DNA of 64,000 bases from assembly GCA_024400305.1 (NCBI GenBank), contig JAKSMX010000001.1, positions 186,001 through 250,000 on the forward strand, in the 5' to 3' direction. The position numbers were made by a program, and so were the translations under genes. Of this stretch, positions 1-64,000 are shown piece after piece. Position 1 is the first letter of the stretch, and each line of letters begins with the position of its first letter. The stretch is from Bacteroidales bacterium. GTDB taxonomy: Bacteria; Bacteroidota; Bacteroidia; Bacteroidales; F082. The notes below the pieces were generated by a model, which saw only the letters and a list, made by a program, of their open reading frames with translations, did not search any database and was not told the origin of the DNA.

Positions 1-994
1 AGATGATGCTGTTGTGTTCCGGAATATCGCCGAACTGGAAACCCTTAAGACCATGCGGCACGGAGCCGATGACGGCCGGGACCACCCCGAAACTGCGCGG
101 CGTGGTGGCAAGACAGTTCGTCCAGAGAAGCGAATGCTCCGACAAGGAATCCAAAAAAGGCGTGTAACAAAAACCGCAGTCGTTGACGCCAAAAATGTCC
201 GCGCCGAGCGATTCGACTATGATGATCACGACATCAGGTTTATCATCAGAGGTTCTAAAATATGGTCCCAGAACGTTTTTGATGTTGTCTTTCCGCTCCA
301 AAGGATATTGTCTGTCAATCACGCGCCGACCTTTGAACAGCTTCAGATACTTGTCAATCGTGTCTTCATCATTTGCGTTTTTTGAAAAAGCATCATCAAA
401 AGTGCTTCTTTTCAGGCATTCACGCACAAAATACCATGTCTTGTTCACGGTTGTCTCATCATGATTCGGTTTCAAGATGAAAAACAACGGTGCGGAAACG
501 AGTATCAACGCTGTCATAATCACGGCAATGACACCGTTCCGTTTCCTGTTTGAAATCCATTTTAATAAAACAGCGAAACCAATCCACAGAACGATTACCG
601 CAACAATCATGAAAACGTTGGCGAAGCTTTTCACCGTTTGAATTGTCTCCCACAACGGTCTGACAATCAGTTCCTTACCCATCAGCAAGCCGGTTGAGCT
701 GTGATAGATAAGCAGTCCGGTTTCGCAGAGAAGCATCAAACCGAACAAGATTGAAGCCGTCCATTGCGCTGTTTTTTTTGAGAAAAGAGACAGCGGCAGA
801 TACAACAGAAAAACCACAAGCGAGACGAATCCGCACGAAATGAGGTTCCCATAGACTGCGCCGCCAAAGTCGATGGTTTCGGCTCCGAAATGGACGACGG
901 CGGCAATTTCAATGATTTTCACAACAAAGAGCGCAATGATGAAGCAAAGCATCATTACCGAAAAGTCGCTGATATGTTGAAAAAATCTTTTCAC
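1..994 (-). CDS. LTA-synthase/sulfatase-family membrane protein (partial)
   Basis: The 3' part lies beyond the window start; about 331 codons are visible. The frame opens at a GTG directly after an in-frame TAA and 9 bp after the stop of the methyltransferase gene, so the two are probably co-transcribed. The N-terminal part has several hydrophobic segments, then a linker, then the start of an alkaline-phosphatase-fold domain with PDVVIIIVESLG (metal-binding Glu) and TTPRSFGVVPAVIGSVPHG, where the Ser of RSF sits at the nucleophile position. Family members transfer phosphoglycerol or phosphoethanolamine, or act as sulfatases, with the catalytic domain outside the inner membrane. It resembles the complete gene at 2381-4687. 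The substrate cannot be told from sequence. Confidence 0.85.
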   Translation of the reverse strand, partial: MKRFFQHISDFSVMMLCFIIALFVVKIIEIAAVVHFGAETIDFGGAVYGNLISCGFVSLVVFLLYLPLSLFSKKTAQWTASILFGLMLLCETGLLIYHSSTGLLMGKELIVRPLWETIQTVKSFANVFMIVAVIVLWIGFAVLLKWISNRKRNGVIAVIMTALILVSAPLFFILKPNHDETTVNKTWYFVRECLKRSTFDDAFSKNANDEDTIDKYLKLFKGRRVIDRQYPLERKDNIKNVLGPYFRTSDDKPDVVIIIVESLGADIFGVNDCGFCYTPFLDSLSEHSLLWTNCLATTPRSFGVVPAVIGSVPHGLKGFQFGDIPEHNSII

Positions 995-1003
995 TTATGA
1001 TAT

Positions 1004-2287
1004 TTACTCGTCGCTTTCCATGTCTTCAACCGGATACGCTTCGCATTGGTTTTCAGCCTCATCATCTTCGTCTTTCATCGAAAGAAGTGCCTGACGCGCC
1101 TCGTCATTTTCCGGGTCGAAAATCTCGCACATCCCCGCTTTCTGGTCTTTGTAGCTTCCCTCGAAGATGTCGAATCTCTCCAATTTGCATTCAAGCGGCC
1201 CGTTGAAAAGCTCGATTTTCTTTGACGGCTTGAGGCCGATTTGTTTCAGCGAGTCCTTGTCTGAGCTTATGATCCAAGCGGTGAAGCCCTTGAAATGCAG
1301 TTTCAGCGCATCGCCGATGCCTTTGTAAAGTCGGACGATGTCGTCTTCTTCAAGGCGTTCGCCGTAAGGCGGGTTGATGAGCATCACGCCGCCGCCTTCA
1401 GGCGGGATGAGGTCGAACATATCCTGTTGGCTGAGGTTGATGTCGTGGCTCAGATGCGCCGCGGCGATGTTGCGCCGAGCGATGTCAACCGCCTTTGCGG
1501 AATGGTCGGAGGCGAAGATTTCAAAGTCGAAGTCGCGGATTGCGTCGTCGGCCTCCTCTTTCATCTTGTCCCACGTGCCTTCCTCGAAGTCGTGCCACGA
1601 CATGAAGCCATAGTTTTCGCGGAAGTAACCCGCCGGGATGTTCATCGCAGCCATGGCAGCCTCTATCGGAATGGTGCCGGAGCCGCACATGCAGTCAACA
1701 AAGTTGCAGTCATAGTTCCATCCGGTGAGTTTTATGAGACCGGCGGCCAGGACCTCGTTCATCGGGGCCTTGTCAACGGCCTTACGGTAGCCGCGTTTGT
1801 GAAGCGAGTCGCCGGAGCTGTCGAATGAAAGCGTAACCTTCTCGTTTTCAATATATACGTTTATCCTGAGGGTCGGATTGTCAACATCTACAGAAGGGCG
1901 GGCACCGAAATGCTGACGGAACTCATCGGCGATTGCGTCTTTCACCTTCAAGGCCGCATATTGCGAATGCGTGAAATACGGCCCGCTCACCACGGCGTCG
2001 ATGGCGAAAGTCTCTTCAAGATTAAAAATATCGTGCCATTCGATCTTCGCCACGTTGTTGTAAAGCGCCATTTCGTCACGCGCCACGAACTTCGCCACCG
2101 GCTTCAAGATACGCAACGCAGTGCGGCAGAGGTAATTCGCCTTGTACATCATCTCGTTGTCACCTTCAAATGACACCGCCCTGTACAGTTTCTCCACGTT
2201 TTCCGCGCCAAGCGCCGTCAGTTCTTCCATCAATAAATCCTCAAGACCCGCCATGGTCTTGGCAACCATTTTAAATTTTTCTTCCAC
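1004..2287 (-). CDS. rlmL: THUMP-domain class I SAM-dependent rRNA methyltransferase (RlmL-like)
   Basis: A 427-residue protein. The N-terminal THUMP RNA-binding region (about residues 1-160) is followed by a Rossmann methyltransferase with a SAM-binding loop DCMCGSGTIPIEAA and the N6/N2-type catalytic motif LINPPYGERL. This matches the N-terminal half of E. coli RlmL, which makes m2G2445 in 23S rRNA. The C-terminal RlmK half is absent, as is usual in Bacteroidota. The last 40 residues are very acidic. It lies between two LTA-synthase-family genes on the same strand and ends 9 bp before the second. The exact target base is inferred from the family. Confidence 0.88.
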   Translation of the reverse strand: MEEKFKMVAKTMAGLEDLLMEELTALGAENVEKLYRAVSFEGDNEMMYKANYLCRTALRILKPVAKFVARDEMALYNNVAKIEWHDIFNLEETFAIDAVVSGPYFTHSQYAALKVKDAIADEFRQHFGARPSVDVDNPTLRINVYIENEKVTLSFDSSGDSLHKRGYRKAVDKAPMNEVLAAGLIKLTGWNYDCNFVDCMCGSGTIPIEAAMAAMNIPAGYFRENYGFMSWHDFEEGTWDKMKEEADDAIRDFDFEIFASDHSAKAVDIARRNIAAAHLSHDINLSQQDMFDLIPPEGGGVMLINPPYGERLEEDDIVRLYKGIGDALKLHFKGFTAWIISSDKDSLKQIGLKPSKKIELFNGPLECKLERFDIFEGSYKDQKAGMCEIFDPENDEARQALLSMKDEDDEAENQCEAYPVEDMESDE

Positions 2288-2345
2288 TTTTTTCCCTTTT
2301 AAATTTCTTCATTGCAAGCCGCATCACGCAAGCTCAAAATTTTTG

Positions 2346-2353
2346 CAAAAATA
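2346..2353 (-). promoter_or_regulatory. Candidate -7 box TATTTTTG upstream of rlmL
   Basis: On the minus strand the box fits TAnnTTTG, about 59 nt before the rlmL start. No clear -33 TTTG at 19 nt was found, so support is weak. Confidence 0.35.
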
Positions 2354-2380
2354 CGGTTTAAAACAATATCTTTGAAAGTT

Positions 2381-4687
2381 TTATTTGATATTTCCCAACA
2401 ATATTCCATCGAGCTTCGAGATTGTGCATTTCTGCTGCTCCGGGTTGTAAAAGAACGCATTAAAAAACGTTTTCCCTCCTTTGCCAGCCAACGGAATCTG
2501 CCTGTGAAAGGCGAATTTCCGTCCGTCTTTGCCAAAACCCAGATATTCCGTCGAGATATTCGCGCCATTTTCGTCCGTAATCCTATAAACAAGCTGGCAA
2601 GCACCGTCAACGCCGTGATAATCAAGCGAGAAATCGAAAACCAAGGTATCAAACTCCGTGACATCAATTTTCGTCAGGACATTCTGATACTGTCCTGAAA
2701 AAACGATGTCAGCATCGCTCTTGAATTCACGTAACAAAGTGTCGTTCAATGCTTTGCAATAAACATCCGCCGGCATAATCTTGTTTTCCAAAGATGAATA
2801 TTCACTTATGTTTCGCACTATTTCAAGCCTGTGACGCAAGGTCTCATACAAATCCCTGTCGTTGATTTTCCTGATGTTGAGATCTTTTCCGACTTCATAC
2901 AGATCCTTGCCGGAGATGTAATGGCCGTCGGAATAGAAATCGATCACGTTTCTTGGTTCGTCCATGAAGGCGATGTCGTTGCTTTCCGCAAACATGTTCC
3001 CGCCGAAAGACGCGCTCATTTCAGGCCGTCCGACGCCGTATCTCTCCATAAACGCAATCATCGTCTCGTAGAAATCGAGATGGCTCACGGTGTTCGAGAA
3101 TGTCGCCGGAGCTTTCAGGTTCGGCGAATAGACGATGAACGGCACGTGATAACGTTTCAGCGAGTTTCCGGGCGCAATCTCGCACATCGGATGGTCGCCG
3201 GTAATCACGAAGATCGTGTTCCGGAAGTCGTCACGTTCTGAATAGCTTCCGATGAAATCACCGAATGCGTCGTCCAAAAAGAGCAGCGTCCGGGCATAAT
3301 TCCTGTAATGTTTGAAGAACTTCCTGTCGGCGTTGTTTTCAAGATTCTCACAGATCTCATCCAAACGTCTGTCATATTTCTCTGTTTCGGAGATGATGAA
3401 CGGCGAGTGCGTCGAGCCGGTGAAATACATGTCCAAACGAGGCGTATCACCAAGAGTGTCAATGACTTCGAGCGACTGTTCAAACAGGCATTTGTCATTA
3501 TATCCCCAGAAATAATTTTCCTTTCCGACGACAATCTTTTCATATTTGTCGGAATATTTCGCGTTGTCAAAAATCAAATTGATGTTGTTTTTCTTGAAGA
3601 AAACATTCTTCTTGTGGAACCAGCTGCCTTGTCCGTAGAAGAAATCTGTCTGATAGCCATTCTCCTCAAGCACCGAAGTCAAAGTCAGATGAAGCGGAAG
3701 CTGATCGAGCAGCGTGAAGCCGATTTCGCCATACGGAAGCGAGCCGAGCACCGACGGCACCACCGCGAACGAGCGTTCTCCGAGCGTGAAACAACGATTC
3801 CAATAAAGGCTCTTCTCCATTATTTCACGAAGGTTCGGCATCAGATTCGCACCATGAAAGTCATGTGCGAAATCGTCGTTTAGGCCTTCGACGAAAAGAA
3901 TCACGATGTTCGGCTTGCGTTCAAACTCGTTGAAATAATAACCGAGGCTGTCGGCGGTTTCGTATCCGTGAAGCAGCGGAAACTCGTTTGAGACGAATTT
4001 TTTCTCCGGAAACATCTGATGATATTCTTCAACTTCGGCGTCTGAAATTTCACGGCAATATACTTTCTCCTCAGTCTTGTACTCAACCGCCGCCTTGTAA
4101 AACACCAATGACTTGTTGACAGTGAAGTCGTTGTAATATCTTGACGCGAAAACGATCAGAATGACGGCCACCGGCAGCGACGCAAGCGTCACGGTCTTGA
4201 TCTGTGTCTTGTTTTTCGCTTTGTTTTTTTTTATCACAAAAAACGACATCACCGACAAGGCAATCAATCCAGCTATAAGCAAGACGACTTTTGTCACCGG
4301 CACATCGGCCGTCGTCACCGTGAACAAAATCTCGTCAAGGGAATAGCCGAAAAACAGCGATCCGAGCGGTTTGTGCTGGTTGAAAAAGTATTGCAATATG
4401 AGCAGATGCGCGATTTCAAAAAGCACGAAAACCGTAAGACAGACAGCGTCGGCCATTTTCCTCGAACATTTGGAAAGCGCGAGATAAAACGGAAAAAGCG
4501 CCGTCAACGCAAGATTTACATATACGATGTCGATACCCAAGCCGGTGAGTTCTGACAGCAGCAAACCCTTTTCATTTCCGAAATTCACGAGCATTGCGCC
4601 GCATTCGGCAATTCGCATCATGAGAATCATCACCCACGATGTCACTATCAGGTCAAGATAGTTTCCAAAAAAGCTTTTTTCCTTCAT
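2381..4687 (-). CDS. LTA-synthase/sulfatase-family membrane protein
   Basis: Complete, 768 residues from the ATG at 4687; an ATG three codons earlier lies inside a terminator hairpin and is less likely. About five hydrophobic segments fill residues 5-190, followed by the alkaline-phosphatase fold: NIVILFVEGLNDDF (metal ligand), GERSFAVVPSVLGSLPYG (Ser nucleophile position), GSTHSPF, and TGDHPMCE (Asp/His metal ligands). A C-terminal beta-rich part of about 150 residues follows. LTA synthase relatives in Gram-negatives modify periplasmic glycans or lipids with phosphoglycerol or phosphoethanolamine. No promoter is visible between it and the upstream terminator, so its expression may depend on readthrough. 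Confidence 0.88.
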   Translation of the reverse strand: MKEKSFFGNYLDLIVTSWVMILMMRIAECGAMLVNFGNEKGLLLSELTGLGIDIVYVNLALTALFPFYLALSKCSRKMADAVCLTVFVLFEIAHLLILQYFFNQHKPLGSLFFGYSLDEILFTVTTADVPVTKVVLLIAGLIALSVMSFFVIKKNKAKNKTQIKTVTLASLPVAVILIVFASRYYNDFTVNKSLVFYKAAVEYKTEEKVYCREISDAEVEEYHQMFPEKKFVSNEFPLLHGYETADSLGYYFNEFERKPNIVILFVEGLNDDFAHDFHGANLMPNLREIMEKSLYWNRCFTLGERSFAVVPSVLGSLPYGEIGFTLLDQLPLHLTLTSVLEENGYQTDFFYGQGSWFHKKNVFFKKNNINLIFDNAKYSDKYEKIVVGKENYFWGYNDKCLFEQSLEVIDTLGDTPRLDMYFTGSTHSPFIISETEKYDRRLDEICENLENNADRKFFKHYRNYARTLLFLDDAFGDFIGSYSERDDFRNTIFVITGDHPMCEIAPGNSLKRYHVPFIVYSPNLKAPATFSNTVSHLDFYETMIAFMERYGVGRPEMSASFGGNMFAESNDIAFMDEPRNVIDFYSDGHYISGKDLYEVGKDLNIRKINDRDLYETLRHRLEIVRNISEYSSLENKIMPADVYCKALNDTLLREFKSDADIVFSGQYQNVLTKIDVTEFDTLVFDFSLDYHGVDGACQLVYRITDENGANISTEYLGFGKDGRKFAFHRQIPLAGKGGKTFFNAFFYNPEQQKCTISKLDGILLGNIK

Positions 4688-4693
4688 AACATG

Positions 4694-4721
4694 CAAAAAA
4701 AGGCCACATAAAGTGACCTTT
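4694..4721 (-). terminator. Intrinsic terminator after the HIT gene, touching the next start codon
   Basis: On the minus strand AAAGGTCAC and GTGGCCTTT pair (one G-U) around a short loop and run into a T tract. It follows the greA-HIT pair and ends about 7 nt before the ATG at 4687. Confidence 0.75.
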
Positions 4722-4759
4722 ACTTAAAATAACATAAACTAAAACCACTATAAGTATGA

Positions 4760-5152
4760 TCAAAAATTTTCGATGATTTTATTTTGCCATTCAACGAACT
4801 GTTCTTTTGTAGGCTGAAGTTTCGCTTTTTTGAAATCCAAGTCACCTTCGCACTGCATCGGCACGAGGTGGATGTGTGCGTGAGGGACTTCGAGGCCGAG
4901 CACAGCCATTCCGACCTTAAGGCACGGGAAGGCTTTCTTTATCGCGACCGCGACTTTCTTTGCGAAGACGATCATCTCGGCGAGATCTTCGTCCTCTATA
5001 TCGAAGATGTAATCAGTTTCCTTCTTCGGAATGACGAGTGTGTGTCCCGGAGCGAGCGGGTTGATGTCGAAGAATGCGTAGAACTTGTCGTTTTCCGCAA
5101 TCTTATAGCTTGGAATTTCGCCCGCGACTATTCTTGAAAATATCGATGCCAT
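4760..5152 (-). CDS. HIT-family nucleotide-binding protein
   Basis: A 130-residue, single-domain histidine triad protein. It has the N-terminal SIFSRIVAGEIPSYKIAE signature, the FFDINPLAPGHTLVIPK region, and the catalytic triad HAHIHLVPM near residue 95. These proteins hydrolyse nucleoside phosphoramidates or related AMP conjugates in the cytoplasm (Hint/HinT branch). The start is one base after the greA stop, so the two are translated from one message. An intrinsic terminator follows. The physiological substrate is unknown. Confidence 0.92.
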   Translation of the reverse strand: MASIFSRIVAGEIPSYKIAENDKFYAFFDINPLAPGHTLVIPKKETDYIFDIEDEDLAEMIVFAKKVAVAIKKAFPCLKVGMAVLGLEVPHAHIHLVPMQCEGDLDFKKAKLQPTKEQFVEWQNKIIENF

Positions 5153-5153
5153 G

Positions 5154-5630
5154 TTACTCTCTTGTTATTTCAACGATTTCAAATGTCATTTTCCCTGCCG
5201 GGACCTGTATATCGACCTGTTCGCCGACAGCTTTTCCGAGGAGACCCTTGGCTATCGGTGATGTGATGGAGATCTTCCCGGCCTTGAGGTTCGCCTCTTT
5301 TTCTGGCACGATTGTATAGGTCATCACAGCCTTGGTCTTGAGATTCTTAATCTTCACTGTCGAGAGAATAAGCACCTTTGAAGTGTCCATCTTCGACTCA
5401 TCGATGACGCGTGCGTTGGCGATTGTCAGTTGGAGGTTCACTATTTTCATCTCAAGGAGCTGCTGTGCTTCCTTTGCTGCATCGTATTCAGCGTTTTCTG
5501 ACAGGTCACCTTTGTCACGCGCTTCAGCTATCGCCGCTGCAATTTTCGGGCGTTCGTTCACGCAGAGGTTCTCAAGTTCATCCTTGAGTTTCTGCAATCC
5601 TGCTTGGGTAAAGTATTCAATATCTGCCAT
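5154..5630 (-). CDS. greA: Transcription elongation factor GreA
   Basis: 158 residues, the full family length. The N-terminal antiparallel coiled coil (residues 1-75) contains RDKGDLSENAEYDAAKEAQ, whose acidic residues at the tip enter the RNA polymerase secondary channel and stimulate transcript cleavage. The C-terminal FKBP-like domain contains the ITSPIAKGLLGKAVGE signature. It is followed directly by the HIT gene. A candidate promoter box at 5704-5711 would transcribe through the intrinsic terminator at 5652-5688 before reaching this gene, so leader attenuation is possible. Confidence 0.96.
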   Translation of the reverse strand: MADIEYFTQAGLQKLKDELENLCVNERPKIAAAIAEARDKGDLSENAEYDAAKEAQQLLEMKIVNLQLTIANARVIDESKMDTSKVLILSTVKIKNLKTKAVMTYTIVPEKEANLKAGKISITSPIAKGLLGKAVGEQVDIQVPAGKMTFEIVEITRE

Positions 5631-5651
5631 ATTATTATTTATTGTTTATGT

Positions 5652-5688
5652 AAAAAAGAGACCCTTAAATGGATAAGGGCCCTTTTTT
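5652..5688 (-). terminator. Intrinsic terminator between the PorV-like gene and greA
   Basis: On the minus strand GGGCCCTTA pairs with TAAGGGTCT (G-U at the base) across TCCATT, followed by CTTTTTT. The A-rich flank on the other side makes it look bidirectional. It ends the TonB/T9SS/PorV operon but may also lie inside the greA leader. Confidence 0.8.
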
Positions 5689-5703
5689 ACCTGAAATTGT
5701 ATG

Positions 5704-5711
5704 CAAAGATA
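5704..5711 (-). promoter_or_regulatory. Candidate greA promoter -7 box TATCTTTG
   Basis: A good match to the Bacteroidota -7 element, followed by CA. An upstream CTTG lies 18 nt away, close to the usual 19-nt spacing for TTTG. Transcription would start near 5698, about 68 nt before greA. Confidence 0.55.
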
Positions 5712-5740
5712 CAACTATTTTTTCAAATGCAAGACTTTTT

Positions 5741-6805
5741 TTAGAATAAAATTCTTGCACCGATTGAATGAGTGCCATTCCAGTGAGCAGTGTTGCGGTA
5801 TGCGTAGTCGATGCAGACCTTAAGACCCTTCTTGTTGAGAGGAGCCTGGACTGAAGCACCGAGTGACAGACCTTTGTGGACGTTTGTGCAATCCGCCTCT
5901 TCAATGTCTTTGAAAATGCCTTTCTCGAATGTGTAACCGCCACGGAGAATGAGGATGTCTCTGAAAGAGCCCTCAATACCTGCGATGAACTGGTCTTTTG
6001 AGAAAGCGTTTGAATTGAAGTTGAATGCAAGTGACAAACGGCTGCTGTTCTGGAAATTGAAGTCGTATGCAGCTGCGATGCACAACTGTGTCGGAAGCTC
6101 GAATTCATCGGTGCGGTTGTCGACTGTCAGTGAAGATGTCATGCCTTCGAAGATGGCCGGCATGTCAAGACCGTCACCTGAGAATTTCATTGTAGGTCCG
6201 ATGTTCTTCAAGGTGATACCGAAGTGTACGTTATCGGTGATACCTGTCACATACTGGATGCCTGCATCGATTGCGACGCCAGAGCCTTTCATATCAGCTA
6301 TTGACTCACTGATAATCTTGACCAAGATACCGCCGTGGATGCTGTTTGAGAATGACTTCGCGACAGCGACGTTGATGTTCATCAAACTTGGTTTGAATGT
6401 GCCGATACCACCATCAGGGTTCTCCACTGTTGTCTTGTCAATTTCGCCGAAGTTCATTGACATCACGTTGAGACCCAACACCATTGACTCGGAGAGTCTG
6501 ACCAAGGCGCCAAACGAATAGATGCTGGTCTCTGAACCTGAAAGCCAGTTTGTGTATGAGAAATCGATGTCCATTGTGTTGACAAATGAGATACCCGCGA
6601 CATTGCCCCACATGGCGTCAACGCCTTTGACAGAAGCCATACCGGCGTTTGCCCAGCCTGCTGAAGCAGCCCATGGGTTAATCAACAGTTCATTTGCACC
6701 TGCCTGACCTGCTCTATCCTTATTACCTGCGAATGCTTCTGTGCTCGTGAATCCAATAATGATTGTCAAGCTTAATATTACGATAGTTCTAAATAACTTT
6801 TTCAT
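5741..6805 (-). CDS. PorV/PorQ-family outer-membrane barrel protein
   Basis: 354 residues with a clear signal peptide (MKKLFRTIVILSLTIIIGF...AFA), a conserved N-terminal stretch of the PorV/PorQ type (NPWAASAGWANAGMASVKGV, then NVAGISF), alternating beta-strand character and a C-terminal phenylalanine, as in FadL-like barrels. PorV is the T9SS shuttle that receives cargo from the translocon and passes it to the surface sortase; PorQ serves with PorZ. This gene is the third of an operon, 35 bp after a giant T9SS cargo gene, so a cargo-dedicated PorV-type partner is the natural inference. It is not certain that it is the main PorV of this organism. Confidence 0.82.
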   Translation of the reverse strand: MKKLFRTIVILSLTIIIGFTSTEAFAGNKDRAGQAGANELLINPWAASAGWANAGMASVKGVDAMWGNVAGISFVNTMDIDFSYTNWLSGSETSIYSFGALVRLSESMVLGLNVMSMNFGEIDKTTVENPDGGIGTFKPSLMNINVAVAKSFSNSIHGGILVKIISESIADMKGSGVAIDAGIQYVTGITDNVHFGITLKNIGPTMKFSGDGLDMPAIFEGMTSSLTVDNRTDEFELPTQLCIAAAYDFNFQNSSRLSLAFNFNSNAFSKDQFIAGIEGSFRDILILRGGYTFEKGIFKDIEEADCTNVHKGLSLGASVQAPLNKKGLKVCIDYAYRNTAHWNGTHSIGARILF

Positions 6806-6840
6806 GATCGTGTACTTTTAAATTGTTCGCAAAATAATAA

Positions 6841-9800
6841 TTAGAATGTATTTAAGTCAATCTGACGCATTGCGCAGTAGAATTTAACAGTTTTTTCACC
6901 GCCTGTCGTGTTGTCCTTGACATGGATGATGTAGATGCCGCTGGCTATTGGGGTGTTGGCGTGGTTGGTCAAATCCCAATCTATGGATGTCGTTGTTGCG
7001 TCATCCTTCTTGAACTGGCGGATCTTGGTTCCATTCACCGAGTAGATTGTGACGACGCACTTGTCAGGGACGTTGGCAATCTTCACCTTGTGAACGAGGG
7101 CGTTTCCTTCATAGCTTGAGTAAGCGTAGTAAGGGTTAGGAACAACCTTGATAAGGTCGAGGTCGCTTGCTGCTTTCTCAGCGACATTCTTCGTGGGTTC
7201 GCAGCCCTTGGTTGAGAACTCGTAGTACGGGAGCAAACCGTTGTGATAAATAGTGTCATACACATAGTCTGTAAGTGTATCAAGCTGCATTGTACCATAA
7301 CCTTCCTTGTATGGAGTGTTGATACGGACGGAGATCTTGACAGGGTTGTTTTCAGGCAACCATTCCTTGCCTTCGATTGCCATTGGCATTCCGACCCATG
7401 TCGGCAAGCTCCAGAACACAACTCTGAAGATGTCCTTATCTTTCAAATCCATGAATTCCAATGTCTCATACAATTTGCGACCGGCATCGTATGCAGGGCA
7501 GCCGAACTCGAAGAATCCGAGTGAGTTTGAACCCTTTCTTACGTTGTCAACCATCGGGAAGATATAGACAAAATGCTTGGCTCCGAAGATCGCTGTCCCG
7601 TCAATCTGGTCGAATATGACAGGGTCAGCTATCTGGACTGACGGGTCATTCTGTGCAACAAGTTCTGTCACCGCTGGTGGATTGAACAACATATCGCGTC
7701 CGTTGAGATCAGGATAGAACGAGTCTTCACCGTAGAGCATGTTGAGACGTGCGCCTGTTTCGATGTCGATTGCGTATCCCGGGAACCAGCCCATGCCGTG
7801 TGCGCTGATGTAGTTAGGATCGTTCGGGTCATCGCTGGGTTCCATATCCTTTGATTCAGCATAGTTACCATCTCTGTCAACTGATGCGTGGTCACGCAGT
7901 GAGAATCTCTTCATATTACCTTCCGAGAGGTTCTTGTCCATACACATCTCCACGACAGGGCAGCGTGTCCATTTTGACTTGTCGGCTGTCAACACGATGT
8001 CGATTGAACCGATTCTGTGGAAAATCGTATCCTCGCGGCAGTTGGCTTTCGGATAGACAGGGCCCGGATTGTATGCTCCGGCGTTACCGCTCATGTTACA
8101 GAGGATGTAAGGAGCCCATGTGCCTTCAGCGATATTTTCGAAGTCTTCTGTCGGGTCATATGGCTTTGAGCCCTTTTCGTATGCACCGGACTTCATGTTA
8201 TAGTCGTTGTTCGCAGGATCACCGTTCTCACCAGTGTCCTTGTAGGTACCAGAACGGATCCAGTTCAATGCGTTGTTGGCCAAGACATCACTGTCTCTGA
8301 TACCGCTGAGCCAACGATTTGAACTGTCAGCGTAAATGACCGATGTGGTTATCATGCCGTTCTGAGGTGAAAGTGTTGCATAGGCGGCAACCTCATCTGA
8401 CTGTGTACCTGTCGTACCAACCTTGATAGGACCGAAATCCCATGACTGGAGGATGTCAACAGAAATACCTCTCTCAAGGAACAGCTGTTCGTTGTTTTCC
8501 TCAGTTGTCTTGATTGCCCAGAACGTCTCTCCTGTTTCGACATCTGTCAGAACCCAACTGAAAGCCATTTTCTGTGCCGAGTCACCGGCAATACCCTGGT
8601 CACCAGTAACATTGTAAATAGTAGTAGGTTTGAAATCAAAGAATTCGAGAGAATAATCAGCCGGCTTGACATTCAACGGGTCAACAATCTTCACATTGAC
8701 AGGGCCGTAACCCTTCTTGTATGTCGGGTGATAGATGACCGGATAAGATTCCATACCGTAAACGTTTCTCTCCGGGCCGTTTGAATAGTTAGCCGGAGCT
8801 TTGGCGAGCAATTCTTCAATCTGACTGTCACAAATCTCTGTCTGGAGACCACCGTTACCACGACCGACCCAGCGTGTGATTTCAGGCTGGTCATTGTAGT
8901 TTGACGTGACTTCAGTACCATTGATGATCTTGTGAGGAACAGCCGAATACAACTTGATGTTCTTACGACCTGCGAGGTAAGGCTCTTTCTGACCATGGAG
9001 GCCGTTGAGCACGTTCGGGTCGTCTGAATATTCCATATAACTGTTGTAAGCGTATGCAATTGCCATGAAGTAGTATGTCTTGTGGTTGACAAGAGTCGGG
9101 TCGTTGTTTGACGTGAACTCATCCTGTGTGACGATGAATGAATGGTGGATGCCGTTGTCACCGCCCTGAACCATCATCGTAGGAACATTGTGTTTGAGGT
9201 CATCGTTATAGATGAAATTGATAATTGTACCTACATTGTTCTTGACGTCGCACTGATAGACGAGACGCGCCTTTGTTTCATCATTAAGTTCATCAACGCT
9301 CACGCGCTCGTTGGCGAGCTGATAGACCTGATAGCCCTCGAAGCGGTAGTACGGGTCTTTATCCATTGTTGAATCAACCGGGTGTGGTCCTTGGATGTTA
9401 GGATCTTTTTCAACATAGCTCTCGTTGTAGTTGTTTGATGTCTCTGAATTTGACAAGTAAATGACGAGCTTTCTGTCAAGTTCGCGGATTGTGAGGTCCG
9501 GAGCGTTAGGTCCGTCAAGGACTTTGAAGCAGTTGTCGAACATTGACTGGCACTTATCGTCAACTTTACGGAGCAATTCCACTGATGCCCAGGCCTTGCC
9601 TGTGTTTGCGCGGGCCCACGGCACACCGAACGTGATGTAGTTGACAGCACCTGCCTTCAATGTGAAAGGACCGGCTGACTGCATGAAACGACGGTCTTCG
9701 ACAGGGTTCGGGTTGCCGCTGTCACCTGTTTCCTCACTCCAATAGAATCCGTTCTGGTTAAATCCGCCGTTAGGGACAACACCGCCTGTACCCCAGTTGC

Positions 9801-11229
9801 AAGGGTCAGAATCGAACGGGAACATGAAGTCGCAGGCAGGGCCTACTGTACCGGCTGCGCCAGGAACTGCTGTTCCGCCGTATTCCATCTTGGCGCCGTT
9901 CTTCCAGATACCCTGGAGGAGAAGATAATATTCTGCTGCTTCGTCAGGGTCACCGTTGATTGGGTTGTTCGTGTTGTTGTGGTAAACGAAACGGCGCATA
10001 CCGAAACGTTCGTCATCGACGATACCATTGCCGAAGTTCACACCGTTGATGCTTTCGTCGCAGATCTGGGTGCTGTCGCCAGTAATATCATCATACACAT
10101 ATTTAGGATTGTCCAGTCCGTCAGGATCGAGATAAGGTCCCTGGAAGAAGTCAACACCGACCGCCGGAGGGTTCGCACCGTATGCCTCGGTCTGACCGCT
10201 ACCGTCAACAGGAGCTCCGTTGTAACCGTAACCGAGACCACGTGACACGTCGCAGCCGACATAGTCGTCCTTCGCATAGCCAAGGTCAACGTCTGTCCAA
10301 GGTGAGAAGTATGTGTTCGTCAAGGTGTAAGTTGAACGGTTGATAATCTCATAGCTGTAGAACGTCATGTTGTTGATTTCGTCATTGGTCGCGAAAGCAA
10401 AGGCTTGTGCTCTGATTTCCATACCGATGGCGGCACCGCCGGTCTCAGTGTGAGAGTTACCTTTATCATTGAACACCCACCAGATTGTCTGGTCGCCCTT
10501 GATGACCTGGTCAGCGAGGATGGAGCCTTTCACTGTGCCCTTCCATTCTTCCTCCATTGTAGGAACCTGTGTGTGGCACAATACATTATCAATATCGTAA
10601 TAAGGATAGTCGCCCTGGCTTGGGTTGTACTCGCCGTCTTCATCGTAATCATAGAAAGGTGCGAGATAGTGGCTTGCGTTGGCCGGGCCGTGAGCAGGCC
10701 AGTTCGCGATGCTTGAAGGAATTGTGTAACCTTCTTTGAAGCTTCCCGGCCCTTCAAAGTTAGCGAGGAAATCATCAACTTCAGCGCGTGTGATTATGTA
10801 CATTTTATCGTACATCATACATGTCTGAGCATCGATGGACGCTGTTCCGTCAACTGTCAGCGGACCTGTCCAGAAGTCGTTACCTTTCTGACGGAAGCGG
10901 ATTGCGGAACACTTCAGCTGGTTGTTGACGTCCATACCTGCGATCCACAATGAACCAGCATACAGTGATGTTGCGGAACCGTTTGCCGGGATGTAGTATT
11001 TTGCACCGGATCCACCAGGGAGGTCCCACCACATATCACCACCGGCATTGACACGGACTCTTGCATTGTTGATGTTCAGCCATGCAAATGTTGAAGAAGG
11101 TGTACATCCGGCTGTGACTTGTTTCAGATTCCGAGTCTGTGGCCCTTCATAATGGTACTTCTCGGATCTTGCTTCAGTTACACTTGCAATAAGAAATGCA
11201 ACAGTTAATAAACGAAATAAAGTCTTCAT
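6841..11229 (-). CDS. Giant T9SS-exported surface protein with type A sorting domain
   Basis: 1462 residues from the ATG at 11229, chosen because it gives a good signal peptide (MKTLFRLLTVAFLIASVTEARS) and a 22-bp gap to the upstream stop; an earlier ATG overlaps that gene. The mature N-terminus has NNARVRVNAGGDMWWDLPGG and LYAGSLWIAGMDVNNQLK, a pattern I recall from very long secreted Bacteroidota proteins of unknown role. The last ~100 residues form a T9SS type A sorting domain: VVPNPYYAYS, then VTIYSVNGTKIRQF, then IDWDLTNHANTPIASGIYI. The cargo should be moved across the outer membrane by T9SS and attached to the surface. The middle part shows many Asp/Asn/Pro-rich stretches and no enzyme motif I recognise. 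It sits between its TonB receptor and PorV-like neighbours. Confidence 0.85.
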   Translation of the reverse strand: MKTLFRLLTVAFLIASVTEARSEKYHYEGPQTRNLKQVTAGCTPSSTFAWLNINNARVRVNAGGDMWWDLPGGSGAKYYIPANGSATSLYAGSLWIAGMDVNNQLKCSAIRFRQKGNDFWTGPLTVDGTASIDAQTCMMYDKMYIITRAEVDDFLANFEGPGSFKEGYTIPSSIANWPAHGPANASHYLAPFYDYDEDGEYNPSQGDYPYYDIDNVLCHTQVPTMEEEWKGTVKGSILADQVIKGDQTIWWVFNDKGNSHTETGGAAIGMEIRAQAFAFATNDEINNMTFYSYEIINRSTYTLTNTYFSPWTDVDLGYAKDDYVGCDVSRGLGYGYNGAPVDGSGQTEAYGANPPAVGVDFFQGPYLDPDGLDNPKYVYDDITGDSTQICDESINGVNFGNGIVDDERFGMRRFVYHNNTNNPINGDPDEAAEYYLLLQGIWKNGAKMEYGGTAVPGAAGTVGPACDFMFPFDSDPCNWGTGGVVPNGGFNQNGFYWSEETGDSGNPNPVEDRRFMQSAGPFTLKAGAVNYITFGVPWARANTGKAWASVELLRKVDDKCQSMFDNCFKVLDGPNAPDLTIRELDRKLVIYLSNSETSNNYNESYVEKDPNIQGPHPVDSTMDKDPYYRFEGYQVYQLANERVSVDELNDETKARLVYQCDVKNNVGTIINFIYNDDLKHNVPTMMVQGGDNGIHHSFIVTQDEFTSNNDPTLVNHKTYYFMAIAYAYNSYMEYSDDPNVLNGLHGQKEPYLAGRKNIKLYSAVPHKIINGTEVTSNYNDQPEITRWVGRGNGGLQTEICDSQIEELLAKAPANYSNGPERNVYGMESYPVIYHPTYKKGYGPVNVKIVDPLNVKPADYSLEFFDFKPTTIYNVTGDQGIAGDSAQKMAFSWVLTDVETGETFWAIKTTEENNEQLFLERGISVDILQSWDFGPIKVGTTGTQSDEVAAYATLSPQNGMITTSVIYADSSNRWLSGIRDSDVLANNALNWIRSGTYKDTGENGDPANNDYNMKSGAYEKGSKPYDPTEDFENIAEGTWAPYILCNMSGNAGAYNPGPVYPKANCREDTIFHRIGSIDIVLTADKSKWTRCPVVEMCMDKNLSEGNMKRFSLRDHASVDRDGNYAESKDMEPSDDPNDPNYISAHGMGWFPGYAIDIETGARLNMLYGEDSFYPDLNGRDMLFNPPAVTELVAQNDPSVQIADPVIFDQIDGTAIFGAKHFVYIFPMVDNVRKGSNSLGFFEFGCPAYDAGRKLYETLEFMDLKDKDIFRVVFWSLPTWVGMPMAIEGKEWLPENNPVKISVRINTPYKEGYGTMQLDTLTDYVYDTIYHNGLLPYYEFSTKGCEPTKNVAEKAASDLDLIKVVPNPYYAYSSYEGNALVHKVKIANVPDKCVVTIYSVNGTKIRQFKKDDATTTSIDWDLTNHANTPIASGIYIIHVKDNTTGGEKTVKFYCAMRQIDLNTF

Positions 11230-11251
11230 ATTACCAGTAATTTTTTTCTGT

Positions 11252-14200
11252 TTAGAAGTTAAAGATAACACCAATTCTGAACTGACGTGGTGACGAGTAA
11301 TTGTAGAAGTTGTTCACATACAAGCTGTACAATTCGCAATATGCGTCAGCGTTTGTCTGTGTGTTGATTTCACGCTGCCATTCAGGTGCTGAGAGGTAGC
11401 CGTCATCATCAGGGTTGCCTGTTGATGCATAGACACCCTCGACATTCTTTGAATTGAGCACGTTGAGAACCTGCAGATAGACATTGAGGTAAGCCTCACG
11501 TCCGTCTTTCTCCTTGTTGGCCTTGAAGTAGATGTCCTTGTCAAGACGGAGGTCGAAACGGAATGCCCACGGGAGGCGTGATCCGTAGTATGAACCCTTA
11601 AGGATGTTCGACGTGTTGCCGGCGATAGGTGAGTTGATATTCGATGATGCGGTGTAAGGAGTACCTGAACCGCCCTGCAACGTGATTGCGAGACCTGTGT
11701 TGGCAAGCCACTGGATAGGCTTCTTGCCTGATTTCTCACGCTTTGACACCGGGCCGTTGTAGTCCTTACCGTCTGCGAAACGGTAGTCCAAAGTGACATT
11801 GAACTGGTGACGGCGGTCCCAAGGCATCGGGAATGTTGAACGCAAGTTAGGGACACCAGCCGCGATCAATGCGCTCATCGTCGTCGATGAAGCACCGGTG
11901 GCGTTGGTGAACTGCAATGTGTATGATGCACGCAAACGGACATTCTTGGTCCTGCGAAGGTCGTATGATGCCGTGAGACCCTTGACAGTACCGAAGTCCA
12001 AGTTGCTGTATGATGAGTAATCCTTCGGGTATGCACCTGTGTAACGATACATCTGGATCATGTCACGCAACTCACGGTAGTAAGCGGTGATTGTCATTGA
12101 CGACGTGTTGTTCAGCTTCTGGGTGAAACCGAGTTCATAGTCGATTGTCTGCGACGGCTTCAAAGCCGGGTTGTTGATCGTAGCGCTGATCTGTGAGAAA
12201 TAGTAATATGTGTAGATGTTCGTGTAGATGTTCGACGGACGCTGTGTCAACACATCATAGTGTGCGAAGAACAAAGCCTCGTCGGAGATCGGGAAGGAGA
12301 ATGAGATACGCGGCATGACGCACCATTTCGGATCGTAGTCCGCAAATGAGTTCTGGTCAACATGCTGCTGTGTTTCATTCTTAACCCATGCTGTGACACC
12401 GGCACCAGCATCCAATGTGGTAGGGTCGCTGATCTCAGCGCCTTCTGCATTGTACCATGTGTTGCCGCTGCGGAAGCCCTGGATGCTCGTGATGTCGTCG
12501 ATCTTGTTGACATACATCGCGAAGTCATTGCCTATGTTCGAAGGGCGGTTGACAAGCGTGCCGTTCGGAAGTTCGATCTTGCTGTTGTCAGCTTCGCTGA
12601 GCTGGTCACCGACTGTATAGTAATCATAAAGGATATACGGGTCCTTCAAGACCTTCTGGTTGGCGTCGAAGCGGTCAACACGGAGACCGACGTTGAAGAT
12701 AAGGTCTTTGAATGCGAACTTATCCTGGATGTAACCTGCGATGTAGATAGGTCTGTATGAACCCACCGGACGCGTGTAATTACCGTTTTCGTCAACTTCA
12801 GTGAAGAAGTCATTGAAACTCGGCTGGCTTGAGAGCTTGTTGCCTTTATAGTCGTACCCGTAGTATGAAACGTATGAGTTACCATCCTGCGTCAACTCGT
12901 CAGGTGTGAACATGCTGATGTCATAGCCGTCTTTGAGAATTGCCTTGTGCATGACACCGTATTCGTCATAGTATTCAATGCTGTTGTCATTGAAATCGTA
13001 TGAATCTGTGTTGATCCAGTCTGTCCCATTGACATTAAGACCCAATGCCTTACGGAGGTTGGCGTCAAACATATACTGGTCGTCAGCATTGTACTTTCTC
13101 TTGTAAATGATTGTATCAACGAAGCCGTCGTATGAAACGACTTCAGGATTGCTCATGTCCAACTGGTCGATATGGAAGTTGGCGAGGTTCCTCATCATGT
13201 ACCAGAGGCTGCTTCCCGCGACACCGTATGACCTGCTGTTACGCTGCTCATACTGGAAACCGATCTTAAGTTCGTGGTTCCCTATTGTCATGGCTGTTGC
13301 GAGGCTCACGTTGAACAGGTCGCTTTCGCTGTATGCGTAGCTTGTCTGGACTGTGCCGGGAGCTGCATAGAGGCCGTAGAATGCGCTTGGTGACTGTGAG
13401 TTGAGAAGACCCATGTTCAACTGAAGGTTGTCGAAGTTGTCATAGTGCAGATATGGGTCAGTGTAAAGGTCATAAATCTGTGAGGTATAATTCGATAGCA
13501 ACGGATTGAATGTACCTGGCTCGAATGTGACCAGAGTATCATTGTCCCAGCTGTTCAAGACCCACACGTTGTCATAAACATGATGACCGATTGAGTCGCC
13601 GGCCTCATTGCGGACTGTCACATCCGCCGAGCCGAGTTCGTAGGTAGGAGTCTTATAGATGGAATATTTACCGAGGTATCCATATTTCCAGATGTCCTTG
13701 CCATGGTCAGGGTCGTAGTTCAAGGCATTGTAGCGCGAGTAGTCAACCTGCAGGCTGTAGTAGAAGTTCTTGAACAATGATGTGCTTTCAGGATCTGTCG
13801 GGAATCTCTGTGAGAAACGTCCGTAAACACGCCATGTCTGGTCTTCGTAGATGTAGTTCTTGTCGTAGTTGAAATACTCATGGTTACGTGAGAATCCGTG
13901 ACCTCTTGACTTGTTGTAGTTGCCACCGATGATAAGGTTGATGGTTTCGGTCGTGCGGATATTAAGGTTACCCGTGGCTGTGGCGTCCCAGTTTGCTGTG
14001 TTCATGGAGTTCTTGATATATTCCATTGAACCCATCCTCGTATATTCACCGTTAGGATAGACCGCATTGCTTGCGCCGGCGATACGGAGAGGCTTGTTCT
14101 TGATGGATTCCAGCCAGCTGTCGGTGGCCTTGTAGTGACCGATAGCGGAGATGGCGCCGTCCTTGCTGTAGTTGAACTCACCTGCGAGGAAGAAACCGAC

Positions 14201-14998
14201 GATTGTCTCCTTGGTCTTTCTGTTCTTGATGAGTGGTCCCTGCAAGTTGAGACCGGCTCTGCTATGGCCGTAGCTATCGACTGACTGCTCTAATTCAACG
14301 CCGAAGCCGAACTGCCTTGAAGGGCCTTTCGTTGTCATGTTGATGATACCGCCTGTGGCGTCACCGTACATGGCCGGAGTACCTGAAAGCATGACCTCGA
14401 CCTGGTCGATAGCTGATTGCGGGACTGATGATGAACCGATGACACGGACACCGTCAACATAATAAACTGTACCTTCGGAACGGGCGCCACGCATGTTCAT
14501 GTCACCATCGCCCGACTGGAACACGCCACCGACCGTAGCCGCGACAGCGTTTGCTGAACGGCTCGGCATCTTGGCGATTTCCTCGGCGGTGATGGTCGCA
14601 CCCGAAGAAGTCTGGTCCTTTGAAATCAAAGGCACCTTGTAATCGACAATCTCAACGGCATCCAGCACTTCTGACTGCATGCTCAAAGCGATGTCCTGGA
14701 ATGTGATTTTGTTAGGCGAAATGACAACACCTTTCATAATGAATGTGTTGTAGCCAACAAAAGTCGCTTTCAGGTCGTACGTTCCCGGAGGAATAGGGTT
14801 GATGTCATAGTTGCCATCGAAATCGGATGAAGCACCTCCGATCTGCACGCCGCCGCTCTCAAGAACAACGTTTGCAAACGGAATTGTCTCACCGGTCGTT
14901 TTGTCAGTAATGACACCCTTTAGTCGACCTTGTTGTGCAAATGCCAACGACCACGACGTCAGCATAATGCAGAGGGTAAATAGTAATTTTCTTAACAT
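11252..14998 (-). CDS. TonB-dependent outer-membrane receptor with carboxypeptidase-regulatory-like domain
   Basis: 1248 residues. A signal peptide (to about residue 22, ...SLAFAQQ) is followed by a carboxypeptidase-regulatory-like beta-sandwich (LKGVITDKTTGETIPFANVV, residues 25-110), a plug domain (about 125-235, with MRGARSEGTVYYVDGVRV) and a long TonB barrel ending in FNF. It is the first gene of the operon and has its own promoter at 15049-15080. Receptors of this class import or help export large ligands using TonB energy. There is no SusD gene here; the partners are a T9SS cargo and a PorV-like barrel instead, so a canonical polysaccharide-utilisation role is not supported. Confidence 0.9.
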   Translation of the reverse strand: MLRKLLFTLCIMLTSWSLAFAQQGRLKGVITDKTTGETIPFANVVLESGGVQIGGASSDFDGNYDINPIPPGTYDLKATFVGYNTFIMKGVVISPNKITFQDIALSMQSEVLDAVEIVDYKVPLISKDQTSSGATITAEEIAKMPSRSANAVAATVGGVFQSGDGDMNMRGARSEGTVYYVDGVRVIGSSSVPQSAIDQVEVMLSGTPAMYGDATGGIINMTTKGPSRQFGFGVELEQSVDSYGHSRAGLNLQGPLIKNRKTKETIVGFFLAGEFNYSKDGAISAIGHYKATDSWLESIKNKPLRIAGASNAVYPNGEYTRMGSMEYIKNSMNTANWDATATGNLNIRTTETINLIIGGNYNKSRGHGFSRNHEYFNYDKNYIYEDQTWRVYGRFSQRFPTDPESTSLFKNFYYSLQVDYSRYNALNYDPDHGKDIWKYGYLGKYSIYKTPTYELGSADVTVRNEAGDSIGHHVYDNVWVLNSWDNDTLVTFEPGTFNPLLSNYTSQIYDLYTDPYLHYDNFDNLQLNMGLLNSQSPSAFYGLYAAPGTVQTSYAYSESDLFNVSLATAMTIGNHELKIGFQYEQRNSRSYGVAGSSLWYMMRNLANFHIDQLDMSNPEVVSYDGFVDTIIYKRKYNADDQYMFDANLRKALGLNVNGTDWINTDSYDFNDNSIEYYDEYGVMHKAILKDGYDISMFTPDELTQDGNSYVSYYGYDYKGNKLSSQPSFNDFFTEVDENGNYTRPVGSYRPIYIAGYIQDKFAFKDLIFNVGLRVDRFDANQKVLKDPYILYDYYTVGDQLSEADNSKIELPNGTLVNRPSNIGNDFAMYVNKIDDITSIQGFRSGNTWYNAEGAEISDPTTLDAGAGVTAWVKNETQQHVDQNSFADYDPKWCVMPRISFSFPISDEALFFAHYDVLTQRPSNIYTNIYTYYYFSQISATINNPALKPSQTIDYELGFTQKLNNTSSMTITAYYRELRDMIQMYRYTGAYPKDYSSYSNLDFGTVKGLTASYDLRRTKNVRLRASYTLQFTNATGASSTTMSALIAAGVPNLRSTFPMPWDRRHQFNVTLDYRFADGKDYNGPVSKREKSGKKPIQWLANTGLAITLQGGSGTPYTASSNINSPIAGNTSNILKGSYYGSRLPWAFRFDLRLDKDIYFKANKEKDGREAYLNVYLQVLNVLNSKNVEGVYASTGNPDDDGYLSAPEWQREINTQTNADAYCELYSLYVNNFYNYSSPRQFRIGVIFNF

Positions 14999-15048
14999 AC
15001 CTTGAAATTTTATGTTATACTACGTTATGTTGCATTATAAACGGGGTT

Positions 15049-15080
15049 CAAAATTACAACAATTTTTGAAACCTTACAAA
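15049..15080 (-). promoter_or_regulatory. Promoter of the TonB/T9SS/PorV operon
   Basis: Minus strand: TTTG at 15077-15080 and TAATTTTG at 15049-15056, 20 nt apart, close to the TTTG-N19-TAnnTTTG consensus. The leader to the ATG is about 50 nt. A second possible -7 box (TATTTTTG) is at 15122-15129. Confidence 0.6.
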
Positions 15081-15281
15081 CAAAATGAAAAATAACTCCT
15101 AAAATATTTTTCAACAATACACAAAAATACCTTATAACTCTCTCAAAATAAGACATTTAAAAAAATATTTTTTTTTCGCCTTTTTGCACTTACACCGAAA
15201 ATTTTAGGGTTTTAGGAACTTTTTTCACCCGTTAAGAACGCATTTTCACATCATACACCTACTATTAATAGTGTGCATTTC

Positions 15282-16031
15282 TCACAAATTGCGAATTAAT
15301 TCGATGATTTTTTCTTTTTTCCGTCTCGAAACAGGTATCCTCGAACCGTCCGACAGCACCAACTCCATGCTGTCACGGACGAAATTCATGATGCAGCTGT
15401 CGTTGACCAAATGCGACTTGTGAGTCCTTGTAAATCCAAAGGGTTCCAGCATCTCCTCCACCTCCTTCAACGTCTTGCTTATCATCACGCTTCCGCCGTC
15501 CTTGAAATGGAAAACCGTATAATAATTGTCCGAAACGCAATGCACGATGTCATCGACATTCACCACATTCATCTCATCGGAAGTTGAAAGCACGATCTTC
15601 CTGCTCTGCTGGTTGCCGGCGGTATCGAGATTCTTCACGAACTCGTTGTACTTCCGCTCCGCAACTCTCCTCTCCATCTCCGCCTTCACCTTCGTGATGG
15701 CATTCAAATAATCGTTGATATCCAATGGCTTAAGAAGATAGTCAACGACCGAGAGATGGAATGCGTCGATGGCGTAATGCTCGTATGCGGAGATGATTAT
15801 CACGCAGAAATCATCGCTGTTGAACTCCCTGATGACATCCAGCCCGGTCCCGTCGGGCATCTCGATGTCGAGAAACACCAGGTCGGGGCGGTAATTCCTT
15901 ATGGCCGTTATCCCCGACTTCGCATCGGCGCACTCGGCGCAGATCGTCACATCCGGCGTGAACTTCGTGATCACCGTGCGCAACACGTCGCGCGACAGCT
16001 TCTCGTCTTCAATTATTATACTTCTAATCAT
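15282..16031 (-). CDS. LytTR-family response regulator
   Basis: 249 residues. The receiver domain (1-120) has the acidic pair (EDE, residues 8-10), phosphoacceptor Asp55 in LVFLDIEMPDGTG, and Lys101 in LLKPLD. The C-terminal LytTR DNA-binding domain (about 145-249) contains the FTRTHKSHLVN signature. The ATG lies inside the last codons of the sensor kinase gene (8-bp overlap), so the two are translationally coupled partners. LytTR regulators bind short direct repeats near promoters. The TonB/T9SS/PorV operon starts 284 bp downstream on the same strand and is the obvious candidate target, by position only. Confidence 0.93.
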   Translation of the reverse strand: MIRSIIIEDEKLSRDVLRTVITKFTPDVTICAECADAKSGITAIRNYRPDLVFLDIEMPDGTGLDVIREFNSDDFCVIIISAYEHYAIDAFHLSVVDYLLKPLDINDYLNAITKVKAEMERRVAERKYNEFVKNLDTAGNQQSRKIVLSTSDEMNVVNVDDIVHCVSDNYYTVFHFKDGGSVMISKTLKEVEEMLEPFGFTRTHKSHLVNDSCIMNFVRDSMELVLSDGSRIPVSRRKKEKIIELIRNL

Positions 16032-19000
16032 TGCAACACATTATTATTTCGACCCTGGTGCCGCAGGCGTTTCCGGCATCATCGTATAAATCGGTGATTT
16101 TCACGCTGTACTCGCCTTTCGACACCTCGTTAAGAATTTCCAATCTCTGTTTTGTTATGCTCGTGGCATGAGATTTCTCGGTCTTGCCCAGCTCCCTCCT
16201 TATCTGCGCCGCCTTCACACGCCCGATGCCGTTGTCCTCGATGACAAACAAAATGCTGCCGGCACTCATCCGCCTGACTTCAATCTTCAGCAGCCCGCCA
16301 GCCGCCTTGTAAGCAAGGCCGTGAATCACGGCGTTCTCCGCAAACGGCTGCAACAGCATCGATGCAATCTCGACCTTGTTCATCTGTATGTTGTCGTCAA
16401 CAACAATCTTATAGTCAAACCTGTCGTTGAGCCTGAGCTTCTCCAGGTCGAGATACAGGCGTATCGACTCCAGCTCCTCCGAGAGCAGGATCTTCTCGCG
16501 GCTCGCGTTGTTCAGCACCTTGCGCATGAGTTTGGCGAAGCTGGAAAGATACATCGACGCCTTTATGGTGTCGTTTGTCAGGATGAAACTCTGGATGCTG
16601 TTCAACGTGTTATAAAGGAAATGCGGGTTCATCTGCAGCTGCAACGCCTGGCCTTTAAGCTGGAACATCTTCCGCTCAAGCTCGTTGATTTCCCTCGCAT
16701 GTGCTATCTTGCGGCGTTCCTTCCTGATTTTGCCATAGACCAAAAGGAAAACGAGAAGGAGAACGGCCAGCACCGCCACGACCTTGAAATATATCGTGCC
16801 GTACCATTTCGGCTTCACGACAATCGTCAGATGGAACGGGACGCTGTTCTGGATATTCGCCTCGTTCGACGCTATTAATATAAAGGTGTATGTCCCTGCG
16901 GGCAGGTTTCTGTATTCGGCGCCATGGACGGTGGAGCCGGTGTCGGTCCACTGCTTGTCATAGCCGTCGAGCTTGTATCTGTATTTTATTTTATTGATTT
17001 TGAACAAGTTATAGGCAGAGAAGTTAATTATGAAAGAATTTTCCTCAAACTTCAGGCGCAGGGTGTCGTTGTTGCGGATGTTCATCATGTCGTTTCCCAA
17101 AGATGTGTGGACGTTGTAAACCATCAATTTCGGTTCGGTCTTCTCCTGATTGATATTCAACGGGTTGAACATTGTGAAGCCATTGAATCCGCCGAAATAC
17201 ATCATGCCGTAGTTTCCGCGCATCGCGCCGTTCATAGTGAAGTCGTTGCCCTGCAGCCCGTCGCTGACATTGTAAATGGAGATGGCTCGTGTCGCCTTGT
17301 TGTAAGTCCAGATTCCGACATTCGACGCGACCCATGCGTTGTCTTCATTGTCAAAAACCACCGAATACGCTATTGGGCTGACACCGTCCTTTGCGTTCTT
17401 GAACACCCCGAAAGTCTTGGTGTCAATGTCAAAAGTCACGACACCGTTGTGATACGAGCCGATGTAAAGTTTGCCGTCGTTCCCCTTTGTGATGTTGTAC
17501 AGCACATTGTTGTCTTCAACTTCAAAAACCTCACGACTTCCATCCATGATGGAATAGCGCAAAAGGCCTTTGTCAACTGTGATATACATGAAATCGCCGT
17601 CACAAAGAAGCCCGCGCGAATATCCGTTGAACATTCTTTCAGACGACTTCTCCTTGACGTTGATCTTCGAGACGCCGCTGCTCGTCGCGAGCCATATTCC
17701 ACCGTGATTGTCATTGCATATATCATTGATAATCTGGCGGGAGAAGTCAGGGAGCCACTCTAGAAAGACCCTGTTCCCGGTGTCGAAACAGAAGACGCCT
17801 CGATAGCGTGTCCCGACCCAGAGATACCTGTCCCTGTCATAAAACACCTTGCCCACCCTGACCGATGCCATCCTGCTGTCATCAAGATTATAGTAATCCT
17901 CGAAGCTGTTGTACGAGTTCTTCGTCCTGTTGAAGACGAAAACGCCGTCGTCGGTACCCATGAACAGTTCGTTTTCACCAACCTGCGCGATGCTTCTGAC
18001 AGGAAGGTTGTGAGTGCTTCCGTTATAAAGGCTGAAGGAGGTGAAACTCGAATTATTCTTCACCATGCTGTTGATCCCCAATGCGGTGGCAATCCAATAA
18101 CGCTCGGAGTCGTCCTTGAAAAGCTTTGTGACATAGTCATCGGAAAGGCTGAGGTTCGCAGAGCCGTAACGTGTTATGTTGATTGTCGAGCCGTCATTGA
18201 CATTGAACCTGAAGACACCGTTGCCGTTGGTGCCGACAAGGATCTCATCCTCATCGAAGTCGATGACGTTGGTGATGTCAGGAGTTATCATGCCTCTTCC
18301 TGTAATCTCAAAACGGATCAGGCAAAGGCTATCCGTCTCATTTTCAGCCTTGTACAAACCGTTTTCCGTCCCAAAGAAGACGTGATTTCTGTCGAAGACG
18401 CAGATGTCGCTGACCTTCACATCGTTGAATTTCCTGATGTCGCCGTCACTTTTGACAAACACGCCGTCGGCGCCCGCAATCCACCACTGATTCCTATATT
18501 CATCGAAGGCCATGTCATTAACAGCCAAAGTGTTATCGCAAATCTTTGAGATCTTCTTCCCTTTCCTGTCGAGTTCAAAAAGGCCGTCGTCGGTGCCTAT
18601 CATCACGACATTGCCGCGGGCGTTGTGCATGGCATTTATCTTTTTGTCAGCAAACAGGCCAGACACCTTGCAGTCGCCGATGTTGACTATCGAAAGCCCG
18701 CTTTCGGTGCCGACAAAAAGGCTGTCGCCGACACACAGCAGACTCGTAATCATCGCGTTGATTGACTCGTCGCATTCGTAACTCGTGAAATTGTAGTTGT
18801 CGAAATAAAAAAGTCCGTTGACAGTGCCGAGCCATATCAGGCCGCGGTCGTCCTGAGCCATGGCGGTGACGGTGTAAGAGCTCATGGATGAAGGGGTTAC
18901 GGTTCGATGATAAGAGTTCCGGAAAACCACAAAGCCATCGCTGTCCTGCCCTGAAACAGTGTTTCCCATACCCAAGGCAAGGCAAAAAAACGCGACGGCA

Positions 19001-19032
19001 CACGAAAATATGAAATTCAGACGTTTATCCAT
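16024..19032 (-). CDS. Two-component sensor: periplasmic beta-propellers plus LytS-type histidine kinase
   Basis: 1002 residues. After a signal or TM segment (to about 28) come some fourteen Reg_prop-like repeats (such as GLIWLGTVNGLFYFD and GGIWLATSSGVSKI) making two periplasmic propellers, a Y_Y_Y domain (about 690-755; YRYKLDGYDKQWTDTG), a TM helix (about 760-785) and a coiled linker. The His_kinase domain has phosphoacceptor His804 in MNPHFLYNTLNSIQSFI and an ATPase with PFAENAVIHG and IEDNGIGR. The periplasmic layout matches hybrid sensors of Bacteroides carbohydrate systems, but the kinase is the LytS type and signals to a separate LytTR regulator. The ligand is unknown. Confidence 0.92.
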   Translation of the reverse strand: MDKRLNFIFSCAVAFFCLALGMGNTVSGQDSDGFVVFRNSYHRTVTPSSMSSYTVTAMAQDDRGLIWLGTVNGLFYFDNYNFTSYECDESINAMITSLLCVGDSLFVGTESGLSIVNIGDCKVSGLFADKKINAMHNARGNVVMIGTDDGLFELDRKGKKISKICDNTLAVNDMAFDEYRNQWWIAGADGVFVKSDGDIRKFNDVKVSDICVFDRNHVFFGTENGLYKAENETDSLCLIRFEITGRGMITPDITNVIDFDEDEILVGTNGNGVFRFNVNDGSTINITRYGSANLSLSDDYVTKLFKDDSERYWIATALGINSMVKNNSSFTSFSLYNGSTHNLPVRSIAQVGENELFMGTDDGVFVFNRTKNSYNSFEDYYNLDDSRMASVRVGKVFYDRDRYLWVGTRYRGVFCFDTGNRVFLEWLPDFSRQIINDICNDNHGGIWLATSSGVSKINVKEKSSERMFNGYSRGLLCDGDFMYITVDKGLLRYSIMDGSREVFEVEDNNVLYNITKGNDGKLYIGSYHNGVVTFDIDTKTFGVFKNAKDGVSPIAYSVVFDNEDNAWVASNVGIWTYNKATRAISIYNVSDGLQGNDFTMNGAMRGNYGMMYFGGFNGFTMFNPLNINQEKTEPKLMVYNVHTSLGNDMMNIRNNDTLRLKFEENSFIINFSAYNLFKINKIKYRYKLDGYDKQWTDTGSTVHGAEYRNLPAGTYTFILIASNEANIQNSVPFHLTIVVKPKWYGTIYFKVVAVLAVLLLVFLLVYGKIRKERRKIAHAREINELERKMFQLKGQALQLQMNPHFLYNTLNSIQSFILTNDTIKASMYLSSFAKLMRKVLNNASREKILLSEELESIRLYLDLEKLRLNDRFDYKIVVDDNIQMNKVEIASMLLQPFAENAVIHGLAYKAAGGLLKIEVRRMSAGSILFVIEDNGIGRVKAAQIRRELGKTEKSHATSITKQRLEILNEVSKGEYSVKITDLYDDAGNACGTRVEIIMCCND

Positions 19033-19051
19033 TGTTTTAAAAAAAATCGGA

Positions 19052-19059
19052 CAAATTTA
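19052..19059 (-). promoter_or_regulatory. Candidate -7 box TAAATTTG of the sensor kinase gene
   Basis: Fits TAnnTTTG and lies 20 nt before the ATG at 19032. No -33 box is obvious. It is divergent from the promoter at 19102-19109. Confidence 0.45.
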
Positions 19060-19101
19060 CACATTTTTCAATTACTTATCATACATAAACCGATTTTATG
19101 T

Positions 19102-19109
19102 ATTTTTGT
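19102..19109 (+). promoter_or_regulatory. Candidate -7 box TATTTTTG of the Rieske-like lipoprotein gene
   Basis: Fits TAnnTTTG, 20 nt before the ATG at 19129; the -33 region is AT-rich without a clear TTTG. Confidence 0.5.
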
Positions 19110-19128
19110 TCAAAAATTTTTTGAAAAA

Positions 19129-19566
19129 ATGAAAAAAATCTTCAAGATATTCGGTGTCACAGTCATTTTGTCGGGCTTGTTTGCTTCCTGCAACAGCAGG
19201 CCGGAGAACCCGAACGAGCCTGATGTTGACATCAACTTCACGATCAACCCGAACTCGATGGAATATTTCGACCTGAACATCGTGAGCGGCTGGATGTATG
19301 TCATGTCACGTTATCCGAGCCGCGGAATCATCATCTACAGATATTCGCAGGATGAATTCAGAGCCTACGAGCGGACACCGCCGAACGACCCGAATGCCTG
19401 CGGCGAGGAGAACAGACTTTATGTGGATCCGCCGTTTGTCATCGACAGCTGCCTCGGCTACAAATACTCCATCCTCGACGGCGGCCTTATTGAAGGCGGT
19501 CCAGGCTACAACCTCATCCAGTACTACACGCAGTACGACGGCACGATGTTGAGAGTTTATAATTAG
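19129..19566 (+). CDS. Lipoprotein with degenerate Rieske-like fold
   Basis: 145 residues with a lipoprotein signal peptide (VILSGLFASC, Cys21 lipidated). The mature part has the layout of a Rieske-like lipoprotein family common in Bacteroidota: GIIIYRYSQDEFRAYERT, then ACGEENRL, then VIDSCLGYKYSILDGG, GGPGYNLIQYYTQ and a C-terminal LRVYN. A real Rieske cluster needs CxH and CxxH ligand pairs; here the histidines are missing, so no [2Fe-2S] centre is expected and a structural or binding role is more likely. It is a single-gene unit divergent from the sensor kinase and convergent with ahcY. The family assignment is by pattern memory. Confidence 0.65.
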   Translation: MKKIFKIFGVTVILSGLFASCNSRPENPNEPDVDINFTINPNSMEYFDLNIVSGWMYVMSRYPSRGIIIYRYSQDEFRAYERTPPNDPNACGEENRLYVDPPFVIDSCLGYKYSILDGGLIEGGPGYNLIQYYTQYDGTMLRVYN

Positions 19567-19581
19567 ATAAGAGATAAGAGA

Positions 19582-19652
19582 GGCTGGCGCACAAGGAAGA
19601 CAAACCATTGTGCGCCAGCCACTTTCAACTTTCTAACTTTATGAACTTTCGA
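19582..19652. repeat. Intergenic hairpin element, copy A (13-bp perfect inverted repeat)
   Basis: GGCTGGCGCACAA (19582-19594) and TTGTGCGCCAGCC (19608-19620) pair perfectly around a 13-nt loop. A tail of ACTTT-type units follows and reaches the ahcY stop. It sits between convergent genes and probably works as a bidirectional terminator. Related copies are at 38880, 53815 and 55520. Confidence 0.8.
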
Positions 19653-21080
19653 CTAATATCTGTAAATATCAGCTTTGTACGGGCCTTCAACAGGGACACC
19701 GATATAGTCGGCTTGTTTCTGCGTCAGCTTGGTAAGTTTCACGCCGATTTTCTCGAGATGAAGTCGTGCCACTTCCTCATCGAGATATTTCGGAAGGCAA
19801 TATACATCAACAGGATATTTGCCGCGGTTCTTCCAGAGATCCATCTGTGCCAAGGTCTGGTTTGTGAACGAGTTGCTCATCACGAAGCTGGCGTGGCCTG
19901 TGGCGCAGCCGAGGTTCACGAGACGGCCTTCAGCGAGTAGGAATATCTCGTGCCCGTCTGGGAAAATGAACTTGTCAACCTGAGGCTTGATGTTCACTTT
20001 CTTTATTCCCTCGAAGTTTTCGAGTCGGCTCACCTGAATCTCGTTGTCGAAATGACCGATGTTGCACACGATGGCCTGGTTCTTCATCCGGAGTATATGT
20101 TCGAGCGTGACAACATCACAGTTGCCGGTACATGTGACGAACACGTTGCCTTCCTTGACGGCCTCTTCCATAGTGGTGACTTCATAACCTTCCATGGCGG
20201 CCTGAAGTGCGCATATCGGGTCTATTTCCGTCACGATGACGCGTGCGCCGTAAGAACGCATCGACTGTGCGCAGCCCTTGCCGACATCGCCGTAGCCGAG
20301 GACGACGACGACCTTGCCCGCTAACATCACGTCGGTGGCGCGTTTGATGCCGTCGGCCAACGACTCGCGGCAGCCGTAGAGGTTGTCGAACTTCGACTTC
20401 GTGACGCTGTCGTTCACGTTGATGGCCGGGACGAGGAGCTTGCCTGCCTCTTTCATCTGGTAGAGACGGTGGACGCCCGTCGTGGTCTCTTCAGAGACAC
20501 CCTTCCAGTTCTCAACGACCTTGTGCCAATGCGTCGGGTCTTCCTTATATGTCGCGATGATGACGCTCATCAGAGCTTTCTCTTCTTCGTTTGAAGGCTT
20601 GACCTCCATGAGTTTAGGGTCGTTTTCGCAGTCGAAACCTTTGTGAATCAACAAGGTGGCGTCACCGCCGTCATCAACGATAAGGTCAGGGCCGCTGCCG
20701 TCGGGGAAAGTGAGGGCGCGCATGGTGCACCACCAGTAGTCCTCGAGTGTCTCACCTTTCCATGCGAAGACGGGAGTGCCTGTCGCGGCTATTGCGGCGG
20801 CGGCGTGGTCCTGTGTCGAGAAGATGTTGCAGCTCGCCCAGCGCACATCCGCACCGAGAGCCTTCAACGTCTCGATGAGACACGCGGTCTGCACCGTCAT
20901 GTGCAACGAACCGCTGACCTTCGCGCCTCTGAGCGGTTTCTCCTCGCCGTATTTCCTGCGCAACGCCATAAGCCCCGGCATCTCATGTTCCGAAATCTCG
21001 ATGTCTTTTCTTCCCCATTCCGCAAGGCTCATATCAGCCACGAGGTTAGGGAGTTCCTGTTTTTTTAATTCTTCTTTCAT
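19653..21080 (-). CDS. ahcY: Adenosylhomocysteinase
   Basis: 475 residues. Converts S-adenosylhomocysteine to adenosine and homocysteine in the methyl cycle. Visible signatures are the substrate part [22 protein letters not shown] and [33 protein letters not shown] around the catalytic lysine, and the NAD-binding stretch [21 protein letters not shown]. The C-terminus ends DIYRY, the usual lid that completes the partner subunit's site. The ~40-residue insertion near 150-190 is common in bacterial enzymes. The start lies 11 bp after the fucosidase stop, so the two are probably co-transcribed although unrelated in pathway. Confidence 0.97.
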
Positions 21081-21091
21081 ATAAAATAAAT

Positions 21092-22513
21092 CTAAAATTC
21101 AAACACCACGGCATGTTCGGCCGTCACTTCACCATTAATATTAATAAGGTATTCGTCAGCGGATTTTCTCACCGAGACCTTGTTCCTGCAACCAAGAATC
21201 TTCGGATGCCCTTTGTCAAGTCCTTTTATATCACATTTGACCTCAATTGTTTGCGGCAGTTTCTCGCCTTCGTCCAAGAGATAGAAAGCATAGATTTTCT
21301 GCTTGCTGTTTTCAGATGCTGGAATCTGTGTGAAACGGAATTTCCCGGAGCAATAAGGATAGATCGGTCTTGTCTTGTAAATGGCATTCCCATTGATTTT
21401 CATCCACTTGCCTATTTCATGCATCCTTGAAACGGCTGTCGGTGGCAGCTCACCTTCCGGCGACGGCCCGACGTTGAGGAGATAATTCCCGCCTTTCGCC
21501 ACAATATCGACCAAAAGATGGATTATCTTATTGGTTGTCTTGTAATCATCAGTCTCTACATACGACCATGAGTTGCCCATCGACATACACGTCTCCCACG
21601 GGAACGGAAGCAACGTGTCGGGGACCTGCTGCTCCGGTGTCTGGTAGTTCTCGTATTTCCCGTGGACAGAGCGGTCAACAATCAGCAGGTCGGGGTTGTT
21701 CTCGCGGGCCATCGCCGCAATCTTCGGCATGTCGATGTCCTGTATGTAGGCCTTGCAGCCGAGCCACGGGCGCGTCTCGTCGTCGATGCTGTATTCCGGA
21801 CGGACCCAGCCGCCGTCGAGCCACAGGATGTCGATGTCGCCGTAGTTGTGCGCCAGCTCCTTGATCTGGTTGTAGGTGAAATCGCTGAAACGCTGCCATC
21901 TTTCAGGATATTTCTGCGGGTCGTAGTTGACATTTCGGTCGGGTGTCGCCCATTGCTCCGCCCAGTAATCCTCGTGATGCCAGTCGGCCTTCGAGAAATA
22001 AAGTCCCGTCCAAAAACCTTGATTTCTAAAGGATTTCACTATCTCACCGGTGATGTCGGCCTTTTCATTTTCCGAAAAAGGACACGAAGCATCGACTGTC
22101 GAATACGCCGTTTCCCTGGTGTCGTACATGCAGAAGCCGTCATGATGTTTCGTGGTGAACACCACATATTTCATCCCGGCCTCCTTTGCCAACGCCGCCC
22201 ATTCGTCAGGGTTGAACTTCACAGGGTTGAAAGTCTTATTAAGTGCCTGATAATCATTTTTATACTGAATGTAATTGACATCTCCCCTGTCAATCCAGTC
22301 TTCGTTGCAAATCGACCACGACTCCACGACACCCCATTGGGAATACATCCCCCAGTGCATCATGAATCCGAACTTCAGATCCTGCCATTCGGCAATGCGG
22401 TTTGTGATAATCGGATCGTCTTCCGGCTTCGTCAGATCCTGTGCGAAAGCGGCAACACCCCGCCCGAAAATCGCAACACCCATTAATAATATAGCACTTA
22501 TAAGTTTCTTCAT
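21092..22513 (-). CDS. Alpha-L-fucosidase, GH29 family
   Basis: 473 residues with a signal peptide (to about residue 25, ...GVAAFAQ). GH29 signatures: [30 protein letters not shown], and [12 protein letters not shown], in which Asp233 is the expected nucleophile; [15 protein letters not shown] follows. A small C-terminal beta-sandwich (about 370-473) completes the usual architecture. It should release L-fucose from glycans in the periplasm or outside. No SusCD pair or other glycosidase lies nearby, so it looks like a stand-alone enzyme rather than part of a polysaccharide locus. It sits between leuS and ahcY on one strand. Confidence 0.93.
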
Positions 22514-22526
22514 ACCTTTAAAATCA

Positions 22527-22601
22527 GGTAGTTAGGTTATTAGGAGATTAGGTAGTTAGAAACCTTATCTCCTTAAACTCCTAAATATCCTACTATCCTA
22601 C
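22527..22601. repeat. Imperfect inverted repeat of GGTAGTTAGG / CCTACTATCC type
   Basis: The left arm is rich in TTAGG units, the right arm in CCTAA/TCCTA units; together they can form a long imperfect hairpin between leuS and the fucosidase gene. Similar TTAGG-unit sequence occurs at 35455, 48860, 53796 and 57780. Confidence 0.5.
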
Positions 22602-25600
22602 CACAATATTTATAATTTTTTTCGGGATGATGATGGCCTTGCGGACAACCATTCCCTCAATCCATTTCTTCGCTTCCGGCGCCGCAAGCACAACATCGCG
22701 CATCTCGTCATGGCTCATGCCGAGAGGAAGTTCGATGTCGAAACGTTTCTTTCCGTTGAACGAGACAGGATAGAGGAACGTGTCTTCGACAATATGTTTC
22801 TCGTCAAATTCAGGGAATTTCTGGTTGACGACGCTGTCGTTGTGGCCCATCTGATGCCAGAGTTCCTCGGCGATATGCGGTGCGTAAGGCGAAATCATAA
22901 TTGCAAGAGGCTCAAGGATTTCACGTTTGTTGCACTTCATGTCGGCGAGTTCGTTCACACAGATCATGAAAGCGGAGACGACTGTGTTGAACGAGATGCG
23001 TTCGATGTCTTCCTCTTCCTTCTTGATAAGCTTGTGCAAAGTCTTGAGTTCTGCTTTCGTCGCCGGTTCATCACTGATTGTCAGCTCGTTGTTCTCGCCG
23101 TTGTAAAGTTTCCAGAACTTGCGGATGAAACGGAACACGCCCTCGATGCCTTGTGTGTCCCACGGCTTCGACTGTTCGAGCGGGCCGAGGAACATTTCAT
23201 AGAGACGCAGCGTATCGGCACCGTATTTGACAACGAGGTCGTCGGGGTTCTGCACGTTGAACTTCGACTTCGACATTTTCTCGATCTCCCAGCCGCACAC
23301 CATGATATCGTTGCCGTCTTTGTCTTTCTCGAAGATGAACCGGGCGTCCTTGAGGTCATCGCGCCACACCTTAAACGCTTCTGTATCAAGAATGTCGTTA
23401 TGAACCATATTAATGTCAACACGGATGCCGTCGGTGTATTCCTCGCGGCCGGCCACGTTCTTTGATACGAAGAGGTTATGAAATTCCATCCCGTCGCCGT
23501 CTTCGAACGAAGGGACACCCTTACCTGCTATGATATCTTTGATTTTCTGAACCGTTTTCTCCAGCTCACCCGGCATGAGGATGTCGCGCAACGGAGGCAG
23601 GAACAGTTTGCAGCCGAGTTGTTTAGCTATATCTTCGTATGCGTCGGCGACCTTTTCGAGACTTGCCATCTTCTTTGTCTCGATGATGAGATTCTTCGAC
23701 GGGCAATAGAAGTCGAACTGACGGCGTCCCATCTTGTAGTCTCTCACAAACTCAACGCCGAGCTTGTTGTCTTTCAATTCCTGCCAGAGCGTCCATTCCG
23801 CCATCTTCTCGTAATTGGCGCGATATACGAAACTCGTCCTTCCCTGAATCATGCCCTGATTGACCATCTTCTTGAACGGCTCGTCCTTGCATGCGATGCC
23901 GATGTCGAACAGGAACTTGTTCCAGAAACGGCTGTAGATGAGGTGTCCTGTGCCGTGTTCGGCGCCGCCGATGTAAAGGTCAACCTGCTGCCAATAGTCG
24001 TTGGCTTCCTTGCTGAAATATTCGTTCTCGTTGTGCGGGTCCATGTAACGGAGGTAATATCCGCTTGAGCCGGCGAATCCCGGCATGGTGTTCGTCTCTA
24101 TCGGGCAGCCGTCTTCCGTGACCCAGTTCTTGGCACGCGCCAAAGGCGGCTCACCGTTGTCGGTCGGTTTGTATTGGTCGATTGAGGGGAGTTCGAGCGG
24201 CAGCTTATCTACATCCATCGGATAAGGCATTCCGTTTTTGTAATACATCGGGAATGGCTCGCCCCAGTAACGCTGACGGCTGAAGATAGCGTCACGGAGA
24301 CGGTAGTTCGTCTTGCCCTTTCCGATGCCGAGCTTCTCCAGCTCCTGAATCATGCGCATGATGCCCTCTTTAACGGTAAGTCCGTTGAGGAACTCCGAAT
24401 TGACGAGGACGCCTTCTTTCGCGTCGAACGACTCCGTCCATGCCGAAGGGTCGGTCTGTTCCTCGCCCGGTTTTGAAACAACTTGAATTACAGGCAGTTC
24501 AAAATGTCTTGCAAAAGCGAAGTCGCGGCTGTCGTGCGCCGGCACCGCCATGATAGCACCGGTGCCGTAGCCCATCAGGACATAATCCGACACCCAGATC
24601 GGGATGTGTTTGCCGTTGAACGGGTTGACGGCGTATGAGCCGGTGAACACTCCGCTCACCTTCTTCACCTCCGACATACGTTCACGTTCAGAACGGTTCT
24701 TCGCCCATGAGACGTATTCCTCAACGGCGGAACGTTGTTCTTTGGTGGTGAGTGTCTTTATCAGTTCATGTTCAGGCGCGAGCACCATGAATGTCACGCC
24801 GAACAGCGTGTCGGCGCGCGTCGTGAACACCTCGAAATCAATATCTTTGTCGGCAACTTTGAAGAACACCGATGCGCCCATCGACTTCCCGATCCAGTTG
24901 CGCTGCACGTCCTTTATCGACTCGTTCCAATCGACGGTCTCGAGGCCTTCGAGGAGGCGTTCCGCGTAAGCGGTGATTCTCAACAGCCACTGCCGCATCG
25001 ACTTGCGTTCCACCGGGAATCCGCCGCGCACCGAGAGACCGTCCTGGACCTCATCGTTGGCGAGCACCGTGCCGAGTTCCGGACACCAGTTCACCATCGT
25101 GTCGGCGAGGTATGCGAGACGGTAGTTCATCAATGTCTCCTGCTGCTGCTTCTCGCTCATCGCATTCCACTGCTCCGCGGTGAAAGTCAATGGTTTTGTG
25201 CAAGCCGCGTCGAGGCCTTCAGTGCCGCACTTGCCGAAAACCTCAACGAGTTCGGCAATAGGACGCGCATGTTTCGCCTTGTTGCAATAATAAGAGTTGA
25301 AGAGCTGGATGAACGTCCATTGCGTCCATTTATAATAATGAGGGTCACTGGTGCGCACCTCGCGGTTCCAGTCGTAGCAGAAACCGATCTTGTCCATCTG
25401 CTCGCGGTAACGGTTGATGTTCTTTTCGGTAGTGACCGCAGGATGCGTGCCTGTCTGGATGGCGTACTGCTCCGCCGGAAGCCCGTATGCATCATAACCC
25501 ATCGGGTGAAGCACGTTGAAGCCCTTCAGACGCTTGTAACGAGCGTAGATGTCTGATGCGATGTAGCCGAGCGGATGCCCGACATGAAGACCCGCCCCCG

Positions 25601-25727
25601 ACGGATACGGGAACATGTCAAGCACGTAAAACTTTGGTTTTGAGTGATCTATCTCAACTTGATACGTCTTGTTCTCACGCCAAAACCCCTGCCATTTCTT
25701 TTCAATTTCCTCAAAATTGTAATCCAT
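22593..25727 (-). CDS. leuS: Leucyl-tRNA synthetase with an inserted DUF559-like nuclease-fold domain
   Basis: 1044 residues, well above the usual 860-950. The HIGH signature is in [16 protein letters not shown] (about 37-52), editing-domain signatures include [17 protein letters not shown], and KMSKSK is at 817-822. Between FVYR (about 633) and FHNLFVSKN (749) there is about 110 extra residues: [18 protein letters not shown], then [20 protein letters not shown], then [11 protein letters not shown]. This matches the DUF559 / Vsr-like PD-(D/E)XK pattern, with the D-x9-E-x-K residues kept. The flanking LeuRS sequence is continuous and in frame, so this is an insertion, not a fusion error. Aminoacylation should be normal; the insert's role is unknown. 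Confidence 0.94.
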
Positions 25728-25834
25728 TTTATGCTATTTCTTGATGAAACGTCTCACCGCTTCACTGTTTTGTTTAAATTATTTAGATTCCGAATTGTAA
25801 TAATTCAAGTTTTTCCACGTTTCAAAAAAACGTA

Positions 25835-25842
25835 CAAAAGTA
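25835..25842 (-). promoter_or_regulatory. Candidate -7 box TACTTTTG of leuS
   Basis: Fits TAnnTTTG, 107 nt before the leuS ATG; the spacing of upstream TTTG-like sequence is poor. Confidence 0.4.
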
Positions 25843-25885
25843 CAACATTTTTCAATTGGACTGAACATTGTTTGCATAAAAATAC

Positions 25886-25893
25886 TAATTTTG
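25886..25893 (+). promoter_or_regulatory. Candidate -7 box TAATTTTG of the orphan histidine kinase
   Basis: Fits TAnnTTTG, followed by C, 16 nt before the ATG at 25910, which would give a very short leader. Confidence 0.5.
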
Positions 25894-25909
25894 CGACTTT
25901 CAAAATGAT

Positions 25910-27421
25910 ATGAAAGCGAATTTCTATACACATAAGAAGAGATGGAAGATAGCATTGGCTGTCATGGCCTTGATAATCGTTTGTGCTTCAATATATTACA
26001 CAAACATTTTGGTAAAAAGATTTGCGGCGCAGGAGACAAAGCAGATTGAGATGTGGGCTGATGCGGTGCAGAGTCACGTGGAGCTGATGAAATACACGGA
26101 GACATTTTTCGACGAGGTAAGCGAGCAGGAGCAGAAACGCGTGGAGCTTCTGGCATTGGCGTACAAGAGTTTCTTAGAATCCGGCCCTGACGAAAACACA
26201 TCCATCTACCTTGAAATCATAAGGAGCAACATCAGCATTCCGGTCGTCATCGCCGACAACAACGGGAAGATACGCAACTCCATCAACCTTCCGGAAAAGT
26301 TCAGGGACAAGAAATACTTCGACGATGAGATGGTCGCGGAGTTCAACGTCTATCCGCCGATAAAGATTGACCTTTACGGCAAGACGTCGTGGCTTTTTTA
26401 CAACGAGTCGCTCATCTACACCGAGCTGAAAAGCGTCCTCGATGGCATGTTCCAGATTTTCGTCGCCGATGTCACCGACAACGCCGTGGGCGCGCCGGTC
26501 ATCATCGTTGACAGTGTTGACAACAAGGTGCTGGCTTACGGGAAACTCGACAGCCTGAAGATGCAGGACAAGGGATACGTCGCAAGACAGCTCCAAATCA
26601 TGCAGGAAGACCACTTCCCCATCAAGGTGAACTACCTCAACGGCAACAAGGTCTATATCTACTACAGAGGCTCCGACCTTCTTCAGCAGATGCGTTATTT
26701 TCCTGTGATTCAGATACTTATCTTCGCTTTCTTCTTTGTGATTGCATACCTGCTCTTCAGTTACGCCCGACGTTCGGAGCAGAACCAGGTGTGGGCGGGA
26801 ATGGCGAAGGAGACGGCGCATCAGATCGGCACGCCGCTCAGCTCGCTCATGGGCTGGGTCGAGCTTCTGAAACTCGAAGAGAAGCCGTTCATCGGGACGT
26901 CCGACATGGAGAGCGACATCGAGAGGCTGAAGACGATAACGGAACGTTTCTCCAAAATCGGTTCCATCCCGACGTTGGAGCCGAGCGACGTGGTCGAGGT
27001 AACACGCAAGACAATGCGTTATTTGCAAAAACGGTTCTCGTCGAAATTCGACTTCCAGATACAACTCCCTGAACGCGAGATTGTTGTGCCTCTCAACGCC
27101 GCCCTGTTCGGATGGGTCCTGGAGAACCTCACGAAAAACGCCATCGACACCATGACCGACCACGGCAGCCTCACCATCGAGATGACCGAAGACGATGCCA
27201 ACATCTTCATCGACGTCACCGACACCGGCAAAGGGATGCCGCGCTCGATGTTCACGCAGGTCTTCAAGCCCGGCTACACGTCGAAGAAACGCGGCTGGGG
27301 CCTCGGCCTCTCGCTCGCGAAACGCATAGTCGAAGACTACCACAAAGGAAAAATATTCGTGAAAAGCAGCACCATCGGCCAAGGCACGACATTCAGAATC
27401 ATTTTGGAAAAGAATCTTTGA
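25910..27421 (+). CDS. Membrane sensor histidine kinase
   Basis: 503 residues. TM helix 1 at about 12-32, a periplasmic part of about 220 residues, TM helix 2 at about 265-287, then a HisKA-type dimerisation helix with phosphoacceptor His304 in ETAHQIGTPLSSLMGWVELL and an HATPase_c domain: N box NLTKNAIDTM, G1 DTGKGMP, G2 KRGWGLGLSLAKRIVEDYH. No HAMP domain is obvious. No response regulator gene lies next to it, so it is an orphan whose partner is elsewhere. The gene is followed by the PqqD-like gene, but a promoter box at 27452 separates them. Confidence 0.92.
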   Translation: MKANFYTHKKRWKIALAVMALIIVCASIYYTNILVKRFAAQETKQIEMWADAVQSHVELMKYTETFFDEVSEQEQKRVELLALAYKSFLESGPDENTSIYLEIIRSNISIPVVIADNNGKIRNSINLPEKFRDKKYFDDEMVAEFNVYPPIKIDLYGKTSWLFYNESLIYTELKSVLDGMFQIFVADVTDNAVGAPVIIVDSVDNKVLAYGKLDSLKMQDKGYVARQLQIMQEDHFPIKVNYLNGNKVYIYYRGSDLLQQMRYFPVIQILIFAFFFVIAYLLFSYARRSEQNQVWAGMAKETAHQIGTPLSSLMGWVELLKLEEKPFIGTSDMESDIERLKTITERFSKIGSIPTLEPSDVVEVTRKTMRYLQKRFSSKFDFQIQLPEREIVVPLNAALFGWVLENLTKNAIDTMTDHGSLTIEMTEDDANIFIDVTDTGKGMPRSMFTQVFKPGYTSKKRGWGLGLSLAKRIVEDYHKGKIFVKSSTIGQGTTFRIILEKNL

Positions 27422-27451
27422 TTCGGACAACCAAAATTCAATATTATTTCG

Positions 27452-27459
27452 TACTTTTG
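27452..27459 (+). promoter_or_regulatory. Candidate -7 box TACTTTTG of the PqqD-like operon
   Basis: Fits TAnnTTTG with a following C, 20 nt before the ATG at 27480. No good -33 at 19 nt. Confidence 0.5.
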
Positions 27460-27479
27460 CCGTTTGAAAATTTCTTCAA

Positions 27480-27740
27480 ATGAGAATAAATGAAAAGATA
27501 AAAATCCGCAATGTGGCCGGAGAACAGATTGCCATGCTTCACGAAAACAACCTGATGACACGCATCGTGGCATTCAACGAGACCGCTCTTTACCTGTGGA
27601 ACTCATTGTCAGACAAAGATTTCACAGTTGACGACGCGACAGGTCTCCTTCTCGAGAGATACGATGTCGATGAAGCGACAGCAAGGAACGACGCCGCCAA
27701 GTGGGTGAAAAATCTCGAGGACAATGGCTTGCTCATCTAA
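27480..27740 (+). CDS. PqqD-family protein (RiPP recognition element fold)
   Basis: 86 residues. The VAFNETALYLWNSLSDKDFT region and the following winged-helix-like part (LLLERYDVDEATARNDAAKW, then LEDNGLLI) match PqqD-family proteins, whose fold binds leader peptides of ribosomally made, modified peptides. The 3' end overlaps the next gene by 17 bp, so the two are translationally coupled. Together with an HprK-like kinase and an S24/S26-like peptidase it forms a compact trio. No precursor peptide or radical-SAM maturase dedicated to it is visible here; rlmN downstream is an rRNA enzyme. Confidence 0.85.
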   Translation: MRINEKIKIRNVAGEQIAMLHENNLMTRIVAFNETALYLWNSLSDKDFTVDDATGLLLERYDVDEATARNDAAKWVKNLEDNGLLI

Positions 27741-28617
27741 TAAAAGAACCGTCAGATATTTCATCGGCGGACACGTGATGGTCGTCAACGGCGGCGACTC
27801 CGTCAGGTGCGTCCGCGAGATGAACGGCTTCGATGTCTTTGAGATCGGCGAAAACAGCATCGAAAAGCATGACGGCATCGAACCTTGGATCGTCAATCTC
27901 GATGAGAAAGTGCTTTCGTTGACGCCATTGAAAAAAGTTTATGAAGTTGAATCCGACGGCATTACGAGCAGGTTCGGCTTCAGGGGCGACATCCCCGCCT
28001 TCGAGATGGAAAGCGAGGAAAGGAACGTCCGTTTCAACATGGAGTACCGCGGCGGGCAGATATTCGGCACCTCCCTCAATGACGCCGATGCGATGAGATT
28101 CGCATTGTGGTTCGCTTTCAACCTCTTCGGCTCGGAGGTCGGAGCATACGGTGTTCACACGTCCTGCGTCGTGTATGAAGGACAAGCCGTCATGTTCCTC
28201 GGCGAGTCGGGGACAGGAAAGAGCACACATACGAGGCTGTGGTACAACAACTTCGAGGGTGCCTCGCTTCTGAACGATGACAGCCCCATCGTCTCCACCG
28301 AAAGCGGGAAACCTATGGTTTTCGGCTCGCCGTGGAGCGGGAAGACACCGTGCTACAAGACGCAATCGTACCCGCTGAAAGCCGTGGTGCGTCTGGCACA
28401 GGCACCGGAAAACAAGATGAGACGCCTCAACCCGCTTGAATCGATAACAGCGTTGTTCCCGTCGTTCCCGCCGGCGTTCGCAAAAGTCGATGAGCTGAAC
28501 GGGAAAGTACTCGACAGCGTGTCGGAGATTCTGATGCAAGTGCCGGTTTACAAACTCGACTGCCTGCCGGATGTGGAGGCAGCAGAACTTTCGAGAAAAA
28601 CAATATTCGGGAAATGA
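27724..28617 (+). CDS. HprK-related P-loop kinase-like protein
   Basis: 297 residues. Walker A FLGESGTGKSTHTRLW at about 158-173 (Lys166), an acidic motif LLNDDSPIV after it, and GSPWSGKTPCY, all like HPr kinase/phosphorylase-related proteins found with PqqD-like genes. True HprK regulates sugar uptake via HPr; the N-terminal ~150 residues here do not look like the HprK N-domain, so another substrate is likely, possibly a peptide or a small molecule. The start overlaps the PqqD-like gene and the stop overlaps the next start, so the three are translated together. Confidence 0.82.
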   Translation: MACSSNKRTVRYFIGGHVMVVNGGDSVRCVREMNGFDVFEIGENSIEKHDGIEPWIVNLDEKVLSLTPLKKVYEVESDGITSRFGFRGDIPAFEMESEERNVRFNMEYRGGQIFGTSLNDADAMRFALWFAFNLFGSEVGAYGVHTSCVVYEGQAVMFLGESGTGKSTHTRLWYNNFEGASLLNDDSPIVSTESGKPMVFGSPWSGKTPCYKTQSYPLKAVVRLAQAPENKMRRLNPLESITALFPSFPPAFAKVDELNGKVLDSVSEILMQVPVYKLDCLPDVEAAELSRKTIFGK

Positions 28618-29060
28618 TAACGGTACCAAACGAAATAGTGTTCGATGAAGTCGAAAAATGCGTGGCACGCGGCGAGAACATAACCATTCCGCTGCGAGGC
28701 ACGAGCATGACACCGACACTTGAGGACGGCTGCCTCGTCACGCTTTCGCCTGTCGTGAACACTGATGTACTCAACAAAAACGCCGTGCTGCTTTTCCGTT
28801 ACAACGGCAGACACATACTGCACCGCTTCCATCACACCGAAGGCGAGACCATTGTGGCACGCGGCGACAATCTGTATTCTTTTGAAAAATTCAACAGCAA
28901 AGACATTGTTGCGGTCATGTCTTCCTTCAAAAGAAAAAACGGAATTGTAATACATTGCAATTCATTTCGTTGGAAAACAATGACTTTCTTTGTCCATATC
29001 GTAAGACTTAAGAAATGGATCATCAGGAAGTTCAAGAAACACATATTAAAAACAGTTTGA
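28614..29060 (+). CDS. S24/S26-family peptidase-like protein
   Basis: 148 residues. The signal-peptidase box GTSMTPTLEDG contains candidate nucleophile Ser31; LHRFHH carries His70 where bacterial enzymes have Lys, as in the SipW/ER type; and ARGDN follows. The C-terminal stretch is rich in Lys/Arg with some hydrophobic residues and might touch the membrane. The ATG overlaps the kinase stop (ATGA). In context it would be the processing protease of the PqqD/kinase trio. Whether it cleaves a peptide or has lost activity cannot be decided from sequence. Confidence 0.78.
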   Translation: MITVPNEIVFDEVEKCVARGENITIPLRGTSMTPTLEDGCLVTLSPVVNTDVLNKNAVLLFRYNGRHILHRFHHTEGETIVARGDNLYSFEKFNSKDIVAVMSSFKRKNGIVIHCNSFRWKTMTFFVHIVRLKKWIIRKFKKHILKTV

Positions 29061-29089
29061 TTTTTGGTAAAAATAAATAGAAAACAAAT

Positions 29090-30106
29090 ATGAAATCATT
29101 ACTTGGAATGTCATTTGCGGAGCTTCAGGAGCTCGTGGCTCAGCACAACCTGCCGAAATTCACGGCGAAACAACTCGTTGAATGGCTTTACCTTAAACGG
29201 GTTAAGACCTTCGATGAGATGACGAACCTCTCGAAGGCGACGCGTCAGCTGTTATCAGAAAACTACACGACAGGCTACCGCGACTTCATCACCGTCCAGG
29301 AGTCGAAAGACGGCACGAAGAAATACCTTTTCCCTGCGGAGAACGGTTTCATCGAGGCGGCTTACATCCCCGAAAGGGAACGCGCCACGCTGTGTGTGTC
29401 GTGCCAGGTCGGATGCAAGATGAACTGCCAGTTCTGCCAGACAGGGAAGCAGGGTTTTGAGGGAAACCTTTCGGCCGGCGACATCATAAATCAGATTCTC
29501 AACCTCCCGGAGTTCGAAAAACTCTCGAACTTCGTCTTCATGGGCATGGGCGAGCCGATGGACAACTACGACAACATCATGCGGGTGCTTGACATCATGA
29601 CATCGGAATGGGGTCTGGCGATGAGCCCGACACGCATCACCGTCTCGACATCAGGTCTGATTCCGAACATGAAACGTTTCATGCAGGAGTCGAGATGCAA
29701 CCTTGCGGTCAGTCTGCACAGCCCGTTCCACGACGAACGCACGAAGATCATGCCAATTGAGAACAAGTTCCCGATAAGCGAGGTGATACACGCCATCCGC
29801 CAGCACGACTGGAGCGGACAACGCCGCGTGTCGTTCGAATACATTGTGTTCAAAGGACTTAACGACAGCCAGAGGCATGTCAACGAACTCGCAAGACAGC
29901 TCGGCCCGCTGCGCTGCCGCGTGAACCTGATAAGATTCCACGCCGTACCGGGCGTGCCGATGCAAAGCCCGACGATGGACGACATGATACGTTTCCGCGA
30001 CCGCCTCAACGACAAAGGCATCATAGCGACGGTGCGCGCCTCACGCGGACAAGACATCGACGCCGCCTGCGGACTGCTCTCAACAGCAGCCAAAGGAGAA
30101 GAATAA
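29090..30106 (+). CDS. rlmN: Dual-specificity rRNA/tRNA adenine-C2 methyltransferase RlmN
   Basis: 338 residues, typical length. The radical-SAM motif is CKMNCQFC (Cys109, Cys113, Cys116) within CVSCQVGCKMNCQFC; GMGEPMDNYDN and the C-terminal RASRGQDIDAACGLL with the methyl-carrying cysteine are present. It makes m2A2503 in 23S rRNA and m2A37 in some tRNAs, using a [4Fe-4S] cluster and two SAM. It starts 29 bp after the peptidase-like gene and ends at a strong terminator, so it may share the transcript of the PqqD-like trio. I take this as chance linkage, not as a RiPP maturase. Confidence 0.96.
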   Translation: MKSLLGMSFAELQELVAQHNLPKFTAKQLVEWLYLKRVKTFDEMTNLSKATRQLLSENYTTGYRDFITVQESKDGTKKYLFPAENGFIEAAYIPERERATLCVSCQVGCKMNCQFCQTGKQGFEGNLSAGDIINQILNLPEFEKLSNFVFMGMGEPMDNYDNIMRVLDIMTSEWGLAMSPTRITVSTSGLIPNMKRFMQESRCNLAVSLHSPFHDERTKIMPIENKFPISEVIHAIRQHDWSGQRRVSFEYIVFKGLNDSQRHVNELARQLGPLRCRVNLIRFHAVPGVPMQSPTMDDMIRFRDRLNDKGIIATVRASRGQDIDAACGLLSTAAKGEE

Positions 30107-30157
30107 AAATGGGGTGCGGCATTTCTAAAAAAGAGACTGAAGAAGAAAGTCAATGGA

Positions 30158-30210
30158 ACACAAAGCGCAATGTATTACAAACCCACTGCGCCTTGTGTTT
30201 TTATTTTATC
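30158..30210 (+). terminator. Intrinsic terminator after rlmN
   Basis: ACACAAAGCGCAATG (30158-30172) pairs with CACTGCGCCTTGTGT (30184-30198) through two G-U pairs, followed by TTTTATTTTAT. Confidence 0.85.
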
Positions 30211-30217
30211 ACTTTTA

Positions 30218-30248
30218 TTTGTTTTTCAAATAAAAAGTCGTACTTTTG
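30218..30248 (+). promoter_or_regulatory. Promoter of the biotin carboxylase operon
   Basis: TTTG at 30218-30221, exactly 19 nt, then TACTTTTG at 30241-30248: a full match to the Bacteroidota consensus. The ATG at 30265 gives a very short leader. Confidence 0.75.
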
Positions 30249-30264
30249 CAACGATTAATATATT

Positions 30265-32262
30265 ATGCCTTCAAGAAAGATTCATAAAGTGCTTGTCGCT
30301 GCTCGAGGCGAGATTGCCGTTCGTGTAATAAGGACGCTTAAGAAGTTGAGTATCAGTTCTGTCGCGATATATGCCGACAACGATTCCGACGCCCTTTTTT
30401 GCAGGATGGCCGACGAAGCGCGTCCGCTCGGCGGCGGAACGATCCGCGACACATACTTAAACATTCAGAAAATAATAGATGCAGCACTCGACACAGGCGC
30501 CGACGCCGTTCATCCCGGCTACGGGTTTCTGTCAGAAAGCCCGGAGTTTGCCGAGGCCTGCGCCGAGAACAACATCATCTTCATCGGCCCCGACGCCGAC
30601 GCCATGCGTCTCATGGGCAACAAGGTGGCGGCGCGCCGGTTCGCCATCGAACACCACATCCCCGTCACTTTCGGCATGACCGGGACCATCGACGAGATCG
30701 TCAGCAGAGCCGGAAGCCTCCCCTACCCCGTCCTCATCAAGGCGGCGGCGGGCGGCGGCGGCAAAGGAATGCACATCGTGAAAGACACCGCCGCATTGAG
30801 ACCGGCCCTCGAAACGGCTTCGAGCCAGGCGTTGCAGTTCTTCGGAAACGGAGAGGTGTTCGTGGAACAATATATTGAGAACCCGCGTCATATCGAGGTG
30901 CAGGTTCTCGCCGACCATTTCGGAAACGTCGTCCACCTCTTCGAGCGCGAATGCTCGGTGCAACGCCGCTACCAGAAAATCATAGAAGAGTCGCCGTCGC
31001 CGACACTGACTCCGGAAAAACGCAAGGAAATCTGCGATACCGCCGTAAGTCTTTGCAGGCAAGTCGGTTACAAGAACGCCGGCACCGTCGAGTTCCTCGT
31101 TGACAAGGACTTGAACTTCTATTTCCTCGAGATGAACACCCGCATCCAGGTGGAGCATCCGGTCACGGAGCAACGCACCGGCATCGACATCGTCGAGGAA
31201 CAGATCCGAATCGCCCGCGGCAAGGAGATGGGCTGGACACAAGACGTCATCCAAGACAACGGTCACGCCATCGAATGCCGCGTATATGCCGAAGACCCGG
31301 AAAACAACTTCGCCCCGGCACCAGACGAGGTGACACTCTACCACGAACCGCAGATGCGCGGATTGAGAATCGACAGCAGCATCGACAACGCCTGCACTAT
31401 CTCCCCGAACTACGACCCGATGATTGCGAAAGTGATATGCTTCGGCAAACGACGCTCCGACGCAATGGAAATCATGCGCAAGGCATTACGCGAATATATC
31501 GTCCAAACAGAGAAAAACAACATTCCATATCTGCAAAGTATCATTGAAAATCAAGACTTTATAGATAACAAGATTGATACTTCATATTGCGAGAAACATC
31601 AGGATGAACTGATTGAAACGACACGGCGCACACGCGAAAACATCAAGAAAGAAGATGTCGCCGCAATGTTTCTGTTCTATGATTTCAACAAAAATTATTT
31701 GGAAAACAGAAATATTGACAACGTATGGAATGCCATCGGCTACTGGCGTTTTCAGATGTCATTGAATGTGTTTGTCGAAAATGTAAAATGCCATGTCTCA
31801 ATCAAATCATTGACACACAAGGCTTTACATTGCACGATAAACGGCATTGAATATTCCGTCATGCTCACGCAGAACGACAGCGGCATCCGCAAGGTGATAA
31901 TCAACGGACGCACGGAGGCGATTTTCGTCTCACAGACGCCGGGTCACGAGTCCTGCGTGCATTTCCGCGGGTTGGATTTCATCTGTCACCGAGGCGACCA
32001 GCTCAACGACATGCGCGAGTTTTCGCAGGAGGAGTTCGGCGATGAGGATTTAAAATACTATGCGCCGATGCCCTGCAACATCGAGAAAATCTGTGTGAGC
32101 GAAGGCGACACGGTAAGACGCGGCGATGTGCTTTGCGTCACCGTGGCCATGAAGATGTTTTCCGACATAGTGGCGAAATGCGACGGGAAGGTCGCGAAAG
32201 TCAACGTGAAAGTTGGCGACAAAGTTGACAAGAAGAAAGTTTTAATAGAATTGAGTATATGA
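30265..32262 (+). CDS. Acyl-CoA carboxylase alpha subunit: biotin carboxylase fused to biotin carrier domain
   Basis: 665 residues. The biotin carboxylase part (1-450) has AVHPGYGFLSE, the ATP-grasp glycine loop KAAAGGGGKGMHIV, FVEQYIENPRHIEVQ, FERECSVQRRYQKI and NTRIQVEHPVTE. A less conserved middle region follows, then a biotinyl domain (about 595-665) with the biotin attachment Lys630 in AMKMFSD. The fused layout is that of propionyl-, methylcrotonyl- or geranyl-CoA carboxylase alpha chains, not of plain AccC. No carboxyltransferase beta subunit is nearby, so the acyl-CoA substrate is open. Its stop overlaps the acyl-CoA dehydrogenase start, which couples the two. Confidence 0.92.
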   Translation: MPSRKIHKVLVAARGEIAVRVIRTLKKLSISSVAIYADNDSDALFCRMADEARPLGGGTIRDTYLNIQKIIDAALDTGADAVHPGYGFLSESPEFAEACAENNIIFIGPDADAMRLMGNKVAARRFAIEHHIPVTFGMTGTIDEIVSRAGSLPYPVLIKAAAGGGGKGMHIVKDTAALRPALETASSQALQFFGNGEVFVEQYIENPRHIEVQVLADHFGNVVHLFERECSVQRRYQKIIEESPSPTLTPEKRKEICDTAVSLCRQVGYKNAGTVEFLVDKDLNFYFLEMNTRIQVEHPVTEQRTGIDIVEEQIRIARGKEMGWTQDVIQDNGHAIECRVYAEDPENNFAPAPDEVTLYHEPQMRGLRIDSSIDNACTISPNYDPMIAKVICFGKRRSDAMEIMRKALREYIVQTEKNNIPYLQSIIENQDFIDNKIDTSYCEKHQDELIETTRRTRENIKKEDVAAMFLFYDFNKNYLENRNIDNVWNAIGYWRFQMSLNVFVENVKCHVSIKSLTHKALHCTINGIEYSVMLTQNDSGIRKVIINGRTEAIFVSQTPGHESCVHFRGLDFICHRGDQLNDMREFSQEEFGDEDLKYYAPMPCNIEKICVSEGDTVRRGDVLCVTVAMKMFSDIVAKCDGKVAKVNVKVGDKVDKKKVLIELSI

Positions 32263-33401
32263 ATTTCGGACTTAACGAAAAACAGATTGAGTTTCGCGCC
32301 GAGGTGCGCGAGTTTGCCGAGAGAGAGGTGAAACCGGTGGCGGCGTTCAACGACGAACACGAGAAGTTCGACGTGGAGCTGACAAAAAAAATGGGTGACG
32401 CCGGTCTTCTCGGCATCTGCGTCCCGAAAGAATACGGCGGCCGGGAACTCGACACCTTATCTTATATAATAGCCGTTGAGGAACTCGCCCGCATCGACGG
32501 CTCGACGGCGGCCACCATCGCGGCCGACAACTCATTGGGCATCGGCCCGATAAAGGAATACGGAACAAAAGAACAGAAAGAGAGATACCTCCCGCGCCTG
32601 TGCAAAGACCATCTCTGGGGCTTCGGCCTGACTGAAGAGACGGCGGGCTGCGACTCGCGCGGAACAAAATCGACGGCAAGACTCGTTGACGGCCAGTGGG
32701 TTGTCAACGGCTCGAAGATTTTCATCACCAACAGTGCCACCCCGATGACACTCGGAAGCACCATTCAGGTCGTCAGCGGCGAGAGCGACGGCAAGCCGGA
32801 GTTCACCGCCTTCCTCATTGAGAACGACACGCCGGGCTTCACGCAACGTCCGATGGACCGCAAGATGATGTGGCGCGCCTCCAACACCGGCGAGCTGAAA
32901 TTCAACGACGTGCGCCTTTCAAACGAAAACGTCCTCGGAAAGCCGGGACAAGGCTCACATATCATGCTCGCTACGTTGGACGGCGGCCGTCTGTCAATCG
33001 GCGCGATGGGACTCGGCTGCGCCCAAGGTGCCTACGAGATGGCGTTGGATTATTCAAAGAGACGCGTGCAGTTCGGCAAGCCGATATGCAAGTTCCAGGC
33101 CGTGAGTTTCATGCTCGCCGAGATGGCAACAAAAATCGAGGCGGCACGCGAGCTTCTTTACAAGGCCTGCCGCATGAAAGACGCACATCTTCCTTTCGGG
33201 AAAGAAGCGGCGATGGCGAAACTCTACTGCTCGACGGTGGCGGCGGAGGTCTGCGACAAGGCCGTTCAGGTGATGGGCGGACACGGGCTGCTGAAAGACT
33301 TCGACATGGAACGTTTCTACCGCGACCAGCGAATCCTCCAGATCGGCGAAGGCACAAGCGAAATCCTGAAACTCGTAATATCAAGATATATAGGCTGTTA
33401 G
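32259..33401 (+). CDS. Short-chain acyl-CoA dehydrogenase
   Basis: 380 residues, the standard length. FAD and substrate motifs are GFGLTEETAGCDSRGTKSTA, FITNSATP, YSKRRVQFGKPICKFQAV and QVMGGHGLLKDFDMERFYRD; the catalytic base is Glu364 in QIGEGTSEILKLVI. This is the butyryl-/isovaleryl-CoA dehydrogenase branch and it needs an electron-transferring flavoprotein, whose genes are not in this window. With Ptb and Buk downstream it fits the last steps of butyrate formation, or branched-chain acid formation. Which acyl chain is used cannot be read from sequence alone. Confidence 0.93.
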   Translation: MNFGLNEKQIEFRAEVREFAEREVKPVAAFNDEHEKFDVELTKKMGDAGLLGICVPKEYGGRELDTLSYIIAVEELARIDGSTAATIAADNSLGIGPIKEYGTKEQKERYLPRLCKDHLWGFGLTEETAGCDSRGTKSTARLVDGQWVVNGSKIFITNSATPMTLGSTIQVVSGESDGKPEFTAFLIENDTPGFTQRPMDRKMMWRASNTGELKFNDVRLSNENVLGKPGQGSHIMLATLDGGRLSIGAMGLGCAQGAYEMALDYSKRRVQFGKPICKFQAVSFMLAEMATKIEAARELLYKACRMKDAHLPFGKEAAMAKLYCSTVAAEVCDKAVQVMGGHGLLKDFDMERFYRDQRILQIGEGTSEILKLVISRYIGC

Positions 33402-33435
33402 AAAATTTAATTTATCAACATAAAAATATAGAAAT

Positions 33436-34341
33436 ATGGAAATTACAAAACTTGAACAGATGTTTGACGTGCTCAAGAGCCGTCCGAAAAAACGTTTAGT
33501 TGCGGCTTACGCAAACGATGACCACACAATCTGCGCTGTCAGCGACGCCATCGACCACGGTTTGATTGACGCCACATTGGTCGGCGACCGCGCCACCATC
33601 GAAGGTGTCTGCAAGGCCGAGAACATCGATGTCAACAAATTCAAGATCGTTCAGGAGACTGACGACGTGAAGGCGGCTGCGATGGCATGCGACATCATCA
33701 ACAGAGGCGAAGGCGATATCCTCATGAAAGGTCTTCTACCTACCGACAAGTACATGCGCGCCATCCTCAACAAGGAACGCGGACTCTGCCCGCCGAACGT
33801 GACACTCGCCCACATGGCGGTCATCGAGAACCCGAACTACCATAAATTGTTGTTCGTCAGCGATGCGGCCATCATGCCGGCACCTGACTTCAAGCAGAAA
33901 CAGACCATCTTGAAGAACCTCCAGACGACAGCCAAGGCGCTCGGCATCGCCTGCCCGAAGATCGCGGTCATCGCCGCCACGGAGCAGATGAGCTACGGGA
34001 TGCCGGCCTGCGTTGAGGCGGCGCTTCTCGCGAAGATGGCCGACCGCGGTCAGATCAAAGGCGCAATGGTTGACGGCCCCATCTCCTTGGACCTCGCCAT
34101 CGATGCCGAAGCCGTGGCCATCAAAGGCTTCAAGAGCCCTGTGGCCGGCGACGCCGACTGCCTCCTCTTCCCGAACATCGAGAGCGCCAACGTGTTCTAC
34201 AAATGCTGCACCAAGTTCGACCACTCCGAGATGGGTTCGTGCGTCATGGGTGCCAAGGTCCCCTGCGTCCTCTCATCACGCGGCGACACAGCCAAGACAA
34301 AACTCTATTCAATCGCTCTGGCGGCAATGTTAGCAAAATAA
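33436..34341 (+). CDS. ptb: Phosphate butyryltransferase
   Basis: 301 residues. The phosphate acetyl/butaryl transferase fold shows GDILMKGLLPTDKYMRAILN, LLFVSDAAIMPAPDFKQK, DGPISLDLAIDAEA and GADVPCVLSSRGDTAKTK-like signatures near the end. It converts butyryl-CoA (or a related acyl-CoA) and phosphate to the acyl phosphate, directly before butyrate kinase in the operon. It starts 34 bp after the dehydrogenase. Ptb enzymes often accept isobutyryl- or isovaleryl-CoA, which matters given the carboxylase upstream. Confidence 0.93.
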   Translation: MEITKLEQMFDVLKSRPKKRLVAAYANDDHTICAVSDAIDHGLIDATLVGDRATIEGVCKAENIDVNKFKIVQETDDVKAAAMACDIINRGEGDILMKGLLPTDKYMRAILNKERGLCPPNVTLAHMAVIENPNYHKLLFVSDAAIMPAPDFKQKQTILKNLQTTAKALGIACPKIAVIAATEQMSYGMPACVEAALLAKMADRGQIKGAMVDGPISLDLAIDAEAVAIKGFKSPVAGDADCLLFPNIESANVFYKCCTKFDHSEMGSCVMGAKVPCVLSSRGDTAKTKLYSIALAAMLAK

Positions 34342-34366
34342 TTATTAATCTCTAAAATAAATTGAA

Positions 34367-35437
34367 ATGTACAAATTATTGATTATCAACCCAGGTTCGA
34401 CATCGACAAAGATCGCTGTGTTCCACGACAAAGAACAGGTTTTCAAGAAAAACATCAAACACTCAACGGAGGAAGTCTCGAAATTTGAAAAAATCGCCGA
34501 CCAGTTTGAGTTCCGCAAGGATGTGATTATGAGCGAGCTGAAGGCAGAGGGCATCGACCTCACAGGCCTCACGGCGGTCGTCGGCCGCGGCGGTCTCCTC
34601 CACCCGTTGACGTCAGGCGTCTATGAGGTGAACGCCGCCATGATCCGCGACCTCAACGAGGCGGCCAACGGCGAACACGCCTGCAACCTCGGCGGCCTCA
34701 TCGCAAACAGCATCGCCAAGGAGTTCGGAGTGAAAGCCTACATCGCCGACCCTGTCGTCGTTGACGAGATGGACGACGTGGCGCGTTATTCCGGACACCC
34801 GCTGTTCCCGCGCAAGTCGATATTCCATGCCTTGAACCAGAAGATCATCGCCCGCACACACGCCAAGGCGGTGAACAGGAAATACGAAGACCTCAACCTC
34901 ATCGGCATCCACCTCGGCGGCGGCATCTCCGTGGCGGCGCACAAGAAAGGCCGTGTCGTTGACGTCAACAACGCACTGAACGGCGACGGCCCGTTCACAC
35001 CAGAACGCTCCGGCGTCCTCCCGTCAGGCCCGTTGATGAACGCCTGCTTCAGCGGCAAATACACCAAGAAGGACATCGACCTGATGCTCAAGGGACAGGG
35101 CGGCTTCGTCGCATACCTCGGCACCAACGACGCCCTCACAGTGGAGAAGGAAGTCCGCGCCGGCAACAAGGAATGGGAGAAAGTCTATCGCGCAATGGCT
35201 TACCAGATCGCCAAGGAGGTCGGCGGCCTCGCTGCATCAGCGTTCTCGATGGACGTTGACGGCATCTTCGTCACAGGCGGCATGGCCTACGACAAGCTCT
35301 TCTGCTCGATCCTCAACGACCACCTCCACAAAATCGCCCCGGTCTATGTCTATCCTGGCGAAGACGAGATGGCGGCCCTCGCAATAAACGGCGTCATGGT
35401 CCTCGACGGCGAAGTCGAAGCCAAGATGTACGAGTAG
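34367..35437 (+). CDS. buk: Butyrate kinase
   Basis: 356 residues. The ASKHA-fold acid kinase signature LLIINPGSTSTKIAVFHD is at the N-terminus; GRGGLLHPL, IGIHLGGGISVAAHKKGRV and VTGGMAYDKLF follow, as expected for Buk. It transfers the phosphate of butyryl phosphate to ADP, giving ATP and butyrate. It is the last gene of the four-gene operon and is followed by a strong hairpin terminator. Acetate kinase is excluded by the short length and by the Buk-type GRGG and GTNDAL motifs. Confidence 0.95.
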   Translation: MYKLLIINPGSTSTKIAVFHDKEQVFKKNIKHSTEEVSKFEKIADQFEFRKDVIMSELKAEGIDLTGLTAVVGRGGLLHPLTSGVYEVNAAMIRDLNEAANGEHACNLGGLIANSIAKEFGVKAYIADPVVVDEMDDVARYSGHPLFPRKSIFHALNQKIIARTHAKAVNRKYEDLNLIGIHLGGGISVAAHKKGRVVDVNNALNGDGPFTPERSGVLPSGPLMNACFSGKYTKKDIDLMLKGQGGFVAYLGTNDALTVEKEVRAGNKEWEKVYRAMAYQIAKEVGGLAASAFSMDVDGIFVTGGMAYDKLFCSILNDHLHKIAPVYVYPGEDEMAALAINGVMVLDGEVEAKMYE

Positions 35438-35454
35438 GAATTTAAGGTAATCAG

Positions 35455-35505
35455 AAGTTTGAGGTGATTAGGAATTTAGTTCCTGATTACCTCAAACTTT
35501 TTAAA
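35455..35505 (+). terminator. Strong intrinsic terminator after buk
   Basis: Twenty bases at 35455-35474 pair with 35480-35499 (two G-U pairs) around a 5-nt loop, followed by a T run. The arms contain the GTGATTAGG unit found in other intergenic hairpins here. Confidence 0.85.
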
Positions 35506-35700
35506 TTAATGAGTTCCATAATTTGTCGGCGGAATTAATTCAGGGCATATTTGACTTCCAAAAAATCGATTGCAAGCGTCTTTTCGTGTGAAAAACTCAA
35601 AAACAGGACGTAGCTACGTCAATTTTGTATAAAAAACCAAGAAAACAATGACATGCATGAGGATTTTATTCCTCCAACGGGTTCATATCATTATTTTTTG

Positions 35701-35758
35701 TAATTTTGCACCATGTAAGATGCACAAAGTGGTGCTTTTATGCACCCTACAAGGTGCA
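35701..35758 (+). promoter_or_regulatory. Promoter box overlapped by TGCACC/GGTGCA repeats
   Basis: The -7 box TAATTTTG is at 35701-35708. The repeats are TGCACC at 35707, GATGCA at 35719, GGTGC at 35731, TGCACC at 35741 and GGTGCA at 35753. The last two form a perfect 6-bp inverted repeat. They lie at and after the expected transcription start, so they could be an operator or leader-RNA hairpins. Confidence 0.55.
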
Positions 35759-35774
35759 AATAAAAAAATATAGT

Positions 35775-36947
35775 ATGACAGACGCTACATTAATACAATA
35801 CATGAAGGAACAGATGAGTCTTGTTTCTTTGAAATTCAAGCGATACAATTATGACGAAATAGACTGGAACCTCCGTCTCGTATGCTTGAGTGGGCCTCGC
35901 GGTGTGGGTAAAAGCACGTTGGTTTTACAGCACATTCTGCTTACTCCAAATGAAAAATCGTTGTACGTTTCAGCTGACCATAGTTATTTCATGACCCATT
36001 CCTTAATTCAGTTGGCTGATGATTTTGTGAAAGATGGCGGCGAACATCTATATATTGATGAGATTCACAAATATGATGGCTGGAGTCGGGAGATAAAGCA
36101 AATTTACGACACGCATCCTGATTTGAAGACATTCATAACTGGTTCTTCTGTTCTCGACCTACTTAAAGGCGAGACTGACTTGAGCCGAAGGATGGTTATG
36201 ACATATATGTATGGAATGTCGTTCCGTGAGTACATATTATTGACATGCGACATTGAAGTGCCTGTCTTTTCATTTGAAGATGTACTTTCTGGCAAAGCGA
36301 ATCTCGGTGAGATTAAACATCCTTTACCATTTTTCCGGCAATATCTTAAAGATGGCTACTATCCTTTTTCAAAAGAAGGTGCATTTTACACCAGATTGGA
36401 GCAAGTAATCCGCCAGACAATGGAAGTTGACATCCCACAATACGCCAGAATCACTCCTGCAACCGGTCGAAAATTAAGGCAGATGTTAAACATTATCGCA
36501 CAAAATGCACCATATAAACCAGAGGCTAACGGATTGGCCAGTGAGATTCACGTAAGCCGAAACGACATTCCAAACTATCTTCTTTACATGGAACAGGCGG
36601 GGATGATAGGACAACTTCGCGATAGCACTGGTGGCATGCGCGGACTTGGCAAAGTGGAGAAATTATATCTCGACAACACAAATCTGCAATATGCCTTGGT
36701 CGGTGAAAAAATTGATATCGGCAACGTACGTGAAACATTCTTTTATAATCAGACACGAGTGAGACATGATGTCATTTCGTCTCGCGAAAGCGATTTCCGC
36801 ATAGGCGAATACACATTTGAGGTCGGTGGCAAGAAAAAAGGCAAAAAACAAATTCAAGATGTTGATAACGGTTTTGTTGTACGTGATGATATTGAATATG
36901 CTGCCGAGAACATAATCCCTTTATGGTCATTTGGTTTGCTTTATTAA
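35775..36947 (+). CDS. AAA-family ATPase (AAA_14 / DUF4143-like type)
   Basis: 390 residues from the ATG at 35775; the frame is open further upstream but only through the repeat block. Walker A SGPRGVGKSTLV at about 39-50 (Lys46), Walker B-like HLYIDEIHKYDGW and sensor-like FITGSSVLDLL are clear. The C-terminal half looks like the DUF4143-type region (HVSRNDIPNYLLYMEQAGMI, then EKLYLDNTNLQYAL, and FEVGGKKKGKKQIQ near the end). These proteins are widespread in Bacteroidota, often in many copies, and their role is unknown. It is a single-gene unit with its own unusual promoter region. Confidence 0.85.
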   Translation: MTDATLIQYMKEQMSLVSLKFKRYNYDEIDWNLRLVCLSGPRGVGKSTLVLQHILLTPNEKSLYVSADHSYFMTHSLIQLADDFVKDGGEHLYIDEIHKYDGWSREIKQIYDTHPDLKTFITGSSVLDLLKGETDLSRRMVMTYMYGMSFREYILLTCDIEVPVFSFEDVLSGKANLGEIKHPLPFFRQYLKDGYYPFSKEGAFYTRLEQVIRQTMEVDIPQYARITPATGRKLRQMLNIIAQNAPYKPEANGLASEIHVSRNDIPNYLLYMEQAGMIGQLRDSTGGMRGLGKVEKLYLDNTNLQYALVGEKIDIGNVRETFFYNQTRVRHDVISSRESDFRIGEYTFEVGGKKKGKKQIQDVDNGFVVRDDIEYAAENIIPLWSFGLLY

Positions 36948-36997
36948 TTTTCAAACTCAAAATTTTTTTCAATACCATTCCTTTAAACTAAAATCCG

Positions 36998-37005
36998 TAT
37001 TTTTG
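36998..37005 (+). promoter_or_regulatory. -7 box TATTTTTG 4 nt before the OstA-like start codon
   Basis: Fits TAnnTTTG. Since transcription starts a few bases after such a box, the message may begin at or just before the ATG at 37010 and be almost leaderless. Confidence 0.5.
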
Positions 37006-37009
37006 CAGA

Positions 37010-38590
37010 ATGAAAAATTTCAGAATAATAATCGCCGCAGTAGTCTGCCTTTTCTGCCTGAACGTCAACGCGCAGCAGAAAAGAAAGACGCGCATACACA
37101 TAATTCACGCCGACAGGAGCGAATACGACACCAACATCAACAGCGACGCCGACAGGCTCATCGGCAACGTGGTGATGCGCCACGACTCCACCTATTTCTA
37201 CAGCGACAGCTCATATTTCAACGACAAGTCACAGCTTTTCAACGGCTACAGCCACGTCCACATCAAGGTGAACGACAGCACCGACATCTTCTGCGACAGC
37301 TGCAAATACCTCGGCGAGACGAAATTAGCCGAACTTTTCAGGAACGTCATCCTGAAAGACGACTCCACCATCCTGAAAACCAATTACATGACATACGACC
37401 GGGAGCAGCATCTCGCCACTTACCCGCATCACGGCACGATCGACCGCAACGACAAGCATCTTGTGAGCGAGAAAGGCTATTACCATGACGACACGGAAAC
37501 GGCTTTCTTCCGGAAGGATGTCGTCGTCACAACACCCAAATACCAGATGTTCACCGACTCCTTGGTTTATGAGATACAGGAGGAGAAGATGACGTTCTTC
37601 GGCCCGACGAAAATCGTCAGCGATGACTACGTCCTCGACGGAAACCACGGCTGGTACGACGGCGTCAACGGTCTGGTGTATCTCGACAAAAACGCAAAGA
37701 TAACAAGCAAGGAACATTCAATCACTTCAACGTCAATGTTTTACGACAAGGCGAAAGACCATGCGGAGGCGATTGGCAACGTTGTGATGACTGACACCGT
37801 CAACAAAGCCATGGTTCTCGGCGACTATGCGGAGATGTGGAAGAGGCTCGGCAGGGGATTCGTCACCGACAGCGTCCGCGCCCTGTACTACGGCGAGGAC
37901 GACACTCTCTTCCTGCATTCCGACACGCTTTACGTCTATATGGACACCGTCACCGAGAAACTGACACGCGCCCTGGCATATTACAACGTGCGTTTCTTCC
38001 GCAACGACCTTCAGGGAAAATGCGACTCGCTCAGCTTCACCGTCAGCGACTCGACGGCGAGGATGCGCGGCACCCCCGTCATCTGGGCCGAGAAAAGCCA
38101 GCTTCAAGGCGACTCCATCAACATCGTAGTGGCGAACGAAACCATCGACAGCGTACTTCTCTATCCGAACGGCTTTATAATTCAACGAGATACAATCGAA
38201 GGCTACAACCAGATCAAAGGGAAGACCATAACGGCTTACTTCAAAGACAACGACATCGACCACGTCTATAACGAAGGCAACGCCGAGACAGCCTACTGGA
38301 TACGCGAGGAAGACGGCACACTCGTCGGGATCAACTTCTCGCAGAGTTCATCTATGGACATCAAGATTGAAGACCGCGAAATCTCAAACATCAAATATTT
38401 CAAGAAAACGACGGAGACGCTCTATCCGAAAGAGAAGATGACACCGGGCAAGGAACTGCTCAAAGGCTTCGACTGGCAGGAGGAAATCAGGCCGAAAGAC
38501 CGGCTCGACATCTTCCGCAAACCATCGAAAAAAACGGAGGAAGGAACAGAAGAGGGAACGAAGACGCCGCACCGCAGGAAGAAAAGTTAA
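37010..38590 (+). CDS. OstA-like (LptA/OstA_N) periplasmic protein
   Basis: 526 residues with a signal peptide (to about residue 22, ...CLNVNAQQ). It consists of OstA/LptA-type beta-jellyroll segments: RLIGNVVMRHDSTYFYSDS, then LFNGYSHVHIKVNDSTDIFC, then AIGNVVMTDTVNKAM. A basic tail rich in Lys, Glu and Thr closes the protein. It belongs to the Bacteroidota OstA-like family, thought to form or extend the periplasmic bridge that carries lipopolysaccharide to LptD. An LptD-like gene lies about 10 kb away. It is transcribed alone, and the following tRNA gene has its own promoter. Confidence 0.88.
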   Translation: MKNFRIIIAAVVCLFCLNVNAQQKRKTRIHIIHADRSEYDTNINSDADRLIGNVVMRHDSTYFYSDSSYFNDKSQLFNGYSHVHIKVNDSTDIFCDSCKYLGETKLAELFRNVILKDDSTILKTNYMTYDREQHLATYPHHGTIDRNDKHLVSEKGYYHDDTETAFFRKDVVVTTPKYQMFTDSLVYEIQEEKMTFFGPTKIVSDDYVLDGNHGWYDGVNGLVYLDKNAKITSKEHSITSTSMFYDKAKDHAEAIGNVVMTDTVNKAMVLGDYAEMWKRLGRGFVTDSVRALYYGEDDTLFLHSDTLYVYMDTVTEKLTRALAYYNVRFFRNDLQGKCDSLSFTVSDSTARMRGTPVIWAEKSQLQGDSINIVVANETIDSVLLYPNGFIIQRDTIEGYNQIKGKTITAYFKDNDIDHVYNEGNAETAYWIREEDGTLVGINFSQSSSMDIKIEDREISNIKYFKKTTETLYPKEKMTPGKELLKGFDWQEEIRPKDRLDIFRKPSKKTEEGTEEGTKTPHRRKKS

Positions 38591-38634
38591 GAGAAGAACG
38601 GTTGAAAAAATTTTCTTTCACACCGAAAAAAAAT

Positions 38635-38665
38635 GTTGCGCGTATTGAAAAAATGTGTATTTTTG
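38635..38665 (+). promoter_or_regulatory. Promoter of tRNA-Ala
   Basis: GTTG at 38635-38638, 19 nt, then TATTTTTG at 38658-38665; the mature tRNA begins 15 nt later. Confidence 0.65.
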
Positions 38666-38680
38666 CAGTGCAATTCAGGC

Positions 38681-38753
38681 GGGGTATTAGCTCAGTTGGT
38701 AGAGCGTTTGAATGGCATTCAAAAGGTCAGGAGTTCGATTCTCCTATGCTCCA
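38681..38753 (+). tRNA. tRNA-Ala (anticodon GGC)
   Basis: 73 nt folding into a full cloverleaf: acceptor GGGGTAT/ATGCTCC, D arm GCTC/GAGC, anticodon stem TTTGA/TCAAA with loop ATGGCAT (anticodon GGC), and T arm AGGAG/CTCCT with TTCGATT. The G3-U70 wobble pair, the main alanine identity element, is present. The CCA end is not encoded. A hairpin terminator follows. Confidence 0.96.
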
Positions 38754-38759
38754 CAACAT

Positions 38760-38802
38760 TAAGTGATAATCGGTTGATTTTCAACGATTGTCACTTTTTT
38801 TA
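38760..38802 (+). terminator. Terminator after tRNA-Ala
   Basis: AAGTGA with AATCGGTTGA on the left pairs with TCAACGATT and GTCACTT on the right, followed by TTTTTTTA. Confidence 0.8.
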
Positions 38803-38875
38803 TTCATGACTTTTGAACAATCAGATCGCCATTGCCGGGCGCACGTGCCGTGTATCCGGTTATCGAAATACAGCC

Positions 38876-39000
38876 CTGCTGGCAGCGCACAATGAAAAAA
38901 ACCATCATGCGCCAGCCAACTTCACTCTCAACTCTTCACTCTCAACTCTTCACTCTCAACTCTTCACTCTTATCTCTCATCTCTAATTCCCGCACGAAAA
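38876..39000. repeat. Intergenic hairpin element, copy B, with 14-bp tandem repeat tail
   Basis: The right arm ATGCGCCAGCC (38907-38917) pairs imperfectly with GGCAGCGCACAATG (38881-38894). It is followed by four copies of a 14-bp unit TTCACTCTCAACTC (38921-38976, the last one degenerate). It lies just beyond the broken hsdR on the coding strand. Confidence 0.65.
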
Positions 39001-39030
39001 TGGCGATTGAAATCGGTTTTTTCCATGTCA

Positions 39031-40360
39031 TCAAATTCTTTGAGACGACAACTGGCTCACCGCAGCCTGGAACACCCTTGCATTCACAAAGTTCTGGAAG
39101 TCAGGATTGGCGAAGTACGCTTGCACGAACTCCGTCTTTTCCTCCAGCATGGCAGCGACGATGTTGATGATGTCATCGTTGAAGGTTATCTGTGCCACCT
39201 GCCTGTCACCATTGCGGACGGCATTCGCAAAGCCAACGCTTGTCGCAATGCGAGCCGGCAGTTCCTCTATCTGACGTTGTACTTCGTCACGGTTTTTCAA
39301 TATGGCACGAGCCTTGCCACCAATCTTCATATAGACCTTCTTCAGGAAGTGCTCGACTATGATTTCACACTTCTTTTCTATGGTTTCCGGCTGACGCTCC
39401 ATGTATGCACGTATCTTGCCCAGCGCCTTCTTCTTGTCGTATTCAGGATCGTCTTCAACAGCCTTCAGCACACGATAATAAGAAGAATAAGGTGTGTAGT
39501 TCTTCAGCACATCGAGGATGAAGCCTTCCTCAACCGAGCTTGTTCTTCCGCCGCCATGCAAAGCGACGTTTCTTCCGGGTGAAAAGGCATGACCGGAGCC
39601 GCATTGCCAGAGATACCTGTTGCAAGGTTTGCTGACAGCGATCCGTTCTGACTGCTGTGTGCTTCATCTATGATAATGGCAAAGCGTTTGTCCTTCAATG
39701 AACTGCCAATCTCATCGAGGATGAACGAGAACTTGAAGATGGTGCTGATGATAATCTTTTTCCCTCCCGTCAACAGCTCACGGAGTGTTCCTGACTTATC
39801 CGCCCATCCCACGAGATTGCTCAATCTCCGGAAGGCATTGATGTTGTCACGTATCTGCCTGTCGAGATTCACGCGGTCCGTCACCACGATGATGCTGTCA
39901 AAGAGTTGTACTTCAGCTCGAATGTGGCGAGCGGCAGGCCGTTGACGAACACAACAAAATCAATCTCGTTGGCATTCACCTTTGAATACATCACCTGACG
40001 TATGACACCGAAAATGTTATGCTCGTATGCCACCTTGGCACTTGGATTCAGTTCTGACGGCAACGGATAATACAGATCAAAGGTTGAGCCGTTGAACTTA
40101 TATCCCTTGCGCAGTACGTCTGTCACGCCGCGCTTTGTTATCTCGCTTGCCAGCCGGTGAAGAACTTGAAGCGCTCACTTGGCGAGGCGAAGCACATTGA
40201 CTGCTTCACCTTCTCCGGCTGGGTTTCGGTAACGAAACGTTCCACCCACTTGTCAACCAGGGCGAAGTCCTTGTTGTAAGCGTGTGGAGTTTCCTGCTCG
40301 TAGCCGTTATGTTCACGGAGCCAATCATATCTTTTCAAGTCCTGTTTCTGAAGTGTCCAT
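39031..40360 (-). pseudogene. hsdR: Type I restriction subunit HsdR, broken and internally deleted
   Basis: The reading frame starts MDTSETGLEK at 40360, 10 bp after the hsdS stop. It then needs frame changes near 40330 (to YDWLREHNGYEQETPHAYN) and near 40150 (to LASEITKRGVTDVLRKG). A deletion near 39895 joins VNGLPLATFELK to FDSIIVVTDRVNLDRQ and removes about 130 codons with Walker A. A second near 39560 joins the DEAH box region (IIDEAHSSQNGSLSA) to SSVEEGFILDVLKNY, and a third near 39300 joins the helicase remnant to the C-terminal part. Only about 1.33 kb of some 3 kb remains. No functional endonuclease/translocase can be made. HsdM and HsdS are intact, so the locus can at most methylate. 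Confidence 0.9.
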
Positions 40361-40370
40361 AGTGTATGTA

Positions 40371-41630
40371 TTAGCAAACTTTTATCTGTCCTGTCACTAC
40401 GTCGCTGATTAGACGCTGTTTATATTCTTTTATACCTTCAATCTCCTTGTTTACGTTCTCCACCATCTTGTCTATCTTCGCTGTGCGCTCGGTGATGTGG
40501 GAGACGATGGCGCGTTGCTCGGAGAGAGGAGGGACGGGAATGTAGATATTTGAAATATCGTTGTAACTCATCGATTGACGCAATCCTCCACCCATATCAT
40601 AGAACACCTTCATTACATCGTAAGAATGCAGTAGTAGCTGAGTATATTCACTATTCATATTCTTCACGACTAAGCCAACATAGGCCGAAGTGATAATGCC
40701 ACGATTCTTTACAAGTCCAGTTCTTAAACTTTTATGATCGTTTTGTAAATCAGTAAGTCGTAGAATAATATAGCCGGGATTAACGATTTGATAACTCTCG
40801 TAATTCTCTGGTACTAAACCAAAGTTAATGTTCTTTTTTACTATTACATTGCCATAGCTTAATGAGAGAACGCAAGACTCTACATTCCCTTTGTTCTTTT
40901 CTTTGTTGTCTTGACAAAACATCTTTAGTTTTACACAATCCCAATGCTCTGGCACTTCTGGCAGCCAAGGAATATTGGTTTGTTTCATCGTGACGTTTGG
41001 ATTGAGACCTCGTGTCACAGCAGATGCTGTGACACGTTGTTTCATTTCGCCAAGCAGTTCCAACTCCTTCCGCTTCTGGGCTACCCATTCGTCAATCTTC
41101 CCACACTTGTCATCAAGGTAAGAGACAATAGCATGTTGTTCGGGGAGAAGGGGAAACAATGATTTTAAATTGTAAAAGTCTGCATTTCCAAGATTCTGAA
41201 GTCCCACAGTCATACCTTTGGAGGCAAATCCCAATATCAATCTGAATTGATTAGAATGGAACATATACTCATAATACTTGGGCACTATCGGTCTATTTTT
41301 TTCAAAAACTCCGTAGTGAAATGAAACCATTCCAACATATTTTGATGCAAACAGCACTCCTAAATGAGCTTTGAACCTATTTAGTACAATGTCCTCCTCA
41401 AGAACTCTTTTCCAGTTATCATAAGATGAGGTTTTTAAAGATGATTCTTTCATATCATCAGTAGGGATTAGTCCATCAACTTGTGATAATGACAATGGAA
41501 TGTCATTGGGTTGGGGTGCTCTGACATTTTCCTTAAATATAAATCTATTTTGCACACATTCCCAATGCCCCGGAATTTCCCCGAGCCATTGCACTCCACT
41601 ATCCTTATATGTATCGTATCGTTGTGCCAC
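40371..41630 (-). CDS. hsdS: Type I restriction-modification specificity subunit HsdS
   Basis: 419 residues with two target-recognition domains. TRD1 follows GVQWLGEIPGHWE; the first conserved helical spacer is LLPEQHAIVSYLDDKCGKID; TRD2 follows IPWLPEVPEHWD; the second spacer is PPLSEQRAIVSHITERTAKID. HsdS selects the two half-sites of a bipartite DNA target and docks HsdM. The frame is complete although hsdR right after it is broken. The TRD regions have lower GC than the rest, as usual for parts exchanged by recombination. Confidence 0.93.
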   Translation of the reverse strand: MAQRYDTYKDSGVQWLGEIPGHWECVQNRFIFKENVRAPQPNDIPLSLSQVDGLIPTDDMKESSLKTSSYDNWKRVLEEDIVLNRFKAHLGVLFASKYVGMVSFHYGVFEKNRPIVPKYYEYMFHSNQFRLILGFASKGMTVGLQNLGNADFYNLKSLFPLLPEQHAIVSYLDDKCGKIDEWVAQKRKELELLGEMKQRVTASAVTRGLNPNVTMKQTNIPWLPEVPEHWDCVKLKMFCQDNKEKNKGNVESCVLSLSYGNVIVKKNINFGLVPENYESYQIVNPGYIILRLTDLQNDHKSLRTGLVKNRGIITSAYVGLVVKNMNSEYTQLLLHSYDVMKVFYDMGGGLRQSMSYNDISNIYIPVPPLSEQRAIVSHITERTAKIDKMVENVNKEIEGIKEYKQRLISDVVTGQIKVC

Positions 41631-41648
41631 AAGTTAGTCTTCCATGAG

Positions 41649-42680
41649 TTATTCTTCTTTACCATGCTGAGCGAGAAAGAACTGTTTTTGCTGTTCTATC
41701 TCTCGACGAAGTTCCTCTTCAGTTGGCATGTATGCCATATATTTCGAAGCAAACAGCTGGTCGCTCTCATGCAGTACGGAATACCGGGCTATGGTCTTGT
41801 CCGTTTCGGTACAAAGCAAGACTCCTAAGGTTGGGTTATCATCTTCTCCCTTAACGATGTCGTCAAACATGCGCACATACATATCGAGTTGCCCAACGTC
41901 TTGATGTGACAATTTGTGCGTCTTCAGTTCAAACAAGACAAATCGCTTCATTCGATAATTATAGAACACCAGGTCAATATAATAGTCCTCGGTATCTGTC
42001 TTGATGTGTTTCTGTCTATCCACAAAGGCGAAGCCACGGCCGAGTTCCATGATAAACTGCTGAAGATTGTCAATCAAAGCCTGCTCCATCTCCGATTCGT
42101 CAAATTTAGTATCCTTGCGAAATCCCATGAATTCTGCAACAACGGGATTCTTGATATACTCCTTGGGGTCTTCTCCTTTTTCGATCACTGGCGACGGTAA
42201 TTCCAGTTGCTGACGTTGAGAAGCCATCATGCGACCATAGTATTGGGTGGAAACATTACGCTCCAAAGTACGTGTACTCCACATCTGTTCTGATGCTTCC
42301 TTAAGATACCATAATCTTCCCTCGGGCGTTGCTTCACGCATAATGATACGTAAATGTGTCCAAGTCAGATTACGAACGCACGCGTTCGCAATTTCCAAAT
42401 CTCTGAAACTTAAGTAGAAACGACGATATTGCTCTAAACTGCGCCTGCCATATCCTGATCCATACTCCAACGTAAGTTGTTGGGCAAGATTAGCAATAAG
42501 TCTTGCACCATACTTGGCTCTTTCCTGCCCTTGCTGTTCTTCCTCTACAATTCGCTTGCCTATATTCCAATAGGTAACAATGACAACTTGACCAGCTGCA
42601 GCATACGCCTGTCGTCTTCCTTCTTCTATAATCTTACGAATGTCATTCAAGACATTTCCTGTTTTTGTCAATTCATTCAT
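41649..42680 (-). CDS. DUF1016 / YhcG-family PD-(D/E)XK nuclease-domain protein
   Basis: 343 residues. The N-terminal half has YWNIGKRIVEEEQQGQERA and YGRRSLEQYRRFYLSF; the C-terminal half is a restriction-like fold with DLVFYNYRMKRFVLFELKT (D...ExK) and DVGQLDMYVRMFDD. Members are often found inside type I restriction loci, and this one sits between hsdM and hsdS, 4 bp before the hsdM stop in map order and 18 bp before hsdS. The active-site residues look intact. Its function is not settled; a nuclease accessory role is inferred. Confidence 0.88.
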   Translation of the reverse strand: MNELTKTGNVLNDIRKIIEEGRRQAYAAAGQVVIVTYWNIGKRIVEEEQQGQERAKYGARLIANLAQQLTLEYGSGYGRRSLEQYRRFYLSFRDLEIANACVRNLTWTHLRIIMREATPEGRLWYLKEASEQMWSTRTLERNVSTQYYGRMMASQRQQLELPSPVIEKGEDPKEYIKNPVVAEFMGFRKDTKFDESEMEQALIDNLQQFIMELGRGFAFVDRQKHIKTDTEDYYIDLVFYNYRMKRFVLFELKTHKLSHQDVGQLDMYVRMFDDIVKGEDDNPTLGVLLCTETDKTIARYSVLHESDQLFASKYMAYMPTEEELRREIEQQKQFFLAQHGKEE

Positions 42681-42684
42681 ACGC

Positions 42685-44535
42685 TTACTTCATTATCTCG
42701 TCCAACAATCCATCGGTGTCACGCTCTATGCTGCGGATGTCCTCCATGATGGCATCAAGGGTGCGGAGCTGCACTGGTTTGTAGAAATATTTGGTGAATG
42801 ACAGCTCGTAGCCGATGATTGGTTCGCCAAACTCTGCCTCTGCGTCGTATGGCTTGACTTCCTTTTCATAAAAAGCTTCGATTCCGCCAAGGTATAGAAG
42901 TGGTATCTGTTCAGACTCTTTCTTCTCGCATGCCATGACCGGCTTCCCCTTTTTCAAGATGATGTTGCCTTCTTCATCACGCTTCGGACGGAGCACGGGG
43001 ACCTGCCAATAACCGAACTCTTCATTCTTGAATATCTTGCTTTCTGGTGTTTCCTTGAAATCCATGAGAAGCTGAACGATTTTTTTGCGGTCAGTTTCAG
43101 AAGTCTCACAGTTCTTCTCTCCAAGGTTTTTACGGAGTGGAGTGCTGATATTTGTTGCGTCAATAAGTTGTACTAATCCCTTACGACGTTCTTCCTTGCG
43201 GTTAGTAATTATCCAGACATAAGTACCAATACCAGTATTGTAGAAATCCTTCTCTGGCATCGCAACGATGGCTTCAAGAAGGTCATTCTCAATGATATAC
43301 TTGCGGAGATTGCTTTCGCCACCGCCTGCATTGCCTGTGAACAACGAGGAGCCATTGTGAACTTCAACTATGCGGGTCTCCAACGGTGTGTCCTTCATAC
43401 GACTTACGTTGTTTGCAAGGAAAAGCATCTGGCAGTCGCCAATATCCGGCATGAAACTTGTTACGCCATCAAAGAAACGAGGGTCGGTTACTTCTTTCTT
43501 GTCGCCGACGCCCCAATTCTTCAGGTCTTCCTTCCATGGAGTACCGAAAGGAGGGTTGCTGATGCAGAAGTCGAATTTCTCGCCGGCATGTCCATCCTGG
43601 CTGATGGTCGAGCCAAAGGCAATATACTGATGGTCAACTGTGCCAAGACGATAAGAGAACTTGTTGATATTGCCATTTATCATGAGGTCAGCCTTACAGG
43701 TTGCGTAGGTATCAGGCTGCAACTCCTGCCCGAAGATACTTGTGCGGACACGCCTGCCTTCTTCATTGGCTATGCGCTCAATCTCTTCCTGTGCAATAGT
43801 CAAGATGCCGCCAGTACCACATGCACCATCATAGATAGTGTATGTATTGTCGGTTATCTTATCCTTGATTGGCTCAACGGCCAACTGTCCGAGCAAACGA
43901 ACATAGTCACGAGGTGTGAAGTGTTCACCGGCTTCGGTCACGTTGTTTTCCTCATTGAATTTACGCAACAGCTCCTCAAAGATGGTTCCCATGGTGTGGT
44001 TGTCGAGTCCAGGCAAACGTTCAACCATTTCCTTTGTGCCATCTTCACGTGTCACTTCCTGCATCACAGGCTTCACAGAGAGGTTTATGTTATCATCCGT
44101 GAACTTTTCAAGGAGCGAACCGAGGCGGTTTGTTTCTGTGAGATTATCCACCTGCTGACGGAGTTTGAACTTGTCTATGATGTCCTGAACGTCCTGCGAG
44201 AAACCATTGAAATACTCAATGATATTCATCTTCAGACGCTGTGGATCGATTTCGTTCTTCAGCGTCTTCATGGTGAAGGCACTGGTGTTGTAGAACGGAT
44301 AGCCAGTAACCTGAGTGAGGAACGGAGTGTAGTCGGCTATATGATGGCTGTCACAGAACTCCTTCCTTTCGAGAACGGCGGCTTTGGTCGGTTCAAGGAG
44401 CACGTCGATGCGACGCAACACCATGAACGGCAGGATTATCTTTTTGTAGTCGTCCTTCTCAAAGGCATGCACCAGAACATCGTTGGCGATGTTCCAGATG
44501 AAAGAGAAGAGAGCGTTATATTGTCTGTTGTCCAT
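42685..44535 (-). CDS. hsdM: Type I DNA methyltransferase subunit HsdM
   Basis: 616 residues. The N-terminal helical HsdM domain (1-140) is followed by the N6-adenine methylase with motif I YDGACGTGGILTIAQEE and motif IV CISNPPFGTPWKEDL, then C-terminal helices that bind HsdS. It is first of the operon hsdM, DUF1016, hsdS, hsdR. With HsdS it should form an active methyltransferase. A relic of an XRE-type regulator lies immediately upstream, so normal control of the locus is probably lost. Confidence 0.95.
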   Translation of the reverse strand: MDNRQYNALFSFIWNIANDVLVHAFEKDDYKKIILPFMVLRRIDVLLEPTKAAVLERKEFCDSHHIADYTPFLTQVTGYPFYNTSAFTMKTLKNEIDPQRLKMNIIEYFNGFSQDVQDIIDKFKLRQQVDNLTETNRLGSLLEKFTDDNINLSVKPVMQEVTREDGTKEMVERLPGLDNHTMGTIFEELLRKFNEENNVTEAGEHFTPRDYVRLLGQLAVEPIKDKITDNTYTIYDGACGTGGILTIAQEEIERIANEEGRRVRTSIFGQELQPDTYATCKADLMINGNINKFSYRLGTVDHQYIAFGSTISQDGHAGEKFDFCISNPPFGTPWKEDLKNWGVGDKKEVTDPRFFDGVTSFMPDIGDCQMLFLANNVSRMKDTPLETRIVEVHNGSSLFTGNAGGGESNLRKYIIENDLLEAIVAMPEKDFYNTGIGTYVWIITNRKEERRKGLVQLIDATNISTPLRKNLGEKNCETSETDRKKIVQLLMDFKETPESKIFKNEEFGYWQVPVLRPKRDEEGNIILKKGKPVMACEKKESEQIPLLYLGGIEAFYEKEVKPYDAEAEFGEPIIGYELSFTKYFYKPVQLRTLDAIMEDIRSIERDTDGLLDEIMK

Positions 44536-44565
44536 CGAGATTCAAGATTAGAGAATGATTAACTT

Positions 44566-44682
44566 CAACTTCAATTTGCACTTCGCCAGCACGAACCAGT
44601 TCAGAAACCTCAACGTTGAGAACCTTTTAGATTTTGGTGAGTGTCTCAAGATTTGGCGGCATTGCTTCTATCGCCGTGCGGT
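44566..44682 (-). pseudogene. Relic of an XRE-type helix-turn-helix regulator
   Basis: Between the AsmA stop and hsdM the minus strand reads EAMPPNLETLTKI, a stop, then KVLNVEVSELVRAGEVQIEV. That is the C-terminal part of a Cro/CI-type DNA-binding domain (consensus P-LETL-KIAKVLNV-VSEL) broken by a stop codon and lacking its recognition helix. XRE regulators commonly stand in front of hsdM in such loci, so this looks like the deleted regulator. The piece is short, so the call rests on a motif of about 25 positions. Confidence 0.55.
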
Positions 44683-47600
44683 TTAATATCTCTCCTGCAA
44701 ATCCTCCTTCAACGATTCAGAAATGGTCTTCTTCAGATCCATGATTTTCTCTTCCACGAAATTGCGTTTCTCTGGCTTGAAGATGTTTTTGACCTTGCCT
44801 TTCCTGAGTTTGAATTTCATATTGTCGAAGTCAGGGCCTTTTATCTCAAGTCCCAACAGATTGAGAATCGGCGGGTTAAGGACAGAGATGTTATAGTCGT
44901 AGCTCATATCGAGGTTATGCCGTCCGTAAAGTGCCGCCTGATATTTGTCGAGTGACACGACAAACGGATACACATCGATTTCGTTTCTGAACAGCGTGAA
45001 CTGCACGTCGAGCGTGTCGATTTTGTTCTCGGTGTTCTTGTCGAACCTCAACAGTTTCTTTATTGTCTTGAATGTCTCGCTGTCAAGCACCACCAAGTCG
45101 GAGCCTTCAATGCTGCACGCCGCCTTGAGTGTCGAATATTTCAGCGAATAGTCCGCCTTGAGGTTTGTCTCCGCCGCGAGATGGAACTCGGCGTTTCCCG
45201 CGAAAGACTTCAGCATAGGCACGATGGTGTCGATGTCGGGGACGAGTTTTATCATCTCGGCTATGTCGATGTCGAGCAGATGGAAGTCGAAGCCGGCGTA
45301 TAAATTGTTCTTTCTCGGCGACTTGTATATGGCGGTGAGCATCATCGTGGCGGCATCGGTGGTGAAGCCGACTTCACGCAAGACGAGGTTTCCGTTCTTG
45401 ACGGTCACGTCGCCGCCTATGTTTTTGACATCAACATCAGAGAATTTGGCTCTATTAATTAAGGTGTGCAACGTGATGTCAGTTCCGAGCGGCACGATAA
45501 ACGGGTCGTCTTCAACAAGTGTCGTGTCGGCAGTGGTTTGTTCCGCCACGGTGTCGGTGCTTCCCATGCCACTGAACAAGCCAAGCAACTCGCTGACATC
45601 GGTGTAGTCGGACGTGAACCTGAAGTCGCCGCGCAGCAGCTCGTTGTTATTAAAATATTCAATGAGATTGGTCATCTCACCCTTCAGGCTGAAATCAGAA
45701 TTGCCGAGTATCACTCTGCTGTCTTCCACAAGAAGCCCGTTCTCGTTGTATTTCATATTGACGCTCGGAATAATCACCGACTCATCAAGGCCGTCAACGT
45801 CAACCAAGGCGTTTGACAGGTCGATGTCGAACTTCGGGTTCCACTTTTCAAGCGGTTTTTCTTTTGTCTCGTCGCAGTCGGCACGTGCATCCAAAGCCAT
45901 TGATTCAGTGTTGAGTGCGAGGCCGTCCATCGAGAACGAGAGGCTGTCGCTGTTCAAGGCAGCCGTATATGAAACATCGCCGCCATCCGCCTGTTCCAGC
46001 ATCGTCACCGCCCCGTTGGTGTTGTCGGCGTCAACATTGATGTCATCCATGTTAAAAACAAGGTGTGAGAAGCCGAACTCGCCGGTGACTGAAGGCTGTT
46101 TCGAGCCGCCGACGATGTCAGAAACGAAACCGCTGATGTCAAAGTCATCGAGGTTCACCGACATCATCTCCGAGACATTCGCGACGAGGTCGGTGCCGTT
46201 GACTTTCAGCTGCGCGAACTTCTTCACGTTTTCATTCGGGACGCGGCGCGGATACGCCACATTGACATTGAAATTATTCGACACCAAATTGATTGTGTCA
46301 CAATAATTTACGATGAGGTCTTTCAGTGCGAGCTTCACATCGAACTGCGAGTTCGAAAGATTCATGTTCGTTACTTCAGCCACGCTGCCTTTCATATAGA
46401 CATCGGCGTTGATTGTCCCCTTCACCTTTATGTCGTCAGGAATGAACGGTTTCACATCGGCGGTTTTCACGTCGGCCTTGACCCTGATGTCGCAACGGCG
46501 GCTTTCGTTGAGGGCGTCATTCACTTTTCCTTTCACATCGACGCTGCTGTTGTTCATCTTGGCTTTCAATGAGTTAAGTGTGATATCTGTTTCACCGTTC
46601 AAGTCTAATTTTGCATTAATGTCAGTATTTATCGCCCTTACCGGGAATGGCAGAGCTTCCGGCATCTCGAAAAACCCGTCGTTGAAGGCGATGTCGGCGG
46701 TGACGACGGGCATCGAATTTTCGTTGTAAACGCCCGCGACATTGGCGTTCAATTTCAGCTTGCCGTCGGCGTAGATGCCATCGAGAGCGTCGCCCAAGAC
46801 GGCGTCCGGGACGAAATCGATGGTCTTCGCGACCTCCAAAGTGTTGGTCTTGACATCAACATTCATGTCGATGCCGTCCTCATTCATCGCGAGATGACCG
46901 GCGAGACCTATAATCAAGTCATTGACTGCCAACGACAAATCACCAATTGTAATGTCTTTTTCCTTCAAGGCCATACGAAGCGGCGACCTTGAATCTATCG
47001 TGACATTTACGTCATTCAGATATTCGTCTTCGCCGAGCGAAAGAGAAACACTGTCGATTCTTATTCCGGTTCCAGAGCAGTCCAGAAGATTAAAGTCACG
47101 CATAACGCATTGTGTCTCAATGGCAAAGCAATCAAAATCGGCGGAGATCATGTCGTTGCCGCTCATCAGGAAGTCGGTCTTTCCAAGACTGATCTTCGGA
47201 GAGCATTCGACGATGTCACCGACATATTTCAACCCGCTTTCAAGCTTGAAATCCTCCATCACGCTGTTGATTGAAGTCGAGTCGTCAGCGATATTCGCAT
47301 CTATATCATTGATTTTCAGATAAAGATCTCCGAGATAAGCCTCCTCGTCAACCTTCACTTTCAAAGTCATGTCCATGCCGTTCACGGCGGCGTTGGTATT
47401 CGACGAGAGGTCTGTATAAGAAAGGTTTACGTCTTTGAGTTTCAGTTTGTCGAGGTCAATGCTGTATGACACCGGTTCTTTCTCCTCTTCTTTTTCTTCT
47501 TCATCGCCGCTCACAAAAATGTCGAAGTTGTTTTCACCTTTTTCGTTGAAAAAAGCGTTGACGCAGCCGCCATAAAGGTTCGCCTTGTTGACGATGATAT

Positions 47601-47925
47601 TCTTGTTTGAAACCAACTCTTTGATATTCAATGCCACCACGCATTCTTTGATTGCCGCGAGAGTGTCATTAGGGCAGTCCTGCATCTTGTTGACAAGCAC
47701 AAGGTCGTCGATTTCCACGCCGACATCAGGGAAAGTCTTGAAAAATGTTATGTCAACTTTTCCGATGTTATATTCGCATGTGATGAACTTCGACGCATAT
47801 TTGTTGACCAATGCGGTGGTTCGCTTTGAATTCAGCACGATGTCAAAGACAACCACCAACACTATGAGAATCAAGCCTATAAGCGAGCCAAGGCTGATAA
47901 GCGTTATTTTCAGAGGTTTTTTCAT
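44683..47925 (-). CDS. AsmA-family protein
   Basis: 1080 residues. One N-terminal TM helix (about 7-29) is followed by the AsmA N-domain (NIGKVDITFFKTFPDVGVEI) and a very long periplasmic beta-rich stretch, ending with the AsmA_2-type C-terminal region (AALYGRHNLDMSYDYNISVL). AsmA-like proteins form long hydrophobic grooves between inner and outer membrane and are linked to lipid traffic. An acidic run EEEKEEEKE lies near residue 148. It follows the lipocalin-like gene by 16 bp, in a run with RidA and LptD on the same strand. Confidence 0.88.
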   Translation of the reverse strand: MKKPLKITLISLGSLIGLILIVLVVVFDIVLNSKRTTALVNKYASKFITCEYNIGKVDITFFKTFPDVGVEIDDLVLVNKMQDCPNDTLAAIKECVVALNIKELVSNKNIIVNKANLYGGCVNAFFNEKGENNFDIFVSGDEEEKEEEKEPVSYSIDLDKLKLKDVNLSYTDLSSNTNAAVNGMDMTLKVKVDEEAYLGDLYLKINDIDANIADDSTSINSVMEDFKLESGLKYVGDIVECSPKISLGKTDFLMSGNDMISADFDCFAIETQCVMRDFNLLDCSGTGIRIDSVSLSLGEDEYLNDVNVTIDSRSPLRMALKEKDITIGDLSLAVNDLIIGLAGHLAMNEDGIDMNVDVKTNTLEVAKTIDFVPDAVLGDALDGIYADGKLKLNANVAGVYNENSMPVVTADIAFNDGFFEMPEALPFPVRAINTDINAKLDLNGETDITLNSLKAKMNNSSVDVKGKVNDALNESRRCDIRVKADVKTADVKPFIPDDIKVKGTINADVYMKGSVAEVTNMNLSNSQFDVKLALKDLIVNYCDTINLVSNNFNVNVAYPRRVPNENVKKFAQLKVNGTDLVANVSEMMSVNLDDFDISGFVSDIVGGSKQPSVTGEFGFSHLVFNMDDINVDADNTNGAVTMLEQADGGDVSYTAALNSDSLSFSMDGLALNTESMALDARADCDETKEKPLEKWNPKFDIDLSNALVDVDGLDESVIIPSVNMKYNENGLLVEDSRVILGNSDFSLKGEMTNLIEYFNNNELLRGDFRFTSDYTDVSELLGLFSGMGSTDTVAEQTTADTTLVEDDPFIVPLGTDITLHTLINRAKFSDVDVKNIGGDVTVKNGNLVLREVGFTTDAATMMLTAIYKSPRKNNLYAGFDFHLLDIDIAEMIKLVPDIDTIVPMLKSFAGNAEFHLAAETNLKADYSLKYSTLKAACSIEGSDLVVLDSETFKTIKKLLRFDKNTENKIDTLDVQFTLFRNEIDVYPFVVSLDKYQAALYGRHNLDMSYDYNISVLNPPILNLLGLEIKGPDFDNMKFKLRKGKVKNIFKPEKRNFVEEKIMDLKKTISESLKEDLQERY

Positions 47926-47941
47926 ATTTTATAGGATTTAG

Positions 47942-48322
47942 TTAATTCACGCGTTTCAGGTTTTCCGTCCTGCGCCATCCGTCGTTGTTATACGAGAACG
48001 ACGATTCGGTGAGAACCAATATGTTACACATCTGCGGAAGCGATGCCGAGCCGGAATGGAAGTTTATGATCTGGGTGAACTTGCTTTTGTCGCTGTCCTC
48101 CAGCTGCCATGTGAACGTGTCGGCCTCGTCTTCATAGACATCATCGTCTTCGTTCCACATTTTGCCGGTGCCGTCGGAGTTGTAAACCTCATAATAGTTC
48201 GCCGACACCGATTTCCACCTGCCGACTATCAATTCCTGATTTGATTCTAAATCGTCCTTTGAGCATGATGTCATTGCAAAAGCCGCAATCAACACCGTAA
48301 TTATCAATGATATTTTTTTCAT
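47942..48322 (-). CDS. Lipocalin-like lipoprotein
   Basis: 126 residues from the ATG at 48322, chosen over an ATG six codons earlier because it puts the signal peptide first. The lipobox is AFAMTSC. The mature protein shows ELIVGRWKSVSANYYEVYNS and FTWQLEDSDKS, a pattern of small lipocalin-type (lipocalin_4/5-like) Bacteroidota lipoproteins, with a predicted short beta-barrel. It is 16 bp before the AsmA-like gene and could be co-transcribed with it. Function and ligand are unknown. Confidence 0.75.
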   Translation of the reverse strand: MKKISLIITVLIAAFAMTSCSKDDLESNQELIVGRWKSVSANYYEVYNSDGTGKMWNEDDDVYEDEADTFTWQLEDSDKSKFTQIINFHSGSASLPQMCNILVLTESSFSYNNDGWRRTENLKRVN

Positions 48323-48349
48323 ATTAAAATGATTTTTCATTTACCATGA

Positions 48350-48391
48350 CAACCCCGCATAAACATCAGATTTACACGGGGTTGTTTTTTC
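48350..48391 (+). terminator. Hairpin with T tract on the plus strand, against the flanking genes
   Basis: CAACCCCG (48351-48358) pairs with CGGGGTTG (48378-48385), followed by TTTTTT on the plus strand. Both neighbours are on the minus strand, where the hairpin has no T tract. Confidence 0.6.
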
Positions 48392-48407
48392 ACTCCACGC
48401 TTTTCAA

Positions 48408-48785
48408 TTAAAGAGCTGCTATCATTTCAATTTCAATGAGAGCGTCTTTAGGCAGCTGCTTCACTGCGAAAGCGGCGCGTGCCGGGCAGTCGCCCGAGAA
48501 ATACTTGCCATAGACGGCGTTCATGGCGCCGAAATTGGCCATGTCGCTGAGCAGGCATGTTGATTTGACGACGTTGTCGAAGGTGCAGCCGGCCTCGGTG
48601 AGGATGGCCTGGAGGTTCTTCATGCACTGTTCGGTCTGTTCCGTGATGCCGCCTTCCGGGAATGCACCTGTCGCCGGGTCAATCGGGAGCTGACCTGAGA
48701 TGAATAACATTCCGTTTGCTGCGATGGCTTGGCTGTAAGGGCCGATGGCGCCTGGGGCGTTCTTTGTTGCAATAGCTTTTTTCAT
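48408..48785 (-). CDS. RidA-family enamine/imine deaminase
   Basis: 125 residues, standard length. Signatures are NAPGAIGPYSQAI, MLFISGQLPIDPATG, the central helix region and the C-terminal CPARAAFAVKQLPKDALIEI containing the Arg that binds the carboxylate and the Glu needed for activity. RidA hydrolyses reactive 2-aminoacrylate made by PLP enzymes, and protects them. It stands alone between LptD-like and lipocalin-like genes; a pathway link is not evident. Confidence 0.95.
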   Translation of the reverse strand: MKKAIATKNAPGAIGPYSQAIAANGMLFISGQLPIDPATGAFPEGGITEQTEQCMKNLQAILTEAGCTFDNVVKSTCLLSDMANFGAMNAVYGKYFSGDCPARAAFAVKQLPKDALIEIEMIAAL

Positions 48786-48822
48786 TTTTCTATATTTTTA
48801 ACGTTTAACATTCTTACGGATG

Positions 48823-48839
48823 TGGAACCGCTACGCGGT
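48823..48839. repeat. Small perfect hairpin GAACCGC-TAC-GCGGTTC
   Basis: A 7-bp perfect stem with a 3-nt loop between the LptD-like stop and ridA start. It is followed by the pyrimidine-rich unit CCACCTAATCACC of the intergenic repeat type. Confidence 0.55.
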
Positions 48840-48882
48840 TCTCCCTTCACCTTTTTTCCTTCCACCTAATCACCTATCTCAC

Positions 48883-51675
48883 CTAATAATTATCGCGATA
48901 GTCCTTCTTCTTGGTCAGCTTCAGGTCCTGCAACGCCGCCGCCTTTATGTTGATCTGGAAATTCCACGATTTATATGTCCCGTAAGGGATGACGTTGAAT
49001 CGCATCTCCCAGCAATGCAGGTCACGGTAAATGGTGAGTGATGTGTATGAAAGCTTTTTCTGTTCAAAATCGTAACCTGTCTGCGCCGAGAACTTCCATT
49101 TCGGTGAGAGGTTGATGTCGCCCCTGACACCAAGTGTCTGGACTGTCCTCCGGAAATCTTTCGTGACGTAGTTGATGTATGTCGGCGTGTTTGTGATATT
49201 CAGGCTGTAGCTCAACGACAGCGACCATTGCGTGCTCCAGTCAACGTAACCGCCCGGATTGCTCATGATGTCATTCATCTCCTGCTCGGAGGCGTTCGGC
49301 GATGTCTTGGGCTTGGTCTCCCCTCCTTTGTTCTTTTTCTTCTTAAACGTCTCATTATTAAGAGTATAGTTCGCGCTGAAGTTCCAATTCACGCTTTTCT
49401 TTCTGAAAAGACGTCTGTTCACCTCCCACTCGAACTTGTTGATGTTCTTCGTGCCGGTGGCGTCGAGTGCGTAAGGGTCCCACGTGCTTGAATACTGTAT
49501 GGAGAAGTTCTTGAAAAGCGTCGTCCTGCCGCTCATCGAGAGGTACGACCAGTTGAGCGAGTCTTTCGCGATGTCGTAGCTTCCTGAGAATGAGAAGCTT
49601 TCGATAAGTGCGATCTTCTTCATTCCTGTGACGGTGTCTTTTCTCGACGGCACTTTTATTTCAAGATTGTTGCCGAAGCTGTACGTCACGCGTCCGGATT
49701 CGGCGCTCGGCGGCGAGCCGTAGAGGCTGCCTTCGTAATAGCTGTACAGACGTTGTATGCCGCTGCCATCGACATAATGGCCGTAGCTGTTCCAGAAGTC
49801 GGTGCTGAAGTCGGGGTTGTACGAGAACCCAATCGTCGGGGTGAACACGTGGCGTATGGCGCGGACCGGGCCTTTTTTGAAGTTCAGCATTCCATAGATC
49901 TTCGTGCTGAAGTTACTCGACACGTCGAACGAGAACACGTTGCGGAAGTCACGGATAGTGTCGGTCAGGACACGGCCGCCGCCGGCAAGCGAGGTGTCGG
50001 CCTCCCACGACTTGTTGATATATTGGAAATACATCCTGTCGGTGAAGTTGGCCGATGTCGTCCACGACAGGTATTTGAACAGTTTCACCGGGATGTTGAG
50101 CGGCACGCGGTGCTGGAATCCGTTTTGCAGACAGTCGGTCCACCCGGGTTTGAAGATGAGCGAGTCGGCCATGCTCACGGTGTTCTTACCGCTCATCGAA
50201 TAGCTGAGGTTGATGTCCTGATACCAGTGTTTCTTTCCCGGCTTGCCGAGTTTCTTGAACGGGTTGACGCGGTTCATGGTGAGCGACACTTCCGGAAGCG
50301 TCACCGTCATGATGTGCGTCAGGGTGTTCTGGCTGTGGCTTCCGTTCACGGTGAGATAAAACATGTCGTTGGCGAGACTCGTCTGGTACGCCACACTCGA
50401 CTGGAACGTGTTGCTCAACTGTTCGTTTGTCGAGATGGCATTGTATTTGTTATAGTTGGAACTCACGATATAGACGTCCGCCGAGAACGACGACCTCGGT
50501 CTGGCTTTCGGGTCCTGTTTATGCACCCAGCGCACCTTGAAGTCTGTGCTTTTCGAGTAGTCGGAGGAGCCTTTGGTGCCGATTTTGTTCACGGCGTAGC
50601 TTCCTGCGAACGAGCCGCTGTAGCTGTAACGTTTGTTGTACCTGAATGTCGGCTTCACCGCCCAGCTCCCGCGGGTGTAGATGTCGGCGAGCACCTCCAA
50701 ATCCATGTAGTCGTTGATGGCCCAGTAGAAGCCCATGTTCTCGAAATAGAAGCCGCGGTTCGCCGACTCGCCGAACGACGGTATCAGCACGCCGGAACGC
50801 TGTCCCTTGGAGTTCGGTATCAGCGCGAACGGCACCGCCAGCGGCAACGGCGTCTCGGCGAGCTTGACATACGCCCACTTCGCCACGATCTTGTCATCGG
50901 GGATGACACGCGCCTTGGCGAACTGGAACTCGAAATGCGGATGCGTCTGGTTGCTGCATGTCGTGAACGAGCCTGAACGTATGTTGATGGAGCCGTCATC
51001 CATCTTCTTGATTTTGTTCCCGTGGATATAACCCTGCGACTCCTCCGTGAAGACCTTGGTGATGATGCCTTTCTTCGTGTCGAAATTGAAAGTCATCTCT
51101 TCGGCCATGTATTTGCTGCCATCCTGCGAGAACACCGGCGTCCCGGCAAGCCTCCCGGTCGAATCCGGCATCCCCTTGGCGAACACGGTGTGATCCTCAA
51201 AGTTGAAGACGATGCAGTCGGCCTCGATGGTGATGTCGTCGTATTTCACCTGCGCATCACCGTAATAATAAATCCTGCTGTGCTTCAGGTCCTGAATCAC
51301 CGAATCGTTGCACGACCTGTCAATCTGGTTGTCGATGGCGGATTTCTTCTCATCTTTCGCAGGAATCGTCACGGAAACGGTGTCGCCAACGGCGGTTGTG
51401 TCTAACAAAACCATCGAATCATTACTTGAAACCGAATCATTTTTCACAGCTGAATCAGAGACAAACAGCATGTCAGTCGGTGAAATTGTGTCTTTTTTGA
51501 TGAGAGAGTCACTTCTCAAATCATGAATTTCATTTCCGTCATCGGAAGCATTTTCCGATTTATCATACTGATTATCAGTCAAATGTATAAACCTATGACT
51601 TCCGCATCCCATCATCGCAATGACAAGCGTGAAGAAAAAAACAACAAAAAGTTTATATGTATATGGTCTGTACAA
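48883..51675 (-). CDS. LptD-like LPS-assembly outer-membrane protein
   Basis: About 930 residues from a TTG at 51675; a TTG at 51708 would give 941 residues but lies at or before the predicted transcription start. The N-terminus has a hydrophobic signal with a possible lipobox AMMGC. Residues ~135-330 are an OstA/LptA-type domain (YYGDAQVKYDDITIEADCIVF, then FNFDTKKGIITKVF); the remainder is a large beta-barrel (WAINDYMDLEVLADIYTRGS). It is the Bacteroidota LptD-like protein that inserts lipopolysaccharide into the outer membrane. It has a -7 box at 51713 and leads the block lptD-like, ridA, lipocalin, asmA. Confidence 0.88.
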   Translation of the reverse strand: MYRPYTYKLFVVFFFTLVIAMMGCGSHRFIHLTDNQYDKSENASDDGNEIHDLRSDSLIKKDTISPTDMLFVSDSAVKNDSVSSNDSMVLLDTTAVGDTVSVTIPAKDEKKSAIDNQIDRSCNDSVIQDLKHSRIYYYGDAQVKYDDITIEADCIVFNFEDHTVFAKGMPDSTGRLAGTPVFSQDGSKYMAEEMTFNFDTKKGIITKVFTEESQGYIHGNKIKKMDDGSINIRSGSFTTCSNQTHPHFEFQFAKARVIPDDKIVAKWAYVKLAETPLPLAVPFALIPNSKGQRSGVLIPSFGESANRGFYFENMGFYWAINDYMDLEVLADIYTRGSWAVKPTFRYNKRYSYSGSFAGSYAVNKIGTKGSSDYSKSTDFKVRWVHKQDPKARPRSSFSADVYIVSSNYNKYNAISTNEQLSNTFQSSVAYQTSLANDMFYLTVNGSHSQNTLTHIMTVTLPEVSLTMNRVNPFKKLGKPGKKHWYQDINLSYSMSGKNTVSMADSLIFKPGWTDCLQNGFQHRVPLNIPVKLFKYLSWTTSANFTDRMYFQYINKSWEADTSLAGGGRVLTDTIRDFRNVFSFDVSSNFSTKIYGMLNFKKGPVRAIRHVFTPTIGFSYNPDFSTDFWNSYGHYVDGSGIQRLYSYYEGSLYGSPPSAESGRVTYSFGNNLEIKVPSRKDTVTGMKKIALIESFSFSGSYDIAKDSLNWSYLSMSGRTTLFKNFSIQYSSTWDPYALDATGTKNINKFEWEVNRRLFRKKSVNWNFSANYTLNNETFKKKKNKGGETKPKTSPNASEQEMNDIMSNPGGYVDWSTQWSLSLSYSLNITNTPTYINYVTKDFRRTVQTLGVRGDINLSPKWKFSAQTGYDFEQKKLSYTSLTIYRDLHCWEMRFNVIPYGTYKSWNFQINIKAAALQDLKLTKKKDYRDNY

Positions 51676-51687
51676 GATTTTTTTATC

Positions 51688-51695
51688 TAATTTTG
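51688..51695 (+). promoter_or_regulatory. Candidate -7 box TAATTTTG of the amidase gene
   Basis: Fits TAnnTTTG, 32 nt before the ATG at 51728; -33 unclear. It overlaps the divergent lptD-like start region. Confidence 0.45.
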
Positions 51696-51712
51696 TAAAA
51701 TATTTCAATCTG

Positions 51713-51720
51713 CAAAGATA
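51713..51720 (-). promoter_or_regulatory. -7 box TATCTTTG of the lptD-like gene
   Basis: A strong consensus form followed by CA. It places the transcription start near 51706, which argues for the TTG start at 51675. Confidence 0.55.
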
Positions 51721-51727
51721 CAGTATT

Positions 51728-52888
51728 ATGAGTTATAAACCATTATTTTTTATATTAATATGGAGTATTTTTCTTTTCACTCCTGATATTCAAGCACAAA
51801 CAGGTAAAATCAAGACCGTTGTCATCGACCCCGGACACGGCGGGAAGGACTGCGGGGCGGTCGGAGCGAAATCCTACGAGAAGAATATCACGCTGAAAAT
51901 CGCTTTGAAGACAGGCGATTACATCAAGAAGAAATACCCTGACGTGAAAGTCATCTACACGAGAGACGACGACTCCTCCGTTGACCTTTACGAGCGCGCG
52001 GACATCGCCAACCGCAACAATGCGGACGTCTTCATCTCCATCCACTGCAACTCCATCTCCAACTCGCCGAAGACCGGCGGCGCCGAGACATACGTCATGG
52101 GAGCGCACCGCGACGCCGCCAACCTCAACGTCGCAAAGAAAGAAAACGCCTCAATCCTCTATGAAGACAACGCCGACGAACATTACGGCGGCTTCGACCT
52201 GAACAGCACCGAGGCCTACATCGCGATGAGCTACATCCAAAGCGAATATAAAGATGAATCGCTTCAACTTGCGGAATATGTTCAGAATGAATTGGTTAAC
52301 AAAGCCAAAAGAGGCGACAGAGGCGTACAGCAAGCCGGATTTCTGGTGCTTTACAAGACAGCGATGCCCTCGATTCTCGTCGAAATAGGTTTCATCTCCA
52401 ATCCCAAAGAAGAGAACTATCTGACAAACGACAACGGACAATCGTACATCGCATCGGCGATTTACCGCGCGTTCTGCACCTACAAGACAAACTACGAAAA
52501 AGAGGCGCAGTCGGTTTATGACATGGCATCAACGGAGCCAAAAACCGGAACAGAAACAAAAACCGAAGCCGAACCGAAAGCCGAACCGAAACAGGAAGAG
52601 AAAATCATCGCCAAGGCAGAACAAGAAACCCAAACCGTTGTTAAAGACGAAACAAGTGTGGTTTACAGGGTTCAATTTGTTTCAAGAAGCTCAAAGGTCG
52701 CGAATCCGGAAGCCACGTTCAAAGGTCTGAAAGACATATATTTTTACGAATACAAAGGATTGATAAGATACACGGCGGGTTGTTTCAGCACAAAAGAAGA
52801 AGCGGAGAAATACCGCAGGGAGGTCGTCTCGAAAAAATACAAGGACGCCTTCGTCGCCAAATTTGAAAACGGTAAAAGGGTAAATTAA
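51728..52888 (+). CDS. N-acetylmuramoyl-L-alanine amidase with C-terminal SPOR-like domain
   Basis: 386 residues from the ATG at 51728, which gives a signal peptide ending ...DIQAQ. The Amidase_3 zinc domain has VVIDPGHGGKDCGAVG (His), VFISIHCNS (His) and SILVEIGFISNPKEE (catalytic Glu). A Lys/Glu/Pro-rich linker (about 265-310) leads to a SPOR-like C-terminal domain (VYRVQFVSRSSKVA, then YTAGCFSTKEEAEKYRREV), which binds denuded glycan at the septum. It cleaves the stem peptide from MurNAc during daughter cell separation. The next gene, an MCE protein, starts 1 bp later. Confidence 0.93.
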   Translation: MSYKPLFFILIWSIFLFTPDIQAQTGKIKTVVIDPGHGGKDCGAVGAKSYEKNITLKIALKTGDYIKKKYPDVKVIYTRDDDSSVDLYERADIANRNNADVFISIHCNSISNSPKTGGAETYVMGAHRDAANLNVAKKENASILYEDNADEHYGGFDLNSTEAYIAMSYIQSEYKDESLQLAEYVQNELVNKAKRGDRGVQQAGFLVLYKTAMPSILVEIGFISNPKEENYLTNDNGQSYIASAIYRAFCTYKTNYEKEAQSVYDMASTEPKTGTETKTEAEPKAEPKQEEKIIAKAEQETQTVVKDETSVVYRVQFVSRSSKVANPEATFKGLKDIYFYEYKGLIRYTAGCFSTKEEAEKYRREVVSKKYKDAFVAKFENGKRVN

Positions 52889-52889
52889 A

Positions 52890-53795
52890 ATGGAAAACAA
52901 GAGAAAATCCATCATCATCGGGCTTTCGTTCGTCGGCGCCCTCATTTTGTTCATCTGGGGTTACAACTTCCTGAAAGGCAAGTCACTGCTCGAAGAATAT
53001 CCTTATTATTACGCTGTATATCAGAATGTTGACGAACTTGCGCCCGCAAACAAGGTCCTCATAAACGGCATGTTTGTCGGACAGGTTGAAGAACTGTTTT
53101 TCAACCCGAAGAAAGACGGCACGATAATTGTGAAGTTCACCGCGAGCAGAGACATCCGCATTCCAGCCGACAGCAAGGCGTGCATCACCGGCTCGCTTCT
53201 CGGCTCCAAATCAATCAACATCTTACTCGGAAACTCAACACTCGACGCCAAGCTCGGCGACACGCTCGCATCAGGCATCGACAACGGAATCACCGAGATG
53301 ATCTCGGCGGAACTGATGCCGCTCAAAAACAAAGTCGAGACATTGGTGATGTCAATCGACACCCTCGTCGGCAGCCTCAACTCGGTCATGGACGCGACGA
53401 CACGCGCCGACGTGAAAAAAGGCGTGAACGACCTTTCCGCCTCACTCAACAACCTAAACAAGATTTCAAATGACCTGCAACAAATCATGAATTCCGAGAA
53501 AGGCAACATCACCGGCATCGTTGAGAACGTCGGAAACATCTCGGAAAACCTTTCGGCGGTGAGCGACTCACTTGCACAAATCAAATACAATCAATTGGTT
53601 GCATCATTGCAGTCAACAATCGACAACCTCGATGTCATCACCACGAATCTCAAGAACGGCGAAGGTTCCGCCGGGCTTCTGCTCAGCAACGATTCGCTTT
53701 ACATCAACCTCACGAAAACCGTTGACAACCTCGGCGTCCTGATCAAGAAGATCGAGGAGAACCCGAAGAAATACATCAGGGTAAAGGTGTTTTAG
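52890..53795 (+). CDS. MCE-family (MlaD-like) lipid-transport substrate-binding protein
   Basis: 301 residues. TM helix at about 7-25, then the MCE domain (about 35-115: YAVYQNVDELAPANKVLINGMFVGQVEELFF, shortened here, with SKACITGSLLGSKSINILLG) and a long coiled-coil-like helical tail (about 140-300) ending in VKVF. MlaD-type proteins anchor in the inner membrane and form a hexameric ring or tube that hands phospholipids between membranes with an MlaEF ABC transporter, whose genes are not in this window. It follows the amidase by 1 bp, so the two are co-translated. Confidence 0.9.
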   Translation: MENKRKSIIIGLSFVGALILFIWGYNFLKGKSLLEEYPYYYAVYQNVDELAPANKVLINGMFVGQVEELFFNPKKDGTIIVKFTASRDIRIPADSKACITGSLLGSKSINILLGNSTLDAKLGDTLASGIDNGITEMISAELMPLKNKVETLVMSIDTLVGSLNSVMDATTRADVKKGVNDLSASLNNLNKISNDLQQIMNSEKGNITGIVENVGNISENLSAVSDSLAQIKYNQLVASLQSTIDNLDVITTNLKNGEGSAGLLLSNDSLYINLTKTVDNLGVLIKKIEENPKKYIRVKVF

Positions 53796-53861
53796 GTGAT
53801 TGAGGTGGTTAGGAGTGCGCCATCCACTTTCTACTTTATAACTTTATGAACTTTATAACTA
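53796..53861. repeat. Intergenic repeat, copy C (partial hairpin plus ACTTTATAACTTTATG tail)
   Basis: GTGATTGAGGTGGTTAGG units and GTGCGCCATCC are followed by ACTTTCTACTTTATAACTTT-type units up to the stop of the downstream minus-strand gene; the GGCTGGCGC arm is lost. Confidence 0.6.
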
Positions 53862-55445
53862 CTAAACAGCCTCCCACTCGACGATATTCTTCTTCTCTGA
53901 AGAGAAATTAACTCCGATGCGGAACAGTTTCCGCTTGTCGGCGGCGTAAGGCTCGGCGTAGCCTTTGTCATCAATCTGCTTCAACGCTTCGGCGGCGGTG
54001 CCGTCAAGCTTGAACTCGAAGATATAAACGTAGTCGTTTGTCTCAACGATGATGTCGGCGCGACCGCGGGAGTTTTCTTTTTCCGTCAGGATGGTGTAGC
54101 ACGACAACAGATTGAATATCAGGTATAATGTGTAATGGTAGTGGCTCTCGTAGCTCCATGCGCGTTCCTGGTAGTTGGCGTCGTAAGGGATGCCGCCGAA
54201 GAAGCCGGTCAACGCGTCGCGCATGTCGTCAAGGCGGCACTCGCCGAGCATGTCGCTGATGTCCATGACCAAGCAATTCGTACCGCCGTGGCTGTCGTTG
54301 AGGTAGTCGTTGGCGAGCAGGTCAACGAAACCGTTCCTGACCTCGTTGTTAGGGAAGTCCAATTTGTAAAGCCCCTTCCTGCCGTCATAGCCTTTTATCG
54401 TGAGGTAGCCGCTCTGGTAAATCATGGCAAGGGGGTCTTCGGTGTCGGCCTTGTAGTCCATGAAATATTTCTTCGCGTACTGCTTGCTCAATATCTCCTG
54501 AATGTTCGTCCTGTTGCGGTCAAGCAGCTTCATCAGGTACGTCGGAGTGCCGGATGCGAACCAGTAGTCATCTATTTTCCTGACGTTCAGCGCATTCAGC
54601 ACGCTGTACGGGTTGAAGATGTCGAGCATCACCTCTTTCGACGACTCTTCGTCCCACGCTCCCTCGGAGAAATGGTAGCCATCGTATTGCTTCTTGAGCA
54701 GCACATACATCTCGTCTTTCGTGCAGCCGTGTTTTCTCGCCATCGCCGCTATCTCAGAATCGAAATATTCAACAAGTTCATCCTTCGTTATGCCGCACAG
54801 CGCATCGAACCCGCTGTCCATGCTGATGTCCTCCGGCTGGTTGAAGCCGCTGAACACGCTCACCTGCGAGAATTTCGTCACGCCTGTGAGAAGCACGAAG
54901 CGGAGATGCTCATCGGCGACCTTGAACGTTCCGTAGAATTCCTTCAGCACGGCTCTGTTTTGAGCCTCCACAGGATCCATCAAGACATCGAGAAGCGGCT
55001 TGTCATACTCGTCGATGAGAACGACGCACTTTTTGCCAGTTTTTCTGTGGGCTTCGGCGAGGATTTTTGAGAAACGGAGACCCAATTTGTCGTATTTGCT
55101 CTCAACCCCATACAATTCCTCCCAGTCGTCCAAATACGATGAGATTGTCTCCTTCAGACCTTCAGGATCCCCAAAGCCGCCTTGTGCGAAATCTATCCTG
55201 AACACCGGATATTTCATCCAGTCCTTCTCCAATTCCTCAATCTTCAGGCTCTTGAAAAGCTCCCTCTCGCCTTTGAAATAGCTTTCCAATGTTGATATTA
55301 ACAATGATTTGCCGAAACGCCGCGGGCGGCACAGGAAACAGATGTTTTTCTGCGCGAGGCTGTAAACGAGGGCGGTCTTGTCAACATAGACCATGCCCTC
55401 TTCGATGATTTTTCTGAACGTCTGGGTTCCGATAGGGTACTTCAT
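53862..55445 (-). CDS. AAA-ATPase-like / PD-(D/E)XK nuclease protein
   Basis: 527 residues from the ATG at 55445, 25 nt after a -7 box; upstream ATGs lie before the promoter. The N-terminal AAA-ATPase_like region has YPIGTQTFRKIIEEGMVYVD, Walker A LCRPRRFGKSLLIST and Walker B CVVLIDEYDKPLLDV; the C-terminal PDDEXK_9 domain has RADIIVETNDYVYIFEFKLD (D...ExK). These proteins are very abundant in Bacteroidota, often in many copies, and their task is unknown; nuclease or defence roles have been suggested. It is a single-gene unit with hairpin element copies on both sides. Confidence 0.9.
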   Translation of the reverse strand: MKYPIGTQTFRKIIEEGMVYVDKTALVYSLAQKNICFLCRPRRFGKSLLISTLESYFKGERELFKSLKIEELEKDWMKYPVFRIDFAQGGFGDPEGLKETISSYLDDWEELYGVESKYDKLGLRFSKILAEAHRKTGKKCVVLIDEYDKPLLDVLMDPVEAQNRAVLKEFYGTFKVADEHLRFVLLTGVTKFSQVSVFSGFNQPEDISMDSGFDALCGITKDELVEYFDSEIAAMARKHGCTKDEMYVLLKKQYDGYHFSEGAWDEESSKEVMLDIFNPYSVLNALNVRKIDDYWFASGTPTYLMKLLDRNRTNIQEILSKQYAKKYFMDYKADTEDPLAMIYQSGYLTIKGYDGRKGLYKLDFPNNEVRNGFVDLLANDYLNDSHGGTNCLVMDISDMLGECRLDDMRDALTGFFGGIPYDANYQERAWSYESHYHYTLYLIFNLLSCYTILTEKENSRGRADIIVETNDYVYIFEFKLDGTAAEALKQIDDKGYAEPYAADKRKLFRIGVNFSSEKKNIVEWEAV

Positions 55446-55469
55446 AATTGTGATGTTTTTTTCAGGCTG

Positions 55470-55477
55470 CAAAGATA
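55470..55477 (-). promoter_or_regulatory. -7 box TATCTTTG of the AAA/PD-(D/E)XK gene
   Basis: A consensus box followed by CAG, 25 nt before the ATG at 55445. Confidence 0.55.
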
Positions 55478-55514
55478 AAAAAAAAGTTTGAAAGTTTGTA
55501 AAGTACCTGACCAT

Positions 55515-55608
55515 GAACTGACCCACAAGGAAGAAAACCCTCTTGCGCCAGCCACTTTTTTATGAACTTTACAAACTTTCTACTTTATAGCTTTATGAAC
55601 TTTCGACC
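55515..55608. repeat. Intergenic hairpin element, copy D
   Basis: Carries the loop CACAAGGAAGAAAACC and right arm TTGCGCCAGCC (55543-55553) of copy A, with a decayed left arm. The ACTTT-unit tail that follows (with ATGAACTTTACAAACTTT) reaches the DPP-IV stop. Confidence 0.65.
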
Positions 55609-57750
55609 CTAAAGATTCGCCTTGAAGTATTCGGTGATCTTCGTGATGAGGTGCGCCCTGTCCATGCCATAGACGTTGTGGTCGTGGCCGGGATAAACGA
55701 AGTAGTCGAGCTGCTTGCCGTTGTGGATGCAGTTTTCGACGAAGCTGAGGCTGTGCTGCCACACCACTGTCGGGTCTGTCGTGCAATGGATGATGAGGAG
55801 CTTGCCCTGAAGCTTGTCGGTCTTGTTTTCGAGGCAGGTCAGCTCATAGCCTTCAGGATTCTCCTCCGGGGTGTCCATGTAACGTTCGCCGTACATTATT
55901 TCATAGTATTTCCAGTCGATGACCGGGCCGCCGGCGACACTCACCTTTATTGATTCAGGATAATTGATTTTCAATGATGTTGACATGAATCCGCCGTAGC
56001 TCCAGCCGTCTGTCCCGATACGTTCCGCATCGACGAAAGGAAGCGACTTGAGATAATTCACTCCCACCATCTGGTCGCGCATCTCACACTGCCCGCACTG
56101 ACGGTGAATGACCTGCTCGAAGGCCTCGCCACGATCGGCCGAGCCTCTGTTATCCAAGGTGAAGACGATGAAGCCTTCCTGCGAGAGGTAATGCAGGTAG
56201 ATGCCCGCTCCGGCTGTCCACTCGTCGGTAATCATCTGTGCGTGAGGGCCGCCATAGACGTATATGATGACAGGATATTTCTTTTTCGGATCGAAGTTGT
56301 AAGGCTTGATGAGACGTGTGTAAAGCGTCTGTCCGTCTTCGGCCTTCAGCTCGCCGAGTTCAATTGTTCCGATGTTGCATTCCTTGAGCGGGTCGGCGGC
56401 GGTGTAGAGATTCTCCGTGAAAGCACCTTTGACATAATGAAGGTCAACAGCTCTCGCCACGTCGGTGCTTGAATAGAAATCGAGATAGTAGTTGCCGCTC
56501 CTGCTCGGAAGTACCGAATGCGTCCCGTGGACCTTCGTTATCTGCGTCTTCTTCCCGTTCTTCAAATTCACCTTGTAGAAATGACGCTGCAACGGGCTGA
56601 CCTCCGTGGATGTGTAGTAAGCGTTGCCGTTGCCGTCGAAGCCGTCGAACGAGGTGACGACGTAATCGCCTTTCTCAATTTGTTTTGCACTGAGCGTCTT
56701 GGTGTTATGAAGCCAGATGTGATAAAATCCGTCGCGCTGTGCGAGCCACACGAACTCCGTCGTGCTTCCCGGAAGGAAATGCGCCGGACCGACAGGCTCG
56801 ACGTATTGCTCATCTTCATCGTGGAAAATCGTCTTGGTGAATTTTCCCGTCAAGGCATCGTACTCGTTGAAATCGAGAGAGTTCTGTCCGCGGTTCAGCT
56901 CGCCGATATAGACATGCTGGTTGTCGTTGTTCCAAGTGATCGCCGTGAGGTAATGGTCTTCGGGGCCGCTTGTCTTCATCACGATGTCCTTGCCGGTGTT
57001 AAAGTCATAGACATGAAGTTTCACGACATGCGAAGTCATTCCGGCCATCGGGTACTTGATAGGTGTGGCGGTGGCGACGCGTGCCGTGATATCAACGAGC
57101 GGATAGTCCGTCACCATGCTTTCGTCCATCAGGTAATACGCGATCTTGCTGCCGTCGGGCGACCAGAAGATTCCGCCGTCGATGGCGAACTCGTTGCGGT
57201 GCACCGACTGTCCGGCGATGACATGTTCGGGGTTGTTGGTGAGACGGAGCTGGTTTCTGCCGTCGGCGACGTAAAGGTCATTGCCGATGGTGTAGGCGAC
57301 ACGCATCGTGGCTTCGGTAATGGTGTGGTTCTCGGCCTCCGCCGGGATTGTGGCGATGTTCTTCATCGACTTTGCGCTGAGGCTCAACGAGTTGAGGCTG
57401 ACGCTTCCGTCTTCTTCAGATTTGTAGAAATAACCGACATTCTCGTTGGTCCAGGTGATGTTAGGCATGCGCTTGAACTCCCCGTATCCGCTGTTCTTCG
57501 CCATGATGTTGACCTGGTCGAGGTTGAGCAATGCGTTTGCCGACTTCGCCCCCGGCGACTGCACCATAAGGACGCCGTCTTCCGTGAAGACGAATTTGTC
57601 GGTGTCGGCCATCCACTTGTAGCTCTTGCTTTTCGGGTAGAGGCTGCGGTTGTTGTAAGATGCGTCTTCCGGAGTGAGCATCTTCTTCTCCTGTGCGAAT
57701 GATGTGAAAACGAACATCATCGCGAATGCTGTCAAAAAGAGTTTTTTCAT
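55609..57750 (-). CDS. Dipeptidyl peptidase IV-type S9 serine peptidase
   Basis: 713 residues with a signal peptide (to about 19, ...FTSFAQ). An N-terminal beta-propeller (about 40-480) is followed by an alpha/beta-hydrolase domain with the nucleophile Ser584 in GWSYGGFMS, the Asp in HCTTDPTVVWQHS and the His in PGHDHNVYG. These enzymes remove X-Pro dipeptides from peptides in the periplasm or outside and feed amino-acid fermentation. EF(Q)VIHRQCGQ near the substrate pocket fits the family. It lies between a PcrB-type gene and the AAA gene; no peptide-uptake genes are adjacent. Confidence 0.94.
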   Translation of the reverse strand: MKKLFLTAFAMMFVFTSFAQEKKMLTPEDASYNNRSLYPKSKSYKWMADTDKFVFTEDGVLMVQSPGAKSANALLNLDQVNIMAKNSGYGEFKRMPNITWTNENVGYFYKSEEDGSVSLNSLSLSAKSMKNIATIPAEAENHTITEATMRVAYTIGNDLYVADGRNQLRLTNNPEHVIAGQSVHRNEFAIDGGIFWSPDGSKIAYYLMDESMVTDYPLVDITARVATATPIKYPMAGMTSHVVKLHVYDFNTGKDIVMKTSGPEDHYLTAITWNNDNQHVYIGELNRGQNSLDFNEYDALTGKFTKTIFHDEDEQYVEPVGPAHFLPGSTTEFVWLAQRDGFYHIWLHNTKTLSAKQIEKGDYVVTSFDGFDGNGNAYYTSTEVSPLQRHFYKVNLKNGKKTQITKVHGTHSVLPSRSGNYYLDFYSSTDVARAVDLHYVKGAFTENLYTAADPLKECNIGTIELGELKAEDGQTLYTRLIKPYNFDPKKKYPVIIYVYGGPHAQMITDEWTAGAGIYLHYLSQEGFIVFTLDNRGSADRGEAFEQVIHRQCGQCEMRDQMVGVNYLKSLPFVDAERIGTDGWSYGGFMSTSLKINYPESIKVSVAGGPVIDWKYYEIMYGERYMDTPEENPEGYELTCLENKTDKLQGKLLIIHCTTDPTVVWQHSLSFVENCIHNGKQLDYFVYPGHDHNVYGMDRAHLITKITEYFKANL

Positions 57751-57802
57751 TGTATGGAATTTTTAGTTATTCAAGTACTTAGTGATTAGGTGTTTGAGGT
57801 AT

Positions 57803-58549
57803 TTAGTTTTTTTCGTTATTATTGATAGAATGAATCATATCGGCGAAACTCTGTATCGTATCGGGGTCCTCTTCGAATTTCGTCCCGATGCAGATGACAT
57901 CGGCACCGGCTTTGGCTTTCTCGACTGCCATCTCCGGGGTACGGATGCCGCCGCCCACGATGAGCGGGACGTTAATCATCTGTTTCACCTTGGAAATCAT
58001 GGAGTTGGAGACAGGATTTATTGCATGGGAGCCACCTTCGAGATAGATGAGCTTCAGTCCGAGCATCTCGCCCGCCATCGCCGTGCACATCGCGATGTCG
58101 TCCTTGTCATACGGAATCGGCGTGGTGCCGCTCATGTAAGAGACGGATGTCATACGTCCGCTGTCGATGAGCATGTATCCCGTCGGAATGATTTCGTTGC
58201 CATACAGTTTGAGATACGGAGCCGCCACTACATGACGACCTATCAGCATTTCGGCGTTTCTTCCAGAGATGAGCGAAAGAAGCAGAAACCCATCACAATA
58301 TTTGCTGATTTGCAATGAGTTACCTGGAAATATAAGCACCGGAATGTCGGAGTTCGCCTTTATAAGTTTTATGCAATGTTCAAGACTGTCGGTGGTAAGC
58401 AGGCTGCCCCCGACGAAAAAGAAATCAACATCAGCGGCGTTGGCATTCGCGACAATCGACAGAACCTGAACGTCCGTCGGCTTGTCGGGGTCAATCAGAA
58501 CCGCCAACTTCTTCCGTGTCTTATCTTGAAATCTTTCGTAAATAGCCAT
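57803..58549 (-). CDS. Geranylgeranyl/heptaprenylglyceryl phosphate synthase (PcrB family)
   Basis: 248 residues, one TIM barrel. LAVLIDPDKPTD at the N-terminus, FFFVGGSLLTTD, YLEGGSHAINPVS and LIVGGGIRTPEMA in the C-terminal half are the prenyl-diphosphate and glycerol-1-phosphate signatures. It couples a prenyl diphosphate to sn-glycerol-1-phosphate. In archaea this makes ether lipids; bacterial PcrB uses heptaprenyl diphosphate, and Bacteroidota carry their own branch whose product is poorly known. It is a single gene with its own -7 box, ending 52 bp before the peptidase start on the same strand. Confidence 0.93.
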   Translation of the reverse strand: MAIYERFQDKTRKKLAVLIDPDKPTDVQVLSIVANANAADVDFFFVGGSLLTTDSLEHCIKLIKANSDIPVLIFPGNSLQISKYCDGFLLLSLISGRNAEMLIGRHVVAAPYLKLYGNEIIPTGYMLIDSGRMTSVSYMSGTTPIPYDKDDIAMCTAMAGEMLGLKLIYLEGGSHAINPVSNSMISKVKQMINVPLIVGGGIRTPEMAVEKAKAGADVICIGTKFEEDPDTIQSFADMIHSINNNEKN

Positions 58550-58574
58550 TTTGCAAAAAAAGATTTTAAATTGG

Positions 58575-58582
58575 CAAAGATA
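58575..58582 (-). promoter_or_regulatory. -7 box TATCTTTG of the PcrB-family gene
   Basis: A consensus box 26 nt before the ATG at 58549; no good -33. Confidence 0.55.
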
Positions 58583-58725
58583 CGAATTATTTCAAAAAGG
58601 AAACAAGAAGTTCAAAAATATTACACGTCCATTTCTGTCATGCTATAATGCAACCAAAAATTCAGACCAGAGCCTGAATGCACAAAATCCGGCTTTGACA
58701 CAAACTCTTTTCCGGATCCGGTTCA

Positions 58726-58755
58726 TAAAAAAAGCACCCCTTGCGAGGTGCTTTT
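58726..58755 (-). terminator. Intrinsic terminator after the TonB receptor gene
   Basis: AAAGCACC and GGTGCTTT pair around TCGCAAGG on the minus strand and are followed by a T tract. Confidence 0.85.
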
Positions 58756-58782
58756 CTGTTTTTCCGCATAATGCGGCGCTTA

Positions 58783-61700
58783 TTAGAATTTATAACGTGC
58801 GCTCAATGAGATTGACCATGTTGAGACTGTGTTTGCATAGTCGTTCCATTCCGGTTTCGTGAACTTGTAGATCTGGTTTTCAGCATCGTAGTTGAGGACG
58901 ACGTTCGTGTTCAAGACCTGGTAGTTGCTCCATTCGTTGTTGAGGAGGTTCGCAATGTTCTTGACATCGCATGCGATTTCGAATGTGTTCTTCTTTGTGC
59001 CGTTGTTGACATAGAAGTTGAATTCCTGTGAAACATGGAAGTTGATTCTGTTGAGCCAAGGAACGATGATGGCGTTTCTCTCCTCATATTCGCCGCGGTG
59101 TGAGCTGAGGTATTTGTCGTCTTCGATGAAGTTGACGTATTCAGCTTTGTTGGCTTCATCAACGAAGTTCATTTGTGTGAGGTCTTCCGCTGTCGGGATG
59201 TAGAGGAGCTGGTTGGCCGACGTGCCGCTGACGTTGTTCATGACGTATGAAATTCTGCTGTATGAATAACCTCCGAAGTAACCGATGTTGTAGCCTTCGT
59301 ATGTGAGGCCGACGTTGGTGGCTGTGTATCTGCCTTCGTTGATTCTGTAGCCGGCGTTGAAGAGGACGCGGTTAGGAGCGACGTAGTTTGAATAGCCGAG
59401 TTCCGGGGTGTTGCTGCCGTTTACGTTGAATGTGTTGACGAATTCTGAAATCTGGTCGCCTGTACCGTCGCTGAGTGACTTGCCTTTTGCGTATGTGTAA
59501 GCTGCCATTAGGTTGAGACCGAATTCAAAATCCTTGTTCAACTGGGCTGTGATTGAGTAATAGTTACCGTGCTTGTCAATGTTCTGGAGGTAATAACCGC
59601 CCATAGTTGCATTTTCCTTATTCTTGATGCCTTCGCTCACCCAGACTTCGCGTTCCTGATGTTCGCCTGCGAGGAGGATGCCTTGTTCTGCTTTCTTGAT
59701 GCCGAGCTGTGTTGCATAAACCTCATTGTAGTTGTAGCTGTAGATACCTTCGAGGGTTCCCTTGATGCCGAACGGGAGGTTGCCGTCAACTGCGAGTGAT
59801 GACTTCCATGCTGATGGCATGATAAGGTCCTTTGAAATGATTGTAGCCGCTGTCGGAGCTGCGAGGTCTTTCTGCTGGAATGTGCCGCCGTAGATTTCCT
59901 GAAGCTGGTCGGCGACGCTCTGATGGAAGTGGATTGTTTCGAGACCTGTCTTTGCGTTTGCAATGTACTGGTTCTGAAGGACGTTGGCGTTACCCATTGC
60001 GGAAACCATCCACACGAACGGGATACGACCCGTGAAGATACCTGTGCCGCCGCGGAGGACGAGGTTACGGTTCTTGAGAATGTCCCAGTTGAAACCGAGT
60101 CTTGGTGAGAAGTTCACTCTGTTGTCCGGAAGGTCTTCTGTGCTGAGGCCTGCGAATGATGAATTCGGATTTGCCGCCGCCACGTCTGCGAAGTCCTTGT
60201 TCAAGTTGTTGTTAGGATTTGACAGGAATGGCATTTCGATACGGAGGCCGGCTGTGAGTTTGAAGAAGTCGCTGATGTGAAGCTCGTCCTGGAAATATGC
60301 TGAAGCCTGGCTGTAGTCGAATGAAGGATACTCCTGTGAAAGAGCGTTGTTGTTAGGGTGTGTGAGCATGTAAAGGACAGGTTTCGCACCTCCAAGGCCG
60401 CCGTTGACGTCATCGACAAATGACTCCCATGAATCATAGATGTACCAACCTGCACCGCCCTGCATGAAACCGTTCTCTGTTCTGTTCCACTCGAACTGCA
60501 AACCTGCCGTGAAGTTGTTGATGCCCTTGCCCCATGTCATTTCGTCTGTCGCGACAATTGTCTGGACATCACGTAAGTTACCGTGTGTGAACGGATCGGG
60601 ACCGAATGTCGTCAACATGGCTGTCTTGCCTTCGTCGCAACCTTCTGTGCTCAAAATATCAACTGTCGGGAAGAGGTCGCCGACGAATGAACGTGGCTCG
60701 TCCTGATGTGACCATGTGAAACGGAACATGTTGTTTGCTCTGCCTCCTGCGATACGAGAGTTCAACTCAGCTGCCAATGAGAGGAAGTTCTGCTCCTGGA
60801 AGTAACGTGAGCTCTCGAATGGAAGCGCGTATGATGACTGACGGCCTTCGCTGTATCTGTTGAATGAGTAATCAACACCACCGACACTGAATGAAGTGTT
60901 TGTCGAACCGAGCGGGCTCATTGATGATGACGGGTTGTTCGACTGTGACACGTGTGTCTTGTTGAAACGGATCATGAAGGTGTTGTTCTTGTTGATGTTC
61001 CAGTCCAGACGCGCGATAATCTTATAGTCCGGAGTTGAAAGTGAATATCCTTCATAACGACCCGGGTCATAACCGAACTTGTTGGCGAGGAAATTCTTGA
61101 TTTCTGTCATCTGTCCGACTGTAGGACGATTTTGTGCGACATCGTCACCGTATGCCTGTGATGCATCTGTGCGAGCGACGTTTGCCGAACCCGGAAGTTC
61201 GTCTTTCGTGTATTCGCCATTGATGAAGAAGAACAACTTGTTCTTGATGATAGGGCCGCCGACGCTGGCACCGATTGTGTTGTTCAATGAATATGTGTTA
61301 GGAATGTCCTGACCATTCACCTTGTAGCCTTTGAAGTCGTTGTTGTAGTAATAGTCATAGACTGTTGCATGCCACTCGTTTGTACCGCCTTTTGTGATGG
61401 CGTTGATGGCGCCGCCCGTGAAGCCGCTCTGACGGACATCGAATGGGGTGATGTTGATTGTCATGGCTTCGAGAGCGTCGAGTGAAATCGGGCTGCCGCC
61501 TGACGGGAGGTTCTGGCCGATACCGAATGCGTTGTTGAATGCAGCACCGTCAACGGTGACGTATGACTGACGGTAGTTGCCGCCGCCGATTGCCAGACCG
61601 CTTGTGTTGCTTGCTGCCTGCGGCGTGAGTGAAAGGACATCGTTCAAGCTCCTTGTGACTGTAGGAAGAAGTGCGATCTCCTCTGAAGAAATGGCTGTCG

Positions 61701-62106
61701 TTGCACCGGCGCGCTCGCTGCTCATGCCGTTGCTGATCGCTTCGGCTGTGATGACGACCGCATCAAGGCTGATTGACTCCTCCTTCATGCTGAAGCTGAT
61801 GTACTTGGTTTCGCCAAGTGCTGCGTAAACGCCTTCAACGTTCAACGGCTGATAGCCAACCATACGAACCTGAATCGTGTAAGGACCGCCGGCACGGACG
61901 TTTGACAAACGGTAGTTGCCGTTTTCGTCAGCAACTGTTGAATACTCAATACCTGCTGCGGTGTGGGTTGCGACAATAGTGGAGAACGCGAGCGGCTCAT
62001 TGCCTGCTCCCGTAACTTTACCACTGATGTTTGATGATGTCACCTGCGCCCAAAGGCTTACAGACGTGACCATCGCTACGAATAAAAAGAGTAACTTTTT
62101 CATCAT
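58783..62106 (-). CDS. TonB-dependent receptor with carboxypeptidase-regulatory-like domain
   Basis: 1107 residues; ATG codons at 62106 and 62103 are both possible. Signal peptide (to about residue 21, ...SLWAQ), a carboxypeptidase-regulatory-like domain (about 25-110: GKVTGAGNEPLAFSTIV, then YRLSNVRAGGPYTIQVRMVGY), a plug domain (about 120-245, RQSYVTVDGAAFNNAFG, GGAINAITKGGTNEW) and the barrel, ending in LSARYKF. It is transcribed alone, with a promoter at 62208-62240 and terminator at 58726. There is no SusD partner. Receptors of this OmpA-related type are found widely, and the ligand is unknown. Confidence 0.9.
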   Translation of the reverse strand: MMKKLLFLFVAMVTSVSLWAQVTSSNISGKVTGAGNEPLAFSTIVATHTAAGIEYSTVADENGNYRLSNVRAGGPYTIQVRMVGYQPLNVEGVYAALGETKYISFSMKEESISLDAVVITAEAISNGMSSERAGATTAISSEEIALLPTVTRSLNDVLSLTPQAASNTSGLAIGGGNYRQSYVTVDGAAFNNAFGIGQNLPSGGSPISLDALEAMTINITPFDVRQSGFTGGAINAITKGGTNEWHATVYDYYYNNDFKGYKVNGQDIPNTYSLNNTIGASVGGPIIKNKLFFFINGEYTKDELPGSANVARTDASQAYGDDVAQNRPTVGQMTEIKNFLANKFGYDPGRYEGYSLSTPDYKIIARLDWNINKNNTFMIRFNKTHVSQSNNPSSSMSPLGSTNTSFSVGGVDYSFNRYSEGRQSSYALPFESSRYFQEQNFLSLAAELNSRIAGGRANNMFRFTWSHQDEPRSFVGDLFPTVDILSTEGCDEGKTAMLTTFGPDPFTHGNLRDVQTIVATDEMTWGKGINNFTAGLQFEWNRTENGFMQGGAGWYIYDSWESFVDDVNGGLGGAKPVLYMLTHPNNNALSQEYPSFDYSQASAYFQDELHISDFFKLTAGLRIEMPFLSNPNNNLNKDFADVAAANPNSSFAGLSTEDLPDNRVNFSPRLGFNWDILKNRNLVLRGGTGIFTGRIPFVWMVSAMGNANVLQNQYIANAKTGLETIHFHQSVADQLQEIYGGTFQQKDLAAPTAATIISKDLIMPSAWKSSLAVDGNLPFGIKGTLEGIYSYNYNEVYATQLGIKKAEQGILLAGEHQEREVWVSEGIKNKENATMGGYYLQNIDKHGNYYSITAQLNKDFEFGLNLMAAYTYAKGKSLSDGTGDQISEFVNTFNVNGSNTPELGYSNYVAPNRVLFNAGYRINEGRYTATNVGLTYEGYNIGYFGGYSYSRISYVMNNVSGTSANQLLYIPTAEDLTQMNFVDEANKAEYVNFIEDDKYLSSHRGEYEERNAIIVPWLNRINFHVSQEFNFYVNNGTKKNTFEIACDVKNIANLLNNEWSNYQVLNTNVVLNYDAENQIYKFTKPEWNDYANTVSTWSISLSARYKF

Positions 62107-62207
62107 AGAGCTGTTAATTTAATTAATAATAAGAATTGTAATTTAATAATAATGAATTTCGTTGTGTTATATTCATTTCGTATCGTTTTCATGCATATTA
62201 ACCGCTA

Positions 62208-62240
62208 CAAAAATATGAATTTTTCTTTTTCGCCGACAAA
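62208..62240 (-). promoter_or_regulatory. Promoter of the TonB receptor gene
   Basis: Minus strand TTTG at 62237-62240 and TATTTTTG at 62208-62215, 21 nt apart; the leader is about 95 nt. Confidence 0.5.
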
Positions 62241-62322
62241 CTTTATTAAATTAATTTTGTTTTTGAAAAACATTGATTATTACGCAAATAAAACATTTTT
62301 TCATCTGTTACCTTATTTTTTG

Positions 62323-62330
62323 TATTTTTG
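62323..62330 (+). promoter_or_regulatory. -7 box TATTTTTG of porZ
   Basis: Fits TAnnTTTG followed by CACC; the leader to the ATG at 62447 is about 110 nt and contains a hairpin with a T tract. Confidence 0.5.
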
Positions 62331-62446
62331 CACCATCAAAATTCACGTCAACAAATGGTGTTTTTTCATGTTTTTGAGACATGGCAGACATCATAAACAA
62401 TAACGTGTTTTGAAAAACGTTTAATGAGTCTTAACAGCAATCAGAT

Positions 62447-64000
62447 ATGAGAAAAAAATTTACAGTTCTTGTTATATTATTAGCATTCAACACTTTAATG
62501 TCCGCACAACAAATTGGCGGCTGGATGACGCACACTCCGGGAATGCAAGTTGACAATGTCGATGTGATGCATGAGAAAATTTATGCAGCTACACCTTACG
62601 ATATTTTCTATTTTAACACTAACGATAACAGTATCAATAGGATAACGAAAGTAAACGGACTGTCTGACTATGGCGTTGACGTCATGAGATACAGCCAAGG
62701 CGCCGATGTGATTTTCATAGGATACAGCAATGCGAACATCGACATCATAGACAGAGACGGAAACATCTTCAACATCGTTGACATCAAAGACAAGAACATC
62801 ATCGGAAACAAAGTCATAAACAACGTGTTCTTCAACGGCAAGATTGCGTATGCCTGCTGCGGTTTCGGCATTGTCGCCATCGACCTGGAGAGGATGGAGG
62901 TTAAAGACACTTACATCATCGGCGAAAGCGGCACATATTTGAATGTCAATAACTTGACTATTTATAAAGACAAGTTTTACGCAGCCACAAGCGACGGCAT
63001 CTATTATGCGGACGTTGATAATCCGAACCTCGCCGACTTCCAGCAATGGACTCTTGACGAATCGCTGCCATATCCTTACGTCGAATATGACAACGTCGTG
63101 GTTTTCTCCGACAAGCTCGTTGCGAACGCAAAAACGACCGATTTCTATGACGAGACTTTCATCTCAAACGGGAAAAAATGGATCGCCTATCTTCCGAATG
63201 AGAAATATTTCCACAGCGAAATCCGCGCATTTGACGACAGAATCGTCTTTGTCAACGACACCGTGAAAAGCTACGCCGGAGAGCTTTACCAGACTCAGGC
63301 AAACATCAAATCGTTCAATTCCGACGGACAGTGCATCAGTTACATCAACAACGCCATCGCCAACTCCGCCGTTTACGACAAGACCAAGAACTGCTATTGG
63401 ATCGGGACAAAAGTCAATTGCCTGAGAAAACACAACAATGACGGGACAAGCGAAGACATCACCGTGAACGGGCCGTATTCAAATTACATGTTTGAGATAA
63501 AGGCGCAGGACAGGGATGTCTGGATCGCTTCGGGCGGCTACACCTCGACATGGGCGAACACATGGAACAAAGACGGCATTTTCCACTACAACAACGACTG
63601 GTGGTCGTTCGTGAACAACTGGGACGACCCGATTTTCAACGACTACGTTGACATTTCATGCATCGCGATTGCGCCCGGTGACAGCAAGAAGATATACGCA
63701 GGCTCGTACGCCCGCGGATTGCTGGTCCTCGAAAGCAAAAACGTCACCGCAAGCTACGACGATCAGAACAGCAGCCTCGGGAAACGTCTCGGCACCGACT
63801 ACGTCTGCGTCACCGGGATGGACTTCGACAGCAAGGGGACGTTATGGCTCGCCAACAGTGGCGCCGACAAACTCGTCTCCTCGCTGACGGCGAATGGCAC
63901 GTGGGAGGCGCACAACATCGGAAACGGCGGCGACGACATCAGCCACCTTATGGTTGACGGCAACAACAACGTGTGGGTTCTCCATCGTGACGGACACGCC
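62447..64000 (+). CDS. porZ: Type IX secretion system component PorZ (partial)
   Basis: 518 codons visible; the gene runs off the window end. Signal peptide to about residue 20 (...TLMSAQ). PorZ signatures follow: QIGGWMTHTPGMQVDNVDVM, YAATPYDIFYF, INRITKVNGLSDYGVDV, FIGYSNANIDIIDRDGN and the ACCGFGIVAIDLERMEVKDT stretch of the first propeller, then the second (IYAGSYARGLLVLES, then MDFDSKGTLWLANSG). PorZ lies on the cell surface in the attachment complex and delivers anionic LPS to the PorU sortase so that T9SS cargo can be anchored. It supports a working T9SS in this organism, together with the cargo and PorV-like genes at 5.7-11.2 kb. Confidence 0.88.
   Translation, partial: MRKKFTVLVILLAFNTLMSAQQIGGWMTHTPGMQVDNVDVMHEKIYAATPYDIFYFNTNDNSINRITKVNGLSDYGVDVMRYSQGADVIFIGYSNANIDIIDRDGNIFNIVDIKDKNIIGNKVINNVFFNGKIAYACCGFGIVAIDLERMEVKDTYIIGESGTYLNVNNLTIYKDKFYAATSDGIYYADVDNPNLADFQQWTLDESLPYPYVEYDNVVVFSDKLVANAKTTDFYDETFISNGKKWIAYLPNEKYFHSEIRAFDDRIVFVNDTVKSYAGELYQTQANIKSFNSDGQCISYINNAIANSAVYDKTKNCYWIGTKVNCLRKHNNDGTSEDITVNGPYSNYMFEIKAQDRDVWIASGGYTSTWANTWNKDGIFHYNNDWWSFVNNWDDPIFNDYVDISCIAIAPGDSKKIYAGSYARGLLVLESKNVTASYDDQNSSLGKRLGTDYVCVTGMDFDSKGTLWLANSGADKLVSSLTANGTWEAHNIGNGGDDISHLMVDGNNNVWVLHRDGHA

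What the first reader, a model, noticed from the sequence alone, without database searches (positions are those of the whole stretch)
23487..23820. Nuclease-fold (DUF559/PD-(D/E)XK-like) domain inserted in leucyl-tRNA synthetase
Residues ~636-747 of LeuS have no place in a normal LeuRS but read as a DUF559-type domain: [35 protein letters not shown] with D-x9-E-x-K kept, [11 protein letters not shown]. The insert sits before KMSKS, in the region where LeuRS already carries a variable domain, and both flanks are continuous. A preserved active-site pattern inside a housekeeping synthetase suggests a real second function (tRNA or DNA cleavage, or binding) or a domesticated selfish domain. DUF559-type inserts in synthetases may exist in other lineages, so novelty is uncertain.
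Basis: partly seen in the sequence, partly recalled or inferred. Interest (0 to 1): 0.75.

Follow-up and report, generated by a model that had tools for sequence, protein, structure and literature searches.

The report
Nuclease-like domain inside leucyl-tRNA synthetase
The enzyme that loads leucine onto tRNA in this gut bacterium carries an extra domain related to a nuclease family whose intact members sit in frame inside many housekeeping genes of related bacteria; here it looks like an old, largely disarmed but still exchanged relic.

Summary
Confirmed: LeuRS (window 22593-25727, minus) holds a ~113-aa insert, aa 639-751, in one loop before KMSKS. It is DUF559 by Pfam (24.4 bits, cut-off 20.6), profile comparison (97.9%) and the solved protein 3HRL (E 4.7e-6). 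It is old: the loop is filled in at least 76 of 149 sampled family genomes and in 21 of 295 order genomes (14 families), and the 27 inserts put in a tree form one clade. The 'preserved D-E-K' is half right: of 118 inserts D is kept in 116 and E in 115, but K in 57 (N in 50), and the second D and the H of intact DUF559 proteins in none. Eleven congeners deleted the domain and kept a scar; in one an insert-free allele seems swapped in. Insert divergence often exceeds every core stretch, so insert alleles have probably been exchanged between species. The relatives are striking: DUF559 cassettes with intact active-site residues sit in frame, apparently unspliced, in LeuRS (two other sites), IleRS, ValRS, MetH, RecG and restriction genes of Bacteroidota. 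I read the insert as a domesticated or decaying relic of such an element; its exact source is unresolved.

The parts
22593..25727 (-). leuS, leucyl-tRNA synthetase, 1044 aa, the host gene
   Evidence: tRNA-synt_1, LeuRS editing domain, anticodon-binding domain; only LeuRS in the genome
23475..23813 (-). insert (aa 639-751) in place of a 4-5 aa turn of the insert-free loop
   Evidence: comparison with 42-aa insert-free loops; borders are my reading
23520..23801 (-). DUF559-homologous core (aa 643-736)
   Evidence: Pfam; hhalign 97.9%; 3HRL
23712..23714 (-). D672, first acidic residue of the PD-(D/E)XK-like motif
   Evidence: 116 of 118 site A inserts
23679..23681 (-). E683, second acidic residue
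   Evidence: 115 of 118 E, 3 of 118 D
23673..23675 (-). K685, third residue, not conserved (K 57, N 50, R 6 of 118)
23265..23279 (-). KMSKS motif (aa 817-821), downstream of the insert

Best explanation
The insert is a single-origin, domesticated or decaying descendant of a DUF559 nuclease element that landed in frame in a hairpin-like loop of the LeuRS region before KMSKS early in Bacteroidales. Because it lies in a tolerant loop and presumably folds on its own, the synthetase works with the domain in place. Intact relatives would spread by cutting an insert-free allele and being copied into the break; here the active-site set has decayed, so the domain is now passed on with leuS, exchanged between species by local recombination, and lost now and then. 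Shown: homology, place, one clade, loss scars, local divergence fitting allele replacement, lost active-site residues, in-frame cassettes with intact residues elsewhere. Inferred: independent folding, absence of splicing, homing as the original mode of spread, catalytic inactivity, and that any present role (stabilising this region or touching tRNA) is secondary.
For: DUF559 homology. One site. One clade of the 27 site A rows tested, SH-aLRT 98. Residues: second D and H absent from 118 of 118 inserts but D-E-D-H complete in 73 of 76 in-frame cassettes and 37 of 40 short DUF559 frames. Scars in 11 congeners. L113: 86-100% identical to L075 in most 30-aa stretches (three core stretches at 73-80%) but 50-53% at aa 631-690, where it is 63-83% identical to insert-free alleles of other families. 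Insert outside the range of all core windows in both pN and pS in 8 of 14 chosen pairs, the window against L033 and L034 among them. Careful trees: the insert rejects core clades A+B (p-AU 1.5e-5) and C (0.009). Cassettes in many genes; terminal inverted repeats in 2 of 3 cassettes examined.
Against: No inverted repeat flanks the window's insert, and the palindrome pattern is absent from its genome. In the domain tree site A hangs on a branch of 1.47 between a clade of 48 cassettes and all the rest, so descent from the cassette type is not resolved. The insert is under purifying selection (median dN/dS 0.081 against 0.048 in the core), which a mere relic need not be. The core data do not reject the insert's grouping B+C (p-AU 0.33), so part of the tree conflict is one-sided; 3 of 14 pairs show no excess and 3 an excess in one measure only. 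D-E-K is kept in 56 of 118 inserts, the window's included.
Confidence: 0.6

Rival explanations
1. The domain was recruited for a real LeuRS function: a nuclease fold without cutting that binds tRNA or steadies the leucine-specific region, as the Vsr-like FASTKD4 binds RNA apparently without nuclease activity.
For: Purifying selection; nearly invariant W, E, G and R residues that are not catalytic; retention across 14 families; place before KMSKS; FASTKD4 precedent (PMC11879112, passages).
Against: Lost with a scar in 11 congeners and not found in most sampled genomes of the order; median net charge of 114 inserts is 0, not basic; inserts only about 41% identical serve synthetases 87-89% identical.
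Confidence: 0.2
2. It is still an active homing-type nuclease in lineages that keep D-E-K, including the window's clade, and drives the local conversion seen around it.
For: D-x10-E-x-K in 56 of 118 inserts; divergence centred on the insert; the DUF559 profile A2 also matches 3R3P, named 'Mobile intron protein' (E 1.4e-6), which is I-Bth0305I by recall.
Against: The same excess occurs between inserts that both have E-x-N (L076/L079, L046/L052, L043/L058); the second D and H of intact DUF559 are missing in D-E-K inserts too; ordinary recombination or selection explains the tracts.
Confidence: 0.13
3. Fast divergence under selection (for example escape from a toxin, phage or inhibitor aimed at this part of LeuRS), with no mobility after a single old insertion and vertical descent with many losses.
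For: High pN in the insert; by my reading insert types follow the large core clades.
Against: pS is raised along with pN in 8 of 14 pairs; the insert-free alleles read share one loop pattern while the deletions leave scars.
Confidence: 0.07

Closest known systems
DUF559 (PF04480), e.g. 3HRL; VsrA of Caulobacter (PMC12907096)
   Same: Homologous over the core; W, D and E kept
   Different: 3HRL is a free protein with E-x-D-G-x-x-H (alignment); this one is inside LeuRS and has lost D and H. VsrA, which contains a DUF559 domain, is known to me from passages only
ShiLan domain (PMC11855218; abstract and discussion section read)
   Same: Insertion in a host enzyme, open in the host's frame, thought not to be spliced, patchy like a homing element
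   Different: Phage methylase; the HNH nuclease is hidden in another frame. Here the nuclease domain is in the host's own frame and hosts include essential bacterial enzymes
I-Bth0305I (3R3P) and Vsr-like homing endonucleases
   Same: Distant sequence relation of DUF559 cassettes (E 1.4e-6)
   Different: Intron-borne, so the host RNA is spliced (recalled)
Rickettsia palindromic elements
   Same: Repeats read in frame inside proteins (recalled)
   Different: They encode no nuclease (recalled)
FASTKD4 RAP/Vsr-like domain (PMC11879112; passages)
   Same: Vsr-like fold that binds RNA, reported as apparently without nuclease activity
   Different: Mitochondrial, another family, not described as an insertion

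Membership tests
DUF559 (PF04480) | score above Pfam's gathering cut-off | tested here: met
   24.4 bits against 20.6
DUF559 (PF04480) | D...E-x-D-G-x-x-H residues of the intact members | tested here: not met
   D 116 and E 115 of 118; D at E+2 and H at E+6 in 0 of 118. Complete in 73 of 76 cassettes and 37 of 40 short frames
DUF559 (PF04480) | restriction-endonuclease-like fold | not testable with these tools
   structure prediction switched off; only a sequence match to solved 3HRL
PD-(D/E)XK nuclease | conserved D, D/E and K | tested here: inconclusive
   met in the window and 56 of 118 inserts, not conserved over the clade
homing endonuclease element | cuts the insert-free allele | not testable with these tools
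   bench assay needed
homing endonuclease element | patchy presence at one site with local exchange of alleles | tested here: met
   the core does not reject one of the insert's groupings
intein | splicing (Hint) domain | tested here: not met
   no such Pfam domain among the 7 families listed for LeuS at E up to 10
in-frame DUF559 cassette (described here) | flanking palindromic or inverted repeats | tested here: not met
   0 inverted pairs in window 23400-24000; pattern absent from G000

The most novel reading that the evidence does not exclude
Bacteroidota harbour a class of mobile element made of a DUF559 nuclease, in some copies between palindromic inverted repeats, that inserts in frame and without splicing into loops of housekeeping enzymes, above all Leu, Ile and Val tRNA synthetases, MetH and RecG; one ancient copy became a heritable LeuRS domain that is still swapped between species by local conversion.
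Probability: 0.5. Interest if true: 0.85.

Novelty: new variant of a known kind. Interest (0 to 1): 0.68.

Why it matters
Selfish nuclease genes are thought to need an intron, an intein or an intergenic site to spare their host (recalled). Here a nuclease-derived domain sits, apparently unspliced, inside an essential enzyme, with loss scars, signs of allele swaps and relatives with intact active sites all visible, so one can ask directly how a parasite domain is tolerated, disarmed and perhaps put to use. It also hints at what the little-studied DUF559 family does. In the held library no paper holds both DUF559 and tRNA synthetase (0 papers), and 14 hold DUF559 at all. In the listings, most of them capped, I saw no paper on DUF559 domains inside housekeeping enzymes. 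Most subscription journals and all bioRxiv-only preprints are outside that library.

Tried and rejected
Chance match or frame artefact: rejected, since the insert recurs in frame in many genomes. Intein: no splicing domain. Common LeuRS domain of the phylum: not supported; in 296 genomes drawn from the phylum the only site A match at E up to 1e-8 is the window's own, and the three frames over 1000 aa besides it are cassettes in LeuRS near aa 293, HsdR and MetH. Basic, tRNA-binding surface: not supported by net charge. Descent from cassettes rather than free DUF559: unresolved. A first script that read one strand only gave misleading short frames and was replaced. A quick tree gave a doubtful core result (holding B+C raised the likelihood), so I reran it carefully. 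Palindrome pattern: found in 4 of 9 genomes searched; of the six that carry a LeuRS cassette (G053, G207, G019, G119, G308, G344) two (G308, G344) had none, and only in G207 do the exact palindromes flank the cassette. L307, a LeuRS cassette, shows no terminal inverted repeat. So repeats are not a universal feature. Of 595 pairs (35 loci) 28 passed my divergence and length filters.

Full report
Observation. LeuS (window 22593-25727, minus, 1044 aa) has the normal LeuRS domains plus a DUF559 match. Profile comparison of 21 insert regions (A1) with 14 DUF559 domains (A2) gives 97.9% probability, E 6.3e-13 over 92 columns, and A1 finds the solved DUF559 protein 3HRL at E 4.7e-6 as its best hit. 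The window's genome has no other DUF559 match at E up to 0.001 and no other LeuRS at E up to 1e-20.

Place. The insert-free LeuRS proteins read mostly share a 42-aa loop; the insert replaces its GTNK-like turn and lengthens the region to about 150 aa. Both flanks align. This is, by recall, the leucine-specific region before KMSKS (a 2013 paper on that domain is seen only as a reference).

Distribution. In the family sample 74 of 149 genomes match the 264-aa query from end to end, G403 and G434 match 222-230 residues, and G439 matches 1-79 at a contig end. In the order, 21 of 295 genomes in 14 families carry a LeuRS-type match (my reading; the 17 outside the family were fetched, two of them, G210 and G128, as partial genes). 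In 296 genomes drawn from the phylum the only such match at E up to 1e-8 is the window's own. Named relatives (best 80 of 189) are mostly uncultured Bacteroidales MAGs; L122-L125 (L124 is Candidatus Limimorpha caballi) are 92-95% identical over LeuRS.

History. On a quick core tree of 108 LeuRS rows presence of the full insert needs 20 changes, or 14 if scars count as presence. Two kinds of insert-free gene exist. Eleven congeners (L102-L112) keep insert-type flanks around a short remnant, in L105 a minimal one: deletions. Most others share the undisturbed loop. L113, inside an insert-bearing clade, is 86-100% identical to L075 in most 30-aa stretches of the core (73% at aa 151-180, 80% at 751-780 and 811-840) but 50-53% at aa 631-690, where it is 63-83% identical to insert-free alleles of other families: a local replacement, unless the MAG is chimeric.

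Exchange of inserts. Insert and core identities correlate (Spearman 0.72 over 1326 pairs), yet pairs with 87-89% core identity can have inserts 41-43% identical. Between the window and L033/L034 the insert has pN 0.14 and pS 0.61-0.62, above all 27 core windows (maximum pN 0.036-0.045, pS 0.43-0.44). Of the 14 pairs I chose, eight (L032/L033, L032/L034, L076/L079, L043/L044, L043/L058, L058/L044, L046/L052, L046/L063) exceed all core windows in both pN and pS. L068/L074 exceeds them in pN only; L033/L035 and L076/L075 in pS only and slightly; L033/L036, L076/L068 and L074/L079 in neither. With 40-codon windows the excess against L122 and L123 lies at aa 699-759; against L124 and L125 pS is as high or nearly so just upstream of the insert too. 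Careful trees: the core groups A+B (100/100) and keeps C together (100/100); the insert rejects A+B (p-AU 1.5e-5), B (0.016) and C (0.009). The core does not reject B+C (0.33), nor B (0.24). Groups were named after seeing identities, so p values are indicative.

Active site. Of 118 inserts (119 unique): W 118, D 116, E 115 (D 3), third residue K 57, N 50, R 6; D, E and K together 56. At the places of the second D and of H in intact DUF559, 0 of 118 have D and 0 of 118 have H. In-frame cassettes keep D-E-D-H in 73 of 76 and short DUF559 frames in 37 of 40; rows that share an ORF name were counted once, so 12 of 88 cassette stretches, some of them spurious short hits, fell out. Median dN/dS is 0.081 in the insert and 0.048 in the core (28 of 595 pairs passed filters).

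Relatives with intact residues. One search lists (cut off by the tool) 25 DUF559 matches in open frames of 300 aa or more; 14 of them score over NCBIfam's curated cut-offs as LeuRS (9, cassette near aa 293), IleRS (4) or ValRS (1). The other 11 include HsdR 2, three methyltransferase-type restriction genes and a DegT aminotransferase (Pfam); L022 and L011 have names below cut-off, L012 none, L217 and L218 were not scanned. Outside the order I fetched 40 regions and had 31 proteins named by NCBIfam: over the cut-offs are LeuRS 7 (four near aa 293, three near position 565 of the frame), HsdR 5, MetH 4, RecG 3, IcmF 1 and RNase HI 1 (there at the N-terminal end), that is 21 of 31; six more are below cut-off (RecB-like 2, HsdM 2, PglX-like 2) and four gave no host name. 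The other nine were not scanned. L005 has 36-nt inverted repeats (81%) 400 nt apart around the cassette, L316 (MetH) 25-nt ones (80%) 397 nt apart; L307 and the window have none of that kind. In G207 the palindrome CCTCTCCNNNGGAGAGG occurs at seven places, two of them flanking the LeuRS cassette. One genome, G076, has both the site A insert and a cassette.

Origin. The 27 site A domains put in a quick tree with 78 cassettes and 39 short frames form one clade (SH-aLRT 98) on a branch of 1.47, attached between 48 cassettes and the rest: one origin, source unresolved.

Reading. The simplest account is one old in-frame landing of a DUF559 element, decay of its active site, and continued spread or loss of the loop by local recombination. 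The scars argue against an essential second function. Precedents are the ShiLan domain (PMC11855218; abstract and discussion section) and FASTKD4 for a disarmed Vsr-like fold (passages). For DUF559 function I saw passages on Caulobacter VsrA (PMC12907096).

Noticed in passing
L303-L330, L339, L340, L202-L221, L005, L014, L019: In-frame DUF559 cassettes in LeuRS, IleRS, ValRS, MetH, RecG, IcmF and restriction-modification genes across Bacteroidota, some between palindromic inverted repeats. Possibly a new element class.
   Followed up: partly
L204, L210 (LeuRS before KMSKS): The loop region is replaced by an unrelated stretch, about 140 aa in all, starting QGMIQGLS; neither site A nor the usual insert-free loop.
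   Followed up: no
L005, L263, L266: The insert-free loop carries extra stretches of about 20-37 aa at nearly the same place, so this loop tolerates other insertions too.
   Followed up: no
L182: A site A LeuRS on a contig labelled Methanobrevibacter sp. (MAG RGIG3316); perhaps a misbinned Bacteroidales contig.
   Followed up: no
L243 (G076): One LeuRS of 1201 aa with both the old insert before KMSKS and a cassette near aa 293.
   Followed up: partly
L327-L329: DUF559 at one and the same site in RecG of three genomes, between RSKLW and PPHVLVMTATPIPRT, with hardly any repeat peptide left.
   Followed up: partly
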